A stretch of 64,000 nt of DNA, taken from assembly GCF_024628725.1 (NCBI RefSeq), contig NZ_CP102409.1:1397001-1461000 (forward strand), read 5' to 3'. Shown here piece by piece: positions 1-64,000 of the stretch; within the stretch, counting starts at the first letter, position 1, and every line of letters begins with the position of its first letter. Below the pieces are notes generated by a model. The model saw only the letters and a program-made list of their open reading frames with translations. It had not been told where the DNA came from and did not search any database. Origin of the DNA: Ruegeria sp. YS9. GTDB lineage: Bacteria > Pseudomonadota > Alphaproteobacteria > Rhodobacterales > Rhodobacteraceae. The position numbers and the translations under genes were made by a program.

Positions 1-1
1 C

Positions 2-226
2 GCGGATGACGCGATGCTGGCGGCGCTGAGAGATCAGGACAGGATCGCATTCACCTATACCGAGAACCCCAATGGCTCGGTCGGTGATATCGCGGGGATC
101 CTTTCCGAAAACCGTCGTGTTCTGGGTATGATGCCGCATCCCGAGCGCGCGGCCGATCAAGGGCATGGCGGCACCGACGGGGCGGCGCTGTTCCGCGCAT
201 TGTCAGGTGTGTTTGAAGCGGCGTGA
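2..226 (+). CDS. purQ: Phosphoribosylformylglycinamidine synthase subunit PurQ (3' end)
   Basis: Only the last 74 codons are present; the frame is open to the left edge, so the gene starts outside the window. The C-terminal segment reads GMMPHPERA followed by DGAALFRAL, the pattern of class I glutamine amidotransferases, in which the His and Glu of HPE belong to the Cys-His-Glu triad. In PurQ this domain supplies ammonia to PurL for the FGAR to FGAM step of purine synthesis. The nucleophilic Cys cannot be seen. Another class I amidotransferase is possible, but the spacing of HPE from the C-terminus suits PurQ. Confidence 0.8.
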   Translation, partial: ADDAMLAALRDQDRIAFTYTENPNGSVGDIAGILSENRRVLGMMPHPERAADQGHGGTDGAALFRALSGVFEAA

Positions 227-262
227 CTTGAGGTCACGCGCGCCCGCGCGTAACGTCTGATC

Positions 263-2041
263 ATGAACTCGGACGTGCGATCAGGCTGGTCAAAGCTGCT
301 GAAACCGTTTCGCGGCGCCCCGTTGGGGTGGCGGCTGCGGCTGGCTGTTCTTGTTTTGATGGTGGCAACAATCGCAACGGTTTGGACCACCAACCGCTTG
401 TTGACTGACAGGTTCACCGAATCCACCCGCAACCGGGCCGAGCTGCGCCTTGCGCTGTATTCCGGCAATTTGCTGAGCGAACTGCGCCGCAACTCGATCG
501 TGCCCCAGTTGCTGGCGCGGGACCCGACCCTGATTTCGGCACTGCAATCCAGGGACTATTCGCTGTCGACGCAGCGTTTGATTTCGTTCGTAGAGGAAAT
601 CGGTGCGGCGTCGTTGATGCTGTTGGATGGAGACGGGCGAACGGTTGCGGCGACGGACCGGAACAGGCTGGGTGAGGCGCACCGGAATATTCCTTATTTT
701 GTGGACGCGATCCGGTCAAATGCGACGATCTTTTCCGTTATTCCCAAGGAATCCGGCGGATACAGCTTTGTCTATTCCCGCCGGCTTGAAAACAGCGCGG
801 AAATACTTGGCGTGATCGTTGTCGAAGTTGATCTGCAAAAGTTTGAACAGGCATGGGCCGGTATTTCGGATGCGGTGATGGTCACTGACAGCACCGGAAC
901 CATCATTCTGTCCACCGAACCGCGCTGGCGGGGTCTGGATGAGGGGGCGGCCCTGCTGCGTCAACCGCCGCAAGGGGCGATCCAGCGGGCCATTCGCGCA
1001 ACGACCGACTGGACCGCTTTGCCGCCTGACGCCTACCTTCAAGGCGAGGCGGTAATGCGTCTGGAAACCCGCATCCCGTTCCGCGGCTGGCAAATGACAT
1101 CATTCACGACCTATGCCTCGATCCGCGAGAAAGTGAACAGCGTTCTGGCGCTCGAGATCATGGGCTTTGCGATTCTTCTGGCGCTGGCGTTCTACGCGCT
1201 GAGCCGACGCGCGACGTTGCGCATGACCCTGTTTCAGCGCGAGTCGGCAGAGCTTCGCGCATTGAACGCCAGGCTACAGCGGGAAATCGCTGAGCGCGAA
1301 CGGGTTGAAAAGACGTTGGATTTGGCCGAACAGACCCTTGCCCAAAGCTCGAAACTTGCTGCTCTGGGTGAGATGTCAGCGGCCGTCAGTCACGAGCTGA
1401 ATCAACCGCTGGCTGCAATGAAAACCTATCTGGCCGGTGCCCGTCTGCTGTTGCGTCGAAACCGGCCGGAAGAAGCGTTGGCAAGTTTTGGGCGCATCGA
1501 TGGCCTGATTGAACGGATGGGGGCGATTACGCGGCAGCTCAAATCTTACGCCCGCAAGGGGGCGGATGCGTTTTCACCTGTAAATCTTGGCGAAGCGCTG
1601 GCCTCGGCCTTGTCGATGATGGAACCGCAGCTGCGCCAGCGCCATGTGAAGATCACCCAGATCCTGCCGGAAGAACCGGTGGTGGTGATGGGGGACCGGA
1701 TGCGGATCGAGCAGGTGATGGTCAACCTCTTGCGCAATGCGCTGGACGCCACCAAATCAGTGGCAGAGCCGGATGTGGAAATCATCCTGGCGGCGGGTGA
1801 CACGGCTGTGCTGACCGTGCGCGACAACGGGCATGGGATCGAAGATATCGAGAACCTGTTCGAACCGTTCTATACCACCAAACAACCCGGAGATGGAGTT
1901 GGGCTGGGGCTTGCCATCTCGTCGGGGATCGTGAACGACCATGGGGGACGGCTGACTGCGCGCAACGGCCAATACGGCGGTGCGGTGTTTGAAATGCAGT
2001 TGCCAGCACTGGGAAGCGACGGCCTCGAGGCCGCGGAATAA
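263..2041 (+). CDS. dctB: DctB-type membrane sensor histidine kinase
   Basis: A 592-aa sensor kinase. One membrane segment at about residues 24-42 and a second at about 293-313 enclose a periplasmic sensor region of about 250 residues, the layout of DctB double-PDC sensors for C4-dicarboxylates. A coiled coil (about 318-360) leads to the H-box SHELNQP with the phospho-accepting His near residue 377. The N-box NLLRNALDA and the G boxes DNGHGI and GVGLGLAIS complete the ATPase domain. The stop codon is 6-12 bases from the response-regulator start, so the two genes are one operon. No dicarboxylate transporter lies in the window, so the ligand is inferred from family resemblance only. No strong ribosome binding site precedes the chosen ATG. 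Confidence 0.8.
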   Translation: MNSDVRSGWSKLLKPFRGAPLGWRLRLAVLVLMVATIATVWTTNRLLTDRFTESTRNRAELRLALYSGNLLSELRRNSIVPQLLARDPTLISALQSRDYSLSTQRLISFVEEIGAASLMLLDGDGRTVAATDRNRLGEAHRNIPYFVDAIRSNATIFSVIPKESGGYSFVYSRRLENSAEILGVIVVEVDLQKFEQAWAGISDAVMVTDSTGTIILSTEPRWRGLDEGAALLRQPPQGAIQRAIRATTDWTALPPDAYLQGEAVMRLETRIPFRGWQMTSFTTYASIREKVNSVLALEIMGFAILLALAFYALSRRATLRMTLFQRESAELRALNARLQREIAERERVEKTLDLAEQTLAQSSKLAALGEMSAAVSHELNQPLAAMKTYLAGARLLLRRNRPEEALASFGRIDGLIERMGAITRQLKSYARKGADAFSPVNLGEALASALSMMEPQLRQRHVKITQILPEEPVVVMGDRMRIEQVMVNLLRNALDATKSVAEPDVEIILAAGDTAVLTVRDNGHGIEDIENLFEPFYTTKQPGDGVGLGLAISSGIVNDHGGRLTARNGQYGGAVFEMQLPALGSDGLEAAE

Positions 2042-2053
2042 CGAGGAATGACT

Positions 2054-3388
2054 ATGGCACAGGCCATGAAAATTGCCATTGTGGATGACGAACAAGACAT
2101 GCGCCAATCGATCAGCCAATGGCTTGCTTTGTCCGGATATGACACGGAAACCTTTGCCAGCGCGGAAGACGCGCTCAAGGTTCTGGGGCCGGATTATCCG
2201 GGGATCGTGATCTCGGACATCAAGATGCCGGGTATGGATGGCATTCAGCTTCTGAAAAAGCTGATGGGTGCCGACAGCACCCTGCCGGTGATCATGATCA
2301 CCGGTCACGGCGATGTTCCGATGGCGGTCGAGGCGATGCGGGTTGGCGCGTTTGATTTCCTTGAAAAACCGTTCAATCCAGACCGTATGTCCGAGCTGGC
2401 CAAACGCGCCAGCAATGCGCGCCGACTGACACTGGACAACCGTGCGCTGCGGCGCGAGCTGTCCGGTGGCACGCAGATCATGAACAAGCTGATCGGTGCC
2501 AGCCCGGTCATGGAGCGGCTGCGCGAGGATATTCTGGATCTCGGCCAGGCCGACGGCCATGTGTTGATCGACGGTGAAACCGGTACCGGGAAAACGCTTG
2601 TGGCTCACGCGCTTCATGCCGTTGGCAGCCGTGCAGGCAAGAAATTTGTCCTGGTGTCCTGCGCCGCGCTTGAAGAAGATGCACTGGCCAAGCGTCTCTT
2701 TGGCCCCATGATGCCCGAGGATGCGCAACTGCCTGCCATCGAAGAGGCGCGGGGTGGAACGCTGGTTCTGGAAGATGTGGAAGCGTTGAGCGATACGTTG
2801 CAGGCCAAGCTGCTGAGCGTGATGAACGAGCAGGGCACACCTGCCGAGACCCGGATCGTTGCCATCTCGAACTTGCAGGAGGCGGGCAAGACATCGGAAG
2901 ACGTGCTGCGCCCGGACCTGTTCTATCGTCTGGCCGCGCTGCGCATCACCATGCCGCCACTGCGGCAGCGGGGCGAAGATATCCTGACCCTGTTTACGCG
3001 GCTGAGCGAGCAGTTTGCCGAGGAATACGGTTGCGATGCACCCCAGGTGAGCGCGCAGGAGGCTGCGCAACTGTTGCAGGCCCCTTGGCCCGGCAATGTG
3101 CGTCAGTTGATCAACATTGCCGAACGGGCGGTGCTTCAGTCGCGCCGTGGCTCGGGCACCATCGCGTCTCTGTTGATGTCCGATCACGAAGAGATGCAGC
3201 CTGTGATGACGACCGAGGGCAAGCCGTTGAAGGAATATGTCGAAGCGTTCGAGCGAATGCTGATCGACAACACGATGCGCAGGCACAAAGGCTCGATTGC
3301 GTCCGTCATGGACGAGCTTTGCCTTCCTCGCCGGACGCTGAACGAGAAGATGGCCAAATACGGCCTTCAGCGGTCGGACTATCTGTAA
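2054..3388 (+). CDS. dctD: DctD/NtrC-family response regulator without a GAFTGA motif
   Basis: A 444-aa regulator with three parts: a receiver domain (phospho-accepting Asp about residue 55 in SDIKMPG), an AAA+ domain with Walker A GETGTGKT (about 174) and sensor segment PWPGNVRQL, and a Fis-type helix-turn-helix in the last 40 residues. Two features are unusual. The GAFTGA loop that contacts sigma-54 is missing: LFGPMMPEDAQLPAIEEA stands where LFGxxxGAFTGA and about 15 more residues are expected. The Walker B segment is VLEDVE instead of the usual FLDEI. NtrC of Rhodobacter capsulatus also lacks GAFTGA and works with the housekeeping polymerase, so this protein may too. ATG 2054 is preferred over ATG 2048 because GAGG then sits 7-8 bases upstream. 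Confidence 0.8.
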   Translation: MAQAMKIAIVDDEQDMRQSISQWLALSGYDTETFASAEDALKVLGPDYPGIVISDIKMPGMDGIQLLKKLMGADSTLPVIMITGHGDVPMAVEAMRVGAFDFLEKPFNPDRMSELAKRASNARRLTLDNRALRRELSGGTQIMNKLIGASPVMERLREDILDLGQADGHVLIDGETGTGKTLVAHALHAVGSRAGKKFVLVSCAALEEDALAKRLFGPMMPEDAQLPAIEEARGGTLVLEDVEALSDTLQAKLLSVMNEQGTPAETRIVAISNLQEAGKTSEDVLRPDLFYRLAALRITMPPLRQRGEDILTLFTRLSEQFAEEYGCDAPQVSAQEAAQLLQAPWPGNVRQLINIAERAVLQSRRGSGTIASLLMSDHEEMQPVMTTEGKPLKEYVEAFERMLIDNTMRRHKGSIASVMDELCLPRRTLNEKMAKYGLQRSDYL

Positions 3389-3400
3389 GCGATGCGATTT

Positions 3401-3415
3401 GGGGGCTCTGCCCCC
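3401..3415 (+). terminator. GC hairpin after dctD
   Basis: GGGGGC, loop TCT, GCCCCC, 12 bases after the dctD stop codon. The stem is perfect but no T-tract follows, so intrinsic termination would be weak. It directly precedes the repeat at 3434 and may belong to the same dispersed element. Confidence 0.35.
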
Positions 3416-3433
3416 GTCGCCTGTGGCGCCTCC

Positions 3434-3459
3434 TCCGGGATATTTTGGGCCAGATGAAG
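3434..3459 (+). repeat. Dispersed Rhodobacteraceae intergenic motif, copy 1
   Basis: The core CGGGATATTTTGGGCCAG recurs in nearly the same form (CGGGATATTTTGAACCAG) at 25647-25664. Both copies lie shortly downstream of a stop codon. I recall this motif as frequent after genes in Roseobacter-group genomes; its function is not known to me. Confidence 0.5.
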
Positions 3460-3896
3460 GGGGCTGCACCGTTGGTTTGGGGGCGGAATGCAGTTTGCCC
3501 ATTGTCTTTTCCACAGGGTTGCTTTTATTGTGGCGGAACGGGCCGGGCGAATTTGACGCCTGCAAGTCCCGAATCTTTGAGTTTCGCTGCTGATCCGTTG
3601 GTGAGGGTCAAGACCTCGCGGTTCAGCAGACCGATTATGCCCCTGAAGGGGCAGTGGAGTACCTGAGCCCGGGATCCCCGGGCGAAAGGAATAAATGGGC
3701 AGGCAGCATTCAGACGCACCTGTCGGAGAAGAACCGCGATGACGCGCGCGCAACGATTGAGAGAACGGGCAGGGGGCCACAGCGCCAGACCCTGCCGCGC
3801 GCCGTCTGATATCGCCCTGACAAGACACCTCCCCAAAAGCGCCTGTCCGCCTGGACAGGTCAGGACAACGCGTTTGGCGCGGTGCACCAAGGACAA

Positions 3897-6767
3897 ATGG
3901 CTAAGAAAATGCTTATCGATGCCACCCACGCGGAGGAAACCCGCGTCGTGGTGGTTGACGGAAACAAGGTCGAGGAGTTCGATTTTGAATCCGAAAACAA
4001 ACGCCAGCTTGCCGGCAACATCTATCTTGCAAAAGTAACTCGGGTTGAGCCATCGCTTCAGGCGGCCTTTGTGGACTATGGCGGGAACCGGCATGGTTTC
4101 CTGGCATTCTCGGAAATCCATCCGGACTATTACCAGATCCCCGTCGCCGACCGTGAGGCGCTGATGGAGGAAGAGCGCGCCTATGCCGAGGCAATGAAGG
4201 CGCGCGATGAGGCAGAAGAGGCCAAATCCAAGAAGCGGCGGTCTCGGTCTCGCTCGAAGGCTGCTGACGTGAAATCGGATGATCCGGTTGAAACGATGGA
4301 GGTTTCGACCGAACCAACCGGCATGGAAACCATCGATCTGGACGAGGGTGAAGAAGCAGGTGTTGAGGTTCCGGAAGGAACGTCGCCGATGGAAGTCGTC
4401 GCTGAAACTCCGGTAGAGGAGCCAGTTGACGATGACGTGCCGGCCACTGATGACGCAACCGAAACCGCATCGGATGAGGCTGCGTTAGACGACGTAGCCG
4501 AGGAAGCCGCTGAACAGGCTGTCGAGGCGTCGGACGACGACGCGGAGGACCAGGCCGAAGAGGCAGTGGAAGCCGGTGAAGAGGTTCAATCGGAAGGGGA
4601 AGAAGCCCAATCCGAGCCCGAGCAAACAGAAGAACTTGTTGAAGCTGCGGATGATGAACTGGACGCGGATGAGGACGGCAGCGACAGCCAAAGCACGGAC
4701 GCTGCATCAAAAGACGCATCGATTGAATCGGTTGCCGATGAGGATGACAGCGAAGACATTCGGCCGCCACGCAAACCGCGTCCGCGTCGTTACAAGATAC
4801 AGGAAGTCATCAAAGTGCGTCAGGTTCTGCTGGTGCAGGTTGTCAAGGAAGAGCGCGGAAACAAGGGTGCTGCGCTGACGACCTATCTTTCGTTGGCAGG
4901 ACGGTATTGTGTTTTGATGCCCAATACCGCACGTGGCGGTGGCATCAGCCGCAAGATTACCAATGCGGCGGACCGGAAAAAACTGAAAGAGATCGCAACG
5001 GATATCGATGTGCCGACCGGGGCGGGTTTGATCATTCGAACCGCCGGGGCCAAGCGAACCAAGTCCGAGATAAAGCGCGACTATGAATACCTTCAGCGCT
5101 TGTGGGAACAGATCCGGGCGCTGACACTGGAATCCATCGCGCCGGCAAAGATTTATGAAGAAGGCGATCTGATCAAACGGTCGATCCGAGATCTTTACAA
5201 CCGCGATATCGACGAAGTCTTGGTCGAAGGCGAGGGCGGGTACCGCATCGCCAAGGATTTCATGAAGATGATCATGCCGTCTCACGCCAAGAACGTGAAA
5301 CGGTATGAAGATGCGCTGCCACTGTTCGCGCGCTATCAGGTGGAAAGCTATCTGGCGGGGATGTTCAACCCGACCGTACAGTTGAAATCCGGTGGTTATA
5401 TCGTGATCGGCGTGACGGAAGCGCTGGTGGCGATCGACGTGAACTCGGGCCGTGCCACCAAGGAAGGGTCGATCGAGGAAACCGCACTCAAGACCAACCT
5501 TGAGGCCGCTGAAGAGGTTGCACGCCAGTTGCGTCTGCGCGATCTGGCCGGTCTTATCGTGATCGATTTCATCGATATGGATGAGCGCAAGAATAATGCG
5601 GCCGTTGAAAAGCGCATGAAAGAGCGGTTGAAAACCGACCGTGCGCGAATCCAGGTGGGGCGTATTTCGGGCTTTGGCTTGATGGAAATGAGCCGTCAGC
5701 GTCTGCGCCCCGGCATGATCGAGGCAACGACACAGCCGTGTCCGGCCTGTCACGGCACCGGCCTGATCCGCTCGGACGACAACATGGCCTTGTCGATCCT
5801 GCGTCAGATCGAAGAGGAAGGTACCCGTCGCCGTTCGCGCGAAGTTTTGGTGCGCTGCCCTGTCAGCATCGCCAACTTCCTGATGAACCAGAAACGAGAA
5901 CATATTGCGCAGATCGAAGCGCGGTATGGGCTTTCGGTGAGGATTGAAGGGGATATCCATTTGGTCAGCCCGGACTTCTCGATGGAGAAGTTCAAGACGG
6001 CCAGCCGGATCGTTCCCGAGGCCACGGCGCCCGTTGTTTCTGTTGATGCGTCACTGATGGATCTTGTCGATTCATCGGACGCGGAAGAGGCCGAAGAGGA
6101 AACCGTTCAGACCGAAGAAGAGGCAAAGCCCAAGCGCAAGCGCCGCCGTCGTCGCCGCAAGAAAGGCTCGGGCAATGGCGATGCGCCCGAGCAGATCGCT
6201 GAAGAGGGTGAAGCGCCCGCACAAGAAGACGCAGAGAGCGATACGCCTGTCGTTGAAAATGCTGAACCGGCTGAAGCTGAGGCTTCGGAGGAAGAAAAAC
6301 CGGCCAAGCCCAAGCGCAAACGCGCCCCGCGTCGTCGCAAGAAAGACGCGGTTGCCGAAGAAGTTGCGGAACAGTCTGAAGAACCAGCCGTCACGACGGC
6401 GGACGCCGTGACCGAAGAACCGGCAGCCGAGGAAGCCGGTGAGTTCATCGAGGGCGAAAGTGCCGAGGACGTGGCGGAGCAGGTCGAGGTGGCCGCCGAA
6501 CCAGCCGAAGTACAGGCTGATGCTCCGCTGCCGGCAGAGCAACCTGCAAACGGTGTGGATGCGGCGCCAGCGGTTGAAGAAGCGGATGAGGCGGAAAAGC
6601 CGTCCGCGGAAGCTGTAGAAGCCTCTGAAATCACGGAAACCGACGATCCTGCCGAAGACGGGACAGCAGAAGCAACGCCCGAGCCAGTGCTTGAAGGCGT
6701 AGCGGAAGAGCCTGAGCCTGTACCGGCCAAGCCCAAACGACGCGGTTGGTGGTCGCTGGGAAGCTAA
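3897..6767 (+). CDS. rne: Ribonuclease E
   Basis: A 956-aa endoribonuclease that initiates decay and processing of mRNA, rRNA and tRNA precursors and scaffolds the degradosome. The S1 domain starts at about residue 37 and is interrupted by a strongly acidic, low-complexity insert (about 88-290) before resuming at KIQEVIKVRQVLLVQV. The catalytic DNase I-like domain carries the metal-binding aspartates in AIDVNSG (about 514) and VIDFIDMD (about 557), and the zinc-link CPACHGTG (about 615). The C-terminal 260 residues alternate acidic stretches with two arginine-rich blocks (KRKRRRRRRKK and KRKRAPRRRKK), which are probable RNA- or protein-binding sites. ATG 3897 follows AAGGA; a GTG 15 bases upstream is less likely. 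Confidence 0.95.
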   Translation: MAKKMLIDATHAEETRVVVVDGNKVEEFDFESENKRQLAGNIYLAKVTRVEPSLQAAFVDYGGNRHGFLAFSEIHPDYYQIPVADREALMEEERAYAEAMKARDEAEEAKSKKRRSRSRSKAADVKSDDPVETMEVSTEPTGMETIDLDEGEEAGVEVPEGTSPMEVVAETPVEEPVDDDVPATDDATETASDEAALDDVAEEAAEQAVEASDDDAEDQAEEAVEAGEEVQSEGEEAQSEPEQTEELVEAADDELDADEDGSDSQSTDAASKDASIESVADEDDSEDIRPPRKPRPRRYKIQEVIKVRQVLLVQVVKEERGNKGAALTTYLSLAGRYCVLMPNTARGGGISRKITNAADRKKLKEIATDIDVPTGAGLIIRTAGAKRTKSEIKRDYEYLQRLWEQIRALTLESIAPAKIYEEGDLIKRSIRDLYNRDIDEVLVEGEGGYRIAKDFMKMIMPSHAKNVKRYEDALPLFARYQVESYLAGMFNPTVQLKSGGYIVIGVTEALVAIDVNSGRATKEGSIEETALKTNLEAAEEVARQLRLRDLAGLIVIDFIDMDERKNNAAVEKRMKERLKTDRARIQVGRISGFGLMEMSRQRLRPGMIEATTQPCPACHGTGLIRSDDNMALSILRQIEEEGTRRRSREVLVRCPVSIANFLMNQKREHIAQIEARYGLSVRIEGDIHLVSPDFSMEKFKTASRIVPEATAPVVSVDASLMDLVDSSDAEEAEEETVQTEEEAKPKRKRRRRRRKKGSGNGDAPEQIAEEGEAPAQEDAESDTPVVENAEPAEAEASEEEKPAKPKRKRAPRRRKKDAVAEEVAEQSEEPAVTTADAVTEEPAAEEAGEFIEGESAEDVAEQVEVAAEPAEVQADAPLPAEQPANGVDAAPAVEEADEAEKPSAEAVEASEITETDDPAEDGTAEATPEPVLEGVAEEPEPVPAKPKRRGWWSLGS

Positions 6768-6770
6768 CGA

Positions 6771-6801
6771 AAAAGGCGGGCTGATTGGCCCGCCTTTTTT
6801 T
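6771..6801. terminator. Bidirectional terminator between rne and tusA
   Basis: A 7-bp GC stem GGCGGGC/GCCCGCC with a 6-base loop is flanked by A-rich sequence on the left and seven T on the right. It can therefore end transcription of rne and of the convergent tusA-like gene. Confidence 0.85.
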
Positions 6802-6816
6802 GACCTGAAACATAGG

Positions 6817-7050
6817 TCAGCTGGATTTTTGGATCAGATAGATCTGATGTGCGCCGTCAGTGTCCTGCGAAAGCAGTCTATGCCCAGCCTCGGCACAAAA
6901 ATGCGGAACATCCACGATGGCCGCAGGATCATCGGCCAGAACCCGCAGAACGGCACCCTCCGGCATGGATTTCAGTCGTTTGCGGGCTTTCAGGACGGGC
7001 AAGGGGCACAACAGGCCCAAGGCGTCCAGGGTATCTGAAATTTCTGACAT
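6817..7050 (-). CDS. tusA: TusA-family sulfur carrier protein
   Basis: A 77-aa protein with the SirA/TusA signature LGLLCPLPVLKARKRL near the N-terminus. The Cys at residue 15 is the persulfide-carrying residue. TusA relays sulfur in tRNA 2-thiouridine formation and other sulfur-transfer routes. An mnmA thiolase gene is in the window (39-40 kb), which fits but does not prove that partner. The frame extends farther upstream, but homology begins at MSEISDTLDALG, so this ATG is chosen; its ribosome binding site is poor. The gene converges on rne and shares its terminator. Confidence 0.85.
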   Translation of the reverse strand: MSEISDTLDALGLLCPLPVLKARKRLKSMPEGAVLRVLADDPAAIVDVPHFCAEAGHRLLSQDTDGAHQIYLIQKSS

Positions 7051-7156
7051 GATTTTCGGGATAGGGTGAAGTTGTAATATTGTCCAGATTCCGTGCACGA
7101 GGATGTGACCGTTTGGCCCCGTGACGGATCGCTCTTCATCACATATGTGCAGAAAC

Positions 7157-7909
7157 ATGTTCGGAATCGAAATCATAGACGCGGGACTTCTGCCCGCCAT
7201 GTTCGTCGCGCTACTGGGTGGCCTGATCAGCTTTCTGTCGCCTTGCGTATTGCCCATCGTACCGCCTTATCTGGCCTATATGAGCGGCGTTACCATACAT
7301 GAGATGCAGGACGAGGCCCGCGCGCGGCGCAAGGCGACCATGTCGGCGCTGTTCTTTGTCATGGGCCTGTCGACCGTCTTTCTGCTGCTTGGCTTTACCG
7401 CATCGGCCTTTGGTGCGTTTGTGCTGCAAAATCAGGTGCTGTTCGCCAAGCTGTCCGGTGCCGTCGTCATCGTCTTTGGCCTTCACTTTCTGAATGTCTT
7501 CCGGATTCCTTTTCTGGATCGCGAAGCACGGATTGAAACCGGCGATTCCGGTGGTTCGGTCTTTGGTGCCTATATCCTTGGCCTTGCTTTTGCATTCGGC
7601 TGGACCCCGTGCATTGGGCCACAACTGGGGGCGATCCTGTCATTGGCGGCGAACGAAGCGTCGGTCGCGCGTGGTACGTTTCTGCTGGGTGTTTACGCTG
7701 CGGGCTTGGGTATTCCGTTCTTGTTGGCAGCCATGTTCCTGAATCGCTCGATGACCGTGATGAACCGGATCAAACCGTATATGGGCACGATCGAGAAGGT
7801 CATGGGCGGCCTGCTGTTGTTTGTGGGCATCATGCTGATAACCGGGCTTTTCACCCGCTTCAGCTGGTGGTTGCTGGAGACTTTTCCGGCGCTGGCAAAC
7901 TTCGGGTGA
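7157..7909 (+). CDS. ccdA: Cytochrome c biogenesis protein CcdA
   Basis: A 250-aa integral membrane protein of the CcdA/DsbD family. It moves reducing equivalents from cytoplasmic thioredoxin to periplasmic apocytochrome c or CcmG partners. Six hydrophobic segments are visible. The two redox cysteines sit in FLSPCVLPIVPPYL in the first segment and FGWTPCIGPQLG in the fourth, both with the family prolines. The start at ATG 7157 (MFGIEIIDAG) is chosen by homology; in-frame ATGs at 7145 and 7121 are possible. No other ccm genes are adjacent. Confidence 0.9.
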   Translation: MFGIEIIDAGLLPAMFVALLGGLISFLSPCVLPIVPPYLAYMSGVTIHEMQDEARARRKATMSALFFVMGLSTVFLLLGFTASAFGAFVLQNQVLFAKLSGAVVIVFGLHFLNVFRIPFLDREARIETGDSGGSVFGAYILGLAFAFGWTPCIGPQLGAILSLAANEASVARGTFLLGVYAAGLGIPFLLAAMFLNRSMTVMNRIKPYMGTIEKVMGGLLLFVGIMLITGLFTRFSWWLLETFPALANFG

Positions 7910-7971
7910 TCAACTGACGCACTTACCTTGACCTCAAGCCTGCGTTAACCTGCGCATCAGAAGGTAAGGGC

Positions 7972-9174
7972 ATGAGCAGTCACAAAAATCAGCCGCAGGT
8001 GCGCAGACGTCGGATGTTCTATATTCCCGGCTATGATCCGATGCCGCCCCGGCGATATCGCGAGCTGTATCGCACCGAGTCTCAGAAACAGGCCCGGATC
8101 TCGGGGTACGAGATCGCAATCGCCCCAAAGACAACGGACGGACGTTTTGGCTGGCGCGTGACCTCGGAACAAGATGGCCTGACCGTTGAAACGGAATTCG
8201 AGGTTCTGGTGTGGTCCGACATCGTGCGCGACAGCATGTCGGTCTCGATCCCGGCGACCTATTGGCAATTGGCCCGCACGGCGTGGATTTACATATCAAC
8301 CGGTACGTTGTGGCGTCTGATGCGATTGCGCAAGGGCCCGGTGATCGCGGCGTTGTATCCAGTGGCGATGTTGGTGTCTCAGCTGCTGATCGCGCTTGCG
8401 GTGGCATGGGCATGCATAGCCATGGCCGGTTGGTGGGGGCTGTTCCCGGGAGCGGCCGCAGCCGTTGCGCTGTTGTTATGGTTTCGCAAGGTCGACAACC
8501 GGCTGTTTGCGTATTACCTGATGCATGATTACGCCTATTCAGCGCAGTTGAACGGGCAAATGCCGGTCGAGCTAAGGGACAGGTTGGCTTCGTTCCGAGA
8601 GACGATCGAAGCTGCGCTGAAGTCCGATGTGGATGAGGTGCTGGTCGTTGGCCATAGCTCGGGCGCGCATCTTGGGGCGTCTGTTCTAGCCGGGCTGATC
8701 CGAAAAACGAACGTGCAGGAGCGGCGGGCAGCACTGTCTTTCCTCAGCTTGGGGCAGGTGGTTCCGATGGTTTCGTTTCTGCCTCGGGCATACGATTTGC
8801 GGTCCGATCTGCATTTCCTGTCCACGCGGTCCGAACTCACCTGGATCGATGTCTCGGCCCCCGGTGATGGCTGCGCCTTTGCGCTTTGCGATCCGGTTGC
8901 GGTCACGGGCGTGGCCGGCGCCGACAAACGTTGGCCGCTGGTCCTGTCGGCGGCTTTCACGCAAACCTTGTCTCCGGAACGCTGGAAGGTTTTGCGATGG
9001 CGGTTTTTTCGCCTGCACTTTCAGTACCTTTGCGCGTTCGACAAGCCGGGAAGCTATGACTATTTCCGGATAACGGCTGGCCCTTTGACGCTGAAGCAAA
9101 GGTTTGCGGATCGTGAGGCTTCGCGCAGCCGCATCGAGACGCCTGTGTCCAAGTTCACCTCGGTACGCCCATGA
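7972..9174 (+). CDS. Uncharacterised membrane protein with an alpha/beta-hydrolase GHSSG motif
   Basis: A 400-aa protein that I cannot name. The N-terminus has a basic stretch followed by FYIPGYDP, typical of hydrolase domains. Two hydrophobic helices lie at about 125-165. Then VLVVGHSSGAHLG (about residues 224-236) matches the nucleophile elbow GxSxG with Ser as the likely nucleophile. A DPVAV segment (about 303) could hold the acid residue; no catalytic His is obvious to me. A good ribosome binding site (AAGGTAAGGG) precedes ATG. The stop overlaps the cytochrome P450 start by four bases (ATGA), so the two proteins are translationally coupled and probably act in one pathway, perhaps on a lipid or ester substrate. 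Confidence 0.55.
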   Translation: MSSHKNQPQVRRRRMFYIPGYDPMPPRRYRELYRTESQKQARISGYEIAIAPKTTDGRFGWRVTSEQDGLTVETEFEVLVWSDIVRDSMSVSIPATYWQLARTAWIYISTGTLWRLMRLRKGPVIAALYPVAMLVSQLLIALAVAWACIAMAGWWGLFPGAAAAVALLLWFRKVDNRLFAYYLMHDYAYSAQLNGQMPVELRDRLASFRETIEAALKSDVDEVLVVGHSSGAHLGASVLAGLIRKTNVQERRAALSFLSLGQVVPMVSFLPRAYDLRSDLHFLSTRSELTWIDVSAPGDGCAFALCDPVAVTGVAGADKRWPLVLSAAFTQTLSPERWKVLRWRFFRLHFQYLCAFDKPGSYDYFRITAGPLTLKQRFADREASRSRIETPVSKFTSVRP

Positions 9175-10520
9175 CCCCGCCCAAGCCAGACCCGCGCCCT
9201 GATAAGGTTTCTTTGCTTCGCTATGTGAAACTGTTCAGACATGACCTGCTGTCGGCGCAGCCAGCCCGGTTGTATCGCGCGTGGATGGCAGAATTCAAAA
9301 CCCCGTTCTTCCGATCGTTCCTGATCAATCAACCGGACCTGATTCAAACTGTTCTCAGGAAACGGCCTGACGATTTCCCCAAATCCGGCAGGATCAGCGA
9401 AGGCCTGCGGCCGTTGCTTGGCAATTCGGTGTTTCTGACCAATGGCGAGGTCTGGAAACGACAGCGGCGGATTATCGATCCGGCGTTCGAAGGCGGGCGT
9501 CTGAAGGATACATTCCCGGCCATGCTGGCCGCTGCCGAGGCATGTGTGGAACGGCTGCGACCTTGTGTCGGCGGGGAACTCGAATTCGAAGAACAGACAA
9601 GCCATGCCGCGGCGGACGTCATATTCCGCACCCTGTTTTCCGTTCCCATCGAAAACGCTATCGCCAGCCAAGTGTTTGAAAAGTTCCGGGCCTATCAACG
9701 CGCGCAACCTTTGCTGAATCTCGCGGCTTTTGTTCCATTGCCAAAGTGGCTGCCCCGGTTTCATTCCAGGGCGACCAAACAAAACGCGCGGGATATCAGG
9801 GCGCTGATTGCCGAACTGACCAGAACACGCGCAAAGGCCATCAAGGACGGAACGGCACCTGATGATCTTGCGACCAAGATCATGACGACGGCTGATCCCG
9901 AAACCGGACAGTTCTTCGACCCCGACGAGATGGTTGATCAGGTAGCGATCTTTTTTCTTGCCGGGCATGAAACCAGTGCGTCAGCCTTGGCCTGGACGCT
10001 GTACCTGATGGCCCTTTACCCGGAATGGCAACAGAAGGTTGCAGATGAAGCCGCCGTTCTGGATGATCCTTCATTTGGCTGTATTTCAAAACTCCGGATC
10101 AGCCGGGATGTGTTTCGCGAAGCGCTGCGTCTTTATCCTCCGGTGCCCATGATAGTTCGCGAGGCCACGTGCCCCGAACGGTTCCGTAACCGGGATGTGC
10201 CGGTTGGCGCGCAAATCGTGATCAGCCCGTGGCATTTGCACCGTCAGGCGCGTTTGTGGGACGATCCGGATGGTTTTGATCCTATGCGTTGGGGCACGGA
10301 AAACGGCAAGCGCTGCCAGCGCGACGCTTACATCCCGTTCTCTGCGGGTCCCCGAGTGTGCACCGGGGCCGGGTTTGCAATGGTCGAAGGGCCGCTGATC
10401 CTGTCGATGCTCTTGCGCCGTTTCAGGTTCGAAACAATCCCGGGAAAAACACCTGTTCCGGTCGCGCATCTGACGGTTCGATCCAAAGATGGCATATGGT
10501 TGCGCCTGTTTGAGCGCTAA
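9171..10520 (+). CDS. Cytochrome P450
   Basis: A 449-aa haem-thiolate monooxygenase. The I-helix oxygen-activation motif AGHETSA is at about 264-270, the K-helix ExxR is in FREALRLYPPVP (about 317), and the haem loop FSAGPRVCTGAGFA (about 385-398) contains the Cys ligand. No membrane anchor is present, as in soluble bacterial class I enzymes, and no ferredoxin or reductase gene is nearby. It is coupled to the preceding hydrolase gene. The motif AGHETSA and the length resemble fatty-acid or terpenoid hydroxylases, but the substrate cannot be read from the sequence. Confidence 0.92.
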   Translation: MTPPKPDPRPDKVSLLRYVKLFRHDLLSAQPARLYRAWMAEFKTPFFRSFLINQPDLIQTVLRKRPDDFPKSGRISEGLRPLLGNSVFLTNGEVWKRQRRIIDPAFEGGRLKDTFPAMLAAAEACVERLRPCVGGELEFEEQTSHAAADVIFRTLFSVPIENAIASQVFEKFRAYQRAQPLLNLAAFVPLPKWLPRFHSRATKQNARDIRALIAELTRTRAKAIKDGTAPDDLATKIMTTADPETGQFFDPDEMVDQVAIFFLAGHETSASALAWTLYLMALYPEWQQKVADEAAVLDDPSFGCISKLRISRDVFREALRLYPPVPMIVREATCPERFRNRDVPVGAQIVISPWHLHRQARLWDDPDGFDPMRWGTENGKRCQRDAYIPFSAGPRVCTGAGFAMVEGPLILSMLLRRFRFETIPGKTPVPVAHLTVRSKDGIWLRLFER

Positions 10521-10593
10521 CAACCTACCATCGGTTCACGCCCTGTTGTATGCGGGGAGGAACATCGGAATCATCATTGAACGGGAAAACAAT

Positions 10594-11475
10594 ATGTCCA
10601 AAGCAGAACAGCGCGCGCAGATGATCAACGGCACGGGCTTTATCGCGGCACTGGATCAAAGCGGCGGATCAACCCCGAAAGCGCTTGCGTTGTATGGTGT
10701 CGAGGCATCCGACTACAACTCAGACGAAGAGATGTTCGGTGAAATCCAGAAGATGCGTGCCCGCATCATTCTGGCCGACGATTTCACAAAGGACAAAGTG
10801 ATTGGTGCAATCCTGTTCGAACGTACCCTGGGCGAAGAGATCGAAGGCCGCAAGGTTGCCGATTACCTGTGGTCGGTCAAAGGTATCGTGCCTTTCCTGA
10901 AGATCGACAAAGGCTTGGAAGAACAGGCAAATGGCGTTCAGATGATGAAACCGATCCCCGGTCTGGCCGAGACCCTGGCCAAGGCCGATGGTGTGTTCGG
11001 CACCAAGGAACGCTCGGTCATTCACGAAGCGAATGCCGACGGCATCGCGGCGGTGGTTGCGCAACAGTTCGACGTCGCCCGCGAAGTCACCGATGCCGGT
11101 ATGGTTCCGATCGTGGAACCCGAAGTGAACATCCATTCGGAAACCAAGGCCGAAGCAGAAGACATCCTGAAGGCTGAAATCCTCAAAAACCTCGATCAAC
11201 TGGCCGAGGGTCAGGAAGTGATGCTGAAGCTGACGATCCCGACAAAGGCAAACCTGTATGACGCGCTGGCAGACCACCCGCGGGTATTGCGGGTTGTGGC
11301 CCTGTCGGGCGGTTATTCGACGGAAGAAGCCTGCGACCTGTTGAGCCGAAACGGCAAAATGATCGCATCCTTCTCGCGGGCTTTGACCGAAGGTCTGTCG
11401 AAGCAGCAGTCAGATGCAGAATTCAACGCGGCCTTGGGTGGCAACATCGACAAGATTTACAAAGCCTCGGTCTGA
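10594..11475 (+). CDS. fda: Class I fructose-bisphosphate aldolase
   Basis: A 293-aa glycolytic/gluconeogenic enzyme cleaving fructose 1,6-bisphosphate to two triose phosphates by a Schiff-base mechanism. The sequence shows FIAALDQSGGSTPKAL near the N-terminus, FLKIDKGLEE (about 110), PIVEPEVNI (about 173) and VMLKLTIP (about 210), which holds the probable Schiff-base Lys, and ALSGGYS near the C-terminus. The gene is monocistronic with its own terminator. The symbol is given by family; fbaB is used elsewhere. The ATG at 10594 lies after GGGAAAAC and matches the family N-terminus; an upstream extension of the frame does not. Confidence 0.92.
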   Translation: MSKAEQRAQMINGTGFIAALDQSGGSTPKALALYGVEASDYNSDEEMFGEIQKMRARIILADDFTKDKVIGAILFERTLGEEIEGRKVADYLWSVKGIVPFLKIDKGLEEQANGVQMMKPIPGLAETLAKADGVFGTKERSVIHEANADGIAAVVAQQFDVAREVTDAGMVPIVEPEVNIHSETKAEAEDILKAEILKNLDQLAEGQEVMLKLTIPTKANLYDALADHPRVLRVVALSGGYSTEEACDLLSRNGKMIASFSRALTEGLSKQQSDAEFNAALGGNIDKIYKASV

Positions 11476-11479
11476 TCCG

Positions 11480-12082
11480 TCAGACAGGTTTGATGAAAGA
11501 GCGGCGCATCTGTGCCGCTTTTTTTCTGCCGATGCAGCCCTCGGCGTGGTCATTGACAAGCCCCATGGCCTGCATGAACGCAAACACGGTTGTAGGGCCG
11601 ACAAACTTCCACCCCCGTTTCTTGAGATCCTTCGACATGGCCACGGATTCGGGTGATGTGGATGCTGTTTGCGGGGGCGGAGGCGTTTCAGCCTCATAAC
11701 GCCAGACATAAGCCGCCAGAGATCCTTCGGCGGCCACAAGGTCCTGCGCGCAACGCGCATTGTTGATCACCGCTTCAATCTTGCCGCGATGACGGATGAT
11801 CCCGGCGTCCTGTAGCAGGCGTTCCACATCTGCATCAGAAAACGCGGCCATCTTGTTGAAATCAAATCCGCAGAAGGCTTTCCTGAAGTTTTCGCGCTTG
11901 TTCAGGATTGTCCGCCAGCTGAGGCCTGACTGAAAGCTCTCGAGGCACAGTTTTTCAAACAACCGTCGGTCATCGTCGACAGGGTAACCCCATTCATTGT
12001 CGTGATATTCAAAGAATTCAGGCGCGGCCTGACACCATGTGCATCTTTGCTGCCCATCCGGCCCGGTAATGGTGTCGCTCAT
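11480..12082 (-). CDS. tag: DNA-3-methyladenine glycosylase I
   Basis: A 200-aa base-excision repair enzyme that removes 3-methyladenine from DNA. Family features are RCTWC near the N-terminus with Cys for the zinc site, YHDNEWGYP, the helix FEKLCLESFQSGLSW, a C-terminal helix with WKFVGPTTVFAFMQAMGLVNDH containing the second zinc-site residues, and the C-terminal Cys. The start at 12082 follows AAAGGG; a start 27 bases upstream is less likely. The 3' end converges on the aldolase gene, and the aldolase terminator lies inside the last codons of tag. Confidence 0.93.
   Translation of the reverse strand: MSDTITGPDGQQRCTWCQAAPEFFEYHDNEWGYPVDDDRRLFEKLCLESFQSGLSWRTILNKRENFRKAFCGFDFNKMAAFSDADVERLLQDAGIIRHRGKIEAVINNARCAQDLVAAEGSLAAYVWRYEAETPPPPQTASTSPESVAMSKDLKKRGWKFVGPTTVFAFMQAMGLVNDHAEGCIGRKKAAQMRRSFIKPV
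11499..11526 (+). terminator. Terminator of the aldolase gene, inside the 3' end of tag
   Basis: Stem GCGGCGCA/TGTGCCGC with one G-U pair and a two-base loop core, followed by seven T on the plus strand. It overlaps the final coding bases of the convergent tag gene. Confidence 0.75.
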
Positions 12083-12140
12083 GGTTGTACCCTTTTTGTT
12101 CCAGCTCACGTTACACGTCGAGGCGACGGCGTGACAAGTC

Positions 12141-12362
12141 TCAATCAGGGTTTCGGAACCAGTTCAGCACAAAGACGCGTATGGCCGATGCAAGACCCGT
12201 TTCCGGGTCGCGCTCCACATCAATCTCAGCCGCCAAGACATTGATTGGCTTATCTTGTTCCTGAGCGATCTCGCGAAAAGCACGCCAGAATTCATCCTCG
12301 AGTGATACCGAGGTTCGATGCCCTTTCAGGGTCAAAGAGCGTTTGACAGGGCGGCCGCTCAT
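12141..12362 (-). CDS. Ribbon-helix-helix domain protein
   Basis: A 73-aa protein with the RHH_4-type pattern KRSLTLKGHRTSVSLEDEFWRAFREIAQEQ: a short beta strand that would enter the DNA major groove, followed by two helices. The C-terminal half (SAIRVFVLNWFRN) is conserved in this small family. It overlaps the DUF4169 gene by four bases (ATGA), placing it last in a fumC-DUF4169-RHH operon. The likely role is a DNA-binding regulator; its target is unknown, though autoregulation is common in such small proteins. Confidence 0.75.
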   Translation of the reverse strand: MSGRPVKRSLTLKGHRTSVSLEDEFWRAFREIAQEQDKPINVLAAEIDVERDPETGLASAIRVFVLNWFRNPD

Positions 12363-12535
12363 TCGTCCAGCTCATGATTTTCGAGGTCGCGCTTTTGTTT
12401 TTTCTGTTGAAGCTTCACGACTTCTTTTTCAGCTTTCGTTCGCCCAAACGCGACGGCGTTCCGGTCGGCGCGGGCCTTTTTCACGGCCCGCGCTTTTTCT
12501 TTTCGATACCGGTTCAGATTGACCGGCTTGCCCAT
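12359..12535 (-). CDS. DUF4169 family small basic protein
   Basis: A 58-aa protein starting [22 protein letters not shown] and ending DLENHELDE. It is rich in Lys and Arg and predicted to be mostly helical or disordered. The N-terminus is the recognisable DUF4169 pattern of alphaproteobacteria. Its ATG overlaps the fumC stop by one base and its stop overlaps the RHH start by four, so all three genes are co-translated. The high charge suggests nucleic-acid or ribosome association, but no function is established. Confidence 0.8.
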   Translation of the reverse strand: MGKPVNLNRYRKEKARAVKKARADRNAVAFGRTKAEKEVVKLQQKKQKRDLENHELDE

Positions 12536-13929
12536 CAGTCTTTCGGGCCGATCATCTGTTCGGGGCGGACGACGGCATCAAAGGTCGCTTCGTCCACGAA
12601 GCCCAGTGCGATGGCTTCTTCCTTGAGGGTGGTGCCGTTCATATGAGCGGTTTTCGCAACGGTGGTCGCATTGTCATAACCGATTGTAGGGGCAAGCGCC
12701 GTGACCAGCATCAGCGATTCCTTCATCAGTTTGTCGATGCGCGGCTCGTTCGCTTTGATGCCCAGCAGCATCCGCTCGGTAAAGCTGTCGGTGGCATCCC
12801 CCAGCAACTGGATCGATTGCAGCAGGTTGTAGGACATCATCGGATTGTAGACGTTCAATTCGAAATGACCTTGCGACCCGGCAAAATTCATCGCCGCGTT
12901 GTTGCCCATCACATGCGCGGCGACCTGCGTCAGCGCTTCGGCCTGCGTTGGGTTTACCTTGCCGGGCATGATCGACGAGCCGGGCTCATTTTCCGGCAGG
13001 ATCAGCTCACCCAGGCCGGAACGAGGCCCGGAGCCCAGGAAACGAATGTCGTTTGCGATCTTGTAGCAGCTGCCGGCAATCGTCGCCAAAGCGCCCGACA
13101 GGAAGACCATGGCATCATGGGCGGCCAGCGCTTCGAACTTGTTCGGTGCCGTCACGAAGGGCAGGTCGGTGATCTGGGCCATATGGCCTGCGACGGCCTT
13201 GTCCCAGCCGTGCTGGGTGTTCAGGCCGGTGCCAACGGCCGTACCGCCCTGGGCCAGTTCATAAATCCCCGGCATTGCCGCGTGTACACGTGCGATCCCC
13301 TGACGAACCTGGTGGGCATAGCCACTGAATTCCTGACCCAGTGTCAGCGGTGTCGCGTCCTGCGTATGGGTTCGGCCGATCTTGATGATGTCCTTGAATT
13401 CCTCGGCCTTCTGCTCGAGCCCGGACGCCAGTTTCTCAAGCCCCGGAAGCAGCACGTCACGCACGCTCATCGCTGTTGCGATATGCATGGCGGTTGGGAA
13501 GGTGTCGTTCGACGACTGTCCCATGTTGCAGTGGTCATTCGGGTGTACCGGGTCTTTGGATCCGATCTTTCCGCCCAGAATCTCGATAGCTCGGTTGGCG
13601 ATGACCTCGTTCGCATTCATGTTCGACTGGGTGCCCGAACCCGTCTGCCACACGACCAACGGGAAGTTGTCGTCGAACTTGCCCTCGATCACCTCGCCTG
13701 CGGCCTGAATGATCGCATCTGCTATCTTTGCGTCCAGTTTGCCCGTTGCCTTGTTTTCCATGGCGCAGGCTTTCTTGATCACGCCCAGCGCGCGCACGAT
13801 GGCGACCGGCTGCTTTTCCCAGCCGATGGGAAAATTCATGATCGAGCGCTGCGTCTGCGCGCCCCAATATTTGTCGGCAGGAACCTCGAGCGGGCCAAAG
13901 CTGTCGGATTCTGTGCGGGTTTGAGACAT
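12535..13929 (-). CDS. fumC: Class II fumarate hydratase
   Basis: A 464-aa iron-independent fumarase converting fumarate to malate in the TCA cycle. The superfamily signature [13 protein letters not shown] (about residues 316-328) includes the catalytic Ser loop. [10 protein letters not shown] (about 97-106), the B-site region [21 protein letters not shown], and [12 protein letters not shown] with the active-site His are all present. Length is standard. It is the first gene of an operon with two very small proteins. Aspartase or argininosuccinate lyase are excluded by the N-terminal and signature residues. Confidence 0.96.
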
Positions 13930-14079
13930 CGGTCACTCCGTCTGGTATGCAGTTGTATGCCGTTTAGCCGCAGCCACGCCGTGACGCAATCGGCCAGTTG
14001 CGCGCACCTTAAACTCAAGGACGTCAAAGGTATAGGCGCAGGGTGCGTCACTTTAATCGCTATTGGCGGGGAATGTGCA

Positions 14080-14107
14080 TTGTTTGCGGACACCTCTGGG
14101 CTACAAT
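14080..14107 (+). promoter_or_regulatory. Candidate sigma-70-type promoter of the secreted-protein gene
   Basis: TTGTTT and TACAAT separated by 16 bases, 28 bases before the AGGAGG-preceded ATG at 14135. The rest of the 205-base gap to fumC shows nothing else I can support. Confidence 0.4.
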
Positions 14108-14134
14108 AGAGAAATGACCGCCCAGGAGGATAAA

Positions 14135-14698
14135 ATGCCAAATTTACATCGCCTTAAGCTTGAGAAAGCTGCCGCGATACTTGCAGTTTGCGCTTTGTGG
14201 CTGTCGATTCTGAGTTTGCAGGCCCGCGCGGCAGAGATTACACCGTTCATAGGAGATTATGTCGGTTCAGCCGAAGTAGTGGACGCGGATGGCACGACAA
14301 CGCCCCGCGACATGAGCGTTTCCATCGTCGAGACCAAGAACGGCTTCAACGTCAGTTGGCGGACGACGACATACAAGCCGGACGGACGTGTTAAGGACCA
14401 GAAATTCTCGATAGATTTTGTTCCGTCAGACCGCCCTGATGTGTTTTCGGCGGCGATGAAGCGCAATGTCTTTGGTCACGAAGTGCCATTGGATCCGATG
14501 AAGGGCGAGCCGTTTGTATGGGGCCGCATTGTCGGCGACACGCTGACTGTGTTTTCGTTGTTTATAGATGAGGACGGAGGATATGAGTTGCAGCAATTCG
14601 ACCGTACGCTGGCCGAGGGCGGGCTGAACCTCGCATTTTCACGATTCATAGATGGTAAAAAATCCCGGTCGGTCGAAACTTTTCTGATGAAACGATAA
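14135..14698 (+). CDS. Secreted hypothetical protein
   Basis: A 187-aa protein that I do not recognise. An AGGAGG five bases upstream fixes the start. Residues 1-33 form a signal peptide (basic start, hydrophobic core AAILAVCALWLSILSL, cleavage after ARA). The mature part, beginning EITPFIGDYVGSAEV, is rich in beta-forming residues and alternates charged and hydrophobic positions (GFNVSWRTTTYKPDG), suggesting a lipocalin-like or small beta-barrel periplasmic protein. It has its own promoter and terminator, so it stands alone. Confidence 0.7.
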   Translation: MPNLHRLKLEKAAAILAVCALWLSILSLQARAAEITPFIGDYVGSAEVVDADGTTTPRDMSVSIVETKNGFNVSWRTTTYKPDGRVKDQKFSIDFVPSDRPDVFSAAMKRNVFGHEVPLDPMKGEPFVWGRIVGDTLTVFSLFIDEDGGYELQQFDRTLAEGGLNLAFSRFIDGKKSRSVETFLMKR

Positions 14699-14719
14699 AC
14701 CCCGCGCCGGGCGGGGTTT
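14697..14719. terminator. Bidirectional terminator between the secreted-protein gene and sspB
   Basis: Perfect 9-bp stem AAACCCCGC/GCGGGGTTT with a 5-base loop, overlapping the stop of the plus-strand gene and ending 6 bases before the sspB stop codon on the other strand. Confidence 0.75.
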
Positions 14720-14725
14720 GAAGGT

Positions 14726-15184
14726 TCATTTCCGGAAGCTGTCCAGCGACACGATATCCGCATCGTGATGTATTTCTTCTTCTTCGACTTCGATGTCGTC
14801 TTCGATGATCTGATCTTCTTCGATTTCGTCTTCCGGGCTTTCAAAGCGAAGGCCGAATTCCACGGATGGGTCCACGAAAGTCTTGATTGCGGAATAGGGG
14901 ACGTACAGCGGTTCTGGGGCATCGCCAAAGTTCAAAGTGATGCCAAAGCCGAGGTCACCAACTTCGAGGTTCTCGAACCAGTGCTGCATGACGATGGTCA
15001 TTTCTTCGGGATAGCGTTCACGCAGCCAGTCGGCGATTTCCACACCATCTTCACGTGTGTCGAAAGTGATGAAAAAGTGATGCGCCCCGGGTAAACCGGT
15101 TTCAGAAACTTCCTTCAGCACTGTTTTTATCAGGCCGCGCATGGCGGTGTGCATCAGGTTTCCATAATCGATGCCTTGCGACAT
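14726..15184 (-). CDS. sspB: SspB-family ClpXP adaptor
   Basis: A 152-aa protein of the alphaproteobacterial SspB family, which binds the ssrA tag and delivers tagged proteins to ClpXP. The N-terminal tag-binding domain includes MRGLIKTVL, HHFFITFDT, LRERYPEEMTIVMQHWFENL and FGITLNFG; a very acidic linker (about 115-140) leads to a short conserved tail IVSLDSFRK, the expected ClpX-docking segment. The tmRNA gene that encodes the tag lies 3 kb away, so both halves of the tagging-degradation system are in this window. Confidence 0.92.
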   Translation of the reverse strand: MSQGIDYGNLMHTAMRGLIKTVLKEVSETGLPGAHHFFITFDTREDGVEIADWLRERYPEEMTIVMQHWFENLEVGDLGFGITLNFGDAPEPLYVPYSAIKTFVDPSVEFGLRFESPEDEIEEDQIIEDDIEVEEEEIHHDADIVSLDSFRK

Positions 15185-15260
15185 GTGTGATCCTCAAAAG
15201 TGGTTATGCTCAGCATAGGGGTTTTGTTCGGAAACGAAAGGGCGGGTACGACCGGATTGA

Positions 15261-16514
15261 TCAGATATTGTGTGCAGCCAGGCCGGCAATCGACATCAGG
15301 GCAAGCACGGTTCCCATCCCTAATTTCAGTCGAAAAATCAAGGCCCCAGCAAGGATAGTTAGACCGAATGCGGTAAAATTCAACGCGGAAATCTGCGGCG
15401 TGGGGATTGCCAGAGGACCCCATGATTTTTCAGACACCGATTCGAAAAGAACATTCAGGGCGAACCACACGGAAAGGTTGAGAATCACTCCGACGACGGC
15501 CGCGGTGATTCCATGCAGGGCCGCAGACAGGCGGGGACGCGCGGCCAGACGGTCGAGATATGGGGCCGCAAGAAAAATCCAAAGAAAGCACGGAACGAAC
15601 GTCGCCCACAATGCAACCGCGCCGGCGGCAAGCGCCAAGGTGTACCCGCCGGTCAGTTGCCCGGTCAGCATGGCGACAAACTGAGTGACAAGTATGAGCG
15701 GCCCCGGAGTCGTTTCCGCCAGACCCAGCCCATCAATCATCTGATCCGTGCTGATCCAGTGGTACTGGTCGACAACGGTTTGGGTCATATAGGCCAATAC
15801 GGCATATGCGCCGCCAAAGGTCACGACTGCAAGTCGGGCAAAAAACCAGCCCAGCTCGCTCAGCAGTTGATGGCCTGTGACGCTCAGAGCGACAAGCGGG
15901 CCCAACCAAAGTGGCAACCAGACAGCAATCGTTCGCAGAGACCGCGCCAGTTGTGGTGTTCCTTCTCGTTTCGGCGTTTCAACGGATCCTTTGAAGGTCA
16001 CATAGCCCCAGAAAGCGGCAGCGAAAATGATCGCCGGAAACGGGAGGTTCAGCAGAAAAATGGACAGGAAAGACAGAATTGCGATTGTCCGATGCTCTCG
16101 ATCGTTCAATGCCTTGCGCGAAAGGTTGCGAAGCGCCTGCAAAACGATCACGATGACGGTTGCCTTGATGCCCGTGAAGGCCGACTGCACCAAGGGAATA
16201 TCGCCAAACGCTGAATAGAGCGCGACCAGAACCGCAATCACCACCGCGCCGGGCAACACGAACAAGCTGCCGGCAATCAGCCCGCCGGCAACACCGCGCA
16301 GACGCCACCCCGCATAGGTTGCCAGCTGCATCGCCTCGGGACCCGGTAGCAACATGCACAAAGACAGGGCGCGCAGGTACGTCTGTTCATCCAGCCAGGG
16401 TCGACGCTCGACCAATTCCTGATGCATCAAGGAGATCTGAGCCGCAGGACCGCCGAAAGACAGCAGGCCGATCCTGCTGAAGACCTTGAAAATCTCGGCC
16501 AGTGTCGGTGTCAT
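15261..16514 (-). CDS. chrA: Chromate transporter family protein ChrA
   Basis: A 417-aa long-chain CHR transporter with about 10-12 hydrophobic segments in two homologous halves. Each half has the family motif: GLLSFGGPAAQISLM with LLPGPEAMQLATYAGW in the first, and AVVTFGGAYAVLAYM with LAETTPGPLILVTQF in the second. CHR proteins export chromate and perhaps sulfate. It overlaps the upstream chrB-like gene by four bases. Given the nearby sulfur genes, sulfate or a related oxyanion could be the natural substrate; this is inference. Confidence 0.9.
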   Translation of the reverse strand: MTPTLAEIFKVFSRIGLLSFGGPAAQISLMHQELVERRPWLDEQTYLRALSLCMLLPGPEAMQLATYAGWRLRGVAGGLIAGSLFVLPGAVVIAVLVALYSAFGDIPLVQSAFTGIKATVIVIVLQALRNLSRKALNDREHRTIAILSFLSIFLLNLPFPAIIFAAAFWGYVTFKGSVETPKREGTPQLARSLRTIAVWLPLWLGPLVALSVTGHQLLSELGWFFARLAVVTFGGAYAVLAYMTQTVVDQYHWISTDQMIDGLGLAETTPGPLILVTQFVAMLTGQLTGGYTLALAAGAVALWATFVPCFLWIFLAAPYLDRLAARPRLSAALHGITAAVVGVILNLSVWFALNVLFESVSEKSWGPLAIPTPQISALNFTAFGLTILAGALIFRLKLGMGTVLALMSIAGLAAHNI

Positions 16515-17326
16515 GACGTTCGCCCGGTGGGCCAGTCATGGCTTTCGTCAAACCCATCGCGCGCCCAGCGATACAGCGCGTCGTAAAGGGTTATCCCGGC
16601 CTCCAGGTTTTCATGGTCATCGCGATACTGTCTTGAAAGCCCGACCGAAACCGCCAACAATCCCGCCGCTTCGGGCGCAAGCATGTGCCGGTTCGTGTCC
16701 GCTGCCCGGATGACCGTCGCCAACCGGTCCAGTGCAGGAGAGTGAAGATCGAATTCATCCAACATGGTGTCAAACGTGCAATTGTCGCCCCGGTGGCTCC
16801 AGAACGTGTTCTCGATATCAAATGGTGACGCCCCGAAAGCAGTCGAAACGCTTTCGACTTCGCCGGGTGCCACAAACAGGAATTTGGCGTCGGGATCAAC
16901 AAACCTGCGTATCAGCCAGGGACATGCGATTCTGTCGATCTTTGGTCGGTGGCGCGTGACCCACAGCGTATGGCCTCCAATCCGTTCAGGAATGCGGGCT
17001 GCGGGTACACGTGGCGCGTCGGTCAATTCGCGCCAGGCCTGCATTCCACCTTCCAGATATTCGGCTTGATGCCCTTCGCTGCGCAGCCAGGAGACAACGC
17101 CCTGGCTCAGCTTTTTGCCCTTTTGACAGATAATCACGGCCGAGCGGCCGGAGATCTTGCACAAAAGCCCCCGAAGATCTGTGACCGGGTGCCGGATTGA
17201 CGCGGGGATCAGATAGGGATCTTCTTCAAAATCGTCATTCAGGCAGACGTCGAATAGAACGGGCGCATTCGGAGTGCCAATCAGACGCAGAAGTTGCTTG
17301 GGGGAAATAGAGTTGGGCGATGCCAT
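16511..17326 (-). CDS. chrB: Rhodanese-ChrB fusion protein of the chromate operon
   Basis: A 271-aa protein with two domains. Residues about 8-105 form a rhodanese domain with a Cys in the active-site loop (VIICQKGKKLS). Residues about 120-265 match the C-terminal ChrB chromate-resistance domain (LWVTRHRPKIDRIACPWLIRRFVDPDAKF, then FDIENTFWSHRGDNCTFDTML). Classical ChrB regulators carry a different N-terminal domain, so this is a variant and regulation by it cannot be assumed. The start at 17326 has AAGGA 8 bases upstream; the frame continues upstream without a good site. It is translationally coupled to chrA. Confidence 0.8.
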   Translation of the reverse strand: MASPNSISPKQLLRLIGTPNAPVLFDVCLNDDFEEDPYLIPASIRHPVTDLRGLLCKISGRSAVIICQKGKKLSQGVVSWLRSEGHQAEYLEGGMQAWRELTDAPRVPAARIPERIGGHTLWVTRHRPKIDRIACPWLIRRFVDPDAKFLFVAPGEVESVSTAFGASPFDIENTFWSHRGDNCTFDTMLDEFDLHSPALDRLATVIRAADTNRHMLAPEAAGLLAVSVGLSRQYRDDHENLEAGITLYDALYRWARDGFDESHDWPTGRTS

Positions 17327-17388
17327 GGCATGTTTCCTTGTAACCGCGGATACATGCGAAACTTGGGCTGTCGCCTCACGGGGCGTTC

Positions 17389-17444
17389 GCAATCTTGCCC
17401 CATGGCACTTGCTACCGCGCAAGGGTCATGGGGGTCAAGATTGC
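17389..17444. repeat. Long imperfect hairpin upstream of chrB
   Basis: Outer arms 17389-17404 and 17427-17444 pair over 16 positions with two single-base bulges (GCAATCTTG then CCCCATG). An inner stem CTTGC/GCAAG (17408-17412, 17419-17423) closes a 6-base loop. It lies 63-118 bases before the chrB start and just after the stop of the upstream NTF2-like gene. No T-tract follows on either strand, so a simple terminator is unlikely. Confidence 0.55.
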
Positions 17445-17451
17445 GTTGTAT

Positions 17452-17883
17452 TCACGCCCAGTCCAGGCGCTGCCCTGTCATGCATACGGGCAGGGTGTCC
17501 GATGGAAACTGGCCCAGTTCTTCAAAAAACGAGATGAAGTCAAAATGGTTGTAGGCCTCGACCATCTTTTCGTCTTTGAACCGTGCCATGACCTGGCCCG
17601 TGACTTCCAGTGGCGCGCCATTGTCGGCCCGAAAAGTACGAACATGCAGAATGGCAGACACCCAGTCGCCGTTTTCGATGATCTTGGGCAACTCGACCTT
17701 GATGTCCCCCAGAATATGGCGGAACGCCATGACCAGATCCCGGAAATCGTCCGCACCGACCTGCATTTCCGGAATCAGCCCCTCGGCCATCGTTTCGGGC
17801 GCGAAGAACTGATCAATCGCTTCGGTGTTTCCATTTTCCCAAACTTCGGAGTACCACTTTCTGAGTATCTCTGAATTCGTCAT
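17452..17883 (-). CDS. NTF2/SnoaL-like protein (ester-cyclase type)
   Basis: A 143-aa single-domain protein. The pattern ILRKWYSEVWENGNTEAIDQFFAPE followed by FRDLVMAFRHILGDIKVEL and a C-terminal sheet strand EAYNHFDFISFFEELG is that of SnoaL-like polyketide-cyclase/ester-cyclase folds with a cone-shaped pocket. These families include cyclases, isomerases and many proteins of unknown role, so no reaction is assigned. ATG 17883 has CAGGAGAACTGGG upstream and fits the family N-terminus. It lies upstream of chrB in the same direction but a long hairpin separates them. Confidence 0.7.
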   Translation of the reverse strand: MTNSEILRKWYSEVWENGNTEAIDQFFAPETMAEGLIPEMQVGADDFRDLVMAFRHILGDIKVELPKIIENGDWVSAILHVRTFRADNGAPLEVTGQVMARFKDEKMVEAYNHFDFISFFEELGQFPSDTLPVCMTGQRLDWA

Positions 17884-17984
17884 CCCAGTTCTCCTGTCCA
17901 AGTGCTGGCACGATGGCAAAAAGGAATGAATAAACTCTGAATCCGCCAAGGGACGGGTAAATAAATTCAGACATGTGGGGGATT

Positions 17985-18320
17985 AATGCAGGTTTCTGTT
18001 GCCAGGTACCTGCGAACCCCGCCTTACGCGGCTAGGCGCAAGGGCTTAAGTTTCGGTCTTGCTACTGCTTACGCAGCAACTGCAACCGGAGCACGATTGT
18101 CGTTTGCAATTGTACTGTTTTCGCCGGTAACGGTGGCAGACAGCCGGGACAAAGCTAACCCCTTTAGACGTTCGTCGATCCTATTTCGGCCCCCCGGTTC
18201 TGAAAGTGATCCCCAAACGAAGGATGCCCCCAGAAGGTGTATGGTGGAGCCGCCGGGTACCGCCCCCGGGTCCGATCCGCTTATTACGAGCGCGTTTATG
18301 TCCATAGTCCCGAAGGACAT
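17985..18320 (-). ncRNA. ssrA: Two-piece (permuted) transfer-messenger RNA
   Basis: tmRNA rescues stalled ribosomes and adds a degradation tag. The gene is circularly permuted, as in other alphaproteobacteria. The acceptor piece comes first, ending CGGCGGCTCCACCA at 18242. About 48 spacer bases follow. The coding piece then begins GGGGCCGAAATAGGATCGAC at about 18193. GGGGCCG and CGGCTCC pair as a 7-bp acceptor stem with one G-U. The tag frame 18107-18072 encodes ANDNRAPVAVAA and ends in TAA (18071-18069), close to the Caulobacter tag ending AVAA. The 3' side ends in a hairpin (18013-17988). Ends are approximate. The T-loop reads GGCGGTA rather than TTCRANY. Confidence 0.93.
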
Positions 18321-18324
18321 CTCT

Positions 18325-18353
18325 TATATAGGTGAGGTGATGGATGGATGCAA
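18325..18353 (-). promoter_or_regulatory. ssrA promoter
   Basis: On the minus strand TTGCAT (18353-18348) and TATATA (18330-18325) are 17 bases apart and would start transcription a few bases before the acceptor piece of tmRNA. Confidence 0.65.
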
Positions 18354-18393
18354 ACTCAGAATGAAGTCTGCCGTATCCTATATTTCCAATCCG

Positions 18394-18756
18394 TTAGGAG
18401 GCTTTGTTGAAGTTTGCAGAGATAAGCCAAACCGCCAGAACCAGTTCGATTCCCCCAAAGATCAACGCCCTGGCCAAGGGGGGATTGTCCAGCGCGACCG
18501 ATACAAATCGGCCCAGCGCTGCACCGGAATAGACAATGCCCAGCATGACATAGGCCATTGGGTTGTTCAGCCAGATAACGGCGATCCCGGTCACAACAAA
18601 CAAACCACCGACCGAGGCGCGCATCTCGGACAACCCCATCGTGCTGTTGGTCGGGGCCAGATCCAGGGCCGACGCGGTGTGGGCCGGGGCTAGAAACCCG
18701 AACGCGCCGAACCCGATGGTCAGCAATGCTGCAATGACGTTCAGAGTTGCGACCAT
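18394..18756 (-). CDS. DUF4345-type small membrane protein
   Basis: A 120-aa protein with four predicted membrane segments (MVATLNVIAALLTIGFGAF, VGGLFVVTGIAVIWL, YVMLGIVYSGAALG, ALIFGGIELVLAVWLI). The GLSEMRASVGGLFVVTG and SGAALGRFVSVALD regions are the DUF4345 pattern. The start is preceded by GGAGG. It is the last gene of the methanethiol-oxidase run, 15 bases after the TenA-like gene. Function is unknown. Confidence 0.7.
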   Translation of the reverse strand: MVATLNVIAALLTIGFGAFGFLAPAHTASALDLAPTNSTMGLSEMRASVGGLFVVTGIAVIWLNNPMAYVMLGIVYSGAALGRFVSVALDNPPLARALIFGGIELVLAVWLISANFNKAS

Positions 18757-18771
18757 GGCGGCCTCCTGGGT

Positions 18772-19422
18772 TCAGGCCGCATAGGCGGCGTCAAAGAAAT
18801 CACGTTCCAGCTCGATGGCGCGATGAAACAGTCGCGTGACCTCGGCCTGTTCAGCCGCATCCAGCGTCGGCCAGACGTTGTCCAACTGACTGCGCAGATA
18901 TTCCACGACGCTTTCGAACCCTTCGCCCGCATGTAGCGTGATCCATTCCGCAAACCAGAACGGCAAGCCGTCTTTGGGCGGGTTTTCCGGGCTGGCCCAG
19001 CCTAGGTAAACCCATTCCGCCACGACGAGAACCGCCAGCATGTTCTGATAACGGCCAGAGGCTGCGGCTTCGGCCATCAAATCCTGAAACGCGCGTGTGG
19101 CGGGCGCGGGCTCGGTGCTGGGCTCAGTGCCCAAAGCGTCCATAGCGCGCAGGAAATAGGTGTTCTCGGGGCCTGTGATCACCGCCAGAAACTGCGCGGC
19201 CGGGACGCTGTCTGCAAGGGTCGGCGCATGCGCGATGGCGCTGGCCAAAAGACGCACGAAGCCGTCGACGAACTGATAATCCTGTTGCAGGTACCAGCGC
19301 ATTTTATCCTCGGGCAGGGTGCCGTCAGACAGTTCGCGGGTGAAGGCCTGGGTTGTGGCGGCCGTCCAGTCGTCGATTTTACCCTGACGCAGCACATCGG
19401 TTGGGCGGGTTTGGTCCTGCAT
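18772..19422 (-). CDS. TenA/PqqC-like protein without the catalytic cysteine
   Basis: A 216-aa all-helical protein of the haem-oxygenase-like TenA family, which hydrolyses aminopyrimidines or thiamine. WYLQQDYQFVDGF supplies the conserved Asp and Tyr, and ERDFFDAAY at the C-terminus the conserved Glu. Where classical TenA has the nucleophilic Cys, this protein reads VVAEWVYLGWA, so it belongs to the Cys-less (TenA_E-like) branch, whose substrates differ. No thiamine genes or TPP riboswitch are nearby. Its place between mtoX and DUF4345 suggests a salvage or sulfur-linked role, which is inference. The start at 19422 follows GGAGC. Confidence 0.75.
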   Translation of the reverse strand: MQDQTRPTDVLRQGKIDDWTAATTQAFTRELSDGTLPEDKMRWYLQQDYQFVDGFVRLLASAIAHAPTLADSVPAAQFLAVITGPENTYFLRAMDALGTEPSTEPAPATRAFQDLMAEAAASGRYQNMLAVLVVAEWVYLGWASPENPPKDGLPFWFAEWITLHAGEGFESVVEYLRSQLDNVWPTLDAAEQAEVTRLFHRAIELERDFFDAAYAA

Positions 19423-19480
19423 TCGGAAGCTCCGTTTTGTCTTGATGCAGACAAAGCGCGTTTCAAAACAAAGTACAAGG

Positions 19481-20134
19481 TCAGCCGAGTGCGGACCAAA
19501 GACCCAGACCACCGACCAGAATGAGGCTCAGGGCCCAGATGAGCTCCAGGTTGAACCAGCTGCGCGACAGGAATTGCAGGCCAAGCCAACGATAGACCGC
19601 AAAGGCCAACAGCCCGCCACCCAGAACCATGGCGGCCGTATGCAGCGCGGCGACGCCCAGAACCAAAAGGGTGTTCGTCGTCATGATCTGGGAAATCGCT
19701 TGATGTCCCGCGTCCAGTTCATCCACGGCACAAAGGCCCAGATAAATTGGAACCAGCATCAGGGCGGCCCCGTGGGCAAGCGCCACCAGAAAAGACCAAA
19801 GCGCAAGCCTGCTTGGCGGGATCCGCGAAAGAAAGCGGGGATGACGGCGGGTTATCGCGATGTACAGGCCCATGCCAATGACGACCAGGGCCGCGCCGAT
19901 ACGGATTTCATTTTGATAATCGACCAGTACGGCCATCAGGGCAAAAGGTAGAAGTACGCCCAGCATGGCCACGAAATGCCCACCAGCCAAAGCCGCGAGT
20001 GCGCTCCACAGGGCGGATTGGCGTTGTTCCATCAGAGCCGAAGACACCGCCAGCGGCCAGCCCATGCCGGGGTTCAGGCCGTGATAGGCGCCGCTCAGAA
20101 CAACGGCCAGCCACAGGCCAGCCGTTGATGACAT
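19481..20134 (-). CDS. Polytopic membrane protein next to methanethiol oxidase
   Basis: A 217-aa protein with about six membrane segments. Histidines sit inside or at the ends of helices in conserved-looking contexts: SGAYHGLNPGMGW, AGGHFVAMLGVLL and ALAHGAALMLVPIYLG. This layout recalls NicO/RcnA or HupE-type metal transporters, but I cannot place it in a family. It starts 13 bases after the mtoX stop; a TTG at 20146 would overlap more closely. Because methanethiol oxidase is a copper enzyme, a role in copper supply is a reasonable guess and nothing more. Confidence 0.55.
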   Translation of the reverse strand: MSSTAGLWLAVVLSGAYHGLNPGMGWPLAVSSALMEQRQSALWSALAALAGGHFVAMLGVLLPFALMAVLVDYQNEIRIGAALVVIGMGLYIAITRRHPRFLSRIPPSRLALWSFLVALAHGAALMLVPIYLGLCAVDELDAGHQAISQIMTTNTLLVLGVAALHTAAMVLGGGLLAFAVYRWLGLQFLSRSWFNLELIWALSLILVGGLGLWSALG

Positions 20135-20147
20135 CAGAACGTCCAAT

Positions 20148-21548
20148 TCAGACCGACGGATAGCAGAAGCTGTCGGTTGAACAGTCTCCGCCCTCCAACC
20201 GGATCTGGTGGCTGCGATAGCCCTTGGGGAACTCCACCCAGAACTTCGGATCCAGCGTCAGCCCGCCATTCTCGCCGACATCAGCCTTGACCATGGCCGC
20301 ACCGCCTTCCTCGGGGTAGAACTGGTCGTCCCACGTGGAATAGAGCGAATTGGTCCAGTAGACGCGTTTGCCGTCGCGGCTGATTTCGACCATCTGTGGA
20401 CCATATCCAAACGTCTGGCCGTTGGGGTGTTTGGTCTTTTTTACAATCCCTCCAATTTCGACCTTGCCGGCAAGGGTGGGGTTCATCGGGTCGGATACAT
20501 CGTATTGATGCATCTCGCCGGTACCCCAGCAGGCGACGTAGAGGTACTTGTCGTCCAGGCTCAGGTCGATATCGGTAACCAGCGGCGGAACGGCAGAGAA
20601 GCCCTTCAGAAGCTCAGGAAGATCATCGGGATCAGCGGGTTGCGGATCGATTGTTATGGTCTTCTTGGCTTCGAACGTGCCGTCTTCATTGCGCCACCAG
20701 GTGAAGATTGCACCTTGCAGGTTCGTTGTATCGACGACAACGCCGCAGAACCCGTATTGCTTTACGGGATCATGAGCGGGACGGATTTCCAAGGCCATCT
20801 GATGGTTTTCACCCAGATCGATGGTTTGAATATTCGTCCGGTTTCGAAGGTTCCAGAAATGGATGCGGTGGCCGTATTTATTGGACAACAGGTCTTCGGC
20901 CACCAGCCCGTTTTCGAATTGCGGTGGCAGGCCCCATTCGGAACTGACCATGTAGTCACGCGGCAGGTTCCACCAGAAATCATAATGCTTGTCCTGTACG
21001 CCGCGCTCGATCTCATAGCGCCCGATGATGTCGAAGGTTTCGCAATCCATGATGAAAATGCCCGGAGGGCCATCTGTGCCGTCGGGGCCACCACCGCCAA
21101 GGGTGCTGACATAGATCCCCTCGGGCCCGCAATGGATCGTGTGCGGACGGGAATACCCTGTCTTTGCAAAGACTTCTTCGGGTTCGATGATCTTGTGAAT
21201 CTTGGCTTCGAGCGGGTTTTTGACATCGATGACATAAATCCGGCTGGACCGGATGCCCGGAATGATCAGATAGCGCCGCTCCAGAAACGCGTGACCGCTG
21301 AGCGGCGACAGGGCCGAAGAACAGGCGTTCCAACCGAAATGGTGAAACTCGTCGCCCTTTTCGGGCATGATCACCTGATGCACGATCTTTCCGAAATCGT
21401 CCGAGCTTGGATCGACATTCACAACCGCCAGTCCGTCGGGTTGTGAAAAGTCAGGGCTGAGCATCAGCGTGAATGCAAGTGTCTCAGCGGGGCCCTCCAT
21501 CGCCAGTTTTGCGGATGGATAAAAACTTGGGTCCGGTCTTTGGTTCAT
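20148..21548 (-). CDS. mtoX: Methanethiol oxidase (selenium-binding protein 56 family)
   Basis: A 466-aa beta-propeller protein of the SBP56 family. Bacterial members oxidise methanethiol to formaldehyde, hydrogen sulfide and hydrogen peroxide. The metal-binding motif HHFGWNACSS (about residues 82-91), SRPHTIHCGPEGIYVSTLGG (about 137-156), the repeat strand GYGPQMVEISRDGKRVYWTNSLYS, and the C-terminal RSHQIRLEGGDCSTDSF are all typical. GGAGGACGTT precedes ATG 21548. No twin-arginine signal is seen. Its neighbours differ from the SCO1/MauG arrangement known for some mtoX genes. Nearby dmdA supports methanethiol from DMSP as the substrate. Confidence 0.88.
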   Translation of the reverse strand: MNQRPDPSFYPSAKLAMEGPAETLAFTLMLSPDFSQPDGLAVVNVDPSSDDFGKIVHQVIMPEKGDEFHHFGWNACSSALSPLSGHAFLERRYLIIPGIRSSRIYVIDVKNPLEAKIHKIIEPEEVFAKTGYSRPHTIHCGPEGIYVSTLGGGGPDGTDGPPGIFIMDCETFDIIGRYEIERGVQDKHYDFWWNLPRDYMVSSEWGLPPQFENGLVAEDLLSNKYGHRIHFWNLRNRTNIQTIDLGENHQMALEIRPAHDPVKQYGFCGVVVDTTNLQGAIFTWWRNEDGTFEAKKTITIDPQPADPDDLPELLKGFSAVPPLVTDIDLSLDDKYLYVACWGTGEMHQYDVSDPMNPTLAGKVEIGGIVKKTKHPNGQTFGYGPQMVEISRDGKRVYWTNSLYSTWDDQFYPEEGGAAMVKADVGENGGLTLDPKFWVEFPKGYRSHQIRLEGGDCSTDSFCYPSV

Positions 21549-21573
21549 AACGTCCTCCCGTAAGTCATTGAAC

Positions 21574-21589
21574 TTCAATTCATATTGAA
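21574..21589. promoter_or_regulatory. Inverted repeat upstream of mtoX
   Basis: TTCAAT, spacer TCAT, ATTGAA, with partial flanking symmetry GAACTT/AAGTTC. It is 26-41 bases before the mtoX start and could be an operator; it does not match the operators in front of the GntR gene. Confidence 0.35.
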
Positions 21590-21665
21590 AGTTCCGATCT
21601 TGGCGCCGGATGACAATCTGCCTGCTCGTGTGCCCCTTGTTCTGATCTTGTTTCGAATGCGGCTC

Positions 21666-22397
21666 TCAGGTCGGTTTACGTTTGCTTTCGACCACGTCGT
21701 GGGCCAGCCGTCGTGTGTAATGTTCCAGATCAATAAGTGCGGTGTCTACGGTGTCCGCGTCTTTTGCCTCTAGCGCGTCCACTATTCTGCTGTGCAGTCC
21801 GATGATCTCTTCGCGGGATCGCGCCGTGAAGGTGATCATATTCATCAAGGGCTGCATCGCTTCCACGGCGCCCGCCAGCTGATAAGACAGGACCGGGTTT
21901 CCAGCCCCATCCACCAGCGCGCGATGGAAAGTCACGTCCGAGGCGCAAAAGGCTTCGTCCGTCAGGCCCGGTTGGGACTGGCGGAATATTTCCGCCCGCA
22001 TGGTCGCCAGGTGATCTGCCGTGCGCCGCTGCGCGGACAAGGGCGCACAGGCCCTTTCCAGGGCATATCGCGCCTCGCATGCGGTATCGAAGCTGACCGC
22101 ATTCATCGACAGCAGCAATGTCGAAGTCGTGACTTGCTGAGAATAGGCATCCTCAAAGCTCAGGCGATTGACAAACGCCCCGCCGGAAGCGCCGCGTTGG
22201 GTGCGGATCAGCGACTGCGCTGCCAGTCGTTTCAGCGCCTCGCGCACTGTGGGGCGAGAGACCTGGAACTGATCCGACAGTTCGGCTTCGGAGGGCAGGC
22301 GCGCGTCCACGATCAGCTCACCCGAAACGATCGCATCCCGAATGGCCTGGGCGATCTGGGCAGACAGGTCTGCGGTTTTTCGGGGCGCGGTTTTCAT
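21666..22397 (-). CDS. GntR/FadR-family transcriptional regulator
   Basis: A 243-aa regulator. The N-terminal winged helix spans about 8-75, with the recognition region LPSEAELSDQFQVSRPTVREALKRLAAQSLIRTQRGASGG split by a wing. The C-terminal FCD all-helical ligand domain (about 95-230) has the usual metal-binding residues in DVTFHRALVDGAGNP and a later LHSRIVDALEAKD. It faces the DUF2182-DUF1326-DinB-dmdA-acuI operon, and two tandem TGTCTGACA-like sites lie between them. In Ruegeria a GntR gene is known beside dmdA, so control of DMSP genes by an intermediate such as acryloyl-CoA is plausible but inferred. Confidence 0.88.
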   Translation of the reverse strand: MKTAPRKTADLSAQIAQAIRDAIVSGELIVDARLPSEAELSDQFQVSRPTVREALKRLAAQSLIRTQRGASGGAFVNRLSFEDAYSQQVTTSTLLLSMNAVSFDTACEARYALERACAPLSAQRRTADHLATMRAEIFRQSQPGLTDEAFCASDVTFHRALVDGAGNPVLSYQLAGAVEAMQPLMNMITFTARSREEIIGLHSRIVDALEAKDADTVDTALIDLEHYTRRLAHDVVESKRKPT

Positions 22398-22427
22398 CTT
22401 CAGACGACCTTGGGCAAATTTTTATTT

Positions 22428-22453
22428 GTCTGACATTTAAAAGTCTGACATTT
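22428..22453. promoter_or_regulatory. Tandem GntR-type operators
   Basis: GTCTGACATTT occurs twice with a 15-base period (22428-22438 and 22443-22453). The first copy is the near-perfect palindrome TGTC-T-GACA, matching the half-site symmetry of FadR-subfamily operators. It lies between the divergent GntR gene (start 22397) and the DUF2182 gene (start 22486). Confidence 0.6.
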
Positions 22454-22485
22454 GAAAAGCAAGGGAGTTGAGTCGGGAGGCCGAA

Positions 22486-23277
22486 GTGAGTCGTACGTGG
22501 CTGCGCAGCGGAATGTGGCTGGGCTTTTTTGTTCTGATCCTGTGGGCGTGGTGGGTCATGTTCTCGATGAGCCGGGACATGGACCTCGATCTGATCGGCC
22601 GTCCGGGGCCGATGGGGCAGGCGATGGCCGCGATGGATCCGCGCATGGATATGTACATGCCCATGGCCGAGTTCGGCCCGCTGTTTTCAATGTGGGCGAT
22701 CATGATGGCGGCCATGATGCTGCCGACCCTGATCCCGACCCTGCGCAGTTACGATGACCTGATCCGCAGTGCAAATGGCAGCCGCGCCGGCTGGCTGGGG
22801 GTTCTGGCCGGGTACTCCGTCGTCTGGGTCGGGTTTGCGGCTCTGATCGCAGGAATTCAGCTGGTTCTGCTGTTTGGCGGCGTTGTCGATATGCTGGGAA
22901 TTGCCAAATCCGGCTGGGTCGCGGGCGGTCTGATGATTGCCGTGGGCGCCTTTCAGTTTTCCCGCGTCAAAGAGGTTTGCCACGGTGTCTGCCATGCCCC
23001 GATGACCTATTTCCTGGGGCATTGGAGAACCGGTTTTGCAGGTGGCGTGCGCATGGGCCTGGGTCTTGGTGCCTTTTGCGTCGGCTGTTGCTGGGGCTTC
23101 ATGGCACTTGGCTTTGTCGGCGGTGTCATGAGCCTGTTGTGGATGGGGCTCGCGACCCTGTTCATGGTTTTGGAGAAACTTCCTCAGATCGGGCACGCCG
23201 TGACCCGTCCGATGGGGTTTGTGCTGATTGCGGGCGGTCTTATCCTGCTCGTGTATCCAATTAGCTACGGAGGATAA
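22486..23277 (+). CDS. DUF2182 integral membrane protein
   Basis: A 263-aa membrane protein with about seven hydrophobic segments. Motifs of DUF2182 are seen: WAIMMAAMMLPT, the cysteine pair EVCHGVCHAP after the fifth segment, and GAFCVGCCWGFMALGFVGGVM. The Cys/His/Met-rich helices and the N-terminal loop with many Met suggest binding of a soft metal such as copper. GTG 22486 has GGGAGG five bases upstream and is preferred to a TTG at 22468. It heads an operon with DUF1326, a family it commonly accompanies. Confidence 0.8.
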   Translation: MSRTWLRSGMWLGFFVLILWAWWVMFSMSRDMDLDLIGRPGPMGQAMAAMDPRMDMYMPMAEFGPLFSMWAIMMAAMMLPTLIPTLRSYDDLIRSANGSRAGWLGVLAGYSVVWVGFAALIAGIQLVLLFGGVVDMLGIAKSGWVAGGLMIAVGAFQFSRVKEVCHGVCHAPMTYFLGHWRTGFAGGVRMGLGLGAFCVGCCWGFMALGFVGGVMSLLWMGLATLFMVLEKLPQIGHAVTRPMGFVLIAGGLILLVYPISYGG

Positions 23278-23281
23278 ACCA

Positions 23282-23986
23282 ATGGCTAAAAACAGAAAAC
23301 CAGACGCCGATCGGCTGCCCGTCAGTCAGCGCATCGACAGCCGCATGCCCAATCCCAAGCGGCGAGAGATGAGCCCGACGGAATGGGCCATCAAGGGCGA
23401 GCTGATCCTGAACTGTTCATGTGACGTGTTCTGCCCCTGCGTGGTGTCACTGGGCGCGCATCCTCCGACGGAAGGTCATTGTCATGCGTGGATGGGTATC
23501 ATCGTTGATGAGGGCCACTATGAAGGCGAGGATCTGTCGGGCCTGAATGTCGGGTTGCTGGTCGATATTCCGGGCCGGATGGGTGAAGGCCAGTGGAAAG
23601 TCGCCGCTTATGTCGACGAGCGCGCAAGCGGCAAGGCTTATAACGGTTTGTTGCAAATCTTCAGCGGTCAGGCGGGCGGCACCACCGGTCTGTTTACCAT
23701 GCTGGTCAGCGAGATCATTGGGGCGGAACGAGCTCCGGTCCAGATTGAGCGTGACGGAAACAAACGTCGGATCGCGATTGGTCGCAAGATCCAGGGCGAG
23801 ATCGAGATGCTTGCGGGCAAGGATCCGGAGCATCCGGTGATGGTTTCAAACTCCAAATACTGGATGGGACCTGACATCATCGTGGCGCGTGGCACCAAAT
23901 CGAAGGTGCGCGACTATGGCCGGGTCTGGGACTTTGGCGGCAAGTCCGCTGAAATCTGCCCCATCGACTGGCACGGGCCCAAATGA
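23282..23986 (+). CDS. DUF1326 domain protein
   Basis: A 234-aa soluble protein. The N-terminal signature LILNCSCDVFCPCVVSLGAHP, here split as NCSCDVFCPC, offers four cysteines in a CxCxxxCxC pattern. The rest is a beta-rich domain with GHCHAW and GLFTMLVSEIIGAERAPVQI. It starts five bases after DUF2182 and overlaps the DinB gene by four bases. The Cys pattern suggests a metal or thiol chemistry; no reaction is known to me. Confidence 0.8.
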   Translation: MAKNRKPDADRLPVSQRIDSRMPNPKRREMSPTEWAIKGELILNCSCDVFCPCVVSLGAHPPTEGHCHAWMGIIVDEGHYEGEDLSGLNVGLLVDIPGRMGEGQWKVAAYVDERASGKAYNGLLQIFSGQAGGTTGLFTMLVSEIIGAERAPVQIERDGNKRRIAIGRKIQGEIEMLAGKDPEHPVMVSNSKYWMGPDIIVARGTKSKVRDYGRVWDFGGKSAEICPIDWHGPK

Positions 23987-24513
23987 TGATCACGGGTGGG
24001 TATGCGCAGGAAATGGCGCGGTACAATCACTGGCAGAACAAGCAGTTGGCAGAGTTTTTGCAATCTCTGACACCGAAGGAACTGACACTTGAACGCGGGG
24101 CGTTCTTTGGCTCGATCATGGGCACGGTAAACCACTTGTTGTGGGGCGACTGGATGTGGATGTCGCGTTTCGAAAAGCGCGACGGGCCCGACGGCACTAT
24201 TCACAATGCCGGCGGGGGTATCCATGAAAGTGTATACCTGTGCCCGGACCTGCAAAGCTGGTTGGCGTTACGCGAAAAGATCGACGCGCGTATCCTGAAC
24301 TGGGCCGAAGGGTTGGGGGATGATCCGCTGACCGGCTCGTTCACGTGGTATTCCGCCGCGAAAGAGGCTGATGTCACAATGTCTTACGCGTTGTGCGTGA
24401 TCCATTTCTTCAATCACCAGACCCACCACAGGGGACAAGTGCATAAAATGCTGACCGAGACGGGCTCGGAAGCGCCTGTGAGTGATATCGTCTTTATGCC
24501 TCAGGAGGTATGA
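23983..24513 (+). CDS. DinB-family metal-dependent enzyme
   Basis: A 176-aa four-helix protein of the DinB/YfiT fold. The three metal-binding histidines are in GTVNHLLWGDWMW (about residue 48) and NHQTHHRGQVHKML (about 142-146). DinB members include thiol-dependent transferases and hydrolases using mycothiol, bacillithiol or glutathione. Translation is coupled to DUF1326 (ATGATGA overlap), and the stop directly abuts the dmdA start, with the dmdA ribosome binding site inside this gene. A thiol-linked role in handling methanethiol or formaldehyde is possible and is inference. Confidence 0.85.
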   Translation: MMITGGYAQEMARYNHWQNKQLAEFLQSLTPKELTLERGAFFGSIMGTVNHLLWGDWMWMSRFEKRDGPDGTIHNAGGGIHESVYLCPDLQSWLALREKIDARILNWAEGLGDDPLTGSFTWYSAAKEADVTMSYALCVIHFFNHQTHHRGQVHKMLTETGSEAPVSDIVFMPQEV

Positions 24514-25617
24514 ATGCCACAGATTTCCGCGTCACGCCGCTTGCGGCGCACTCCGTTCTCTGAAGGGGTCGAAGCTGCCGGGGTCAAGGGCTATACGGTC
24601 TACAACCGTATGTTGTTGCCGACGGTTTTTGAAAGCGTTGAAGCCGATTACCGGCACCTGAAGAACCATGTGCAGGTCTGGGATGTGTCGTGCGAGCGGC
24701 AGGTTGAATTGCGTGGCCCTGATGCTGCGCGCCTGATGCAGATGCTGACCCCGCGTGATCTGCGCGGTATGCTTCCGGGGCAGTGTTTCTATGTGCCTAT
24801 CGTTGATGAGACAGGCGGCATGTTGAACGACCCGGTCGCGGTGAAGCTGTCTGAAGACCGCTGGTGGATCTCGATTGCAGACAGCGATCTGTTGCTGTGG
24901 GTCAAGGGTATCGCCGTTGGCTACCGTCTGGATGTGCTGGTGGACGAACCGGACGTGTCGCCGCTTGCCGTTCAGGGCCCGAAGGCGGACGAGCTGATGG
25001 CCCGTGTCTTCGGGGACCGCGTGCGCGACATCCGGTTTTTCAAATTTGATATGTTCGAGTTCGAGGGGCGCGATCTGGCCGTCGCGCGATCCGGTTATTC
25101 GAAACAGGGTGGTTTCGAGATATACGTGGAAGGTGGCGATATCGGCATGCCTTTGTGGAACGCCCTGTTTGCCGCCGGCGAAGACCTGCACGTGCGCGCG
25201 GGTTGCCCGAACCTGATCGAACGCATTGAGGGCGGTCTGTTGTCCTATGGGAACGACATGACCGATGACAACACCCCGCATGAATGCGGTCTGGGAAAGT
25301 TCTGCAACACGCACACCGCGATCGGCTGCATCGGTCGGGACGCTCTGTTGCGTGTCGCCAAGGAAGGGCCGGTGCAGCAAATCCGACCTATCGCCATTGA
25401 TGGTGATCCGGTGCCGGGTTGCGATCGTCCCTGGGGTATGTTTGCGGACGGAAAGCGTGTGGGGCAGGTGACTTCGGCGGCCTGGTCTCCGGATTTTGAA
25501 ACCAATGTGGCGATCGGTATGGTGCGCCTGAGCCATTGGGATGCCGGGACGGAACTGGAAGTGGAAACACCGGCCGGGATGCGCCGCGCGACCGTGCAAT
25601 CGCATTTCTGGATCTAG
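24514..25617 (+). CDS. dmdA: Dimethylsulfoniopropionate demethylase DmdA
   Basis: A 367-aa folate-dependent enzyme of the glycine-cleavage T-protein family. DmdA moves a methyl group from DMSP to tetrahydrofolate, giving methylmercaptopropionate. Supporting features are the N-terminal SRRLRRTPFSEGVEAAGV, VWDVSCERQVELRGPDA (about 64-80), LTPRDLRGM, ARSGYSKQGGFEIYVEGG (about 190), and LIERIEGGLLSYGNDMT (about 235). The adjoining acuI gene matches the dmdA-acuI linkage known in Ruegeria pomeroyi. GGAGG five bases upstream fixes the start. A general aminomethyltransferase is less likely because no gcvH or gcvP is near. Confidence 0.87.
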   Translation: MPQISASRRLRRTPFSEGVEAAGVKGYTVYNRMLLPTVFESVEADYRHLKNHVQVWDVSCERQVELRGPDAARLMQMLTPRDLRGMLPGQCFYVPIVDETGGMLNDPVAVKLSEDRWWISIADSDLLLWVKGIAVGYRLDVLVDEPDVSPLAVQGPKADELMARVFGDRVRDIRFFKFDMFEFEGRDLAVARSGYSKQGGFEIYVEGGDIGMPLWNALFAAGEDLHVRAGCPNLIERIEGGLLSYGNDMTDDNTPHECGLGKFCNTHTAIGCIGRDALLRVAKEGPVQQIRPIAIDGDPVPGCDRPWGMFADGKRVGQVTSAAWSPDFETNVAIGMVRLSHWDAGTELEVETPAGMRRATVQSHFWI

Positions 25618-25644
25618 CAGAGCCAAGGACGCTGCCGCGTCGAC

Positions 25645-25664
25645 CTCGGGATATTTTGAACCAG
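25645..25664 (+). repeat. Dispersed Rhodobacteraceae intergenic motif, copy 2
   Basis: CTCGGGATATTTTGAACCAG, a near copy of the element at 3434, lying 28 bases after the dmdA stop in the 89-base dmdA-acuI gap. It contains no T-tract. Confidence 0.5.
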
Positions 25665-25706
25665 CTGCCGACATGGGCTGGTCACTGAACACGAAAGGAA
25701 TGACAG

Positions 25707-26702
25707 ATGTTCAATGCACTTGTGATGGACAAGGATGAAGAGAGCGGAATTGCCACCGGCTCGATCAAACAATTGTCGGTGGATGACCTACCACATGGTG
25801 ATGTCACGGTTGCGGTCGAATATTCCACGGTGAACTACAAGGACGGCCTGTGCCTGTCTCCGAAAGGGGGCGGGCTGGTGCGAGCCTATCCACATGTCCC
25901 CGGCATTGATTACGCCGGCACGGTCGAAGCCTCATCGGATGACCGCTACAAACCCGGTGACAAGGTTGTTCTGACCGGATGGCGCGTGGGCGAGGCTCAC
26001 TGGGGCGGCTATTCGCAAAAAGCCAACGCGCGGGCCGATTGGCTGGTGCCGCTGCCCGATGGGCTGACAACGCGTCAGGCAATGGCCGTGGGCACTGCCG
26101 GGTTCACTGCGATGCTGGCGGTCATGGCGCTGGAGGATCATGGGCTGACCCCGGATCGTGGACCGGTATTGGTGACCGGGGCCGCGGGCGGTGTCGGGTC
26201 GGTGGCCACGGCCATTCTTGGCAATTTGGGCTATGAGGTCGCTGCGGTCACCGGACGGCCCGAAACCGGGGACTATCTGAAATCACTTGGTGCGACGACC
26301 ATTGTGCCGCGCGACGACCTTAACGAGACCACAAAACGCCCCCTTGAAAGCGAAACCTGGGCGGGCTGCGTTGATGCTGTGGGCGGTGCCATGCTGGCGC
26401 GTGTTCTGGGCCAGATGAAATACGGATGCTCCGTTGCCGCGGTTGGTTTGGCAGGGGGCGCTGCTTTGCCTGCGACAGTGATTCCGTTCCTGCTGCGCGG
26501 TGTGAACCTTTTGGGTATCGACAGCGTGATGCAGCCCTATGACAACAGGGTGCGCGCGTGGAAACGGATCGCCACGGATCTGCCGATGGACAAGCTTGAA
26601 GCGATGGTTCAACCGGCCGGTCTGTCCGATCTGCCGCAATTGGGCGCCGACATTCTGAAGGGCCAGGTCAAGGGGCGTGTCGTGGTGGACGTGAACGCCT
26701 GA
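25707..26702 (+). CDS. acuI: Acryloyl-CoA reductase AcuI
   Basis: A 331-aa zinc-free medium-chain reductase of the YhdH/AcuI type. It reduces acryloyl-CoA to propionyl-CoA with NADPH and so protects against acrylate toxicity during DMSP use. YSTVNYKDGLCL (about 40-51), VPGIDYAGTV (about 70), the Rossmann motif VTGAAGGVGSVAT (about 153), AAVTGRPE (about 176) and the C-terminal LKGQVKGRVVVDV are typical. AAAGGA precedes the start. It follows dmdA after a gap holding the dispersed repeat. Confidence 0.88.
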   Translation: MFNALVMDKDEESGIATGSIKQLSVDDLPHGDVTVAVEYSTVNYKDGLCLSPKGGGLVRAYPHVPGIDYAGTVEASSDDRYKPGDKVVLTGWRVGEAHWGGYSQKANARADWLVPLPDGLTTRQAMAVGTAGFTAMLAVMALEDHGLTPDRGPVLVTGAAGGVGSVATAILGNLGYEVAAVTGRPETGDYLKSLGATTIVPRDDLNETTKRPLESETWAGCVDAVGGAMLARVLGQMKYGCSVAAVGLAGGAALPATVIPFLLRGVNLLGIDSVMQPYDNRVRAWKRIATDLPMDKLEAMVQPAGLSDLPQLGADILKGQVKGRVVVDVNA

Positions 26703-26720
26703 GGCTGACCCATGAACTCG

Positions 26721-26746
26721 ACCTGGCCGGAGGAACTCGGCCAGGT
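26721..26746. terminator. Hairpin after acuI
   Basis: Perfect 9-bp stem ACCTGGCCG/CGGCCAGGT with an 8-base loop, 19 bases after the acuI stop. Only a short T pair follows, so termination strength is uncertain. The rest of the 183-base gap before frr holds no feature I can support. Confidence 0.5.
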
Positions 26747-26885
26747 TCCGGAAAAACGATGTTTGTCCGAATTGGTCGCAACACCTCTGGCCATTGATAC
26801 AATTCCCGATCATGATTGCTATACATCCCAATTGCGATGGCGTAAGACCCATCCAAAGAGTACCTGAAGACGGGGAGTGAGCAGA

Positions 26886-27449
26886 ATGTCTGACGACTTC
26901 GAACTGGACACCGATGATCTGCAGCGCCGCATGGATGGCGCAATGGCCAATCTGAAAACCGAATTTGCATCATTGCGAACAGGGCGTGCTTCGGCCTCGA
27001 TGCTGGAACCTGTCATGGTTGACGCTTACGGCTCGATGACACCGATCAACCAGGTGGGCACCGTGAACGTGCCCGAACCGCGTATGGTTACTGTAAACGT
27101 CTGGGACAAGTCACTGGTCGGTAAGGTCGAAAAGGCCATCCGCGAAAGCGGCCTTGGTATCAATCCGCAATTGAACGGCACCATCATAATGCTGCCGATA
27201 CCCGAATTGAACGAAGAACGCCGCCGCGAATTGAGCAAGGTCGCGGGTCAGTACGCGGAAAGCGCGCGCATTGCGATCCGCAACGTGCGTCGCGATGGCA
27301 TGGATCAGATCAAGAAGGCCAAAGCGGACGGCATGTCGGAAGATGACCAGAAGCTTTGGGAAAGTGAAGTTCAGGACATGACGGATGAGATGATCAAGGC
27401 CGTGGATACTGCGCTTGAAACCAAGCAAGCCGAAATCATGCAGGTCTGA
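26886..27449 (+). CDS. frr: Ribosome recycling factor
   Basis: A 187-aa factor that splits post-termination ribosomes with EF-G. The sequence shows [24 protein letters not shown] with the conserved Arg residues, the beta-domain strand [15 protein letters not shown], and the C-terminal [16 protein letters not shown] hinge. ATG 26886 is the family start; an ATG nine bases upstream is also possible. pyrH, usually upstream in proteobacteria, is absent; acuI is there instead. It begins the envelope-biogenesis operon. Confidence 0.96.
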
Positions 27450-27458
27450 GCCGGACTG

Positions 27459-28190
27459 ATGCCAAAAGACCCGCAAACCGAGCTGGAGTCCGGCCCGCGC
27501 CATGTGGCCATCATCATGGATGGCAATGGTCGTTGGGCGCAGGCGCGCGGCCGTCCCCGGCTGTTCGGCCACCATGCCGGGGCGCGGCGCGTGCGCGAGG
27601 TTGTCGAGGCCTGCCCGGGATTGGGAATCAAGTACCTGACGGTGTTCGCGTTTTCGACTGAAAACTGGAAGCGGACCCAGGTCGAGGTGGCTGGTCTGAT
27701 GAACCTGTTCCGCCGCTATATCATCAAGGAAACCCGGACACTTGCGGATAATGGCATCCGGGTTCGGTTCATCGGAGACCGGGTCCGGCTGGATTCCAAG
27801 TTGATCGAGTTGATGGACTCGCTGGAAGAAGAAACCAAAAACAACGATCTGGTTCATTTGACCGTCGCGCTGAATTACGGTGGGCGCGACGAGGTCGCGC
27901 GCGCCACCAAGCGTCTGGCGCGGGATGTGGCAGAAGGGCGGCTGAAACCCGAAGAGGTGGATGAAGAAACCCTTCCCAAGTATCTGGATACGCGTGTTCT
28001 TCCTGATCCCGACCTTGTGATTCGAACCAGCGGTGAAGCGCGGATTTCAAATTTTCTTCTGTGGCAGTCGGCTTACTCGGAATACGAATTCATCGATACG
28101 CTCTGGCCGGACTTCACTGCTGATGAACTGGCCCGTCTGTGCCAGAATTACGGCTCAAGAGATCGGCGGTTCGGAGCGGTTCTGGCATGA
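27459..28190 (+). CDS. uppS: Undecaprenyl pyrophosphate synthase
   Basis: A 243-aa cis-prenyltransferase that makes the C55 carrier lipid for peptidoglycan. HVAIIMDGNGRWAQARG (about 14-30) carries the catalytic Asp and diphosphate-binding residues, AFSTENWKR (about 65-73) is the conserved substrate loop, and PDLVIRTSGEARISNFLLWQ plus YSEYEFIDTLWPDF end the domain. It overlaps cdsA by four bases. Confidence 0.96.
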   Translation: MPKDPQTELESGPRHVAIIMDGNGRWAQARGRPRLFGHHAGARRVREVVEACPGLGIKYLTVFAFSTENWKRTQVEVAGLMNLFRRYIIKETRTLADNGIRVRFIGDRVRLDSKLIELMDSLEEETKNNDLVHLTVALNYGGRDEVARATKRLARDVAEGRLKPEEVDEETLPKYLDTRVLPDPDLVIRTSGEARISNFLLWQSAYSEYEFIDTLWPDFTADELARLCQNYGSRDRRFGAVLA

Positions 28191-28969
28191 GAGACGGCCG
28201 ATGGTCTGACCTGACAACACGGGTTCTTTCTGCTGCTGTTCTGGTCGTGATCGGATCAATCGAGGTCTGGCTTGGCGGGTGGTGGTTCGAAACCTTCATC
28301 GCCGCAGCCTGTGGTCTGATGACGTGGGAATTGGTTCGGATGATTGACCCGCAGGCCCGCGGCGTGGCCGTGCAATTGGGAATTCTGACAAGCGTCACCG
28401 TGGTTCTCAGCTATCATCTGCCGCCGATTTATACTTTGCCGGTCGTACTCGCGCCAGCGCTTGTGGGTGTGGGGCAGATCAGTCGCTCGAAGGTTCTGTT
28501 CGGGCTGTTTGTGGTCTGGATCGTCGGGGCCGGGCTGGGTTTCATTTCTATCCGGGAAAGCTTCGGTTTTGGCTGGATGGTTTGGCTGATCGCGGTCGTG
28601 GTCGCCACGGATGTCGCGGGCTATTTCGTGGGCAAGGCGGTTGGCGGCCCGAAGTTCTGGCCCAAAGTCAGCCCGAAGAAGACGTGGTCGGGAACCGCCG
28701 GCGGGTGGGCCGCCGCGGCATGTGTCGGCGCGGTTTTTGCAAGCATGGCCGGCTTTGGATTCGCTTTTGTCGTTGTTTCCGTTTTTGCCTCAATGGCAAG
28801 CCAGGCCGGTGATATTGTTGAAAGCGCAGTCAAACGTAAGTTCGGCGTCAAAGACAGTTCGAACCTGATACCGGGTCATGGCGGCTTTCTGGATCGGTTT
28901 GATGGCATGATGGGCGCCGCGCTGTTTGTTCTGATCGCAGGGCTGATCTATTCGCCGGGTGAAATGTAA
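28187..28969 (+). CDS. cdsA: Phosphatidate cytidylyltransferase
   Basis: A 260-aa membrane enzyme making CDP-diacylglycerol from phosphatidate and CTP. Seven or so hydrophobic segments precede the family signature at the C-terminus: SQAGDIVESAVKRKFGVKDSS followed by PGHGGFLDRFDGMM, with the metal-binding Asp residues. ATGA overlap with uppS and TAATG overlap with dxr show tight coupling. The start used is the one in the overlap; upstream codons lie within uppS. Confidence 0.94.
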   Translation: MRDGRWSDLTTRVLSAAVLVVIGSIEVWLGGWWFETFIAAACGLMTWELVRMIDPQARGVAVQLGILTSVTVVLSYHLPPIYTLPVVLAPALVGVGQISRSKVLFGLFVVWIVGAGLGFISIRESFGFGWMVWLIAVVVATDVAGYFVGKAVGGPKFWPKVSPKKTWSGTAGGWAAAACVGAVFASMAGFGFAFVVVSVFASMASQAGDIVESAVKRKFGVKDSSNLIPGHGGFLDRFDGMMGAALFVLIAGLIYSPGEM

Positions 28970-30141
28970 TGCGAAAGGTATCTGTTTTCGGGGCCACCGG
29001 GTCGATCGGGCAGAATACGATTGATCTGATTTCGCGCGCACCGTCCGAGTATGACGTCGTGGCTTTGACCGGTGGCGCCAATATTCAAAAACTTGCGGAT
29101 GATGCGCGTCGGTTGGGTGCTGATATTGCCGTCACCGCTCATGAAGACCGGCTTGATGACCTGCGTTCCGCTTTGGCCGGCAGTGGCGTCGAGTCGGCTG
29201 CGGGCCCCGGCGCCATCGTCGAGGCTGCGGCACGTCCGGCGGATTGGACTATGTCGGCCATTGTCGGCTCGGCCGGGTTGGCACCGGGAATCGAAGCGTT
29301 GAAACAGGGAACGACCCTGGCACTGGCCAACAAAGAGACATTGGTCTGCGCCGGGTCATTGGTTCTGGAAACGGCCAAACAGCATGGTGCGCGATTGCTG
29401 CCGGTCGACAGCGAACATTCGGCGGTGTTTCAGGCTCTGGTCGGTGAAGACGTTGAAACAGTCGAGCGTGTGATCATCACCGCCAGTGGCGGGGCGTTCC
29501 GTGATTGGCCCCTGAGTGAACTGGTAAACGCGACTGTGGAACAGGCCTCCAGCCATCCGAATTGGGATATGGGGCAGCGTATCACCATCGACAGCGCCTC
29601 CATGTTCAACAAAGCGTTGGAAGTCATAGAAACAAAAGAATATTTCGGTGTCGAACCGGATCAGATCGAAGTGCTGGTGCATCCGGAATCCATAGTACAC
29701 GCCCTTGTCGGGTATCGTGATGGTGCGATGATGGCCCATTTGGGGGCACCCGATATGCGCCACGCAATCGGTTACGCGCTGCATTGGCCCGAAAGACGGG
29801 ACTTGCCGATACAGCGGCTTGACTTGGCCCAGCTGGGGCAATTGCGTTTCAATGAACCGGATTTGGCGCGGTATCCGGCCCTGAAGCTCGCGCGGGACGT
29901 GATGGAGCGTGGCGGCCTGGCAGGCGCTGTTTTCAATGCCGCCAAGGAACGCGCGCTGGATCATTTTATCGCACGCCGGATCGGGTTTCTGGATATGGCT
30001 GATGCCGTCGCCGCGGTCCTGGACAGGTTTGACGCGTCAGACAGCCTTATTGATGCCCCGATGACCCTTGATAACGTACAGCAAACCGACCATCTGGCAC
30101 GTCAGTGGGTCGATGACACTGTGGTGGAACGAGCAGGATAG
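28969..30141 (+). CDS. dxr: 1-deoxy-D-xylulose 5-phosphate reductoisomerase
   Basis: A 390-aa enzyme converting DXP to MEP with NADPH, the first committed step of isoprenoid synthesis. NADPH motif GATGSIGQNTIDL (about 8-20), LANKETLVCAG (about 120), PVDSEHSAVFQ (about 144-154) with metal-binding Asp and Glu, SASGGAFRDW, and MGQRITIDSASMFNKALEVIE (split here for length) with Ser, Asn, Lys and Glu ligands are all present. It supplies precursors for the neighbouring UppS. Confidence 0.96.
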   Translation: MRKVSVFGATGSIGQNTIDLISRAPSEYDVVALTGGANIQKLADDARRLGADIAVTAHEDRLDDLRSALAGSGVESAAGPGAIVEAAARPADWTMSAIVGSAGLAPGIEALKQGTTLALANKETLVCAGSLVLETAKQHGARLLPVDSEHSAVFQALVGEDVETVERVIITASGGAFRDWPLSELVNATVEQASSHPNWDMGQRITIDSASMFNKALEVIETKEYFGVEPDQIEVLVHPESIVHALVGYRDGAMMAHLGAPDMRHAIGYALHWPERRDLPIQRLDLAQLGQLRFNEPDLARYPALKLARDVMERGGLAGAVFNAAKERALDHFIARRIGFLDMADAVAAVLDRFDASDSLIDAPMTLDNVQQTDHLARQWVDDTVVERAG

Positions 30142-30145
30142 AATT

Positions 30146-31498
30146 TTGGACGTACTTTCGCTAATCCCCCAATTTGGCAATCTTCTCTGGACGATTGTCG
30201 CGTTTGTCATCGCGTTGTCGGTCATCGTCGCGGTGCACGAATACGGACATTACATTGTGGGGCGCTGGTCCGGTATCCATGCCGAGGTCTTCTCGATCGG
30301 GTTTGGCCCGGTTCTGTGGAGCCGTATCGACAAGCGGGGAACCAGATGGCAGATCGCGTTGCTGCCGTTTGGGGGCTATGTAAAGTTCCTGGGCGATGCC
30401 AATGCCGCATCCGGCAAGGATGAAGAGGCGATGGAAGGCATCGCAACCCAAAGCCCGGAAGAGCTGCGCCGCACCATGCACGGCGCCCCTTTGTGGGCGC
30501 GTGCCGCCACGGTCGCGGCCGGGCCTGTCTTCAATTTTGCAATGTCCATTCTGGTTTTCGGTCTGATCTTCTGGTCACAGGGCGTATCGAAAGAGCCGCT
30601 GACAGTCGGATCGTTGAAACCCTTGCCCGGCACCGTGCAGGAACTGAGAGAAGGTGATGTGATCACGGCCATCGCCGGTATTCCGACACCTGATTACGAT
30701 GAAGAGGGGGCCTGGCAGGACTTTATCGAGGCGCTGCCTGTGGAACCGGTTCTGGACTACACGGTTATCCGGGACGGTGAAACCCTGGATGTTCAAGCAC
30801 CATGGATGTTTCCACCCCTGATCCGCCAAGTGGCCCCACGCAGCGCGGCGATGGATATTCAACTGAAACAAGGCGATGTCATCACGGCGGTGAACGGGGA
30901 ACCGATCTTTGCCTTCGAGCAGCTGAAGGATTTTGTCGAAGGGTCCGACGGCCGGGTTCTGCTTTTGGACGTCTGGCGGGATGGATCCGAGCTGGAATTC
31001 GCATTGGCCCCCCGACGCACGGATGAACCTCAGCCGGAAGGCGGTTTCGTCACCCATTGGCGGATTGGGATCATTGGGGGCATGATGTTGGAGCCGGCAA
31101 CTGAACCGGCTGGTATTCTGGATTCACTGACCGGCGGTGTCAGGCAGACGGGTCGCATTATCGAAGGGTCGCTGTCGGGCATGTGGCACATGGTGACGGG
31201 TGCAATCAGCACCTGCAACATCTCGGGACCGATCGGAATCGCCGAAACCTCGGGGGCAATGGCCAGCCAGGGGGCGCAGAACTTCATTTTCTTCATCGCG
31301 GTTCTGTCGACGGCGGTCGGATTGCTGAACCTGTTTCCGATCCCGGCATTGGATGGCGGGCATCTCGTGTTCTACGCCTATGAAGCCATTGCAGGGAAAC
31401 CACCCAGTGACGGGGCCTTGCGGGTGCTCATGGGGCTAGGGATCACGATAATCCTCACCCTCATGCTGTTTTCAGTAAGCAACGATCTGTTCTGCTGA
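30146..31498 (+). CDS. rseP: Site-2 protease RseP with two PDZ domains
   Basis: A 450-aa intramembrane zinc metalloprotease that cuts anti-sigma factors and remnant signal peptides. HEYGH (about residues 31-35) is the zinc motif in the first membrane helix. Two PDZ regions follow (about 130-205 and 220-290; QGVSKEPLTVGSL and IQLKQGDVITAVNGEP). PIPALDGGHLVFYAYE near 410 is the third ligand motif. TTG 30146, four bases after dxr and with AGGA upstream, fits the family N-terminus; no in-frame ATG does. Confidence 0.92.
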   Translation: MDVLSLIPQFGNLLWTIVAFVIALSVIVAVHEYGHYIVGRWSGIHAEVFSIGFGPVLWSRIDKRGTRWQIALLPFGGYVKFLGDANAASGKDEEAMEGIATQSPEELRRTMHGAPLWARAATVAAGPVFNFAMSILVFGLIFWSQGVSKEPLTVGSLKPLPGTVQELREGDVITAIAGIPTPDYDEEGAWQDFIEALPVEPVLDYTVIRDGETLDVQAPWMFPPLIRQVAPRSAAMDIQLKQGDVITAVNGEPIFAFEQLKDFVEGSDGRVLLLDVWRDGSELEFALAPRRTDEPQPEGGFVTHWRIGIIGGMMLEPATEPAGILDSLTGGVRQTGRIIEGSLSGMWHMVTGAISTCNISGPIGIAETSGAMASQGAQNFIFFIAVLSTAVGLLNLFPIPALDGGHLVFYAYEAIAGKPPSDGALRVLMGLGITIILTLMLFSVSNDLFC

Positions 31499-31576
31499 TT
31501 GTGGCGCTCGGTGCAAAATTGAGCCGCATTATCGCCTTATTTGAGCGCTATTCTCTTTGCGTCTGAGGGAAAAGCC

Positions 31577-31705
31577 ATGACCAAAACGCTGAAAAAATCG
31601 TATCAGAGCTTTAGCTTCCTGTTCGTGTTGAATTGGGATGTTCTGCTGAGCTTTGCGGTTACGGCTTTGGCTATGGCAGGTGCCGCCTATCTGGCGGCCA
31701 TGTGA
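31577..31705 (+). CDS. 42-aa small membrane protein between rseP and bamA
   Basis: Encodes MTKTLKKSYQSFSFLF, then a hydrophobic run ending AMAGAAYLAAM. GAGGGAAAAGCC precedes the ATG. The basic N-terminus and a probable single span from about residue 22 to 41 indicate an inner-membrane microprotein. I do not recognise it. Its place between the envelope protease and the outer-membrane assembly gene is suggestive only. Confidence 0.6.
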   Translation: MTKTLKKSYQSFSFLFVLNWDVLLSFAVTALAMAGAAYLAAM

Positions 31706-31769
31706 TTCTTGCTGAAATCAACGTCGACAAATTGACTGGCAGTCTGCGCGGTTGCTTCGATTTCGCCTT

Positions 31770-31798
31770 TTGACAAGCTCATTCAATCCCGCTACTCA
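31770..31798 (+). promoter_or_regulatory. Candidate bamA promoter
   Basis: TTGACA and TACTCA with a 17-base spacer, 35 bases before the bamA start, so bamA can be transcribed independently of the upstream operon. Confidence 0.5.
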
Positions 31799-31832
31799 GC
31801 ATTAAAGTCTTAAATTCTGGGTAGAGCATAAA

Positions 31833-34193
31833 ATGACTGACAGGCGAGGGGCGGGCACATCCTGCGGGCAGCAAATGCCAACAAACAATATTTTGTGGCA
31901 GGCGCTAGCGGTTCTTTTCCTTTTTGTTGCTGCAAGCTTAATGACTTTTCCGCATGCAGCACAGGCGCAAAACTTTACGATCAATTCCTTTGACGTTGAG
32001 GGCAATCGCCGGATCGAAACCGGTACGATCATCGCCCGAACGGGAATCGAACCTGGCCAGACCGTAACTGCGGGCCAACTCAATGATGCCTATCAGCGTT
32101 TGCTTGACAGTGGTGTATTTGAAACAGTCGAACTGACGCCGCGCGGCTCGACGCTGGTCATCACGGTTCAGGAATATCCGACGATCAACCAGATCAGCAT
32201 CGAGGGCAACGCCCGTGTCAAGGACGACGTTCTGCTGGACGTCATCGAATCTCAGCCGCGCCGCGTCTTTACCCCTCAGGTGGCCGAGTCTGACGCCGAT
32301 ATGATTGCTGAAGTGTACTCAGCCCAAGGCCGTGTTGCCGCGACCGTGATCCCTCGGATTATCCGCCGCAGCGACAACCGGGTTGATCTGGTTTTTGAAG
32401 TGGCCGAAGGCACGACCATCGAGGTGGAACGTGTCAGCTTTGTCGGCAACCGTGCCTTTTCCGACCGACGCTTGCGCCGCGTTCTGGAAACCAAGCAGGC
32501 AACGTTTCTGCGGACGTTCTTCCGGAACGACACGTTCATCGGCGATCGTATCGAGTTCGACAAGCAGGTCATCCGGGACTTCTACCTGTCACGAGGCTAT
32601 GTCGACTTCCGCGTGAACAGCGCCAACGTCGAATTTACCCGTGAACGGGATGCGTTTTTCCTGGTGATGAATGTAACCGAAGGCCAGAAATTCTCGTTCG
32701 GTAAGATCACGACCGTCAGTGAGATTCCGGGCGTGGATCCGGCCCCTTATCAGGACGCGTTGAAGATCAAGCCCGGCGTAACCTATACACCGTCTCTGGT
32801 TGAAAACTCCATTACACGCCAGGAACGTCTGGGTCTGAAACAAGGCGTGGATTTCCTTCGGGTGGAACCACGTGTCACACGCAATGACCGCGATCTGACT
32901 TTGGATATCGAATTTGTCCTGACAAAAGGTCCTCGGATTTTTGTCGAGCGGATCGATATTGAAGGCAACACAACCACCCTGGACCGGGTGATCCGCCGTC
33001 AGTTCGACACCGTCGAAGGAGACCCGTTCAATCCCCGCGAAATCCGTCAGGCCGCCGAGCGCATCAATGCCCTGGGTTTCTTCGCTGTCGCGGAAGTCGA
33101 ACCGCGCGAAGGATCTTCGCCCAGCCAAGTCATTCTGGATGTGGACGTTGAAGAACAACCTACCGGCTCGCTGAGCCTTGGCGGCAGCTACTCGGTTACG
33201 GACGGTTTCGGGATTGCGGTCGGTCTGAACGAATCCAACTTCCTGGGTCGTGGCCAGAACCTCGGTGTGTCGATCTCGACCGCGCAGGACTCGGAACAAT
33301 ACACGCTCAGCTTCACCGAGCCTTACCTGCTGGGCCGCAAGCTGCGCTTTGACATTGGTCTGGGGCTGTCGGCCACCAATTCCGGGTTTGCAAGTTACGA
33401 CACAAGCAGTCTTTTCTTTGCACCACAGCTGACCTATGCGATTGGTGAATTGTCGGCGTTGCGGCTCCGTTATCGCTGGGACCGCAGCGAGATGACGCAG
33501 CAGGACAACGAAGTTAACGGTGCGGTGATTGCTTCTGAAATCGCGCAGGGCAAACGGACGTCCAGCTCTTTGGGACTGTCGTACATTTATGACAGCCGTC
33601 TCGGCGGTCTGGACCCCAATACCGGCTTTCTGTTCGAGATTGGCGTTGATGCCGCCGGACTTGGTGGGGACAACAAATACTTCAAGACCACGGCGCGTGG
33701 TATCGCGCAAACCCGAGTATGGAACGAAGAGGTGGTGCTTCGGGCAACGATGGAGCTGGGCGCTCTGCACTGGCGCGGAAACGATTTCAGCCGCACTGTG
33801 GACCGGTTCGTGCTGGGGCCCAATACCTTCCGGGGTTTCGAACCAGCGGGTATCGGACCGCGTGACCTGTCCAACGGTCAGGATGACGCAATCGGGGGCA
33901 ACTATTACTGGGTTGCCCGGTTCGAAACCGATTTCCCGCTAGGACTGCCCGAGGAATTGGGGCTGCGTGGTGGCCTGTTCTATGATGTCGGCAACCTCTA
34001 CAACATCGACAACGTCAATACGGCAGGTTCAACTATTGTAGGTGCAAACGGATCGATCCGCCACGTGATCGGCATTTCGGTGCTGTGGGAAACTCCGTTC
34101 GGGCCGTTGCAGTTCAACTTTTCGCAGCCTCTCAAGAAAGAATCTTTCGACAAGGAGCAGAACTTTGACTTTACGATCCAGGCCCGGTTCTGA
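31833..34193 (+). CDS. bamA: Outer-membrane protein assembly factor BamA
   Basis: A 786-aa outer-membrane insertase. A signal peptide ends at about HAAQAQ (residues 43-48). Five POTRA domains follow (about 49-440; examples INQISIEGNARVKDDVLLDVI and IFVERIDIEGNTTTLDRVIRRQF, each a POTRA strand pattern). The C-terminal barrel contains the lid-loop motif VLGPNTFRGFEPAGIGPRD (VRGF-type) and ends in an aromatic beta signal FDFTIQARF. Start: ATG 31833, or the ATG at 31875 that would give a more usual signal-peptide length. Confidence 0.95.
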   Translation: MTDRRGAGTSCGQQMPTNNILWQALAVLFLFVAASLMTFPHAAQAQNFTINSFDVEGNRRIETGTIIARTGIEPGQTVTAGQLNDAYQRLLDSGVFETVELTPRGSTLVITVQEYPTINQISIEGNARVKDDVLLDVIESQPRRVFTPQVAESDADMIAEVYSAQGRVAATVIPRIIRRSDNRVDLVFEVAEGTTIEVERVSFVGNRAFSDRRLRRVLETKQATFLRTFFRNDTFIGDRIEFDKQVIRDFYLSRGYVDFRVNSANVEFTRERDAFFLVMNVTEGQKFSFGKITTVSEIPGVDPAPYQDALKIKPGVTYTPSLVENSITRQERLGLKQGVDFLRVEPRVTRNDRDLTLDIEFVLTKGPRIFVERIDIEGNTTTLDRVIRRQFDTVEGDPFNPREIRQAAERINALGFFAVAEVEPREGSSPSQVILDVDVEEQPTGSLSLGGSYSVTDGFGIAVGLNESNFLGRGQNLGVSISTAQDSEQYTLSFTEPYLLGRKLRFDIGLGLSATNSGFASYDTSSLFFAPQLTYAIGELSALRLRYRWDRSEMTQQDNEVNGAVIASEIAQGKRTSSSLGLSYIYDSRLGGLDPNTGFLFEIGVDAAGLGGDNKYFKTTARGIAQTRVWNEEVVLRATMELGALHWRGNDFSRTVDRFVLGPNTFRGFEPAGIGPRDLSNGQDDAIGGNYYWVARFETDFPLGLPEELGLRGGLFYDVGNLYNIDNVNTAGSTIVGANGSIRHVIGISVLWETPFGPLQFNFSQPLKKESFDKEQNFDFTIQARF

Positions 34194-34199
34194 TCCGCG

Positions 34200-34778
34200 A
34201 TGCTGAACAGATTGCTTGGCAGAACACGGGGCCCGCTTTGGGCCCTGTGTGCGTTTTTGACGATGGTCCTGGCGCCTTTGGCAGATGCTCAGCAGCTTGG
34301 TGTGCCTCAAGCCAGTGTGGTCACCCTGTCCAGTGAAGAGCTGTTTGCCAAGTCTGCCTTCGGACAGCGCGTTTTGCGCGAAATCGAAAAGGAAAGCGCG
34401 TTACTGGCCGAAGAAAACCAACGGATTGTCGCGGAATTGAGCCGCGAAGAAAAGGAACTCACCGAGCAGCGCGCCATCATGACGGCCGACGAGTTCCGCC
34501 CCCTGGCCGAGGCGTTTGATCTCAAGGTTCAGTCCCATCGCGAGGGGCAAAGGGCAAAGCTGGACGTTCTGGCCCGTCGCAGCGAAGAAGCCCAGCAGAC
34601 CTTTTCCGAGATCGTGCGCCCCGTACTTGTCGATCTGTTGCGCGAAATTGGGGCCAGCGTGATGATCGAGCGATCCAATGTCGTCGTCAGCACTTCCGAC
34701 ATCACCGAAGCCGCGATCCTCCAAATAAACGCCGCGATTGGTGATGGAAGCGATTTGCAAGAGGGGCAGGGCGAATAG
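34200..34778 (+). CDS. skp: Periplasmic chaperone Skp/OmpH family
   Basis: A 192-aa protein with a signal peptide (residues 1-30, cleavage after ADA). The mature form starts with a beta strand ([25 protein letters not shown]), then long charged helices (about 60-140) forming the Skp tentacles, and a final strand with [16 protein letters not shown]. Skp carries unfolded outer-membrane proteins. It starts six bases after bamA, the usual gene order. Confidence 0.88.
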
Positions 34779-34851
34779 GTTCGCTTGCCCTTGCAGTGCT
34801 GTATTGCTAACCACGCAAAAAAAGAAACATCCAAAACGGGATATCTGCACC

Positions 34852-35325
34852 ATGAGCACAGAAACCAAAAGCGCAGACATTCAGCTGATCCAGAGGATTC
34901 TGCCGCACCGCTATCCGTTTTTGCTTGTCGACAAGGTGGTAGATATTTCGGGCTATCAGTCGGCGCGCGGAATCAAGAATGTCACCATGAATGAACCGCA
35001 TTTTCAGGGGCATTTCCCCGGTACGCCGATCATGCCGGGCGTCACCATTGTCGAGGCAATGGCACAGACCGCCGGTGTGATGCTGGGTGTTGGAATGGAC
35101 GTCATCGACACCGAGCTGTTGATTTACTTTATGAGCATCGACAAGTGCAAATTCCGTCGCAAGGTCGTGCCCGGTGATGTGCTGGAAATGCATGTGGAAA
35201 CCGTGCGCGGGAAAAAAGGCGGCAAGCTGTTCAAGTTCAGCGGCCGTGCCACCGTCGAAGGTGACGTGGCCGCCGAGGCGGAATTCTCGGCCTATGTCGA
35301 CTGGGATATGGAAAAAACAACATGA
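34852..35325 (+). CDS. fabZ: 3-hydroxyacyl-ACP dehydratase FabZ
   Basis: A 157-aa hotdog-fold dehydratase of type II fatty-acid synthesis. [13 protein letters not shown] (about 15-27), the catalytic [26 protein letters not shown] region (His about 55, Glu about 69) and [18 protein letters not shown] are diagnostic. It overlaps lpxA by four bases. lpxD, often between skp and fabZ in other proteobacteria, is absent from this site. Confidence 0.95.
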
Positions 35326-36107
35326 ACGGAGTCCATCCCAGCGCAATTATCGAAGACGGTGCGCAGATTGGACAGGATTGCATCATCGGTCCCTTCTGCC
35401 ATGTGGGCGCACAGGTGAAACTGGCCGATCGGGTCGAGTTGAAATCGCACGTGGTCGTGACGGGTGACACCTCGATCGGCGAAGATACCGTTGTGTTCAA
35501 TTTCTCGGTGATTGGTGAGATCCCTCAGGATTTGAAGTTCAGTGGCGAAAACACCCGTCTTGAGATTGGCAAACGCAATCGCATTCGCGAGCATGTGACA
35601 ATCAATACCGGAACCCAAGGTGGCGGTGGTGTCACGCGGATCGGTGACGACTGCCTGCTGATGGCGGGGGTTCACGTGGCCCATGATGTTCAGATCGGCA
35701 ACCGTGTGATCATGGTCAACCATGCAGGCGCGGCGGGGCATTGCATCGTCGAAGATGACGTGATCGTCGGCGGCATTTCCGGGCTGCATCAATGGGTGCG
35801 CGTTGGACGCGGGGCCATTATTGGCGCGCTGACCATGGTACCCAAGGATGTTATTCCTTATGGCCTGGTACAGGCGTCGCGAGGTGAGCTGGATGGCTTG
35901 AACCTTGTCGGTCTCAAGCGCAAGGGTGTATCACGCGAAGATATCTCGGCGCTGCGCGCGGCCTTCAAGGAATTGTCCGACGGCGAAGGCACCTTTATGG
36001 ATCGCGCCAGTCGGATCGGTGAAGGCAACGAAAGCGACTATGTGCAGCAGATCGTGGATTTCGTCACCGGCCATAGTGACCGATCATTCCTGACCCCGAG
36101 GAAATAG
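35322..36107 (+). CDS. lpxA: UDP-N-acetylglucosamine acyltransferase LpxA
   Basis: A 261-aa left-handed beta-helix acyltransferase, first enzyme of lipid A synthesis. Hexapeptide repeats run through residues 1-190 ([20 protein letters not shown] and similar). The catalytic His lies in [16 protein letters not shown] (about residue 125). [17 protein letters not shown] begins the helical C-terminal part. It is coupled to fabZ and followed closely by lpxI. Confidence 0.95.
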
Positions 36108-36111
36108 GGTC

Positions 36112-36906
36112 ATGCTTGCGTTGATTGCGGGAACTGGGGCGCTGCCGACCGAAGTTGTTGCGCAGTTGGCAGAACGTCCCCTGATCTGCGCGATGGAGGG
36201 GTTTCTGCCGGACACCCTGAGCGCAGATGTCGTGTTTCCTTTGGAACAGTTGGGCAGTTTCATCGCTGACCTGAAGACGCGGGGCGTGACTGAAATCTGC
36301 CTTGCCGGCGCTGTTCGGCGCCCGCCAATCGACCCCTCGCGCATCGACGCCGCGACGCTGCCGTTGGTTCCGATCATCCAAAAAGCCATCCTGTCCGGGG
36401 ATGACGGAGCTTTGCGCGCCGTGATCGGAATTCTCGAGGGGGCCGGTCTACACTTGCGGGCCGCGCATGAGATCGCGCCCGGTTTGTTGCCGCCTGTGGG
36501 ATGTCTGACCGAGGCCCAGCCCTCGGATGCCGATATGGCCGACGCTGACCGCGCCGCCGGGATTCTTCGGGCAATGGGGGCGGCTGATACCGGGCAGGCC
36601 TGTGCCGTGTCCAAAGGGCAGGCGCTGGCTATCGAGGGGGTGTTCGGTACCGCGTGGATGCTGCACTCCCTGACGCAACGCCCCGACGCAGGCGGCGGCA
36701 TTCTGTTCAAAGGTCCCAAACCCGATCAGGATCGGCGCGCCGATTTGCCCGCTATCGGGCCGGAAACCGTCACCGATACGGTTGCGGCAGGTTTGTCCGG
36801 GATCGTATTGGAAAAAGGCGGTGTGCTGGTTCTGGAAAAAGATCGTGTCATCGCTGAATGCAATCGCCTGGGTCTGTTCCTTTATATCCTCGAGCGGGCG
36901 GTCTGA
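36112..36906 (+). CDS. lpxI: UDP-2,3-diacylglucosamine pyrophosphatase LpxI
   Basis: A 264-aa protein of the LpxI (DUF1009) family, which hydrolyses UDP-2,3-diacylglucosamine by attack on the alpha phosphorus, in place of LpxH. LALIAGTGALPTEV at the N-terminus, LAGAVRRP (about 63-70), VGCLTEAQPSDAD, and the C-terminal GIVLEKGGVLVLEKDRVIAECN segment are characteristic. It sits between lpxA and lpxB, consistent with the pathway order, and its stop overlaps lpxB by one base. Confidence 0.92.
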   Translation: MLALIAGTGALPTEVVAQLAERPLICAMEGFLPDTLSADVVFPLEQLGSFIADLKTRGVTEICLAGAVRRPPIDPSRIDAATLPLVPIIQKAILSGDDGALRAVIGILEGAGLHLRAAHEIAPGLLPPVGCLTEAQPSDADMADADRAAGILRAMGAADTGQACAVSKGQALAIEGVFGTAWMLHSLTQRPDAGGGILFKGPKPDQDRRADLPAIGPETVTDTVAAGLSGIVLEKGGVLVLEKDRVIAECNRLGLFLYILERAV

Positions 36907-38072
36907 TGCGTGTCTTTCTGGTCGCCGGTGAACCTTCGGGTGACCGGTTGGGCGGTGCGCTGATGGAGGGGTTGAAAACCCTGGTGCCTGATGTTGAATT
37001 CGACGGGGTCGGTGGCCCGTTGATGCAAGCGCAGGGTCTGCGCAGCCGGTTTCCCATGTCCGAGCTTTCGGTCATGGGGCTTGTTGAAGTTCTGCCGAAG
37101 TTTTTCCACCTGAAACGACGTATTTCCGAGACAGCACAGGCGGTGCTAGACACGAAACCGGATGTATTGATTACGATAGACAGCCCTGATTTCAGCTTGC
37201 GCGTCGCCAAGATCGTCAAAGCCAACAGCAAAATCCGAACCGTGCATTATGTCGCGCCCAGTGTCTGGGCCTGGCGCCCCGGGCGTGCAGACAAGATGGC
37301 AAAGGTCATCGATCATGTGCTGGCGCTTCTTCCTTTTGAACCTCCGTACATGGAGCGGGCAGGGATGGACTGCGACTTTGTCGGTCATCCTGTGGCCAGC
37401 GAGCCGATTGCCACACCAGACGAGATCGCGGCCTTTCGGAACCGCTTCGATCTGGCTGACGCCCCAATCCTGCTGGCTTTGCCCGGGTCACGGCGGGGTG
37501 AGATCGAACGCCTTGCAGAGTCTTTCGGCGGCGCGTTGCGGTTGTTCGTCGATGCCCACCCGAATTACCGCGTGGTGATCCCGACCGTTGGTGCGACAAC
37601 CGATCTGGTAAATGAGGTGGTGCGAAAATGGCCCGGCACCCCCGTGGTGCTGGACCCTCGCAATGCAGGCGCAGAGCAAGCCACAGCCGACAAACGTGCA
37701 GCCTTTGGCGCCGCAGATCTTGCCCTGGCGGCCTCGGGGACGGTTTCGCTGGAACTTGCGGCGCAGAATACGCCGATGGTGATTGCGTACAAACTCAACT
37801 GGCTGACGCAGAAGGTGGCAGAACGGATGGTCAAACTGGACACCGTTACTCTGGTCAATCTGGTCTCGGACACGCGCGCCGTGCCGGAATGCCTGCTGGA
37901 TGATTGTCAGCCTGAAAAGATCGCCGAAGCCTTGCGAAAGGTAGCCGACGCACCCGACGCGCAACAGCACGCCATGAACCTGACAATGGACAGGTTGGGG
38001 CGAGGGGGCGAAGCACCCGGCTTGCGCGCGGCGCGGGCGGTTTTGAACAGAATGCAGCCACGCAATGCTTGA
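36906..38072 (+). CDS. lpxB: Lipid-A-disaccharide synthase LpxB
   Basis: A 388-aa GT19 glycosyltransferase that condenses UDP-diacylglucosamine with lipid X. VFLVAGEPSGDRLGGALM at the N-terminus, MGLVEVLPKFFHLKR, TIDSPDFSLRVAK, HYVAPSVWAWRPGR (about 118-131), ALLPFEPPY and ALPGSRRGEIERL (about 188) are classic. The start codon overlaps the lpxI stop (TGATG). Confidence 0.95.
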   Translation: MRVFLVAGEPSGDRLGGALMEGLKTLVPDVEFDGVGGPLMQAQGLRSRFPMSELSVMGLVEVLPKFFHLKRRISETAQAVLDTKPDVLITIDSPDFSLRVAKIVKANSKIRTVHYVAPSVWAWRPGRADKMAKVIDHVLALLPFEPPYMERAGMDCDFVGHPVASEPIATPDEIAAFRNRFDLADAPILLALPGSRRGEIERLAESFGGALRLFVDAHPNYRVVIPTVGATTDLVNEVVRKWPGTPVVLDPRNAGAEQATADKRAAFGAADLALAASGTVSLELAAQNTPMVIAYKLNWLTQKVAERMVKLDTVTLVNLVSDTRAVPECLLDDCQPEKIAEALRKVADAPDAQQHAMNLTMDRLGRGGEAPGLRAARAVLNRMQPRNA

Positions 38073-38640
38073 TCACGCGCTGTTTGGAGTCTCTGCGGGG
38101 ATCGCGATGATCTCTACCAATCTGGACAATCTTGCTGTCTTGTTGGGCTTGATTCTGGTGATGGAACAGCGCCGTGCGATCGTGGGCTTTGCGGTCGCTC
38201 AGACGATCGTACTTTCCCTGGCCATGACCGTGGCCGTGGGCCTGAACCAGAGCGGCCTTCCGTTTTGGATCGGCTACCTTGGCCTTGTCCCATTGGTGTT
38301 TGGCTTGCGCGGAATCTGGCATCAGTTTCGCGAGGCGGACAACGAAGGTGCTGTGTCAAAAGGGGCCGTTACTTCGGTGGTGACGCTTTTCCTGAGCCTC
38401 TCGATAGACAGTTTTGCGGTAATGACCCCTCTGCTTGCGGATTCGGCGCCGTCCTATCGGGTCGTGGCGTTGATCGGTGCCGCCAGCGCGGCCGCCTTGC
38501 TGGTTGTTGTTGCGGCATGGGGGGCACCCCACGCCAAAAGCCTTGGCCCGCGCGTTGCCCGGCTGGATCGGATTGCGCCATATATCATGGTCTGCGTCGG
38601 GCTCTATATTCTCTTCAACTCTCCCACCGACATGCTGTGA
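38065..38640 (+). CDS. Small membrane transporter-like protein
   Basis: A 191-aa protein with five or six hydrophobic segments. MISTNLDNLAVLLGLIL in the first helix, with adjacent Asn-Asp, and a second SLSIDSFAVMTPLL resemble the repeated acidic motif of CadD/LysE-type cation exporters. I would call it CadD-like with caution. It overlaps lpxB by eight bases and may be co-transcribed with the lipid A genes. Confidence 0.55.
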   Translation: MLDHALFGVSAGIAMISTNLDNLAVLLGLILVMEQRRAIVGFAVAQTIVLSLAMTVAVGLNQSGLPFWIGYLGLVPLVFGLRGIWHQFREADNEGAVSKGAVTSVVTLFLSLSIDSFAVMTPLLADSAPSYRVVALIGAASAAALLVVVAAWGAPHAKSLGPRVARLDRIAPYIMVCVGLYILFNSPTDML

Positions 38641-38673
38641 CCCGGCAAAGAGAGCGCTTCGTCTCGCATATGT

Positions 38674-38706
38674 GACCTGCAAAGGTCTGTTGCAGTGATG
38701 CAGGTC
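38674..38706. repeat. Inverted repeat before the AhpD-like gene
   Basis: GACCTGCA and TGCAGGTC (perfect 8 bp) separated by 17 bases, 36 bases before the ATG at 38742. It may be an operator or hairpin. Confidence 0.3.
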
Positions 38707-38741
38707 CAAGGTATCGTGATTCAGAAAAAGGAGCTTTCGAC

Positions 38742-39287
38742 ATGACCCGCATTCCCCCTTTGTCGGATCAGGACATGACCGCCGACGCGCGCGCATCCCA
38801 CGCAGCATTGGGCGCGTATGGTCCGTTTGACAACTGGGCCCGCGTTGCGGCGTATTGCCCTCCGGTTCTGAACCATGTCACGGGAATGCTGACAACCTTG
38901 CGAGAGCAGGAGAACCTGCCGCGCCGTGCGTTGGAACTGGCCATGGTGACGGTTTCGAAACTGAATGCCTGCGATTATTGCGTCTCGCATCACACACCGC
39001 TGCTGGCCGTGGCGGGGCTGAGCCCCGAAGGTGCGGCGCGTCTGCCAGACGTCGAGGATCATCCGGAACTGGATGCCTGTGACAAGGCGGTTGTCCGCTA
39101 TGCCAAAGCCGTGACGATCCGGTCGGGCCGCATGAAGGATGCCGAAGTGGCGGAGCTGAGGGAATGGTTCACGGATGCTCAGATCGTCGAACTGACCTGG
39201 CGCATCGCCTTGTGCGGTGCGTTCAATCGGTTCAACGATGCATTGCAGATTCAGATCGAACCCGAGGTCAAACCGGTTTCAGCTTAA
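38742..39287 (+). CDS. AhpD-like carboxymuconolactone decarboxylase family protein
   Basis: A 181-aa all-helical protein of the CMD/AhpD family. The redox motif CDYCVSHHT (about residues 79-87) has the CxxC-x3-H layout of peroxidase-type members such as AhpD, which reduce peroxides with thiol or lipoyl partners. [16 protein letters not shown] before it and [10 protein letters not shown] near the end are also typical. AAAGGAG precedes the start. Its stop overlaps the convergent mnmA stop (shared TTAA). Confidence 0.82.
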
Positions 39288-40429
39288 TACCCGCGCCAGA
39301 TCCAGCCGCCGCCGAATACGCGGCTGCCCTCGTTCGCGTAAAACACACAGGCCTGCCCTGGCGAGATACCTTCCTCGGGGGTCAGCAGTTCGACCTCGGC
39401 CGTGGTGTCCGACAGCGGCCGAATGATCGCCTCGCGCGGCGGGCGGGTCGAGCGGACCTTGACGGACAGGTGCCATTCATCGCGTGACGTGAAGGGTTCA
39501 TCGCCCAGCCAGTTGATCTCGCGCACCGGAACGACGCGCGTTGCCAGCATCTCTTTCGGGCCGACAACGACCTGCTTTTTGTCGACGTCCAGTTTGACGA
39601 CGTAAAGCGGCTCGCTGAGGCCGCCGATGCCAAGACCGCGACGCTGCCCGATCGTATAGTGGATTACACCGTTGTGCTGCGCCAGAACGCGGCCATCGGC
39701 GTGAACGATCTCGCCGGGTTCCGCAGCTCCGGGGCGCAGTTTTTCGATGACGCTGGCATAGTTGCCGTCAGGTACGAAGCAGATATCCTGACTGTCGGGC
39801 TTGTCCGCCACGGACAGCCCATACTGCGCCGCCATCTCACGGGTTGCGTCTTTTGACGGCAGGTGGCCCAGCGGGAAACGCAGGAAGTTCAGTTGCTCGG
39901 GTGTGGTCGAGAACAGGAAATAGGACTGATCGCGATTGGCGTCTTCGGCGTTGTGCAGTTCCGGACCGTTGGCGCCCATCTTGCGCTGAATGTAGTGGCC
40001 GGTAGCCATGCAGTCTGCCTCGAGATCCTTGGCGGTTTCCAGAAGATCCTTGAATTTCACGCGCTCGTTGCAGCGGATGCAGGGAACCGGCGTTGCGCCT
40101 GCCAGATAGCTGTCGGCGAACTCGTCGATCACGGCATCCTTGAAGATGTTCTCGTAATCCAGAACGTAATGTGGAAATCCACGCTCTTCCGCCACGCGGC
40201 GCGCATCATGAATATCGATTCCAGCGCAACAGGCACCTTTCTTGGCCAACGCCGCGCCGTGGTCATAAAGCTGCAACGTCACACCGACCACATCATAGCC
40301 CTGATCGGCCAGATAGGCCGCGACAACGGAACTGTCGACGCCTCCCGACATCGCCACAACGACCCGCGTTTCCGAGGGCGGTTTGGCAAAGCCAAGCGAG
40401 TTCAGCGGGGTCTCGGTATCGAGGGCCAT
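39284..40429 (-). CDS. mnmA: tRNA-specific 2-thiouridylase MnmA
   Basis: A 381-aa enzyme that thiolates U34 of Lys, Glu and Gln tRNAs. The PP-loop [20 protein letters not shown] (about 27-46) binds ATP. The catalytic cysteines are in [13 protein letters not shown] (about residue 115-118) and GQACVFY near the C-terminus. GHYIQRKM and NRDQSYFLF (about 145-170) are the tRNA-recognition segments. Sulfur may arrive through a relay that includes TusA, also encoded in the window. Confidence 0.95.
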
Positions 40430-40557
40430 TGCAGATTCCAGTCCGGGTTAAGAAAGACCGGCAGAATATATGAAAATTCTACACACTCTCAAGGGGCGGT
40501 TTCACGCGACTTTAAGTAGGCTGAGGTCAGCTTTGGTGCAGCAAGAAGGGTAAAGCG

Positions 40558-40851
40558 ATGTATTTGCACAAAGTTGAAGGGCCAAGGTCTGTTGCTCTGC
40601 CGGATGGATCCATTTTGACGCATGCGGATTTACCGCCGGCGAACACAAGGCGATGGGTGGCGTCACGCAAAATTCTTGTCGTGCGCGGCGTGCTTTACGG
40701 GCTGATCAGCCTGTCTGACGCAAAAAAGAAATACGGCCTGAGCGACGAAGAATTCAACGGTTGGGTTTCCTTGGTCGCGGAACACGGCGTCGAGGCGTTG
40801 AAAGCGACGGCGCTAAAAAAGTATCGACAACCTAAAGGAGAGCGTGAATAA
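40558..40851 (+). CDS. sciP: CtrA inhibitor SciP (DUF1153)
   Basis: A 97-aa helix-turn-helix protein of the SciP/DUF1153 family. In Caulobacter SciP binds CtrA and blocks its activation of target promoters. RRWVASRKILVVRGVLYGLIS begins the DNA-binding domain (split here), and SLSDAKKKYGLSDEEFNGWV is its helix-turn-helix (about 51-70). GAAGGGTAAAGCG precedes the ATG. It stands 86 bases upstream of ctrA on the same strand, so regulator and inhibitor could share control. Confidence 0.88.
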   Translation: MYLHKVEGPRSVALPDGSILTHADLPPANTRRWVASRKILVVRGVLYGLISLSDAKKKYGLSDEEFNGWVSLVAEHGVEALKATALKKYRQPKGERE

Positions 40852-40937
40852 ATGATTCAACGGTAACGTCAGATTAACCATTCTTGGTCAGGTTTAATTT
40901 CAATTGGAATTATTGACCCGAATTGGAGCAGTGAAAA

Positions 40938-41654
40938 ATGCGCATACTTCTAGTCGAGGATGATCCGACCACGTCCAAAAGCATCGAATTGATGCTGACG
41001 CATGCGAACCTGAACGTCTATGCGACGGATCTTGGCGAAGAAGGAATCGATCTGGCGAAACTCTATGACTACGACCTGATCTTGCTGGATCTGAACCTGC
41101 CGGACATGAACGGGCATGAGGTTCTGCGCCAGTTGCGGATCGCAAGGGTGGAAACGCCGATTCTGATTCTGTCCGGCGCTGATGATACTGAAAGCAAGAT
41201 CAAAGGCTTTGGATTTGGTGCGGATGATTATCTGACCAAGCCCTTCCATCGCGAAGAATTGGTGGCGCGCATCCATGCCATTATCCGCCGTTCCAAAGGG
41301 CATTCGCAGTCGATTATTCATACAGGGCGTATTGCGGTGAACCTTGATGCAAAAACCGTGGAAGTGGATGGCAAGACCGTTCATTTGACCGGCAAGGAAT
41401 ACCAGATGCTCGAGCTGCTCAGCCTGCGCAAGGGGACGACTCTGACCAAGGAAATGTTTCTGAATCACCTCTATGGCGGCATGGATGAACCCGAGCTGAA
41501 AATTATCGATGTGTTCATCTGCAAACTGCGCAAAAAGCTCAGCAATGCGACCGGCGGTGAGAACTATATCGAAACCGTCTGGGGCCGTGGCTATGTGCTG
41601 CGAGATCCGCAAAGCAACACGCTGGACGAAACACGGATGGCAGTCGGTCTCTGA
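40938..41654 (+). CDS. ctrA: Cell-cycle response regulator CtrA
   Basis: A 238-aa OmpR-type regulator. The receiver has acidic residues at 7-9 (VEDDPT), phospho-accepting Asp51 in [11 protein letters not shown] and Lys in [10 protein letters not shown] (about 102). The DNA-binding domain (about 130-225) ends [13 protein letters not shown]. In Rhodobacterales CtrA is usually non-essential and governs motility and gene transfer agents rather than replication. The upstream gap holds TTAA half-sites at 40874 and 40900 and one GATTC (40854-40858), a possible CcrM site. Confidence 0.95.
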
Positions 41655-41666
41655 TTTGAAACACCA

Positions 41667-41692
41667 GTGCCGCCGGTGGTCCAGGGCGGCAC
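41667..41692 (+). terminator. Hairpin after ctrA
   Basis: Perfect 8-bp stem GTGCCGCC/GGCGGCAC, 13 bases after the ctrA stop, without a T-tract. Confidence 0.4.
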
Positions 41693-41716
41693 ATTGCACT
41701 CACGGCTCAGCACGTC

Positions 41717-46117
<4,401 letters not shown>

Positions 46118-46144
46118 GCAGGAAGTTCCAAAAAGATCACAAAT

Positions 46145-46159
46145 GTTCTCAAAAAGTTC
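46145..46159 (+). promoter_or_regulatory. LexA (SOS) box
   Basis: GTTCTCAAAAAGTTC is an exact GTTC-N7-GTTC, the LexA site established for Rhodobacter, Paracoccus and Caulobacter. It lies 28 bases after recG and 71 bases before the start of the small membrane protein at 46230. Confidence 0.75.
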
Positions 46160-46229
46160 TTTACCGACTCGGGTAAATATGAGAACAAAAGGTCAACAAA
46201 GGATTAAAACTCTGACCGGAGGTGACCCT

Positions 46230-46352
46230 ATGCTGACCCAGATCAAGACCGTATTCAGCCGCTCGCAATCGACAATCCTACAGGATGCCGTGGGCGTGAT
46301 GTCTCTGGTCGTGATCTTGATGGTCGCCCTGCACCTTCCGGTTGGATTCTAA
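46230..46352 (+). CDS. 40-aa single-span membrane protein with a LexA box
   Basis: Encodes MLTQIKTVFSRSQSTILQDA, then the hydrophobic span VGVMSLVVILMVALHLPV and a two-residue tail. GGAGGTGACCCT gives a good ribosome binding site. The Lys/Arg-containing N-terminus predicts a cytoplasmic N-terminal side. The frame extends upstream to 46143 but lacks a ribosome binding site there. It is followed by a strong terminator, so it is a separate transcription unit. The LexA box suggests induction by DNA damage. I do not recognise it; the SOS-induced division inhibitor SidA of Caulobacter is a comparable small inner-membrane protein. Confidence 0.7.
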   Translation: MLTQIKTVFSRSQSTILQDAVGVMSLVVILMVALHLPVGF

Positions 46353-46498
46353 GCCTTTCTGCCTGCGATCTCGTGCCGAAAAAACCGCGCTGTCATCCCC
46401 ATTTCAGTCAAGGGTGACCTGCCTGTCCCAAACCCCTTGAGGGGCCATGCCTCGGCCCCGTGCGGTAATCCGGACCCCACGCGAGACACGCAATGCCT

Positions 46499-46537
46499 GC
46501 CGCCGCCCTTTCGCCCGGAAGGTGCGGCGGCTTTTTT
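46499..46537 (+). terminator. Terminator of the small SOS gene
   Basis: Perfect 8-bp stem GCCGCCGC/GCGGCGGC with a 17-base loop, then six T. It ends on the stop codon of the convergent marC gene. The 147 bases between the small gene and this hairpin show no other feature. Confidence 0.75.
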
Positions 46538-47174
46538 ACAGCTGGCCGGTTTTGAAAATCTCAAGCAATGCGGACAGGACCGAATTGACCGCGACCGAGG
46601 CCAGGATCATCCCCATGATACGGCTGATGATCGCTGCTCCTGAGTGACCAATCAGGCGAATGATCGGTTCCGCCAGAAGCATGAGAATAAAGGCAACAAC
46701 CAGAACCAAGAGCATGACCAACGCGGTAATTCCTTGATCTACCGCACTGTATCGATGGTTGTCCGTCAGGATGACGACCGCCAGCATCGCACCGGGTGAA
46801 GCCAGAGATGGAACGGCAAGAGGAAATATCGCGGGATTCTGCTTGTGGTACTTGTCTTCCTGATCCTCTTCTGCCTGACGCTGTTCTATTTCCTGTTTGC
46901 TTTCGCCAAAGATCATGGTCAGAGCGAACAGAAACAGGATGATACCGCCTGCGACCTGAAATGAATTCAAACCGATATCCAGCGCTTCGATCAGCAGTTG
47001 CCCAAACACTAGGAAGAACAAAAGAACACCGGCACTTATTATCGATGCCAACAAAGCTATCTTGCGACGCGCGGCGGCCTCCAGCCCCGCAGTGACGGCA
47101 ATGAAAACGGGAATTGTACCAATCGGGTCAATGACGACCCAAAGGGTCACGAAATGCTCAAGCAGATTATTCAA
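46536..47174 (-). CDS. MarC family membrane protein
   Basis: A 212-aa protein with six predicted spans. The conserved LWVVIDPIGTIPVFIAVTAG at the N-terminus and PLAVPSLASPGAMLAVVILT after a central acidic loop (about 92-112, QEIEQRQAEEDQEDK) define the MarC/UPF0056 family. Despite the name, no role in multiple antibiotic resistance is proven. The start is TTG, with GGAGGGATGGGTA upstream. Confidence 0.9.
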   Translation of the reverse strand: MNNLLEHFVTLWVVIDPIGTIPVFIAVTAGLEAAARRKIALLASIISAGVLLFFLVFGQLLIEALDIGLNSFQVAGGIILFLFALTMIFGESKQEIEQRQAEEDQEDKYHKQNPAIFPLAVPSLASPGAMLAVVILTDNHRYSAVDQGITALVMLLVLVVAFILMLLAEPIIRLIGHSGAAIISRIMGMILASVAVNSVLSALLEIFKTGQL

Positions 47175-47233
47175 TACCCATCCCTCCTTAAATCTGTGCG
47201 GAAGGTAAACGGGTTTGTCTCAAATAGCTACAA

Positions 47234-47686
47234 TCAGGCGCAATGGGCCTGTTCCGCCTTCGCCATGGCTTCCGCAGTGGCGTCCAGTGCCAGCAGTATT
47301 GACGCGTGGCGGTTCTTGTAGTCCCGCGCCGGCATCAGGACCTCAAGACCGTCAAAGGGCGCGTCCGGGGCGGGGCCATCCTTTTTCAACATCGCAGCAA
47401 GCTGATCGCGCGCCGCTTCGACCTGAGCACGCGTTGCGCCAATGATCGCGTCGCCAACCACCGAAGCGGATGCCTGACCCAACGCGCAGGCTTTGACGTC
47501 CTGTCCGAAGGCGCTGACGCGACCATCCTGAACCTTCAGATCCACCGTCACGGTAGAGCCGCAAAGAGGCGCGCGTTTCTTGACCGTTGCATCCGGGTTT
47601 TCCAACCGGTCCAGATGCGGGATGTCCGCCGCCAGCGCCAGAATGCGTCCGGAATACAGCTTGATCAGGTCGTTCTCCCCGCTCAT
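47234..47686 (-). CDS. IscU/SufU-like iron-sulfur scaffold
   Basis: A 150-aa NifU N-terminal-type scaffold. Cysteines lie in RAPLCGSTVTVDL (about 42) and KACALGQASASVV (about 67), with a third at the very C-terminus (AHCA). The Asp/Lys residues of classical IscU around the first Cys are not all kept, so this is a diverged roseobacter form that may be an accessory scaffold. GAGGGAAAGCC precedes ATG 47686. Divergent from hisI. Confidence 0.82.
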   Translation of the reverse strand: MSGENDLIKLYSGRILALAADIPHLDRLENPDATVKKRAPLCGSTVTVDLKVQDGRVSAFGQDVKACALGQASASVVGDAIIGATRAQVEAARDQLAAMLKKDGPAPDAPFDGLEVLMPARDYKNRHASILLALDATAEAMAKAEQAHCA

Positions 47687-47752
47687 GGCTTTCCCTCGTC
47701 GTGTGTTCCTCATACATAGTGGCCAGCCCAACGGATGCAAAAGGTTTTTGTC

Positions 47753-48124
47753 ATGTCTCACCCCGTCGCGTTTGATCCATCGACTCTGAAATATAACGAA
47801 GCGGGACTGATTCCGGCAATTGCGCAGGACCAGGTGTCGGGTGAAGTTCTAATGATGGCATGGATGAATGCGCAGGCCGTTGAAAAGACACTGGAAACGG
47901 GCAGGGTGACCTATTGGTCACGCTCGCGTCAGTCCTTCTGGATCAAGGGCGAAACCTCGGGCCATGTGCAGGAACTGGTGGACTTCCGCATCGATTGTGA
48001 CCGCGATTGCCTGTTGGTTCTGGTGCGTCAAACCGGTGCTGCCTGTCACACCAACCGCCGGACGTGCTTTTATACTGCGGTGCGGGACGGGGCCGAGACC
48101 GAACTGATGGCCCCGATGGAGTAA
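47753..48124 (+). CDS. hisI: Phosphoribosyl-AMP cyclohydrolase
   Basis: A 123-aa enzyme opening the adenine ring of PR-AMP in histidine synthesis. GEVLMMAWMNAQAVEKTLETG (split pattern about 28-48), YWSRSRQSFWIKGETSGHVQ (about 54-73) and the metal ligands DCDRDCLLVLVRQTGAACHT (about 78-97) are diagnostic. It is the stand-alone form without the HisE domain. No other his gene is adjacent. Confidence 0.95.
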   Translation: MSHPVAFDPSTLKYNEAGLIPAIAQDQVSGEVLMMAWMNAQAVEKTLETGRVTYWSRSRQSFWIKGETSGHVQELVDFRIDCDRDCLLVLVRQTGAACHTNRRTCFYTAVRDGAETELMAPME

Positions 48125-48134
48125 CCGAGCCAGA

Positions 48135-49016
48135 TCAAAGCCCCACCATGTGCCGGATGTCTGCCGGGCTGGCACCTTCGGCCCGGTATTTCGCGATCGC
48201 ACGCGCATCGTCGCGTTTCGCCAGCCGTTTGCCGGCGTCATCGCGGACCAGATCGTGGTGGAAATACTCGGGTGTAGGCAAATCCAACAGCACCTGAAGC
48301 AGAACATGGATGCGGGTGGCTTCGAACAGATCCTGACCGCGAACCACACGGGTGATCCCCTGGGCCGCGTCGTCAAGAACGACGGACAAATGGTAGGACG
48401 TGCCCATGTCTCGGCGAGCCAGAACGATATCGCCCACACTGGTTTCCATCTCATCCGGGGTAAAAGCAATTGTTCCTGTTTCGCCACCGGGGCCGGAGCC
48501 CAGTTCCAAGAATTGGAACCTGTCCGGATCGCGGATTGTTCGACAGGCTTTGGCAACGTCCAGTCGCAACACTTGGTCTCTTGGATGAGGGTTCTGGCGT
48601 AAGTCTTTACCCTGTTTTACTTTTCGGCACGTACCTGGATAGATAATTCCGTCTGGCCCAAGCAAGGGCGCGCCTTCCTGGGGCGCGCTTGCGGCGGCGG
48701 CAATATCTTTGCGATTGCACAGGCAAGGATACAGAAGACCCTTTTTCCACAACCGATCCAACGCGCGATCATAGATACTCAGCCGATCTGATTGACGCAG
48801 AACCGGTTCCGGCCAGGTCAGCCCCAACCAATTGAGGTCATCGTAGATCTGATCCTCCCAGTGCGGACGCGAGCGGGACCGATCGATATCTTCGATGCGC
48901 AGCAAGAACTGTCCATTTTCGGATCTGGCCATGTCGCTGGCGATCATCGCAGAATAGGCGTGCCCAAGGTGAAGTGGACCGGTCGGGGATGGCGCGAAAC
49001 GCGTTACGAAAGTCAC
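48135..49016 (-). CDS. gluQ: Glutamyl-Q tRNA(Asp) synthetase
   Basis: A 293-aa truncated glutamyl-tRNA synthetase paralogue that loads glutamate on queuosine of tRNA(Asp). TRFAPSPTGPLHLGHAYSAM has the HIGH motif as HLGH; GKRLAKRDDARAI near the C-terminus is the KMSKS-like loop. CLCNRKD (about 100) and YPGTC supply cysteine ligands of a zinc site. It has no anticodon-binding domain, which separates it from GltX. The start overlaps the stop of the upstream methyltransferase by four bases. Confidence 0.93.
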   Translation of the reverse strand: MTFVTRFAPSPTGPLHLGHAYSAMIASDMARSENGQFLLRIEDIDRSRSRPHWEDQIYDDLNWLGLTWPEPVLRQSDRLSIYDRALDRLWKKGLLYPCLCNRKDIAAAASAPQEGAPLLGPDGIIYPGTCRKVKQGKDLRQNPHPRDQVLRLDVAKACRTIRDPDRFQFLELGSGPGGETGTIAFTPDEMETSVGDIVLARRDMGTSYHLSVVLDDAAQGITRVVRGQDLFEATRIHVLLQVLLDLPTPEYFHHDLVRDDAGKRLAKRDDARAIAKYRAEGASPADIRHMVGL

Positions 49017-49627
49017 GCTTTTTCTAATACATACACGTCAGAGTTAAGGTTGATGCCGGGCAAGTGCGGCCCGTATTCACGAAATAGCAAACGTGCGGCA
49101 CCCATGTCGACCCAATCCGTCACGCGGCAGGTGAATTTGTGATCTGACAGCGCATGGTCGTTCAGTGAAAACGCCAACATCCCACCTTTTGGCAAGGCAT
49201 GCATCAACAGGTCGAATGTCTCGGGCGGCGCCGCGCCCTGGCCGATGACACCGATGGCCGTGATCACCGAATACGCTTCGGGCCTGAGCGGGGCTGGCTT
49301 GGTGATGTCAAACCCGGTAAGGGTTCGGTAAACACCCTTGGCCTCTGCCTCTTCCAGCATTTTGGGGGTGGGGTCGATACCATCGATGACCTCAAATCCC
49401 GCCGCCCGCAGGGCGAGACCGGAAAGCCCCGTTCCGCAGCCGAAGTCCAGAATCGGCGTTTGGGGGTGAGGGTGGAATTGCCACAAAGCCGCGGCCACCC
49501 GTCCCGGGGTTGCATATCCCTGTTCCGCGACCTCTTTTTCGTAGGTCGCGGCCCAGTTCTGATAATGCGTTTCAGTGTTTTCGGGCGTGTCGAGATTGTA
49601 GGTGCTGTCCAGGAACTTGTCGCTCAT
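49013..49627 (-). CDS. Class I SAM-dependent methyltransferase
   Basis: A 204-aa methyltransferase. Motif I ILDFGCGTGLSGLALR (about 60-75), acidic post-motif GIDPTPKMLEEA (about 83-94), and motif IV-like YSVITAIGVIGQGAAPPETFD are the Methyltransf_11/25 fold. Residues 1-50 (LDTPENTETHYQNWAATYEKEVAE) resemble the Williams-Beuren-type small-molecule methyltransferases. The substrate is unknown. Coupled to gluQ. Confidence 0.85.
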   Translation of the reverse strand: MSDKFLDSTYNLDTPENTETHYQNWAATYEKEVAEQGYATPGRVAAALWQFHPHPQTPILDFGCGTGLSGLALRAAGFEVIDGIDPTPKMLEEAEAKGVYRTLTGFDITKPAPLRPEAYSVITAIGVIGQGAAPPETFDLLMHALPKGGMLAFSLNDHALSDHKFTCRVTDWVDMGAARLLFREYGPHLPGINLNSDVYVLEKA

Positions 49628-49664
49628 CCCGTCATGCTAGGCCGAGATCACGCCGCGCGTCCAG

Positions 49665-51005
49665 TTAGCATTGATCCAACCAGGTTTGCCATTCTGTCTT
49701 GGCGCGATCGGTATAGGCCTTGTACCGGTCTTTCCGGCCGCGCCGCCCGCCTTTCAGGCCGTCCACAGGGCGGAACAGGCCAAAGTTTACGTTCATCGGC
49801 TGAAACGTCTTGGCTTCGGCCCCGCCGGTAATGTGATGGATCAACGCACCCATTGCACTGTCTTTGGGTACTTCGGGCAAGTCACGCCCCAGTATTTCCG
49901 CGGCGGCCATGCGACCGGCAAGCAATCCCATCGCGGCGCTTTCAACATAGCCTTCGACGCCCGTAATCTGGCCGGCAAAGCGGATGTTGGGCTTGGATTT
50001 CAAGCGCATCTGTGCATCGAGCAGGGTGGGAGAGTTGATGAACGTGTTGCGGTGGATGCCACCCAGCCGGGCAAAGCTGGCGTTTTCCAGACCGGGGATC
50101 ATGCGGAACACGTCGGTCTGGGCTCCGTATTTCATCTTGGTCTGGAACCCTACGATGTTGAACAATGTGCCCAATGCGTTATCGCGCCGCAACTGAACAA
50201 CGGCATGAGGTTTGACGTCAGGCGCATGAGGGTTTGTCAACCCAACCGGCTTCATCGGACCGTGGCGCAGGGTCTCGCGTCCGCGTTCGGCCATGACTTC
50301 AATCGGAAGACAGCCATCAAAATAGCCTGCGGTCTCACCTTCGTGAAACTCGGTTTTGTCCGCAGCCAGAAGGGCGTCGATGAAAGCCTCGTATTGAACA
50401 CGGTCCATCGGGCAGTTCAGGTAAGCCGTGCGCTCTTCCTCGGTCTCGCCTTTGTCGTACCGGGATTGCATCCACGCTTTGCTCATGTCGATGCTGTCGG
50501 CGTAGACAATGGGCGCGATCGCATCAAAAAACGCCAGCGCGTCCGATCCCGTTTCCGCCCGGATGGCTTCCCCCAATGCGGGTGAGGTCAAAGGGCCGGT
50601 CGCGAAGATCCACTGCCCATCATCGGGAAGGGTGGTCACTTCTTCGTCTGTTACCGTCACACGCGGATGTGCGCGGAGTTTTGCGGTGACCGTTTCGGCA
50701 AACGGGTCGCGGTCCACGGCGAGCGCACCACCGGCCGGCAGGCGATGTTCATAGGCTGTGGTCATGATCAACCCATTGGCTGCCCGCATTTCCCAATGCA
50801 GCAGGCCGACGGCATTCTGTTCATCGTCATCCGATCGGAATGAGTTTGAACACACCATTTCTGCCAGGTTTCCTGTCTGATGTGCGAAGGTGCCAACGGT
50901 GGGACGCATTTCATGAATGATCACGTCAACGCCCATTTCAGCGGCTTGCCAGGCCGCTTCGGACCCGGCCATTCCACCGCCCACGATATGCAAAACTTGT
51001 GTCAT
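49665..51005 (-). CDS. trmFO: Methylenetetrahydrofolate-tRNA uracil-5-methyltransferase TrmFO
   Basis: A 446-aa FAD- and folate-dependent enzyme forming T54 in tRNA. The FAD motif [19 protein letters not shown] (about 5-23), [12 protein letters not shown] (about 48-59) with a conserved Cys, [17 protein letters not shown] (about 201), and [18 protein letters not shown] (about 313) are family features. ATG 51005 gives the standard N-terminus. TrmFO rather than TrmA is usual in Rhodobacteraceae-type genomes. Confidence 0.94.
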
Positions 51006-51078
51006 GTGCAGCCACATAGGGCACCGCACAGACAGGCGCAACTGCCGTATTTTTTGTGACTGATCTGGTGGAGGGGTC

Positions 51079-51178
51079 TTGGGGTCGCCGCTGCGGGAAT
51101 GTCAGCGCTGGTGAGAGAGACCAGCTGGAGGGACCTTCCGCCCACGGCGACCCAAAAGTGTACTGAGGCCTTAGCCTC
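51079..51178. other. Structured intergenic element
   Basis: Three nested or serial stems in the 253-base gap between trmFO and the enoyl-CoA hydratase gene: TTGGGGTCGCCG (51079-51090) with CGGCGACCCAA (51145-51155), inside it GCTGGT/ACCAGC (51107-51112, 51120-51125), and then GAGGC/GCCTC (51165-51169, 51174-51178). No T-tract follows on either strand and no reading frame fits. It may be a small RNA, a leader of one neighbour, or a mobile palindrome. The strand is unknown. Confidence 0.4.
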
Positions 51179-51258
51179 GACCCAGCTTTGCCACAGAGTT
51201 GCCCTTTTGGAAAGTGCTAAAATGAAAACAGTGGCAAAAAATGTTCAAAACAATTGCG

Positions 51259-52044
51259 TCATTGGGTCCAATTCGGGGGGCGCTTTTCAATAAAGGCGGA
51301 AATGCCTTCTTCTGTATCGCGGTACAACATATTCTGCGCCATTGCGTCTCCGGTATAGGCATAAGCCTGATCCAAAGGCATTTGCAGCTGTTGATAGAAC
51401 GCTTCCTTGCCGATCTTCACGGCCACGCCAAGCTTGGATGCGACCAGTTCCGCCAGCCCGTTGGCTTCTTGTTCCAGCGCCTCTTCAGGAACGACACGGT
51501 TTACCAGGCCCAGATCGGCGGCGCGTTCCGCTGAAATGAACTCGCCGGTGGTCAGCATTTCAAAAGCCTGCTTTCTGGGGATGTTGCGGCTGAGAGCCAC
51601 CATCGGCGTGGAACAGAACAGGCCGATATTGACCCCGTTGACGCCAAACCGTGTACCTTCCGCGGCCACCGCCATGTCGCAGGTTGCAACCAGCTGACAC
51701 CCGGCGGCGGTCGCAATGCCATGGACTTGCGCGATAACGGGTTGCGGCAGGGATTGGATCGACATCATCATCCGGGCGCAACGGGAAAAGAGATCTTGAA
51801 AGTAGGCCTTGCCGCCATCTTCCGACTGGCGTCCGGCCGTCATCTGTTTCAAATCATGCCCGGCACAAAACGCCTTTCCTGCCCCCGACAGGACCACGGC
51901 CCGGATCGCGCTGTCGTCGCGCAGTGCATCAAGCTCGGCTTGCAGCGCAGCCAGCATCTCGTCACTCAATGCGTTCAGCCGGTCCGGCGCGTTCATCGTA
52001 AGCCTTGCAACCGCGCCAGTGTCGTTACGTTCCAGAATTGTCAT
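51259..52044 (-). CDS. Enoyl-CoA hydratase/isomerase family protein
   Basis: A 261-aa crotonase-fold protein. The CoA/oxyanion motifs GAGKAFCAGHDLKQM (about 54-68) and VHGIATAAGCQLVATCDMAVA (about 106-126), with the usual second Glu replaced (Cys and Gln in AAGCQLVATCD), differ from standard hydratases. This resembles ECHDC3-like members, for which classical hydration is doubtful. GGAGGGCAAG precedes ATG 52044. Divergent from a PaaI-type thioesterase. Confidence 0.85.
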   Translation of the reverse strand: MTILERNDTGAVARLTMNAPDRLNALSDEMLAALQAELDALRDDSAIRAVVLSGAGKAFCAGHDLKQMTAGRQSEDGGKAYFQDLFSRCARMMMSIQSLPQPVIAQVHGIATAAGCQLVATCDMAVAAEGTRFGVNGVNIGLFCSTPMVALSRNIPRKQAFEMLTTGEFISAERAADLGLVNRVVPEEALEQEANGLAELVASKLGVAVKIGKEAFYQQLQMPLDQAYAYTGDAMAQNMLYRDTEEGISAFIEKRPPNWTQ

Positions 52045-52102
52045 CTTGCCCTCCGATCCCAAGTTGGGCCAACTCTAGGTCGGCAAGAGCAGGAGGGGAA
52101 GT

Positions 52103-52546
52103 ATGGCTTTGGAAATGAACCGGGACGAACTGTCACAATACCTCAAAGAGGTGTTCCCTCAGGTGCACAAGGATTTCGTCGTCGAAGACTTGACCGAAGA
52201 CACGATCACCATGCGCCTTGTGGTTCAGGACCAACACCTGCGCCCCGGAGGCACGGTGTCAGGCCCGTCGATGTTCGGGCTTGCCGATGTCAGTGTCTAT
52301 GCGATGGTTCTGGCGCGAAAAGGGCGTCAGTCATTGGCCGTCACCACCAACAGTTCTTTTGATTTCCTGCGCAAACCGGATGGTGGCGCCGATATGATTG
52401 CGGCCTGTCGTCTGTTGAAGCTGGGAAGAACACTGGCCGTTGGGGATGTGCTTTTGTACTCGGAAGGCAGTGATCTTCCGGTTGCGCGGGCAACGATGAC
52501 CTATTCCCTGCCGCCGGTAGGGTCTGCTGCCGCGAATTTCGGATAA
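52103..52546 (+). CDS. PaaI-type hotdog thioesterase
   Basis: A 147-aa single hotdog domain. RPGGTVSGPSMFGLADVSVYAMVL (about 48-71, split) has the helix with Asp used as catalytic residue in PaaI/YbgC-related thioesterases, and TNSSFDFLRKPDGG the following strand. AGGAGGGG precedes the ATG. The acyl-CoA substrate is unknown. Its stop sits in the T-tract side of the opposite-strand terminator. Confidence 0.8.
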   Translation: MALEMNRDELSQYLKEVFPQVHKDFVVEDLTEDTITMRLVVQDQHLRPGGTVSGPSMFGLADVSVYAMVLARKGRQSLAVTTNSSFDFLRKPDGGADMIAACRLLKLGRTLAVGDVLLYSEGSDLPVARATMTYSLPPVGSAAANFG

Positions 52547-52571
52547 AAAAGGCCGGGGACAGGCCCCGGCC
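52545..52571 (-). terminator. Terminator of the DUF1127 gene
   Basis: Perfect 8-bp stem GGCCGGGG/CCCCGGCC with a 5-base loop. On the minus strand six T follow. It ends the DUF1127 transcript and touches the thioesterase stop codon. Confidence 0.75.
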
Positions 52572-52608
52572 CAGGAAGAGGTCCCAATAAATTGGGACTG
52601 GGGATCAG

Positions 52609-52836
52609 TCAGGGGTGCCAGAAAAAGCGCTTTGTTTCCCGGCCAGCCTGATGGCGGGTCAGCCCGACGTCCTGAAGCAGACGGTCATCCAGATAGCCCA
52701 GATTGACGCGGCTGCGGCGGCGGCGTTCCCATTGAGTGACCGCCGCCGCAAACCGCACGGCCAGAGCAGCGAGCAGAGGCAGCCGTGGGCTGTCGTTCAG
52801 CAGCAGAAGGGCGGGGGTGTGCATTGTGCGTGTCAT
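52609..52836 (-). CDS. DUF1127 small protein
   Basis: A 75-aa protein ending in the DUF1127 (YjiS-like) motif: WERRRRSRVNLGYLDDRLLQDVGLTRHQAGRE, read as WERRRRSR, LDDRLLQDVGLTR and RHQAGRE. The helical first half carries AALAVRFAAAVTQ. Small Arg-rich DUF1127 proteins bind RNA or regulate metabolism in other alphaproteobacteria (the CcaF1 type in Rhodobacter). AAAGGA precedes ATG 52836. It is transcribed divergently from the MocR gene. Confidence 0.82.
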   Translation of the reverse strand: MTRTMHTPALLLLNDSPRLPLLAALAVRFAAAVTQWERRRRSRVNLGYLDDRLLQDVGLTRHQAGRETKRFFWHP

Positions 52837-52859
52837 CTCGGAATTCCTTTCAAATTGTA

Positions 52860-52916
52860 TTGACACAAAACAGTATTGCTTGGTACATAAGTTTGATACA
52901 TTTGAAATTGTGTCAA
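52860..52916. promoter_or_regulatory. Inverted repeat between DUF1127 and the MocR gene
   Basis: TTGACACAA (52860-52868) and TTGTGTCAA (52908-52916) are perfect 9-bp inverted copies 39 bases apart. Each reads TTGACA in the direction of one of the divergent genes, so each can be a -35 box as well as a regulator site. The spacers contain TACATA (52884-52889) for the plus strand. Confidence 0.55.
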
Positions 52917-52935
52917 AGGCAAAGGAAGAATTGTA

Positions 52936-54339
52936 ATGGGTACAATTTGGCCAAGCGCGCTGCCAAAGTCCAAGGGGCCAAAGTATACTTTGGTTGCCGA
53001 CACAATACGAAAAGCTATTGATAACAAAACTTTGGATATCGGCACCAAACTGCCACCGGTGCGGGAGCTGGCGTATCGATTGCAAATTACACCCGGCACT
53101 GTCGCGCGCGCCTATACGATTCTCACCGATGAGGGGTTGCTACAAGCCGAGGTCGGACGTGGTACATTCGTAGCCCCGCCAAAATCTCCGATTCTGGATG
53201 ATGTCTGGTCCCGGCAGCTTCATCTGGCCGAGGCGCAGAACACCCACCATGTCAGCCTGTTCAGCCCCAGGCTGGTGGATATTGGGCAGGTGTCGTTGAT
53301 CCGCGAGTGCTTGCAGAAAGTCTCTCAATCCGATCCCGCATTATTCATGAACTACCCCACACGCGATGCGTACCAGCCCATGCGACAGGCTGTGGTTGAC
53401 TGGCTGTCGGATCTTCCGCTGGGGCCACTGAACGATGATGACATTGTCCTGACCCATGGGGGGCAGAATGGGCTATGCTTGGTGTTTCAAACCATCCTGC
53501 AAGGGCCCAAGCCGGTCGTTTTGGTTGAAGACCTGTCTTACGCCGGTTTCCGTCGTGCCGGAGAGTTGATGCGCGCCGAGGTGGTCGGAATTCGGATGGA
53601 CAAATGGGGTATCGATCCCGAAGCAATGGAACATGTTCTGCGCCAAACCCCGGCGCAGGCGGTATGCGTGTCACCCGAAGTTCAAAACCCGACCGCAACA
53701 CACACGCCTTTGGAAAGACGCAAAGAAATCGTTGAGATCGCACGGAAATTTGATGTCCAGATCGTTGAGGATGATTGCTATCGAATGGGGGACGCCAAAG
53801 AACCCAGCTTTCGCGCCCTTGCACCCGAGCGAGGGTGGCACGTGTCGTCCATTTCAAAGATACTCACACCGGCGCTGCGCGTGGGTTTCGCCATTGCTCC
53901 AAAGGATCGCAGTGTCGATCTGCGTCGATCTGCCGAATATGGGTATTTTGGCTTGGCTCAACCCCTGGCCGAACTCACGCGGTTGCTGCTGTCGGACCCG
54001 CGTACCCGCCAAATTGCCCAGGATGTGCGCAAGCGGATGGGTGACTATGTCCGGATTACCGTCAATGCGCTGGGGGGGTTCGATCTGAACTGGGCTCCGG
54101 ACGTGCCTTTCGTCTGGCTGAACCTGCCATCGGGGTGGCGCTCTGCCGCGTTCAGCCGCGCGGCCGAACGAGAAGGCATTCAACTCAGATCAGCGGATGA
54201 ATTTGCCCTGCGCGATGGGCGCGCGCCGAATGCAGTACGCATCGCCATGAATGGTCACGTTTCTTTGGAACGGTTCGAAGACGCAATGCTGAGGCTGCGC
54301 GCGTTGCTGGACAATCCACCGGAACAGATCAGCGTCTAG
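52936..54339 (+). CDS. MocR/PdxR-type GntR regulator with aminotransferase domain
   Basis: A 467-aa two-domain regulator. Residues about 15-82 form a GntR winged helix (KLPPVRELAYRLQITPGTVARAYTIL). Residues about 110-460 form a fold-type I aminotransferase domain with EDDCYRMGD holding the PLP-ring Asp and SSISKILTPALRVGFA (about 308-323) holding the Lys that binds PLP. MocR proteins sense PLP, GABA or amino-acid adducts and often control a divergent gene. The ribosome binding site is AAGGAAG. It probably regulates itself and DUF1127 through the inverted repeat. Confidence 0.88.
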   Translation: MGTIWPSALPKSKGPKYTLVADTIRKAIDNKTLDIGTKLPPVRELAYRLQITPGTVARAYTILTDEGLLQAEVGRGTFVAPPKSPILDDVWSRQLHLAEAQNTHHVSLFSPRLVDIGQVSLIRECLQKVSQSDPALFMNYPTRDAYQPMRQAVVDWLSDLPLGPLNDDDIVLTHGGQNGLCLVFQTILQGPKPVVLVEDLSYAGFRRAGELMRAEVVGIRMDKWGIDPEAMEHVLRQTPAQAVCVSPEVQNPTATHTPLERRKEIVEIARKFDVQIVEDDCYRMGDAKEPSFRALAPERGWHVSSISKILTPALRVGFAIAPKDRSVDLRRSAEYGYFGLAQPLAELTRLLLSDPRTRQIAQDVRKRMGDYVRITVNALGGFDLNWAPDVPFVWLNLPSGWRSAAFSRAAEREGIQLRSADEFALRDGRAPNAVRIAMNGHVSLERFEDAMLRLRALLDNPPEQISV

Positions 54340-54342
54340 CAT

Positions 54343-54708
54343 TCAGGTCAGCGGGGGCGGATCGCCAAAAAATCCGGCCAGATGAGCGATCTTTCCATCT
54401 TCGTCCAATCGAATGAAATCATGCCCGGCCACCATGATTGCGCCGTCGGGCGCCACCATATGCCAAGTGAAGTGAACGACATCGTGGTGCGAAACCGGAC
54501 TGCTGGTGATTTCAACGCGCCCATTCGAGCTTTCAAGAATCTCTCCAATATGAGCATTCAAACGCTCACGCCCCGAAACATCAGCTGTTGGATCCACATA
54601 TCGACCGTTTTCCGCAAAACAATGCGCCAAGAACTCAAACCGTTTTCCTGAGGACTTTTCCTGCCAGGCGGCACCGTAACTTTCAATTGTGTACATCAAA
54701 TCCTGCAT
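54343..54708 (-). CDS. NTF2-like family protein
   Basis: A 121-aa SnoaL-type protein (YTIESYGAAWQEKSSGKRFEFLAHCFAENGRYVDPTADVSG, read as short motifs AAWQEK, FAENGRYVDPTADV and VHFTWHMVAPDG). HDFIRLDEDGKIAHLAGFFG ends the sheet. No catalytic residues are certain. It converges with the MocR gene, 3 bases apart, and is probably unrelated to it. Confidence 0.7.
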   Translation of the reverse strand: MQDLMYTIESYGAAWQEKSSGKRFEFLAHCFAENGRYVDPTADVSGRERLNAHIGEILESSNGRVEITSSPVSHHDVVHFTWHMVAPDGAIMVAGHDFIRLDEDGKIAHLAGFFGDPPPLT

Positions 54709-54855
54709 GCAACTCTCCGTGGCTGGACGCGATCAATTCCTACCTAGTGTATCAGAGTGTTGAATTTGGGAGAATTCCACATCAGAAATATGGGGTAAAA
54801 TAATACCTATTTTGTAAGTTATTGTTTTAAAACTATTTAAATAGCATTGGGTCGC

Positions 54856-54884
54856 TTGACGTCGCAATCGTGGGTGTCTAGATA
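54856..54884 (+). promoter_or_regulatory. rplM-rpsI promoter with AT-rich upstream element
   Basis: TTGACG and TAGATA are 17 bases apart. The 55 bases upstream (54790-54845) are far richer in A and T than their surroundings and could be an UP element, expected for a ribosomal-protein operon. A small hairpin CCGCC/GGCGG (54904-54921) follows in the leader. Confidence 0.7.
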
Positions 54885-54950
54885 CGCATCCATCGAATTC
54901 GGGCCGCCTCGCTTGGGGCGGTCTTTCACATCAAACAGGACTATCCTGCC

Positions 54951-55409
54951 ATGAAAACCTTTTCTGCAACACCTGCAGACATCGACAAGAAATGGATCCT
55001 GATCGACGCCGAGGGCGTTGTTCTGGGCCGTCTTGCCTCGATCGTCGCCATGCGTCTGCGTGGCAAGCACAAAGCGTCGTTCACCCCGAACATGGACATG
55101 GGCGACAACGTCATCGTGATCAACGCTGACAAGATCCAGATGACCGGCAAGAAGCGCGAAGAGAACTTCTACTGGCACACTGGCCACCCGGGCGGCATCA
55201 AGTCGCGCACCAAACAGCAGATTCTGGAAGGTGCACATCCCGAACGCGTCGTGACCCAAGCGGTCAAGCGCATGCTGCCGGGCAACCGCCTGTCGCGCAA
55301 GCAGATGACCAACCTGCGCGTTTATGCCGGTGCCGAGCATCCCCACGAGGCGCAAGCGCCCGAAGTTCTGGACGTCAAGTCCATGAACAAGAAAAACACC
55401 CGGAGCTAA
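54951..55409 (+). CDS. rplM: 50S ribosomal protein L13
   Basis: A 152-aa primary 23S rRNA-binding protein. [28 protein letters not shown], seen as [12 protein letters not shown] and [17 protein letters not shown], and [20 protein letters not shown] near the C-terminus are diagnostic. Six bases separate it from rpsI, the standard pair. Confidence 0.98.
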
Positions 55410-55415
55410 TGACCG

Positions 55416-55901
55416 ATGGCTGATCAGATCAATACTCTCGAAGAGCTGAGCGCCGTCGCAGGCGTTGAAACCGTGGCCGAAGAAGTCATCGTGCGTGAAC
55501 CCGTACGTGACGAGCTGGGCCGTTCCTACGCCACCGGCAAGCGTAAAGACGCTGTTGCCCGCGTCTGGATCAAGCCGGGTTCCGGCAAGGTCACCGTGAA
55601 CGGCAAGGATCAGGACGTCTATTTCGCACGTCCCGTTCTGCAACTGATCCTGCGCCAGCCGTTCCAGGTTGCTGGTGTCGAAGGCGAGTTCGACGTTGTC
55701 GCCACCGTCAAAGGTGGTGGCCTGACCGGTCAGGCCGGTGCGGTCAAGCACGGCATCTCGAAAGCGCTGCAACTGTACGATCCCAACCTGCGCGGCGCCT
55801 TGAAAGCCGCTGGCTTCCTGACCCGCGACAGCCGCGTTGTGGAACGTAAGAAATTCGGTAAGCGCAAAGCCCGCCGTTCGTTCCAGTTCTCGAAGCGTTA
55901 A
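55416..55901 (+). CDS. rpsI: 30S ribosomal protein S9
   Basis: A 161-aa protein with an alphaproteobacterial N-terminal extension (about 35 residues). The conserved part has [20 protein letters not shown], then [20 protein letters not shown] and the basic tail [19 protein letters not shown] that reaches the P site. A terminator follows. Confidence 0.98.
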
Positions 55902-55925
55902 TTCGCCGGGAAAACCCAATAAGAA

Positions 55926-55950
55926 AGGGCTCGCAATTGCGAGCCCTTTT
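55926..55950. terminator. Terminator after rpsI
   Basis: Perfect 9-bp stem AGGGCTCGC/GCGAGCCCT around AATT, followed by TTT on the plus strand. It also lies 22 bases after the stop codon of the convergent substrate-binding-protein gene and could act for both. Confidence 0.8.
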
Positions 55951-55971
55951 GCATTGTTTTTGCGGGAAATC

Positions 55972-57132
55972 TTATTCTTCGTAAACCAGCTTCCACGCGC
56001 CGTTTTCAACGACGTTGACGAAAACCGTATCCGCCCCCTGGTGATCGTCCGGGCCATAGGAAATATGGTTGCCGACCAGATCATCCTGATAGTCCAGTGA
56101 CTCCATCGCCTCGATAAAGCTGTCATGCGTCAGGTCAGGGCCCGCGGCCTCAAGCGCTTTGACCATCATTTCGGCGGCGGAATAGCCCAACATGGCGAAT
56201 CCAACCGGGTCTTCGCCCGTGGCGGCCTTGTATTCTTCGATAAACGCCGCCGGGGCAGGTTGATCTGCACGCGCCCACAGATCCTGCCACGAGGCTGCCG
56301 CATAGAACCCGTCAGTCACCCCTCCGGGAACCTGTGCCACGACAGTCAGGAAACTGGCCGAAGTGCCGAGGAACTTCATGTCCGTCAGGCCCATCTTCTT
56401 GGCGGTGCCAACAACGGTGATCGCCTGACGCACCCCAAGCGCCATGGTGACGATATCGCAGCCTTCTTCCTTGAGCTTGCTGAGCGATCCGACAAAATCC
56501 GTCTCATCCGGCTTGTGGGTCGTTTCAGATCCAAAACCGATCCCGGCCTCTTCGGCGCCGGCCTTGCTGCCTTCAAGAATTTCTTCACCGAAATCTGTTG
56601 GCAGATACATGGTGCAGACCGTCTTTGATCCAAATTCGCCGGCCAGATATTTCACACCGACACGCGCCTGATCATAGTAGGTCGAGAAAGACGTGAACTT
56701 GTTCCGCATCGGCTCCTGCAACATCTGACGCGCGGCGGTCAGAGGTGCAACGTTGGGAATACCCTTGGGATCCAACAGCTTGAACCCGGCCATGTTCATC
56801 GGCGTGCCAAGCGATTGCAGCATGGCGAACACCTTGTCGCGGTTCAGCAGCTTGTTGTAGCCCTGCATCGCACGCGGCATCTGATAGCCGTTGTCCTCGA
56901 CCACATAGCGGATTTTGCGCCCGTGTATGCCACCGGCTTCGTTCACGCGGTCGAATACCACGTTGGCACCTTTGGTTGCCGGAACACCCACTGCGGCAAA
57001 GATGCCGCTCAGGTCGTTGACGGACCCAATGACTATCTCTTCGTCCGTAACGCCCTGTGTCTGAGCCGAACCGATGCTTGCCGAGGCGGTCAACGCCGTG
57101 GCTGCGGCCAGCCATTTGAGTGACTTCTTCAT
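55972..57132 (-). CDS. Branched-chain-type ABC substrate-binding protein
   Basis: A 386-aa periplasmic protein with a Sec signal peptide (MKKSLKWLAAATALTASAS, cleavage near GSA-QT). The mature protein is of the LivJ/Peripla_BP_6 fold (ITDEEIVIGSVNDLSGIFAAVG-like start; YNKLLNRDKVFAMLQSLGTP). GGGAGGAGAAAG precedes ATG 57132. It ends an operon of two permeases, two ATPases and an acyl-CoA ligase. The ligand may be an acid activated by that ligase, such as an aromatic or fatty acid, rather than an amino acid; this is inference. Confidence 0.88.
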   Translation of the reverse strand: MKKSLKWLAAATALTASASIGSAQTQGVTDEEIVIGSVNDLSGIFAAVGVPATKGANVVFDRVNEAGGIHGRKIRYVVEDNGYQMPRAMQGYNKLLNRDKVFAMLQSLGTPMNMAGFKLLDPKGIPNVAPLTAARQMLQEPMRNKFTSFSTYYDQARVGVKYLAGEFGSKTVCTMYLPTDFGEEILEGSKAGAEEAGIGFGSETTHKPDETDFVGSLSKLKEEGCDIVTMALGVRQAITVVGTAKKMGLTDMKFLGTSASFLTVVAQVPGGVTDGFYAAASWQDLWARADQPAPAAFIEEYKAATGEDPVGFAMLGYSAAEMMVKALEAAGPDLTHDSFIEAMESLDYQDDLVGNHISYGPDDHQGADTVFVNVVENGAWKLVYEE

Positions 57133-57157
57133 CTTTCTCCTCCCGAAAATTCTTAGG

Positions 57158-59044
57158 CTAAGTGTACATGTCTTCAATCAGATGTCCGTGTTTCTTTTCG
57201 ACCAGGCCGCGTTTCAGCTTCATCGTGGCGGTAAGCTCTTCATCCTCGGCGGTCAGCAGAACGTCGATCAGGCGAAAGTCCTTGATCTGTTCGACCCTCG
57301 CGAAATCCTCGTTCACGGCGGCCACTTCGGCGCCGATCAGTTCGCGCACCTCGGCCGCGGCGCAGAGCGAAGCAAAGTTCGAGAATGGGATTTTCTGGTC
57401 CTGCGCATATTTCTCGACATTTTCCTGATCGATCATGATCAGCGCCGTGAGGTATTTGCGCCGATCACCGATGATCACCGCGTCCGAGATGTAATGGCTG
57501 AACTTCAGACGGCTTTCGATTTCGGCCGGGGTGATGTTCTTGCCGCCGGCGGTGATGATGATGTCTTTTAACCTGCCGGTGATGGTGACAAAACCGTCCT
57601 CGTCGATATGCCCCATATCGCCGGTACGCAGCCAGCCGTCGGCGGTAAAGCTTTCCGCCGTCTTGGCGTTGTTGCGCCAATAGCCCTGAAAGATGTTCAT
57701 GCCCTTGAGCTGAATTTCACCTTCGTCCGAGATACGGATATCGCACCCCGGGACGACCTTGCCGATGGTCCCGATCTTGTTGCTTTCCACTGTGTTGAGT
57801 GTTGCAAGGCCGGACGTCTCGGTCATGCCGAAGCCCTCGACGATCGGCACTCCGATGGCCCAGTACCATTTCAACAAATCCGCCGAGATAGGCGCGGCAC
57901 CCGTGCCACCCCGGCGCAGCTTGTCCAAGCCCAGCATCCGGCGCAAATTCTTCAGAACCAACTGATCCCAGAACCAGAACCGGGCCGCGATGACGGCGGG
58001 AACGGGTTTTCCCGAACTCACGTAATCGGCCCGGCGCGCGCCGGCCTTCAGGGCAAGACCGTATGCCATTCGACCCAGCGCCGTTGCATCCTGCGCCAGG
58101 ATTTGCACCTGCGCATGGATCTTTTCCCAAACTCTCGGCACTGCCGTGAAGGTCGAGGGCGAGACCTCTTGCAGATTTGCAAACACCGTCTCGGGGCTTT
58201 CCGCGAAATTCACGGTGCAGCGGGCGGCCAGCGGGAAATAGACAGACACGTCGCGTTCCAGAATATGGCAGAGCGGCAGAAAACACAGCTGTTCGTCACT
58301 GGCCTGTGTTGGCAGTGACCAGGCACCGGCCTCAATGCCGGCCAGGATGTTTTCATGGCTCAACATCGCACCCTTGGGTTGGCCGGTGGTGCCAGATGTG
58401 TAAACCAGCAAAGCTGTGTCCTGAGGTTTGGCCTGTGCGATTTCGGCTTCGAACCGCCCCGGATCTTCCTGTTCGGCCTGCTGGCCCAAAGCGTAAAGGT
58501 CGTCGATCATCATGCAGCGTGGATGGGTCAGGTCATGCAAGCCCTCGCCCTCCAGAATGATCACCTTGACCAGATCCGGAACCTCGCTTTCGACTTCCAG
58601 AAACTTGTCCAGATGTTCTTCGTCCTCGACGATCAGGAACTTGCTGCCACTGTCGTTGACCAGATATTGCAACTGATTGGCGGAATCCGTGGTGTAGACG
58701 CCAGAAGAAATGCCCCCGACGCACTGAATGCCCATGTCGAACCACATCCATTCCTTGCGGTCCTCGGACAGGATCGAAACAACGTCTCCGCGCTTCAAAC
58801 CCAGCTTTCGCAGGGCAAGCCCGATCCACTTGGCGTGCTGCCAGTAGTCGGCCCAGGAATATGACTTCCAGATGCCCAAGTCCTTTTCACGATGGGCCGT
58901 TCGATCCCCCAGTTCCGCACAACGGCTTTGAAACAGCGCACTGATGGTGGTGCACCCATCCACGCGCAAAGGGCGTTGTCCGGGTGTTGCATTAAGCTCA
59001 ATGCCGTTGATCCTGATCTGCGGGGCGAGGGGCGTCGCATCCAT
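57158..59044 (-). CDS. Long-chain acyl-CoA synthetase family protein
   Basis: A 628-aa AMP-forming ligase. The P-loop ALLVYTSGTTGQPKGAML (about 207-224), CHILERDVSVYFPL, GFGMTETSG (about 388), GWLRTGDMGHIDEDG (about 470), GRLKDIIITAGGKNITP and the C-terminal LTATMKLKRGLVEKKH with the catalytic Lys are seen. This length and the LKDIIITAGGKNITP motif fit the FadD15/ACSBG-like group. GGAGGTAAGCAAG precedes ATG 59044. Its place between ATPase and binding-protein genes suggests it traps the imported acid as CoA ester. Confidence 0.9.
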   Translation of the reverse strand: MDATPLAPQIRINGIELNATPGQRPLRVDGCTTISALFQSRCAELGDRTAHREKDLGIWKSYSWADYWQHAKWIGLALRKLGLKRGDVVSILSEDRKEWMWFDMGIQCVGGISSGVYTTDSANQLQYLVNDSGSKFLIVEDEEHLDKFLEVESEVPDLVKVIILEGEGLHDLTHPRCMMIDDLYALGQQAEQEDPGRFEAEIAQAKPQDTALLVYTSGTTGQPKGAMLSHENILAGIEAGAWSLPTQASDEQLCFLPLCHILERDVSVYFPLAARCTVNFAESPETVFANLQEVSPSTFTAVPRVWEKIHAQVQILAQDATALGRMAYGLALKAGARRADYVSSGKPVPAVIAARFWFWDQLVLKNLRRMLGLDKLRRGGTGAAPISADLLKWYWAIGVPIVEGFGMTETSGLATLNTVESNKIGTIGKVVPGCDIRISDEGEIQLKGMNIFQGYWRNNAKTAESFTADGWLRTGDMGHIDEDGFVTITGRLKDIIITAGGKNITPAEIESRLKFSHYISDAVIIGDRRKYLTALIMIDQENVEKYAQDQKIPFSNFASLCAAAEVRELIGAEVAAVNEDFARVEQIKDFRLIDVLLTAEDEELTATMKLKRGLVEKKHGHLIEDMYT

Positions 59045-59049
59045 CTTGC

Positions 59050-59823
59050 TTACCTCCACGTCTTCTTGCGCTTCCAACGGCGGTTTTCGCGCGCGCCTTC
59101 TTCCCGCACGCCTAGATAGAAGTTCTGGATGTCCTCGGACTTCAGCAACTCATCCGCAGCGCCGTCCATGACGATGCGTCCAACCTCCATCACGTAACCA
59201 TGATGCGCCAGTTCCAATGCAGCATTGGCGTTCTGTTCGACCAGTAGCATTGTCATATGCTGTTCTTCGTTCAGACGCTTCAGAATGGCGAATATTTCCT
59301 GCACCAAAAGCGGTGACAGACCCAGTGACGGTTCATCCAGCAGCATGATGCGGGGGCGGGCCATCAGCCCACGTCCGATTGCCAGCATCTGTTGCTGCCC
59401 ACCTGACAGGGTGCCGGCCTCTTGCGTGCGGCGATCTTTCAGAACGGGAAAGTAACTGAAAACCAGCTCGCGATCCTGGTCGATCTGCGCCTTGTCCGAT
59501 CGAGTATACGCGCCGAGGCTCAGGTTTTCATCGACGGTGAGCAGGGGAAACACCTCGCGCCCTTCGGGCACATGCACAATCCCGCGCTGGACGACTGTAT
59601 GCGGCTCGGCCCCCTGAATGTCGTCTCCATCAAAGGTGATCGTGCCTTTTTCCGGGTCCATCACACCCGAGACGGTTTTCATCAACGTCGTCTTGCCGGC
59701 ACCGTTTGCGCCAAGGATCGAGACAATCGCACCTTCGTGAACATCCAGAGAAACGCCACGAATGGCCATTATCGGGCCATAAAAGCTTTCGACATTTCGG
59801 ATTTTCAGGATTGGCGCGCTCAT
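59050..59823 (-). CDS. LivF-type ABC ATPase
   Basis: A 257-aa ATPase. Walker A GANGAGKTTLMK (about 36-47), signature LSGGQQQMLAIGRGLM (about 140), Walker B IMLLDEPSLGLSP, then the H-loop in MTMLLVEQN. The C-terminal extension after about residue 235 is basic (REEGARENRRWKRKKTWR). It overlaps the LivG gene by four bases. Confidence 0.93.
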   Translation of the reverse strand: MSAPILKIRNVESFYGPIMAIRGVSLDVHEGAIVSILGANGAGKTTLMKTVSGVMDPEKGTITFDGDDIQGAEPHTVVQRGIVHVPEGREVFPLLTVDENLSLGAYTRSDKAQIDQDRELVFSYFPVLKDRRTQEAGTLSGGQQQMLAIGRGLMARPRIMLLDEPSLGLSPLLVQEIFAILKRLNEEQHMTMLLVEQNANAALELAHHGYVMEVGRIVMDGAADELLKSEDIQNFYLGVREEGARENRRWKRKKTWR

Positions 59824-60584
59824 GAGGCTTTCCCCAGATAAGCTTCAATCACCGCCGGGTGCGATTGAACTTCGGCCGGGGTTCCAAGCGCCAGTTTGGC
59901 ACCATCTGCCATGGCCAGAACCCGGTCTGACACGCCCGAGACCAGGCCCATGTCATGTTCTACCATCAAAACGGTGATGCCCATCTGCCGTCGGATATCA
60001 TCGATCCACCAACGCATGTCTGTTGTCTCCTCGACGGACAACCCCGAGGCCGGCTCATCCAGTAGCAGCAATTTGGGGTCGGTTGCCAAAGCGCGAGCAA
60101 CTTCAACCACTTTGCGTACGCCGTAGGGCAGCCCGGATATCATCTTGTCGCGATAGGTTTGCAGGTCGAGAAAATCGATGATCCGTTCCACTTTCTCGCG
60201 GTTTTCCAGTTCCTGTTGCTTTGCGGACGGGGTGAACAGAATCTCGGAAATCAGGTTTGTCCTGCGGTGGCGGTGCCGCCCGACCAGCAGGTTTTGCAGA
60301 ACGGTGGCGTGTTCGAACAGTTCGATATTCTGGAAGGTCCGCGCCACGCCATAGGCGGCGACGCCGGACGGTTTGACCTGAAGCAGATCATGCCCGTCAA
60401 ACCGGATCGCCCCGTCAACGGGATCGTAGAACCGGGAAATCAGGTTGAAAACAGTGGACTTGCCCGCACCGTTTGGACCGACGATGGCGAAAACCTCACC
60501 TTCCCGAACATCGAATGACAGGTCATCCACCGCCGTCAGGCCGCCGAACTTGAGGGTGACATTTTCGAACTCCAGCAAGCTCAT
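59820..60584 (-). CDS. LivG-type ABC ATPase
   Basis: A 254-aa ATPase. Walker [13 protein letters not shown] (about 37-48), Walker [14 protein letters not shown]-loop [11 protein letters not shown]. The signature region reads [18 protein letters not shown] instead of LSGG, the usual LivG-type variation. Overlaps the LivM gene by four bases. Confidence 0.93.
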
Positions 60585-61678
60585 CTCAGACGCTCCGTCT
60601 TGAGATAAGACTTCTGCCGTTTGAACATGTCCTTTCGATAGAAGGGGAACAGCTCGAACCAGGTGCGGATTTTCAGCCAGCGGCCATAGATGCCCATGGG
60701 TTCGAACAGGATGAAGGCAATCAGTATCATGCCGAAGATGCCGAACTCCAATCCCGGAATGGCCACCGTACTGCCACCGAACAGAGCGCCGGCATATTCT
60801 TTTGAGATAGACAGAAACTGCGGCAGGAACCCGATCACGATCGCGCCCAGAAACGCGCCGTGGATCGACCCAAGCCCACCGATCACGATCATCATCAACA
60901 ATTGGATCGAGATCAGAACACTGAAGGTTTCGTTGTTGAACGCTCCGGCGAACAACCCCATCAGTGCCCCGGCCCAGCCCGTCACCGCGCAGGACAAGGC
61001 GAAAGAGATCATCTTTGTCCGCGCGATATCGATTCCCATCGCCTGGGCCGAAACCTCAGAGTCGCGCACAGCGATAAAGCTGCGGCCCAAAGGCGCGCGC
61101 AGCAGGTTGATATATCCCAGTGTGACCAGAACGGCGACGGTCAGGACCAGCCAGAAGAACTGATCGGGCGTTCCCCAGCGGTCTACCAGATGGCCGAAGA
61201 TTTCGACCCCGCCGACATACTTGCCCGCAACACCGCCGGTGATGGGTTCGGACAGAACGATGATGTCGTCCATCAGGATCGAAAGCGCCATGGTGAAGAT
61301 GGCCAGATAGATGCCATGCAGGCGCAGGGCAGGGATCGCGACCGTCACGCCCGCTATCCCGGTCAGAATGCCCGCCAGCGGGAAAGCAACCAGAAAGGGC
61401 ACCCCGGCTTCTATCAGGGCGACGTTGGCATAGCAGCCAAAGGCCAGAAAGGCCGCGTGGCCCAGACTGACTTGCCCTGTATGCCCGGTCAGGATCATCA
61501 GACCCAACCCGGCAATGGCCCAGATCAGGACGTTGGTCAGTTCACCCAGATAGAACTCGTCAAGCCACCAGGGGGCTGCGGCAACAACCGTCAGAAGGAT
61601 CAGATACAGGACAAGCTGATAGCGGTCTTTCCACGGGCGGATATCCTGCATGTAGTCGGTTTTGAAGACGATCCGCAT
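60581..61678 (-). CDS. LivM-type ABC permease
   Basis: A 365-aa permease with about nine spans. [29 protein letters not shown] and [32 protein letters not shown] (shown by motifs [10 protein letters not shown] and [15 protein letters not shown]) are the family motifs, the second being the EAA-like loop contacting the ATPase. The C-terminal tail is cytoplasmic and basic. Confidence 0.92.
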
Positions 61679-61681
61679 GGC

Positions 61682-62557
61682 TCAGACCTTTTTGACCCGA
61701 ACCTGACTGAACAACCCGTTGGGGCGAAAGATCAGCACGGCAAGCAGCAGGGCGTATGGCGCGATCTGGCTGTAACCCGCCGCGATATAGCGGCTGGCAA
61801 AAGGTTCGATCACGCCGACGATAAGTCCACCGGCCAACGCACCGGGCAGGCTTCCGAATCCTCCGATAACGGCGGCGGCAAATGCCTTGATGCCCAGTAA
61901 TCCGGTTGTCGGATCCACCGCGCCCTTGGCGGCGAACAGAATGCCCGCAATCCCCGCAACGACACCGGCCAGCGCCCAGATGAACCCCTGAACCCGCTTG
62001 ACAGGTACACCCATGTAATACGCTGCCAGCTGGTTCTGCGACGCCCCCTGCATCGCCAGCCCAAGTTTGGAGCGTTTGAAAAAGACGTAAAGGCCCCATG
62101 TCAGCAGGATGGTCACGACGATCACGGCGACATCCTCCAGCCCCAGCACAAGGCCGCCAAAGCGCAGATCTTTCCCCGCCAGCGGGTTTTGCAGTGTTTG
62201 CGGTTCGTGCCCCCAGATCAATCCGGCCACGAAACGGATCACAAAGCCCAGGGCGATGGTCAGGATAACAACGGCGGTCTGACTTTCGCCAAACAGGCGA
62301 CGGATGATCAGGCGATCCAGAAGATATCCCAATGCGCCCATGATCCCCAGTGATATCGGCAGGGCCAGCCAGAACGGCAGACCCATGTACTCGGTATTGG
62401 TCAGGCCGATGGAGACAAAGGCCCCCAGCATCATGAAATCGCCCTGCGCGAAATTTACCGCTTCGGTCGCCTTGTAGATCAGAACAAAGCCAAGCGCGAT
62501 CAGGCCATAGACACACCCGTTTGCCAGTCCGCTGATCAGCAGCTGTGCGTTATCCAA
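61682..62557 (-). CDS. LivH-type ABC permease
   Basis: A 291-aa permease, first gene of the operon. LANGCVYGLIALGFVLIYKATEAVNFAQGD (motifs NGCVYGLIALGFV and VNFAQGDF) begins the protein, and GASQNQLAAYYMGVPVKRVQGF is the EAA-like loop. The last hydrophobic segment ends with a short basic tail. Three bases separate it from the LivM gene. Confidence 0.93.
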   Translation of the reverse strand: MDNAQLLISGLANGCVYGLIALGFVLIYKATEAVNFAQGDFMMLGAFVSIGLTNTEYMGLPFWLALPISLGIMGALGYLLDRLIIRRLFGESQTAVVILTIALGFVIRFVAGLIWGHEPQTLQNPLAGKDLRFGGLVLGLEDVAVIVVTILLTWGLYVFFKRSKLGLAMQGASQNQLAAYYMGVPVKRVQGFIWALAGVVAGIAGILFAAKGAVDPTTGLLGIKAFAAAVIGGFGSLPGALAGGLIVGVIEPFASRYIAAGYSQIAPYALLLAVLIFRPNGLFSQVRVKKV

Positions 62558-62632
62558 ACTGTCCTCCCTCGACCGGTTTGCCGGTGTCGCGTTCTGCCCG
62601 CGCGTATCCTGCGGTGACGCGGGTTTGTTCTA

Positions 62633-63661
62633 CTATGGCGTGATAATCACCTTGCCGTCACTCTTTTTCAGCGCATCCGCCAGATTTGGCACAAGATTTT
62701 TCAGCCTAAGATGTTCCGAAACATCCGTTTTCCAGCGCCCGTCGGCAAACCGGGCCTGAACCTCGGCCACGACGCGCATCTGATCAGCGGGCGGGGTCGA
62801 CATCATCCAGTTCGTCAGCCAGAAGCCTTCGATCCGCTTGCTCATGAAGATCAGTTGACCGGTCTGCGTCAGCGTCGGCGCCTCGGTAGACAGCTTGCCA
62901 TAACTGATCCAGCGCGCCCGGTTGGGCATGGCGCAGAACAATTGTTCAGACAACTGGTCCGTCACGGCATCCAGAAACACGCGCGGTTTCAGCTGCGCGC
63001 TCAGATCCGCAAACTTGGCGACAACGTCTTCATCGGTTGTCACCAGCACTTCGGCCGCGCCAAGATCTTTCAACATCCCTGTCGTCTCGGCCCGGCGCAC
63101 CAAAGCGATCGGCTTCAACCCCAGGTCGCGGCCAAGGCTGCACATCAGCTTGCCCAATTGGCTGGTCGCGGCTGATACGACAAAGGCATCGCCGTCGGCC
63201 TTGGCCATATCCACCATGGCCATCGCCGTCATTGGATTGACGATCTGAGCAGCCCCATCATCGTCCGAGATATCAGGGCGCAGCGGGATGCACATCTGCA
63301 TCTGCGTAACGACATATTCCGCCCAGGCCCCCGATCCGGCGGCAACAAACGCGACGCGTTGCCCTTGCAGGGCTTCGGCGCCCTTGCCGGCGGCCACGAC
63401 GTCTCCGCATCCTTCAAAGCCGGCGGTGGATCCCTTGACCCTCGGCTGCCCGTATTCACCCTTGATGAAATGCAGATCTGACGGATTGACCGAAGCCGCG
63501 CGCAACCGGATCAGCACCTGACCCGGGCCGGGTTCCGGCGTGGGAACTTCGGCTTCTTCCAACCAGTCGGCGGCGTTTTCAATGGCCGGTCCGGTGGCCG
63601 TGCCGGAATACCCGTCATGCTTCAGGATTGCGGCGAACATTGTCTGGGGCAGGTCGGTCAT
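62633..63661 (-). CDS. Zinc-free medium-chain reductase
   Basis: A 342-aa MDR oxidoreductase. AASVNPSDLHFIKGEYG (about 53-69), GFEGCGDVVAAG, and a nucleotide region VVSAATSQLGKLMCSLGRDLG (about 159) that keeps the fold but not the classical GxGxxG. No zinc-binding Cys cluster is seen. It is probably an enoyl reductase or quinone reductase. It lies 75 bases upstream of the ABC operon on the same strand and may be functionally linked. Confidence 0.82.
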   Translation of the reverse strand: MTDLPQTMFAAILKHDGYSGTATGPAIENAADWLEEAEVPTPEPGPGQVLIRLRAASVNPSDLHFIKGEYGQPRVKGSTAGFEGCGDVVAAGKGAEALQGQRVAFVAAGSGAWAEYVVTQMQMCIPLRPDISDDDGAAQIVNPMTAMAMVDMAKADGDAFVVSAATSQLGKLMCSLGRDLGLKPIALVRRAETTGMLKDLGAAEVLVTTDEDVVAKFADLSAQLKPRVFLDAVTDQLSEQLFCAMPNRARWISYGKLSTEAPTLTQTGQLIFMSKRIEGFWLTNWMMSTPPADQMRVVAEVQARFADGRWKTDVSEHLRLKNLVPNLADALKKSDGKVIITP

Positions 63662-63828
63662 CGGATCATCCTTGAAATGGCTAAAGCACAGCGCGCACCA
63701 TATCTGGAAAGCCCCCGATAGTACGGGCAAGGTGCAGGCTGTTTGTCAGGCACAGCCAATCAAAAGCCGCGAAGGAGGTCAATTCAACGACGCCCTAACG
63801 TAGGGGCAGCGCAGATGCGCCCTTGGGA

Positions 63829-63852
63829 AAGGCCGACCCGTGGATCGGCCTT
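63829..63852. terminator. Hairpin between the reductase upstream region and the last ORF
   Basis: Perfect 8-bp stem AAGGCCGA/TCGGCCTT around an 8-base loop, just after the stop of the minus-strand ORF at 63860. On the minus strand only three T follow, so termination may be partial. The rest of 63662-63859 shows no gene. Confidence 0.5.
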
Positions 63853-63859
63853 CAAAACT

Positions 63860-63997
63860 TTACTGTTGGGTCAGCAGGTTGGTCAGTTCCTGAATTTTCT
63901 GAACAATCGTTTCAGGCGAGTCCTTGATATCATTTACAATCTTGATCGCCTGATCCTTCGGATCGGTGGCCAGAGTGCTGTCCTGAAGGGATGCCAT
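63860..63997 (-). CDS. Short ORF at window edge
   Basis: A 45-codon frame starting MASLQDSTLATDPKDQAIK and ending IQELTNLLTQQ. It is helical with regular charge, but I do not recognise it. Only three bases lie to its right in the window, so its ribosome binding site cannot be seen and it may be the end of a longer gene. A hairpin follows its stop codon, which supports a real gene end. Confidence 0.5.
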   Translation of the reverse strand: MASLQDSTLATDPKDQAIKIVNDIKDSPETIVQKIQELTNLLTQQ

Positions 63998-64000
63998 AAT

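Follow-up and report, generated by a model that had tools for sequence, protein, structure and literature searches.

Among the described systems that come closest to the locus reported here are small inhibitors of cell division from Caulobacter and from Gram-positive bacteria. In Caulobacter, SidA acts on FtsW and DidA on FtsN (PMC4211646), and cells deleted for lexA grow into filaments because of sidA (PMC12700426). Among the Gram-positive inhibitors, YneA binds FtsW via its span, and a LysM domain is part of both YneA and ChiZ (PMC13396833). For the Rhodobacteraceae, the accessible portions of the open-access literature name no SOS division inhibitor and do not describe a halt of division after DNA damage, marine roseobacters included. 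A search of the open-access literature likewise found nothing joining recG, a transmembrane small protein and an sRNA in Rhodobacter. In-silico LexA sites have been placed at lexA, recA, dprA and other genes in a study of Dinoroseobacter shibae, the word recG being absent from its main text (PMC6473078).

Here, we describe a short gene found just downstream of recG in Ruegeria sp. YS9, within a stretch of 64,000 nucleotides that was analysed as a whole and is called the window hereafter (NZ_CP102409.1, positions 1,397,001 to 1,461,000). The locus is, almost certainly, a real peptide gene; it lies behind two LexA-type boxes and is followed by a conserved structured RNA (Table 1). The best reading of the arrangement, drawn by analogy and held with evenly divided confidence, is that of an SOS unit whose peptide would pause septation, much as SidA and YneA do. 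An earlier note on this DNA had pointed out an exact GTTC-N7-GTTC site ahead of a 40-codon gene with a strong ribosome binding site, and both are confirmed at the positions listed in Table 1; the single transmembrane span that it proposed agrees with a hydrophobic stretch at residues 20-37 and with one helix in the AlphaFold2 model. The terminator that it gave to the gene is real, though it lies about 150 nt past the stop codon, beyond the segment to which it had been assigned. The remark that annotation would usually miss such a gene holds in part: several public records include it under the label hypothetical protein. Neither the second operator nor the conserved structured RNA of the 3' UTR was mentioned in that note.

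Table 1. Features of the locus downstream of recG, in coordinates of the 64-kb window
Feature	Position	Strand	Basis and remarks
recG, 696 aa	44027..46117	+	ORF list; conserved upstream neighbour
GTTC-like units, 20 and 10 bp ahead of box 1	46125..46138	+	GTTC at 46125, GATC at 46135 here
LexA box 1 (predicted), GTTC-N7-GTTC, letters GTTCTCAAAAAGTTC	46145..46159	+	exact match; matrix 16.0; 117/117 loci
LexA-like box 2, + strand reading GAAC-N7-CAAC, one half imperfect	46183..46197	-	matrix 12.6; 107/117 loci
Shine-Dalgarno GGAGG	46218..46222	+	window letters; SD-like word in 111/117 loci
40-aa single-span membrane peptide gene, TAA included	46230..46352	+	ORF list, profile, pN/pS
Branched structured RNA (3' UTR), YUGYC motifs in loops	46355..46499	+	covariance models, pair counts, folding z
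Intrinsic terminator: stem-loop 46500-46530, U6 at 46532-46537	46500..46537	+	sequence, folding

The gene belongs to one family of bacteria and is widespread within it. The peptide is present in all 37 genomes of the genus, while 24 genomes from other families gave no match; a single-sequence query matches 206 of 295 Rhodobacteraceae genomes, a profile raises this to 253 of the 295 (252 of 294 sampled genera), and a protein database search returns 876 matches. A class-level search matched 10 of 385 genomes, five of them Rhodobacteraceae (E <1e-13), and the other five, weak matches (E 5e-4 to 0.01) within frames of 290-969 aa, were taken as chance, leaving no convincing member outside the Rhodobacteraceae among these 385 genomes. 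For comparison of the loci, a set of 117 was assembled, 37 from the search output and 80 picked by hand from listed matches, such that the most divergent, unlisted members are under-represented. In this set recG lies directly 5' of the peptide gene in 114 of the 117 loci. The convergent marC of the window is present in just 6 of the 37 loci that have 1.5 kb of downstream DNA, which argues that the structured RNA travels with the peptide gene and not with marC. A longer, 69-aa reading from 46143 was rejected, an in-frame upstream start being possible in only 51 of the 117 loci.

A scan for the promoter pattern, made independently of the peptide, found at least 119 stretches, and in 78 of 80 loci examined the peptide frame follows within 200 nt, the remaining two lying at the end of the available sequence; among the matches listed, recG is just upstream in 79 of 80. 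The two sets share genomes (for instance L236/L406, L249/L369 and L285/L401) and are thus not independent. Moreover, 20 family genomes negative by the profile were inspected at recG, whose end is readable in 16. A LexA-like site (score of at least 13.9) and, as judged by eye, a hydrophobic frame of 36-50 aa follow recG directly in 11 of these 16, so that the true spread exceeds that seen by the profile and the peptide must diverge fast; neither box nor peptide is found in the other five, which counts against the division-inhibitor reading. Outside the family, 25 recG loci contained the box only in two, the hydrophobic frame only in two and both in none, and an arrangement common to other families was rejected on this ground. 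The conservation of frame and LexA box between genera, proposed in the earlier note as a check and run in that form, is therefore found for both, and the comparison strongly backs its description of a LexA-controlled single-span small protein, the control being read from the promoter letters.

It is very probable that LexA controls the peptide gene. Taken alone, box 1 does no better than chance in the window (three exact GTTC-N7-GTTC words against 2.27 expected), and the weight thus rests on its conservation; the whole genome contains 194 such sites against 115 for a reversed control pattern. An exact GTTCN7GTTC lies at most 200 nt upstream of the peptide gene in every one of the 117 loci, from 117 genomes, which rules out a chance box, and composition shuffles carry an exact box on either strand in 0.6% of 2340 cases. 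Within the genus the strict spacing is kept in 30 of 31, the spacer of L006 being shorter by one base. The opposed box 2 stands at a fixed distance: 107 of the 117 loci carry its GAAC at position +38 relative to box 1. The scores in Table 1 derive from a LexA matrix whose only training sites were family promoters of lexA (39 strict boxes, contributed by 28 of 30 loci) and recA (25 strict boxes, by 25 of 30 loci), 64 boxes in all. Left out one at a time, these training sites reach 11.4-22.8 (median 19.5); background words have their 99.99th percentile at 12.7, just above box 2 at 12.6. A score of 12 or more is found in 109 of 117 promoters and in none of 117 coding control stretches. Counting against the assignment, box 1 has an A before its second GTTC, where T is usual (52 of 64 training boxes). 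Box 2, for its part, resembles the downstream box of recA. About 97% of the SOS promoters of Caulobacter have a single box (PMC12700426), and the two boxes here, in contrast, suggest a product that needs silence.

Several further observations concern the same motif. In the genus of locus L071, box 2 is a perfect GAACN7GAAC, identical over its 15 bases to the recA box of another genus (L164). Further GTTC units lie 10 bp upstream of box 1 in 105 of the 117 loci and 20 bp upstream in 32, outside the 11-bp LexA register. The window holds two more exact GTTCN7GTTC words, at 11116-11130 and 32038-32052, both on the minus strand and both lacking the T before the second GTTC. In the genome of the strain itself, 42 sites, drawn from the first 100 of the 194 listed, were scored with the matrix and 20 were read; some of these 20 precede uvrA, a uvrD/pcrA-like helicase gene, an MmcB-like repair gene and an ImuA-like gene, the last a call below its family cut-off. 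However, an open frame longer than 120 aa overlaps 15 of these 20 sites, which indicates that the lexA/recA matrix lacks specificity when used alone. Among the scored sites, the LexA-type word with the highest score (L502:1601-1615) has a betaine-aldehyde dehydrogenase gene about 110 nt away, which is unexpected for an SOS site, and a 176-aa frame at L504:1480-2007 matches only the last part of the error-prone polymerase DnaE2, with a high-scoring LexA-type word inside it or at its start.

The peptide itself is under clear constraint within the genus, where pN/pS is 0.215 across 31 genes and 64% of the differences fall at third positions; across the family (96 genes) the ratio rises to 0.57, a fast divergence that counts against the division-inhibitor reading. 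Residues 20-37 are hydrophobic, with a mean hydropathy of 2.1 in the 111 rows that carry the D..G pattern. In the 96 members of exactly 40 aa, counted with no filter for that pattern, D19 and G22 are invariant (96/96), L34 and P37 are each kept in 95, L26 in 92 and L30 in 89, and an acidic or basic residue occurs inside 20-37 in one row. Position 6 is K or R in 84 of the 96 and R11 is found in 77, and these positive residues ahead of the span predict an orientation with the N terminus inside and the C terminus outside. That the conserved residues share one helical face is only suggestive: a stripe test gives p 0.009 at 100 degrees, 0.053 when the choice of angle is allowed for and 0.06 for residues 20-36 alone. 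AlphaFold2 models one helix over residues 2-39 (mean pLDDT 79). Pfam and NCBIfam return no match above cut-off, with no Pfam domain in any of the 31 members scanned, and the best PHROG match (0.0029), to a family of unknown function, is seen in 3 of 31 members. In the L073 ortholog, a TGA after LHL leaves a peptide of 36 aa that lacks the conserved proline end.

The 3' UTR is a real structured RNA, a conclusion that we hold as close to certain. Among 118 UTRs (the 117 loci and the window), CTGCC recurs in 113, CTGCCTG in 96, CTGTCC in 98 and TGTCCC in 99, and the first YTGCC begins a median of 6 nt after the stop codon. When 20 UTRs were folded singly, most took, by eye, one shape in which a long closing stem is followed by hairpins (L218 differs), and CUGUCCC, CUGCCUGUCC and UGCCUC occupy the hairpin loops. 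Folding is more stable than in dinucleotide shuffles, with a mean z of -2.94 and values below -1.5 in 89% of the 82 UTRs of suitable length (out of 91 trimmed, terminator excluded); for the UTR of the window, terminator included, z is -4.45. The YUGYC motif occurs 4.59 times per RNA against 1.02 in shuffles, and 71% of the motifs are unpaired as compared with 43% of all bases. No Rfam 15 covariance model matches between 45900 and 46900 at E up to 1.

Since RNAalifold, given a 65-row sequence alignment, recovered nothing but the terminator, we turned to a model that takes structure into account. In an unfitted alignment of 12 sequences, 18 cells are double-changed against 5.7 when shuffled, with none of 500 shuffles reaching 18, and the covariation is 0.187 against 0.116 shuffled and at most 0.079 slid, the test being favoured in that the structure was drawn from the same sequences. 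The covariance model made from these 12 (R1) matches 55 of 81 sources, five of which had served for training, and 42 of another 44, including seven training rows and the window's own copy, and none of 78 control sources (339 kb, including the 16 profile-negative recG loci). In the fitted alignment of 55 rows, all 31 modelled pairs have changed on both sides, with 286 such cells against 81 shuffled, and the covariation reaches 0.402, compared with 0.135 in shuffles and no more than 0.075 when slid. A second model (R2), built from the 55 fitted rows, matches 24 of 50 sources, five being training rows, and one of the 16 profile-negative loci (L299), with no match in 82 control sources (324 kb, mostly shared with the R1 controls). 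Among the promoter-scan loci it matches 58 of 73 (from the 80), each time once, downstream and on the strand of the promoter. Overall, R1 or R2 matches 105 of the 117 loci, one of the 12 misses (L208) having been scored with R1 only. A second open reading frame within the 3' UTR was set aside given the compensatory base changes. A simple scan finds a terminator candidate in 105 of the 117 loci and also in 20 of 60 shuffled controls, and it thus carries little weight.

In the proposed working of the unit, the two LexA operators would flank the promoter and hold it tightly off, and DNA damage is predicted, from the sequence, to bring about LexA cleavage and the release of transcription. One LexA-repressed transcript would then give two outputs, the membrane peptide and the RNA. 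With its N terminus predicted to be cytoplasmic and its C terminus just outside, the peptide may dock the conserved face of its uncharged single span on a membrane component of the machinery that builds the septal wall, for example FtsW, and division would be held until repair is done. Such an action on the FtsW/FtsI/FtsN complex via the span is proposed by analogy with SidA, DidA and YneA; division inhibition by the 40-aa peptide, as the earlier note had suggested, stays an analogy for which the balance of probability is level. The folded RNA would most likely act as a regulatory RNA, or be processed to one, via its exposed C-rich loops. At the RNA end, the unit could operate in trans through the loops or in cis on the messenger, and we give action in trans an even chance. 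More tentatively, and as less likely than not, the transcript could be an SOS checkpoint RNA with two outputs that goes back to the ancestor of the Rhodobacteraceae, in which the peptide would clamp FtsW-type septal synthesis as the C-rich multi-loop RNA is released, division arrest and regulation being switched together; the RNA may in that case rewire gene expression, either through base pairing to G-rich ribosome-binding regions or as a sponge for a partner.

Other explanations have to be weighed against a peptide that pauses septation. The peptide could be an SOS-induced membrane toxin of the TisB/DinQ kind, lowering the membrane potential and promoting dormancy and leaving the divisome alone, for which a small, single-span product under tight, predicted SOS control would be well suited. 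Known toxins of this kind, however, come paired with antisense RNAs, and the span here is charged in only one of 96 rows and bears a strong, side-chain-specific constraint across the family. Although DinQ of E. coli offers a precedent as an SOS-regulated toxic single-span inner-membrane peptide (PMC3567139), we consider the toxin reading improbable. Similar reserve applies to the idea that the unit chiefly yields the structured RNA upon SOS induction, to act as a regulatory RNA or as a sponge, with the peptide a minor or regulatory passenger. The covariation in 31 of 31 pairs, the excess of exposed YUGYC motifs (4.59 against 1.02 shuffled) and the model matches in 105 of 117 loci would all be in keeping with it, but the peptide shows clear coding constraint, and box and frame are kept in 11 of the 16 profile-negative loci whereas only L299 among the 16 matches the RNA model, so that the peptide persists where the RNA is unrecognisable. 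An RNA in the leading role is thus, in our judgement, unlikely.

The folded RNA might also be no more than an element acting in cis, to make the messenger stable or to set its timing, with the peptide serving another membrane process such as transport, envelope repair or a gene transfer agent programme. An RNA that begins a few bases past the stop codon and shares its terminator with the gene would be placed as expected of such an element, and LexA affects gene-transfer-agent control in Rhodobacter capsulatus (PMC6363796, PMC9638019); yet the repeated, exposed C-rich motif exceeds what stability needs and nothing ties the peptide to another process, and we rate this account, too, as improbable. 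Finally, a regulator other than LexA, for instance an OmpR-type activator on a GTTC array at 10-11 bp steps, could control the gene, as the additional units at -10 and -20, off the LexA register, might suggest. This is very unlikely, given that the 11-bp GTTC pair is present in all 117 loci, that box 2 resembles the recA downstream box and that the genome shows no enrichment of the three-unit array, with 45 sites against 40 for the control when at most one mismatch is allowed. Two named regulators were rejected: the TGA-N8-TGA direct repeat that forms the CenR motif (PMC9275681) occurs in just 2 of 117 promoter segments, and TTAAN7TTAA of CtrA in just one.

The reading of an SOS unit with a septation-pausing peptide concerns a single gene, which most of the sampled family keeps at the same conserved locus and whose promoter lends itself to quick testing. 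If that reading is true, the peptide would provide a natural handle of minimal size on septal wall synthesis, and if the RNA acts alone, it would represent a regulatory RNA, absent from Rfam, that is built into an SOS checkpoint gene.

Overall, the locus shares features with several known systems and coincides with none of those compared here. TisB and DinQ of E. coli are tiny SOS-controlled membrane peptides, as the present one is predicted to be, although the span here is uncharged and conserved. SgrS/SgrT, a dual-function small RNA, and CcaF1/CcsR, a peptide-plus-RNA locus of Rhodobacter, likewise combine a short peptide gene with a structured RNA whose loops are C-rich and which has an intrinsic terminator; the predicted SOS control and the YUGYC motif set the present locus apart. 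The loop motif of the CcsR (cuckoo) RNA, CCUCCUCCC, is found in none of the 91 trimmed UTRs. The Gram-positive SOS inhibitors YneA, ChiZ and SosA are LexA-controlled, single-span and act late in division (PMC13396833), but YneA and ChiZ carry their LysM domain outside, while the 40-aa peptide has no such domain, leaves just a few residues outside and matches no Pfam domain; the lack of LysM counts against the division-inhibitor reading. SidA (29 aa, Caulobacter) and DidA (71 aa) are, like the peptide, very small single-span inner-membrane proteins, and both are DNA-damage-induced inhibitors; SidA lies under a GTTCN7GTTC LexA box, as here, whereas DidA is LexA-independent, unlike the control predicted here (PMC4211646, PMC12700426). 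The locus context of SidA differs, and the likeness proposed here is one of size, span and promoter; moreover, the accessible text of these two sources mentions no structured 3' RNA for SidA or DidA, in contrast to the conserved one found here. Set beside the SOS-induced single-span inhibitors, the locus is therefore unusual in its second operator and its conserved RNA.
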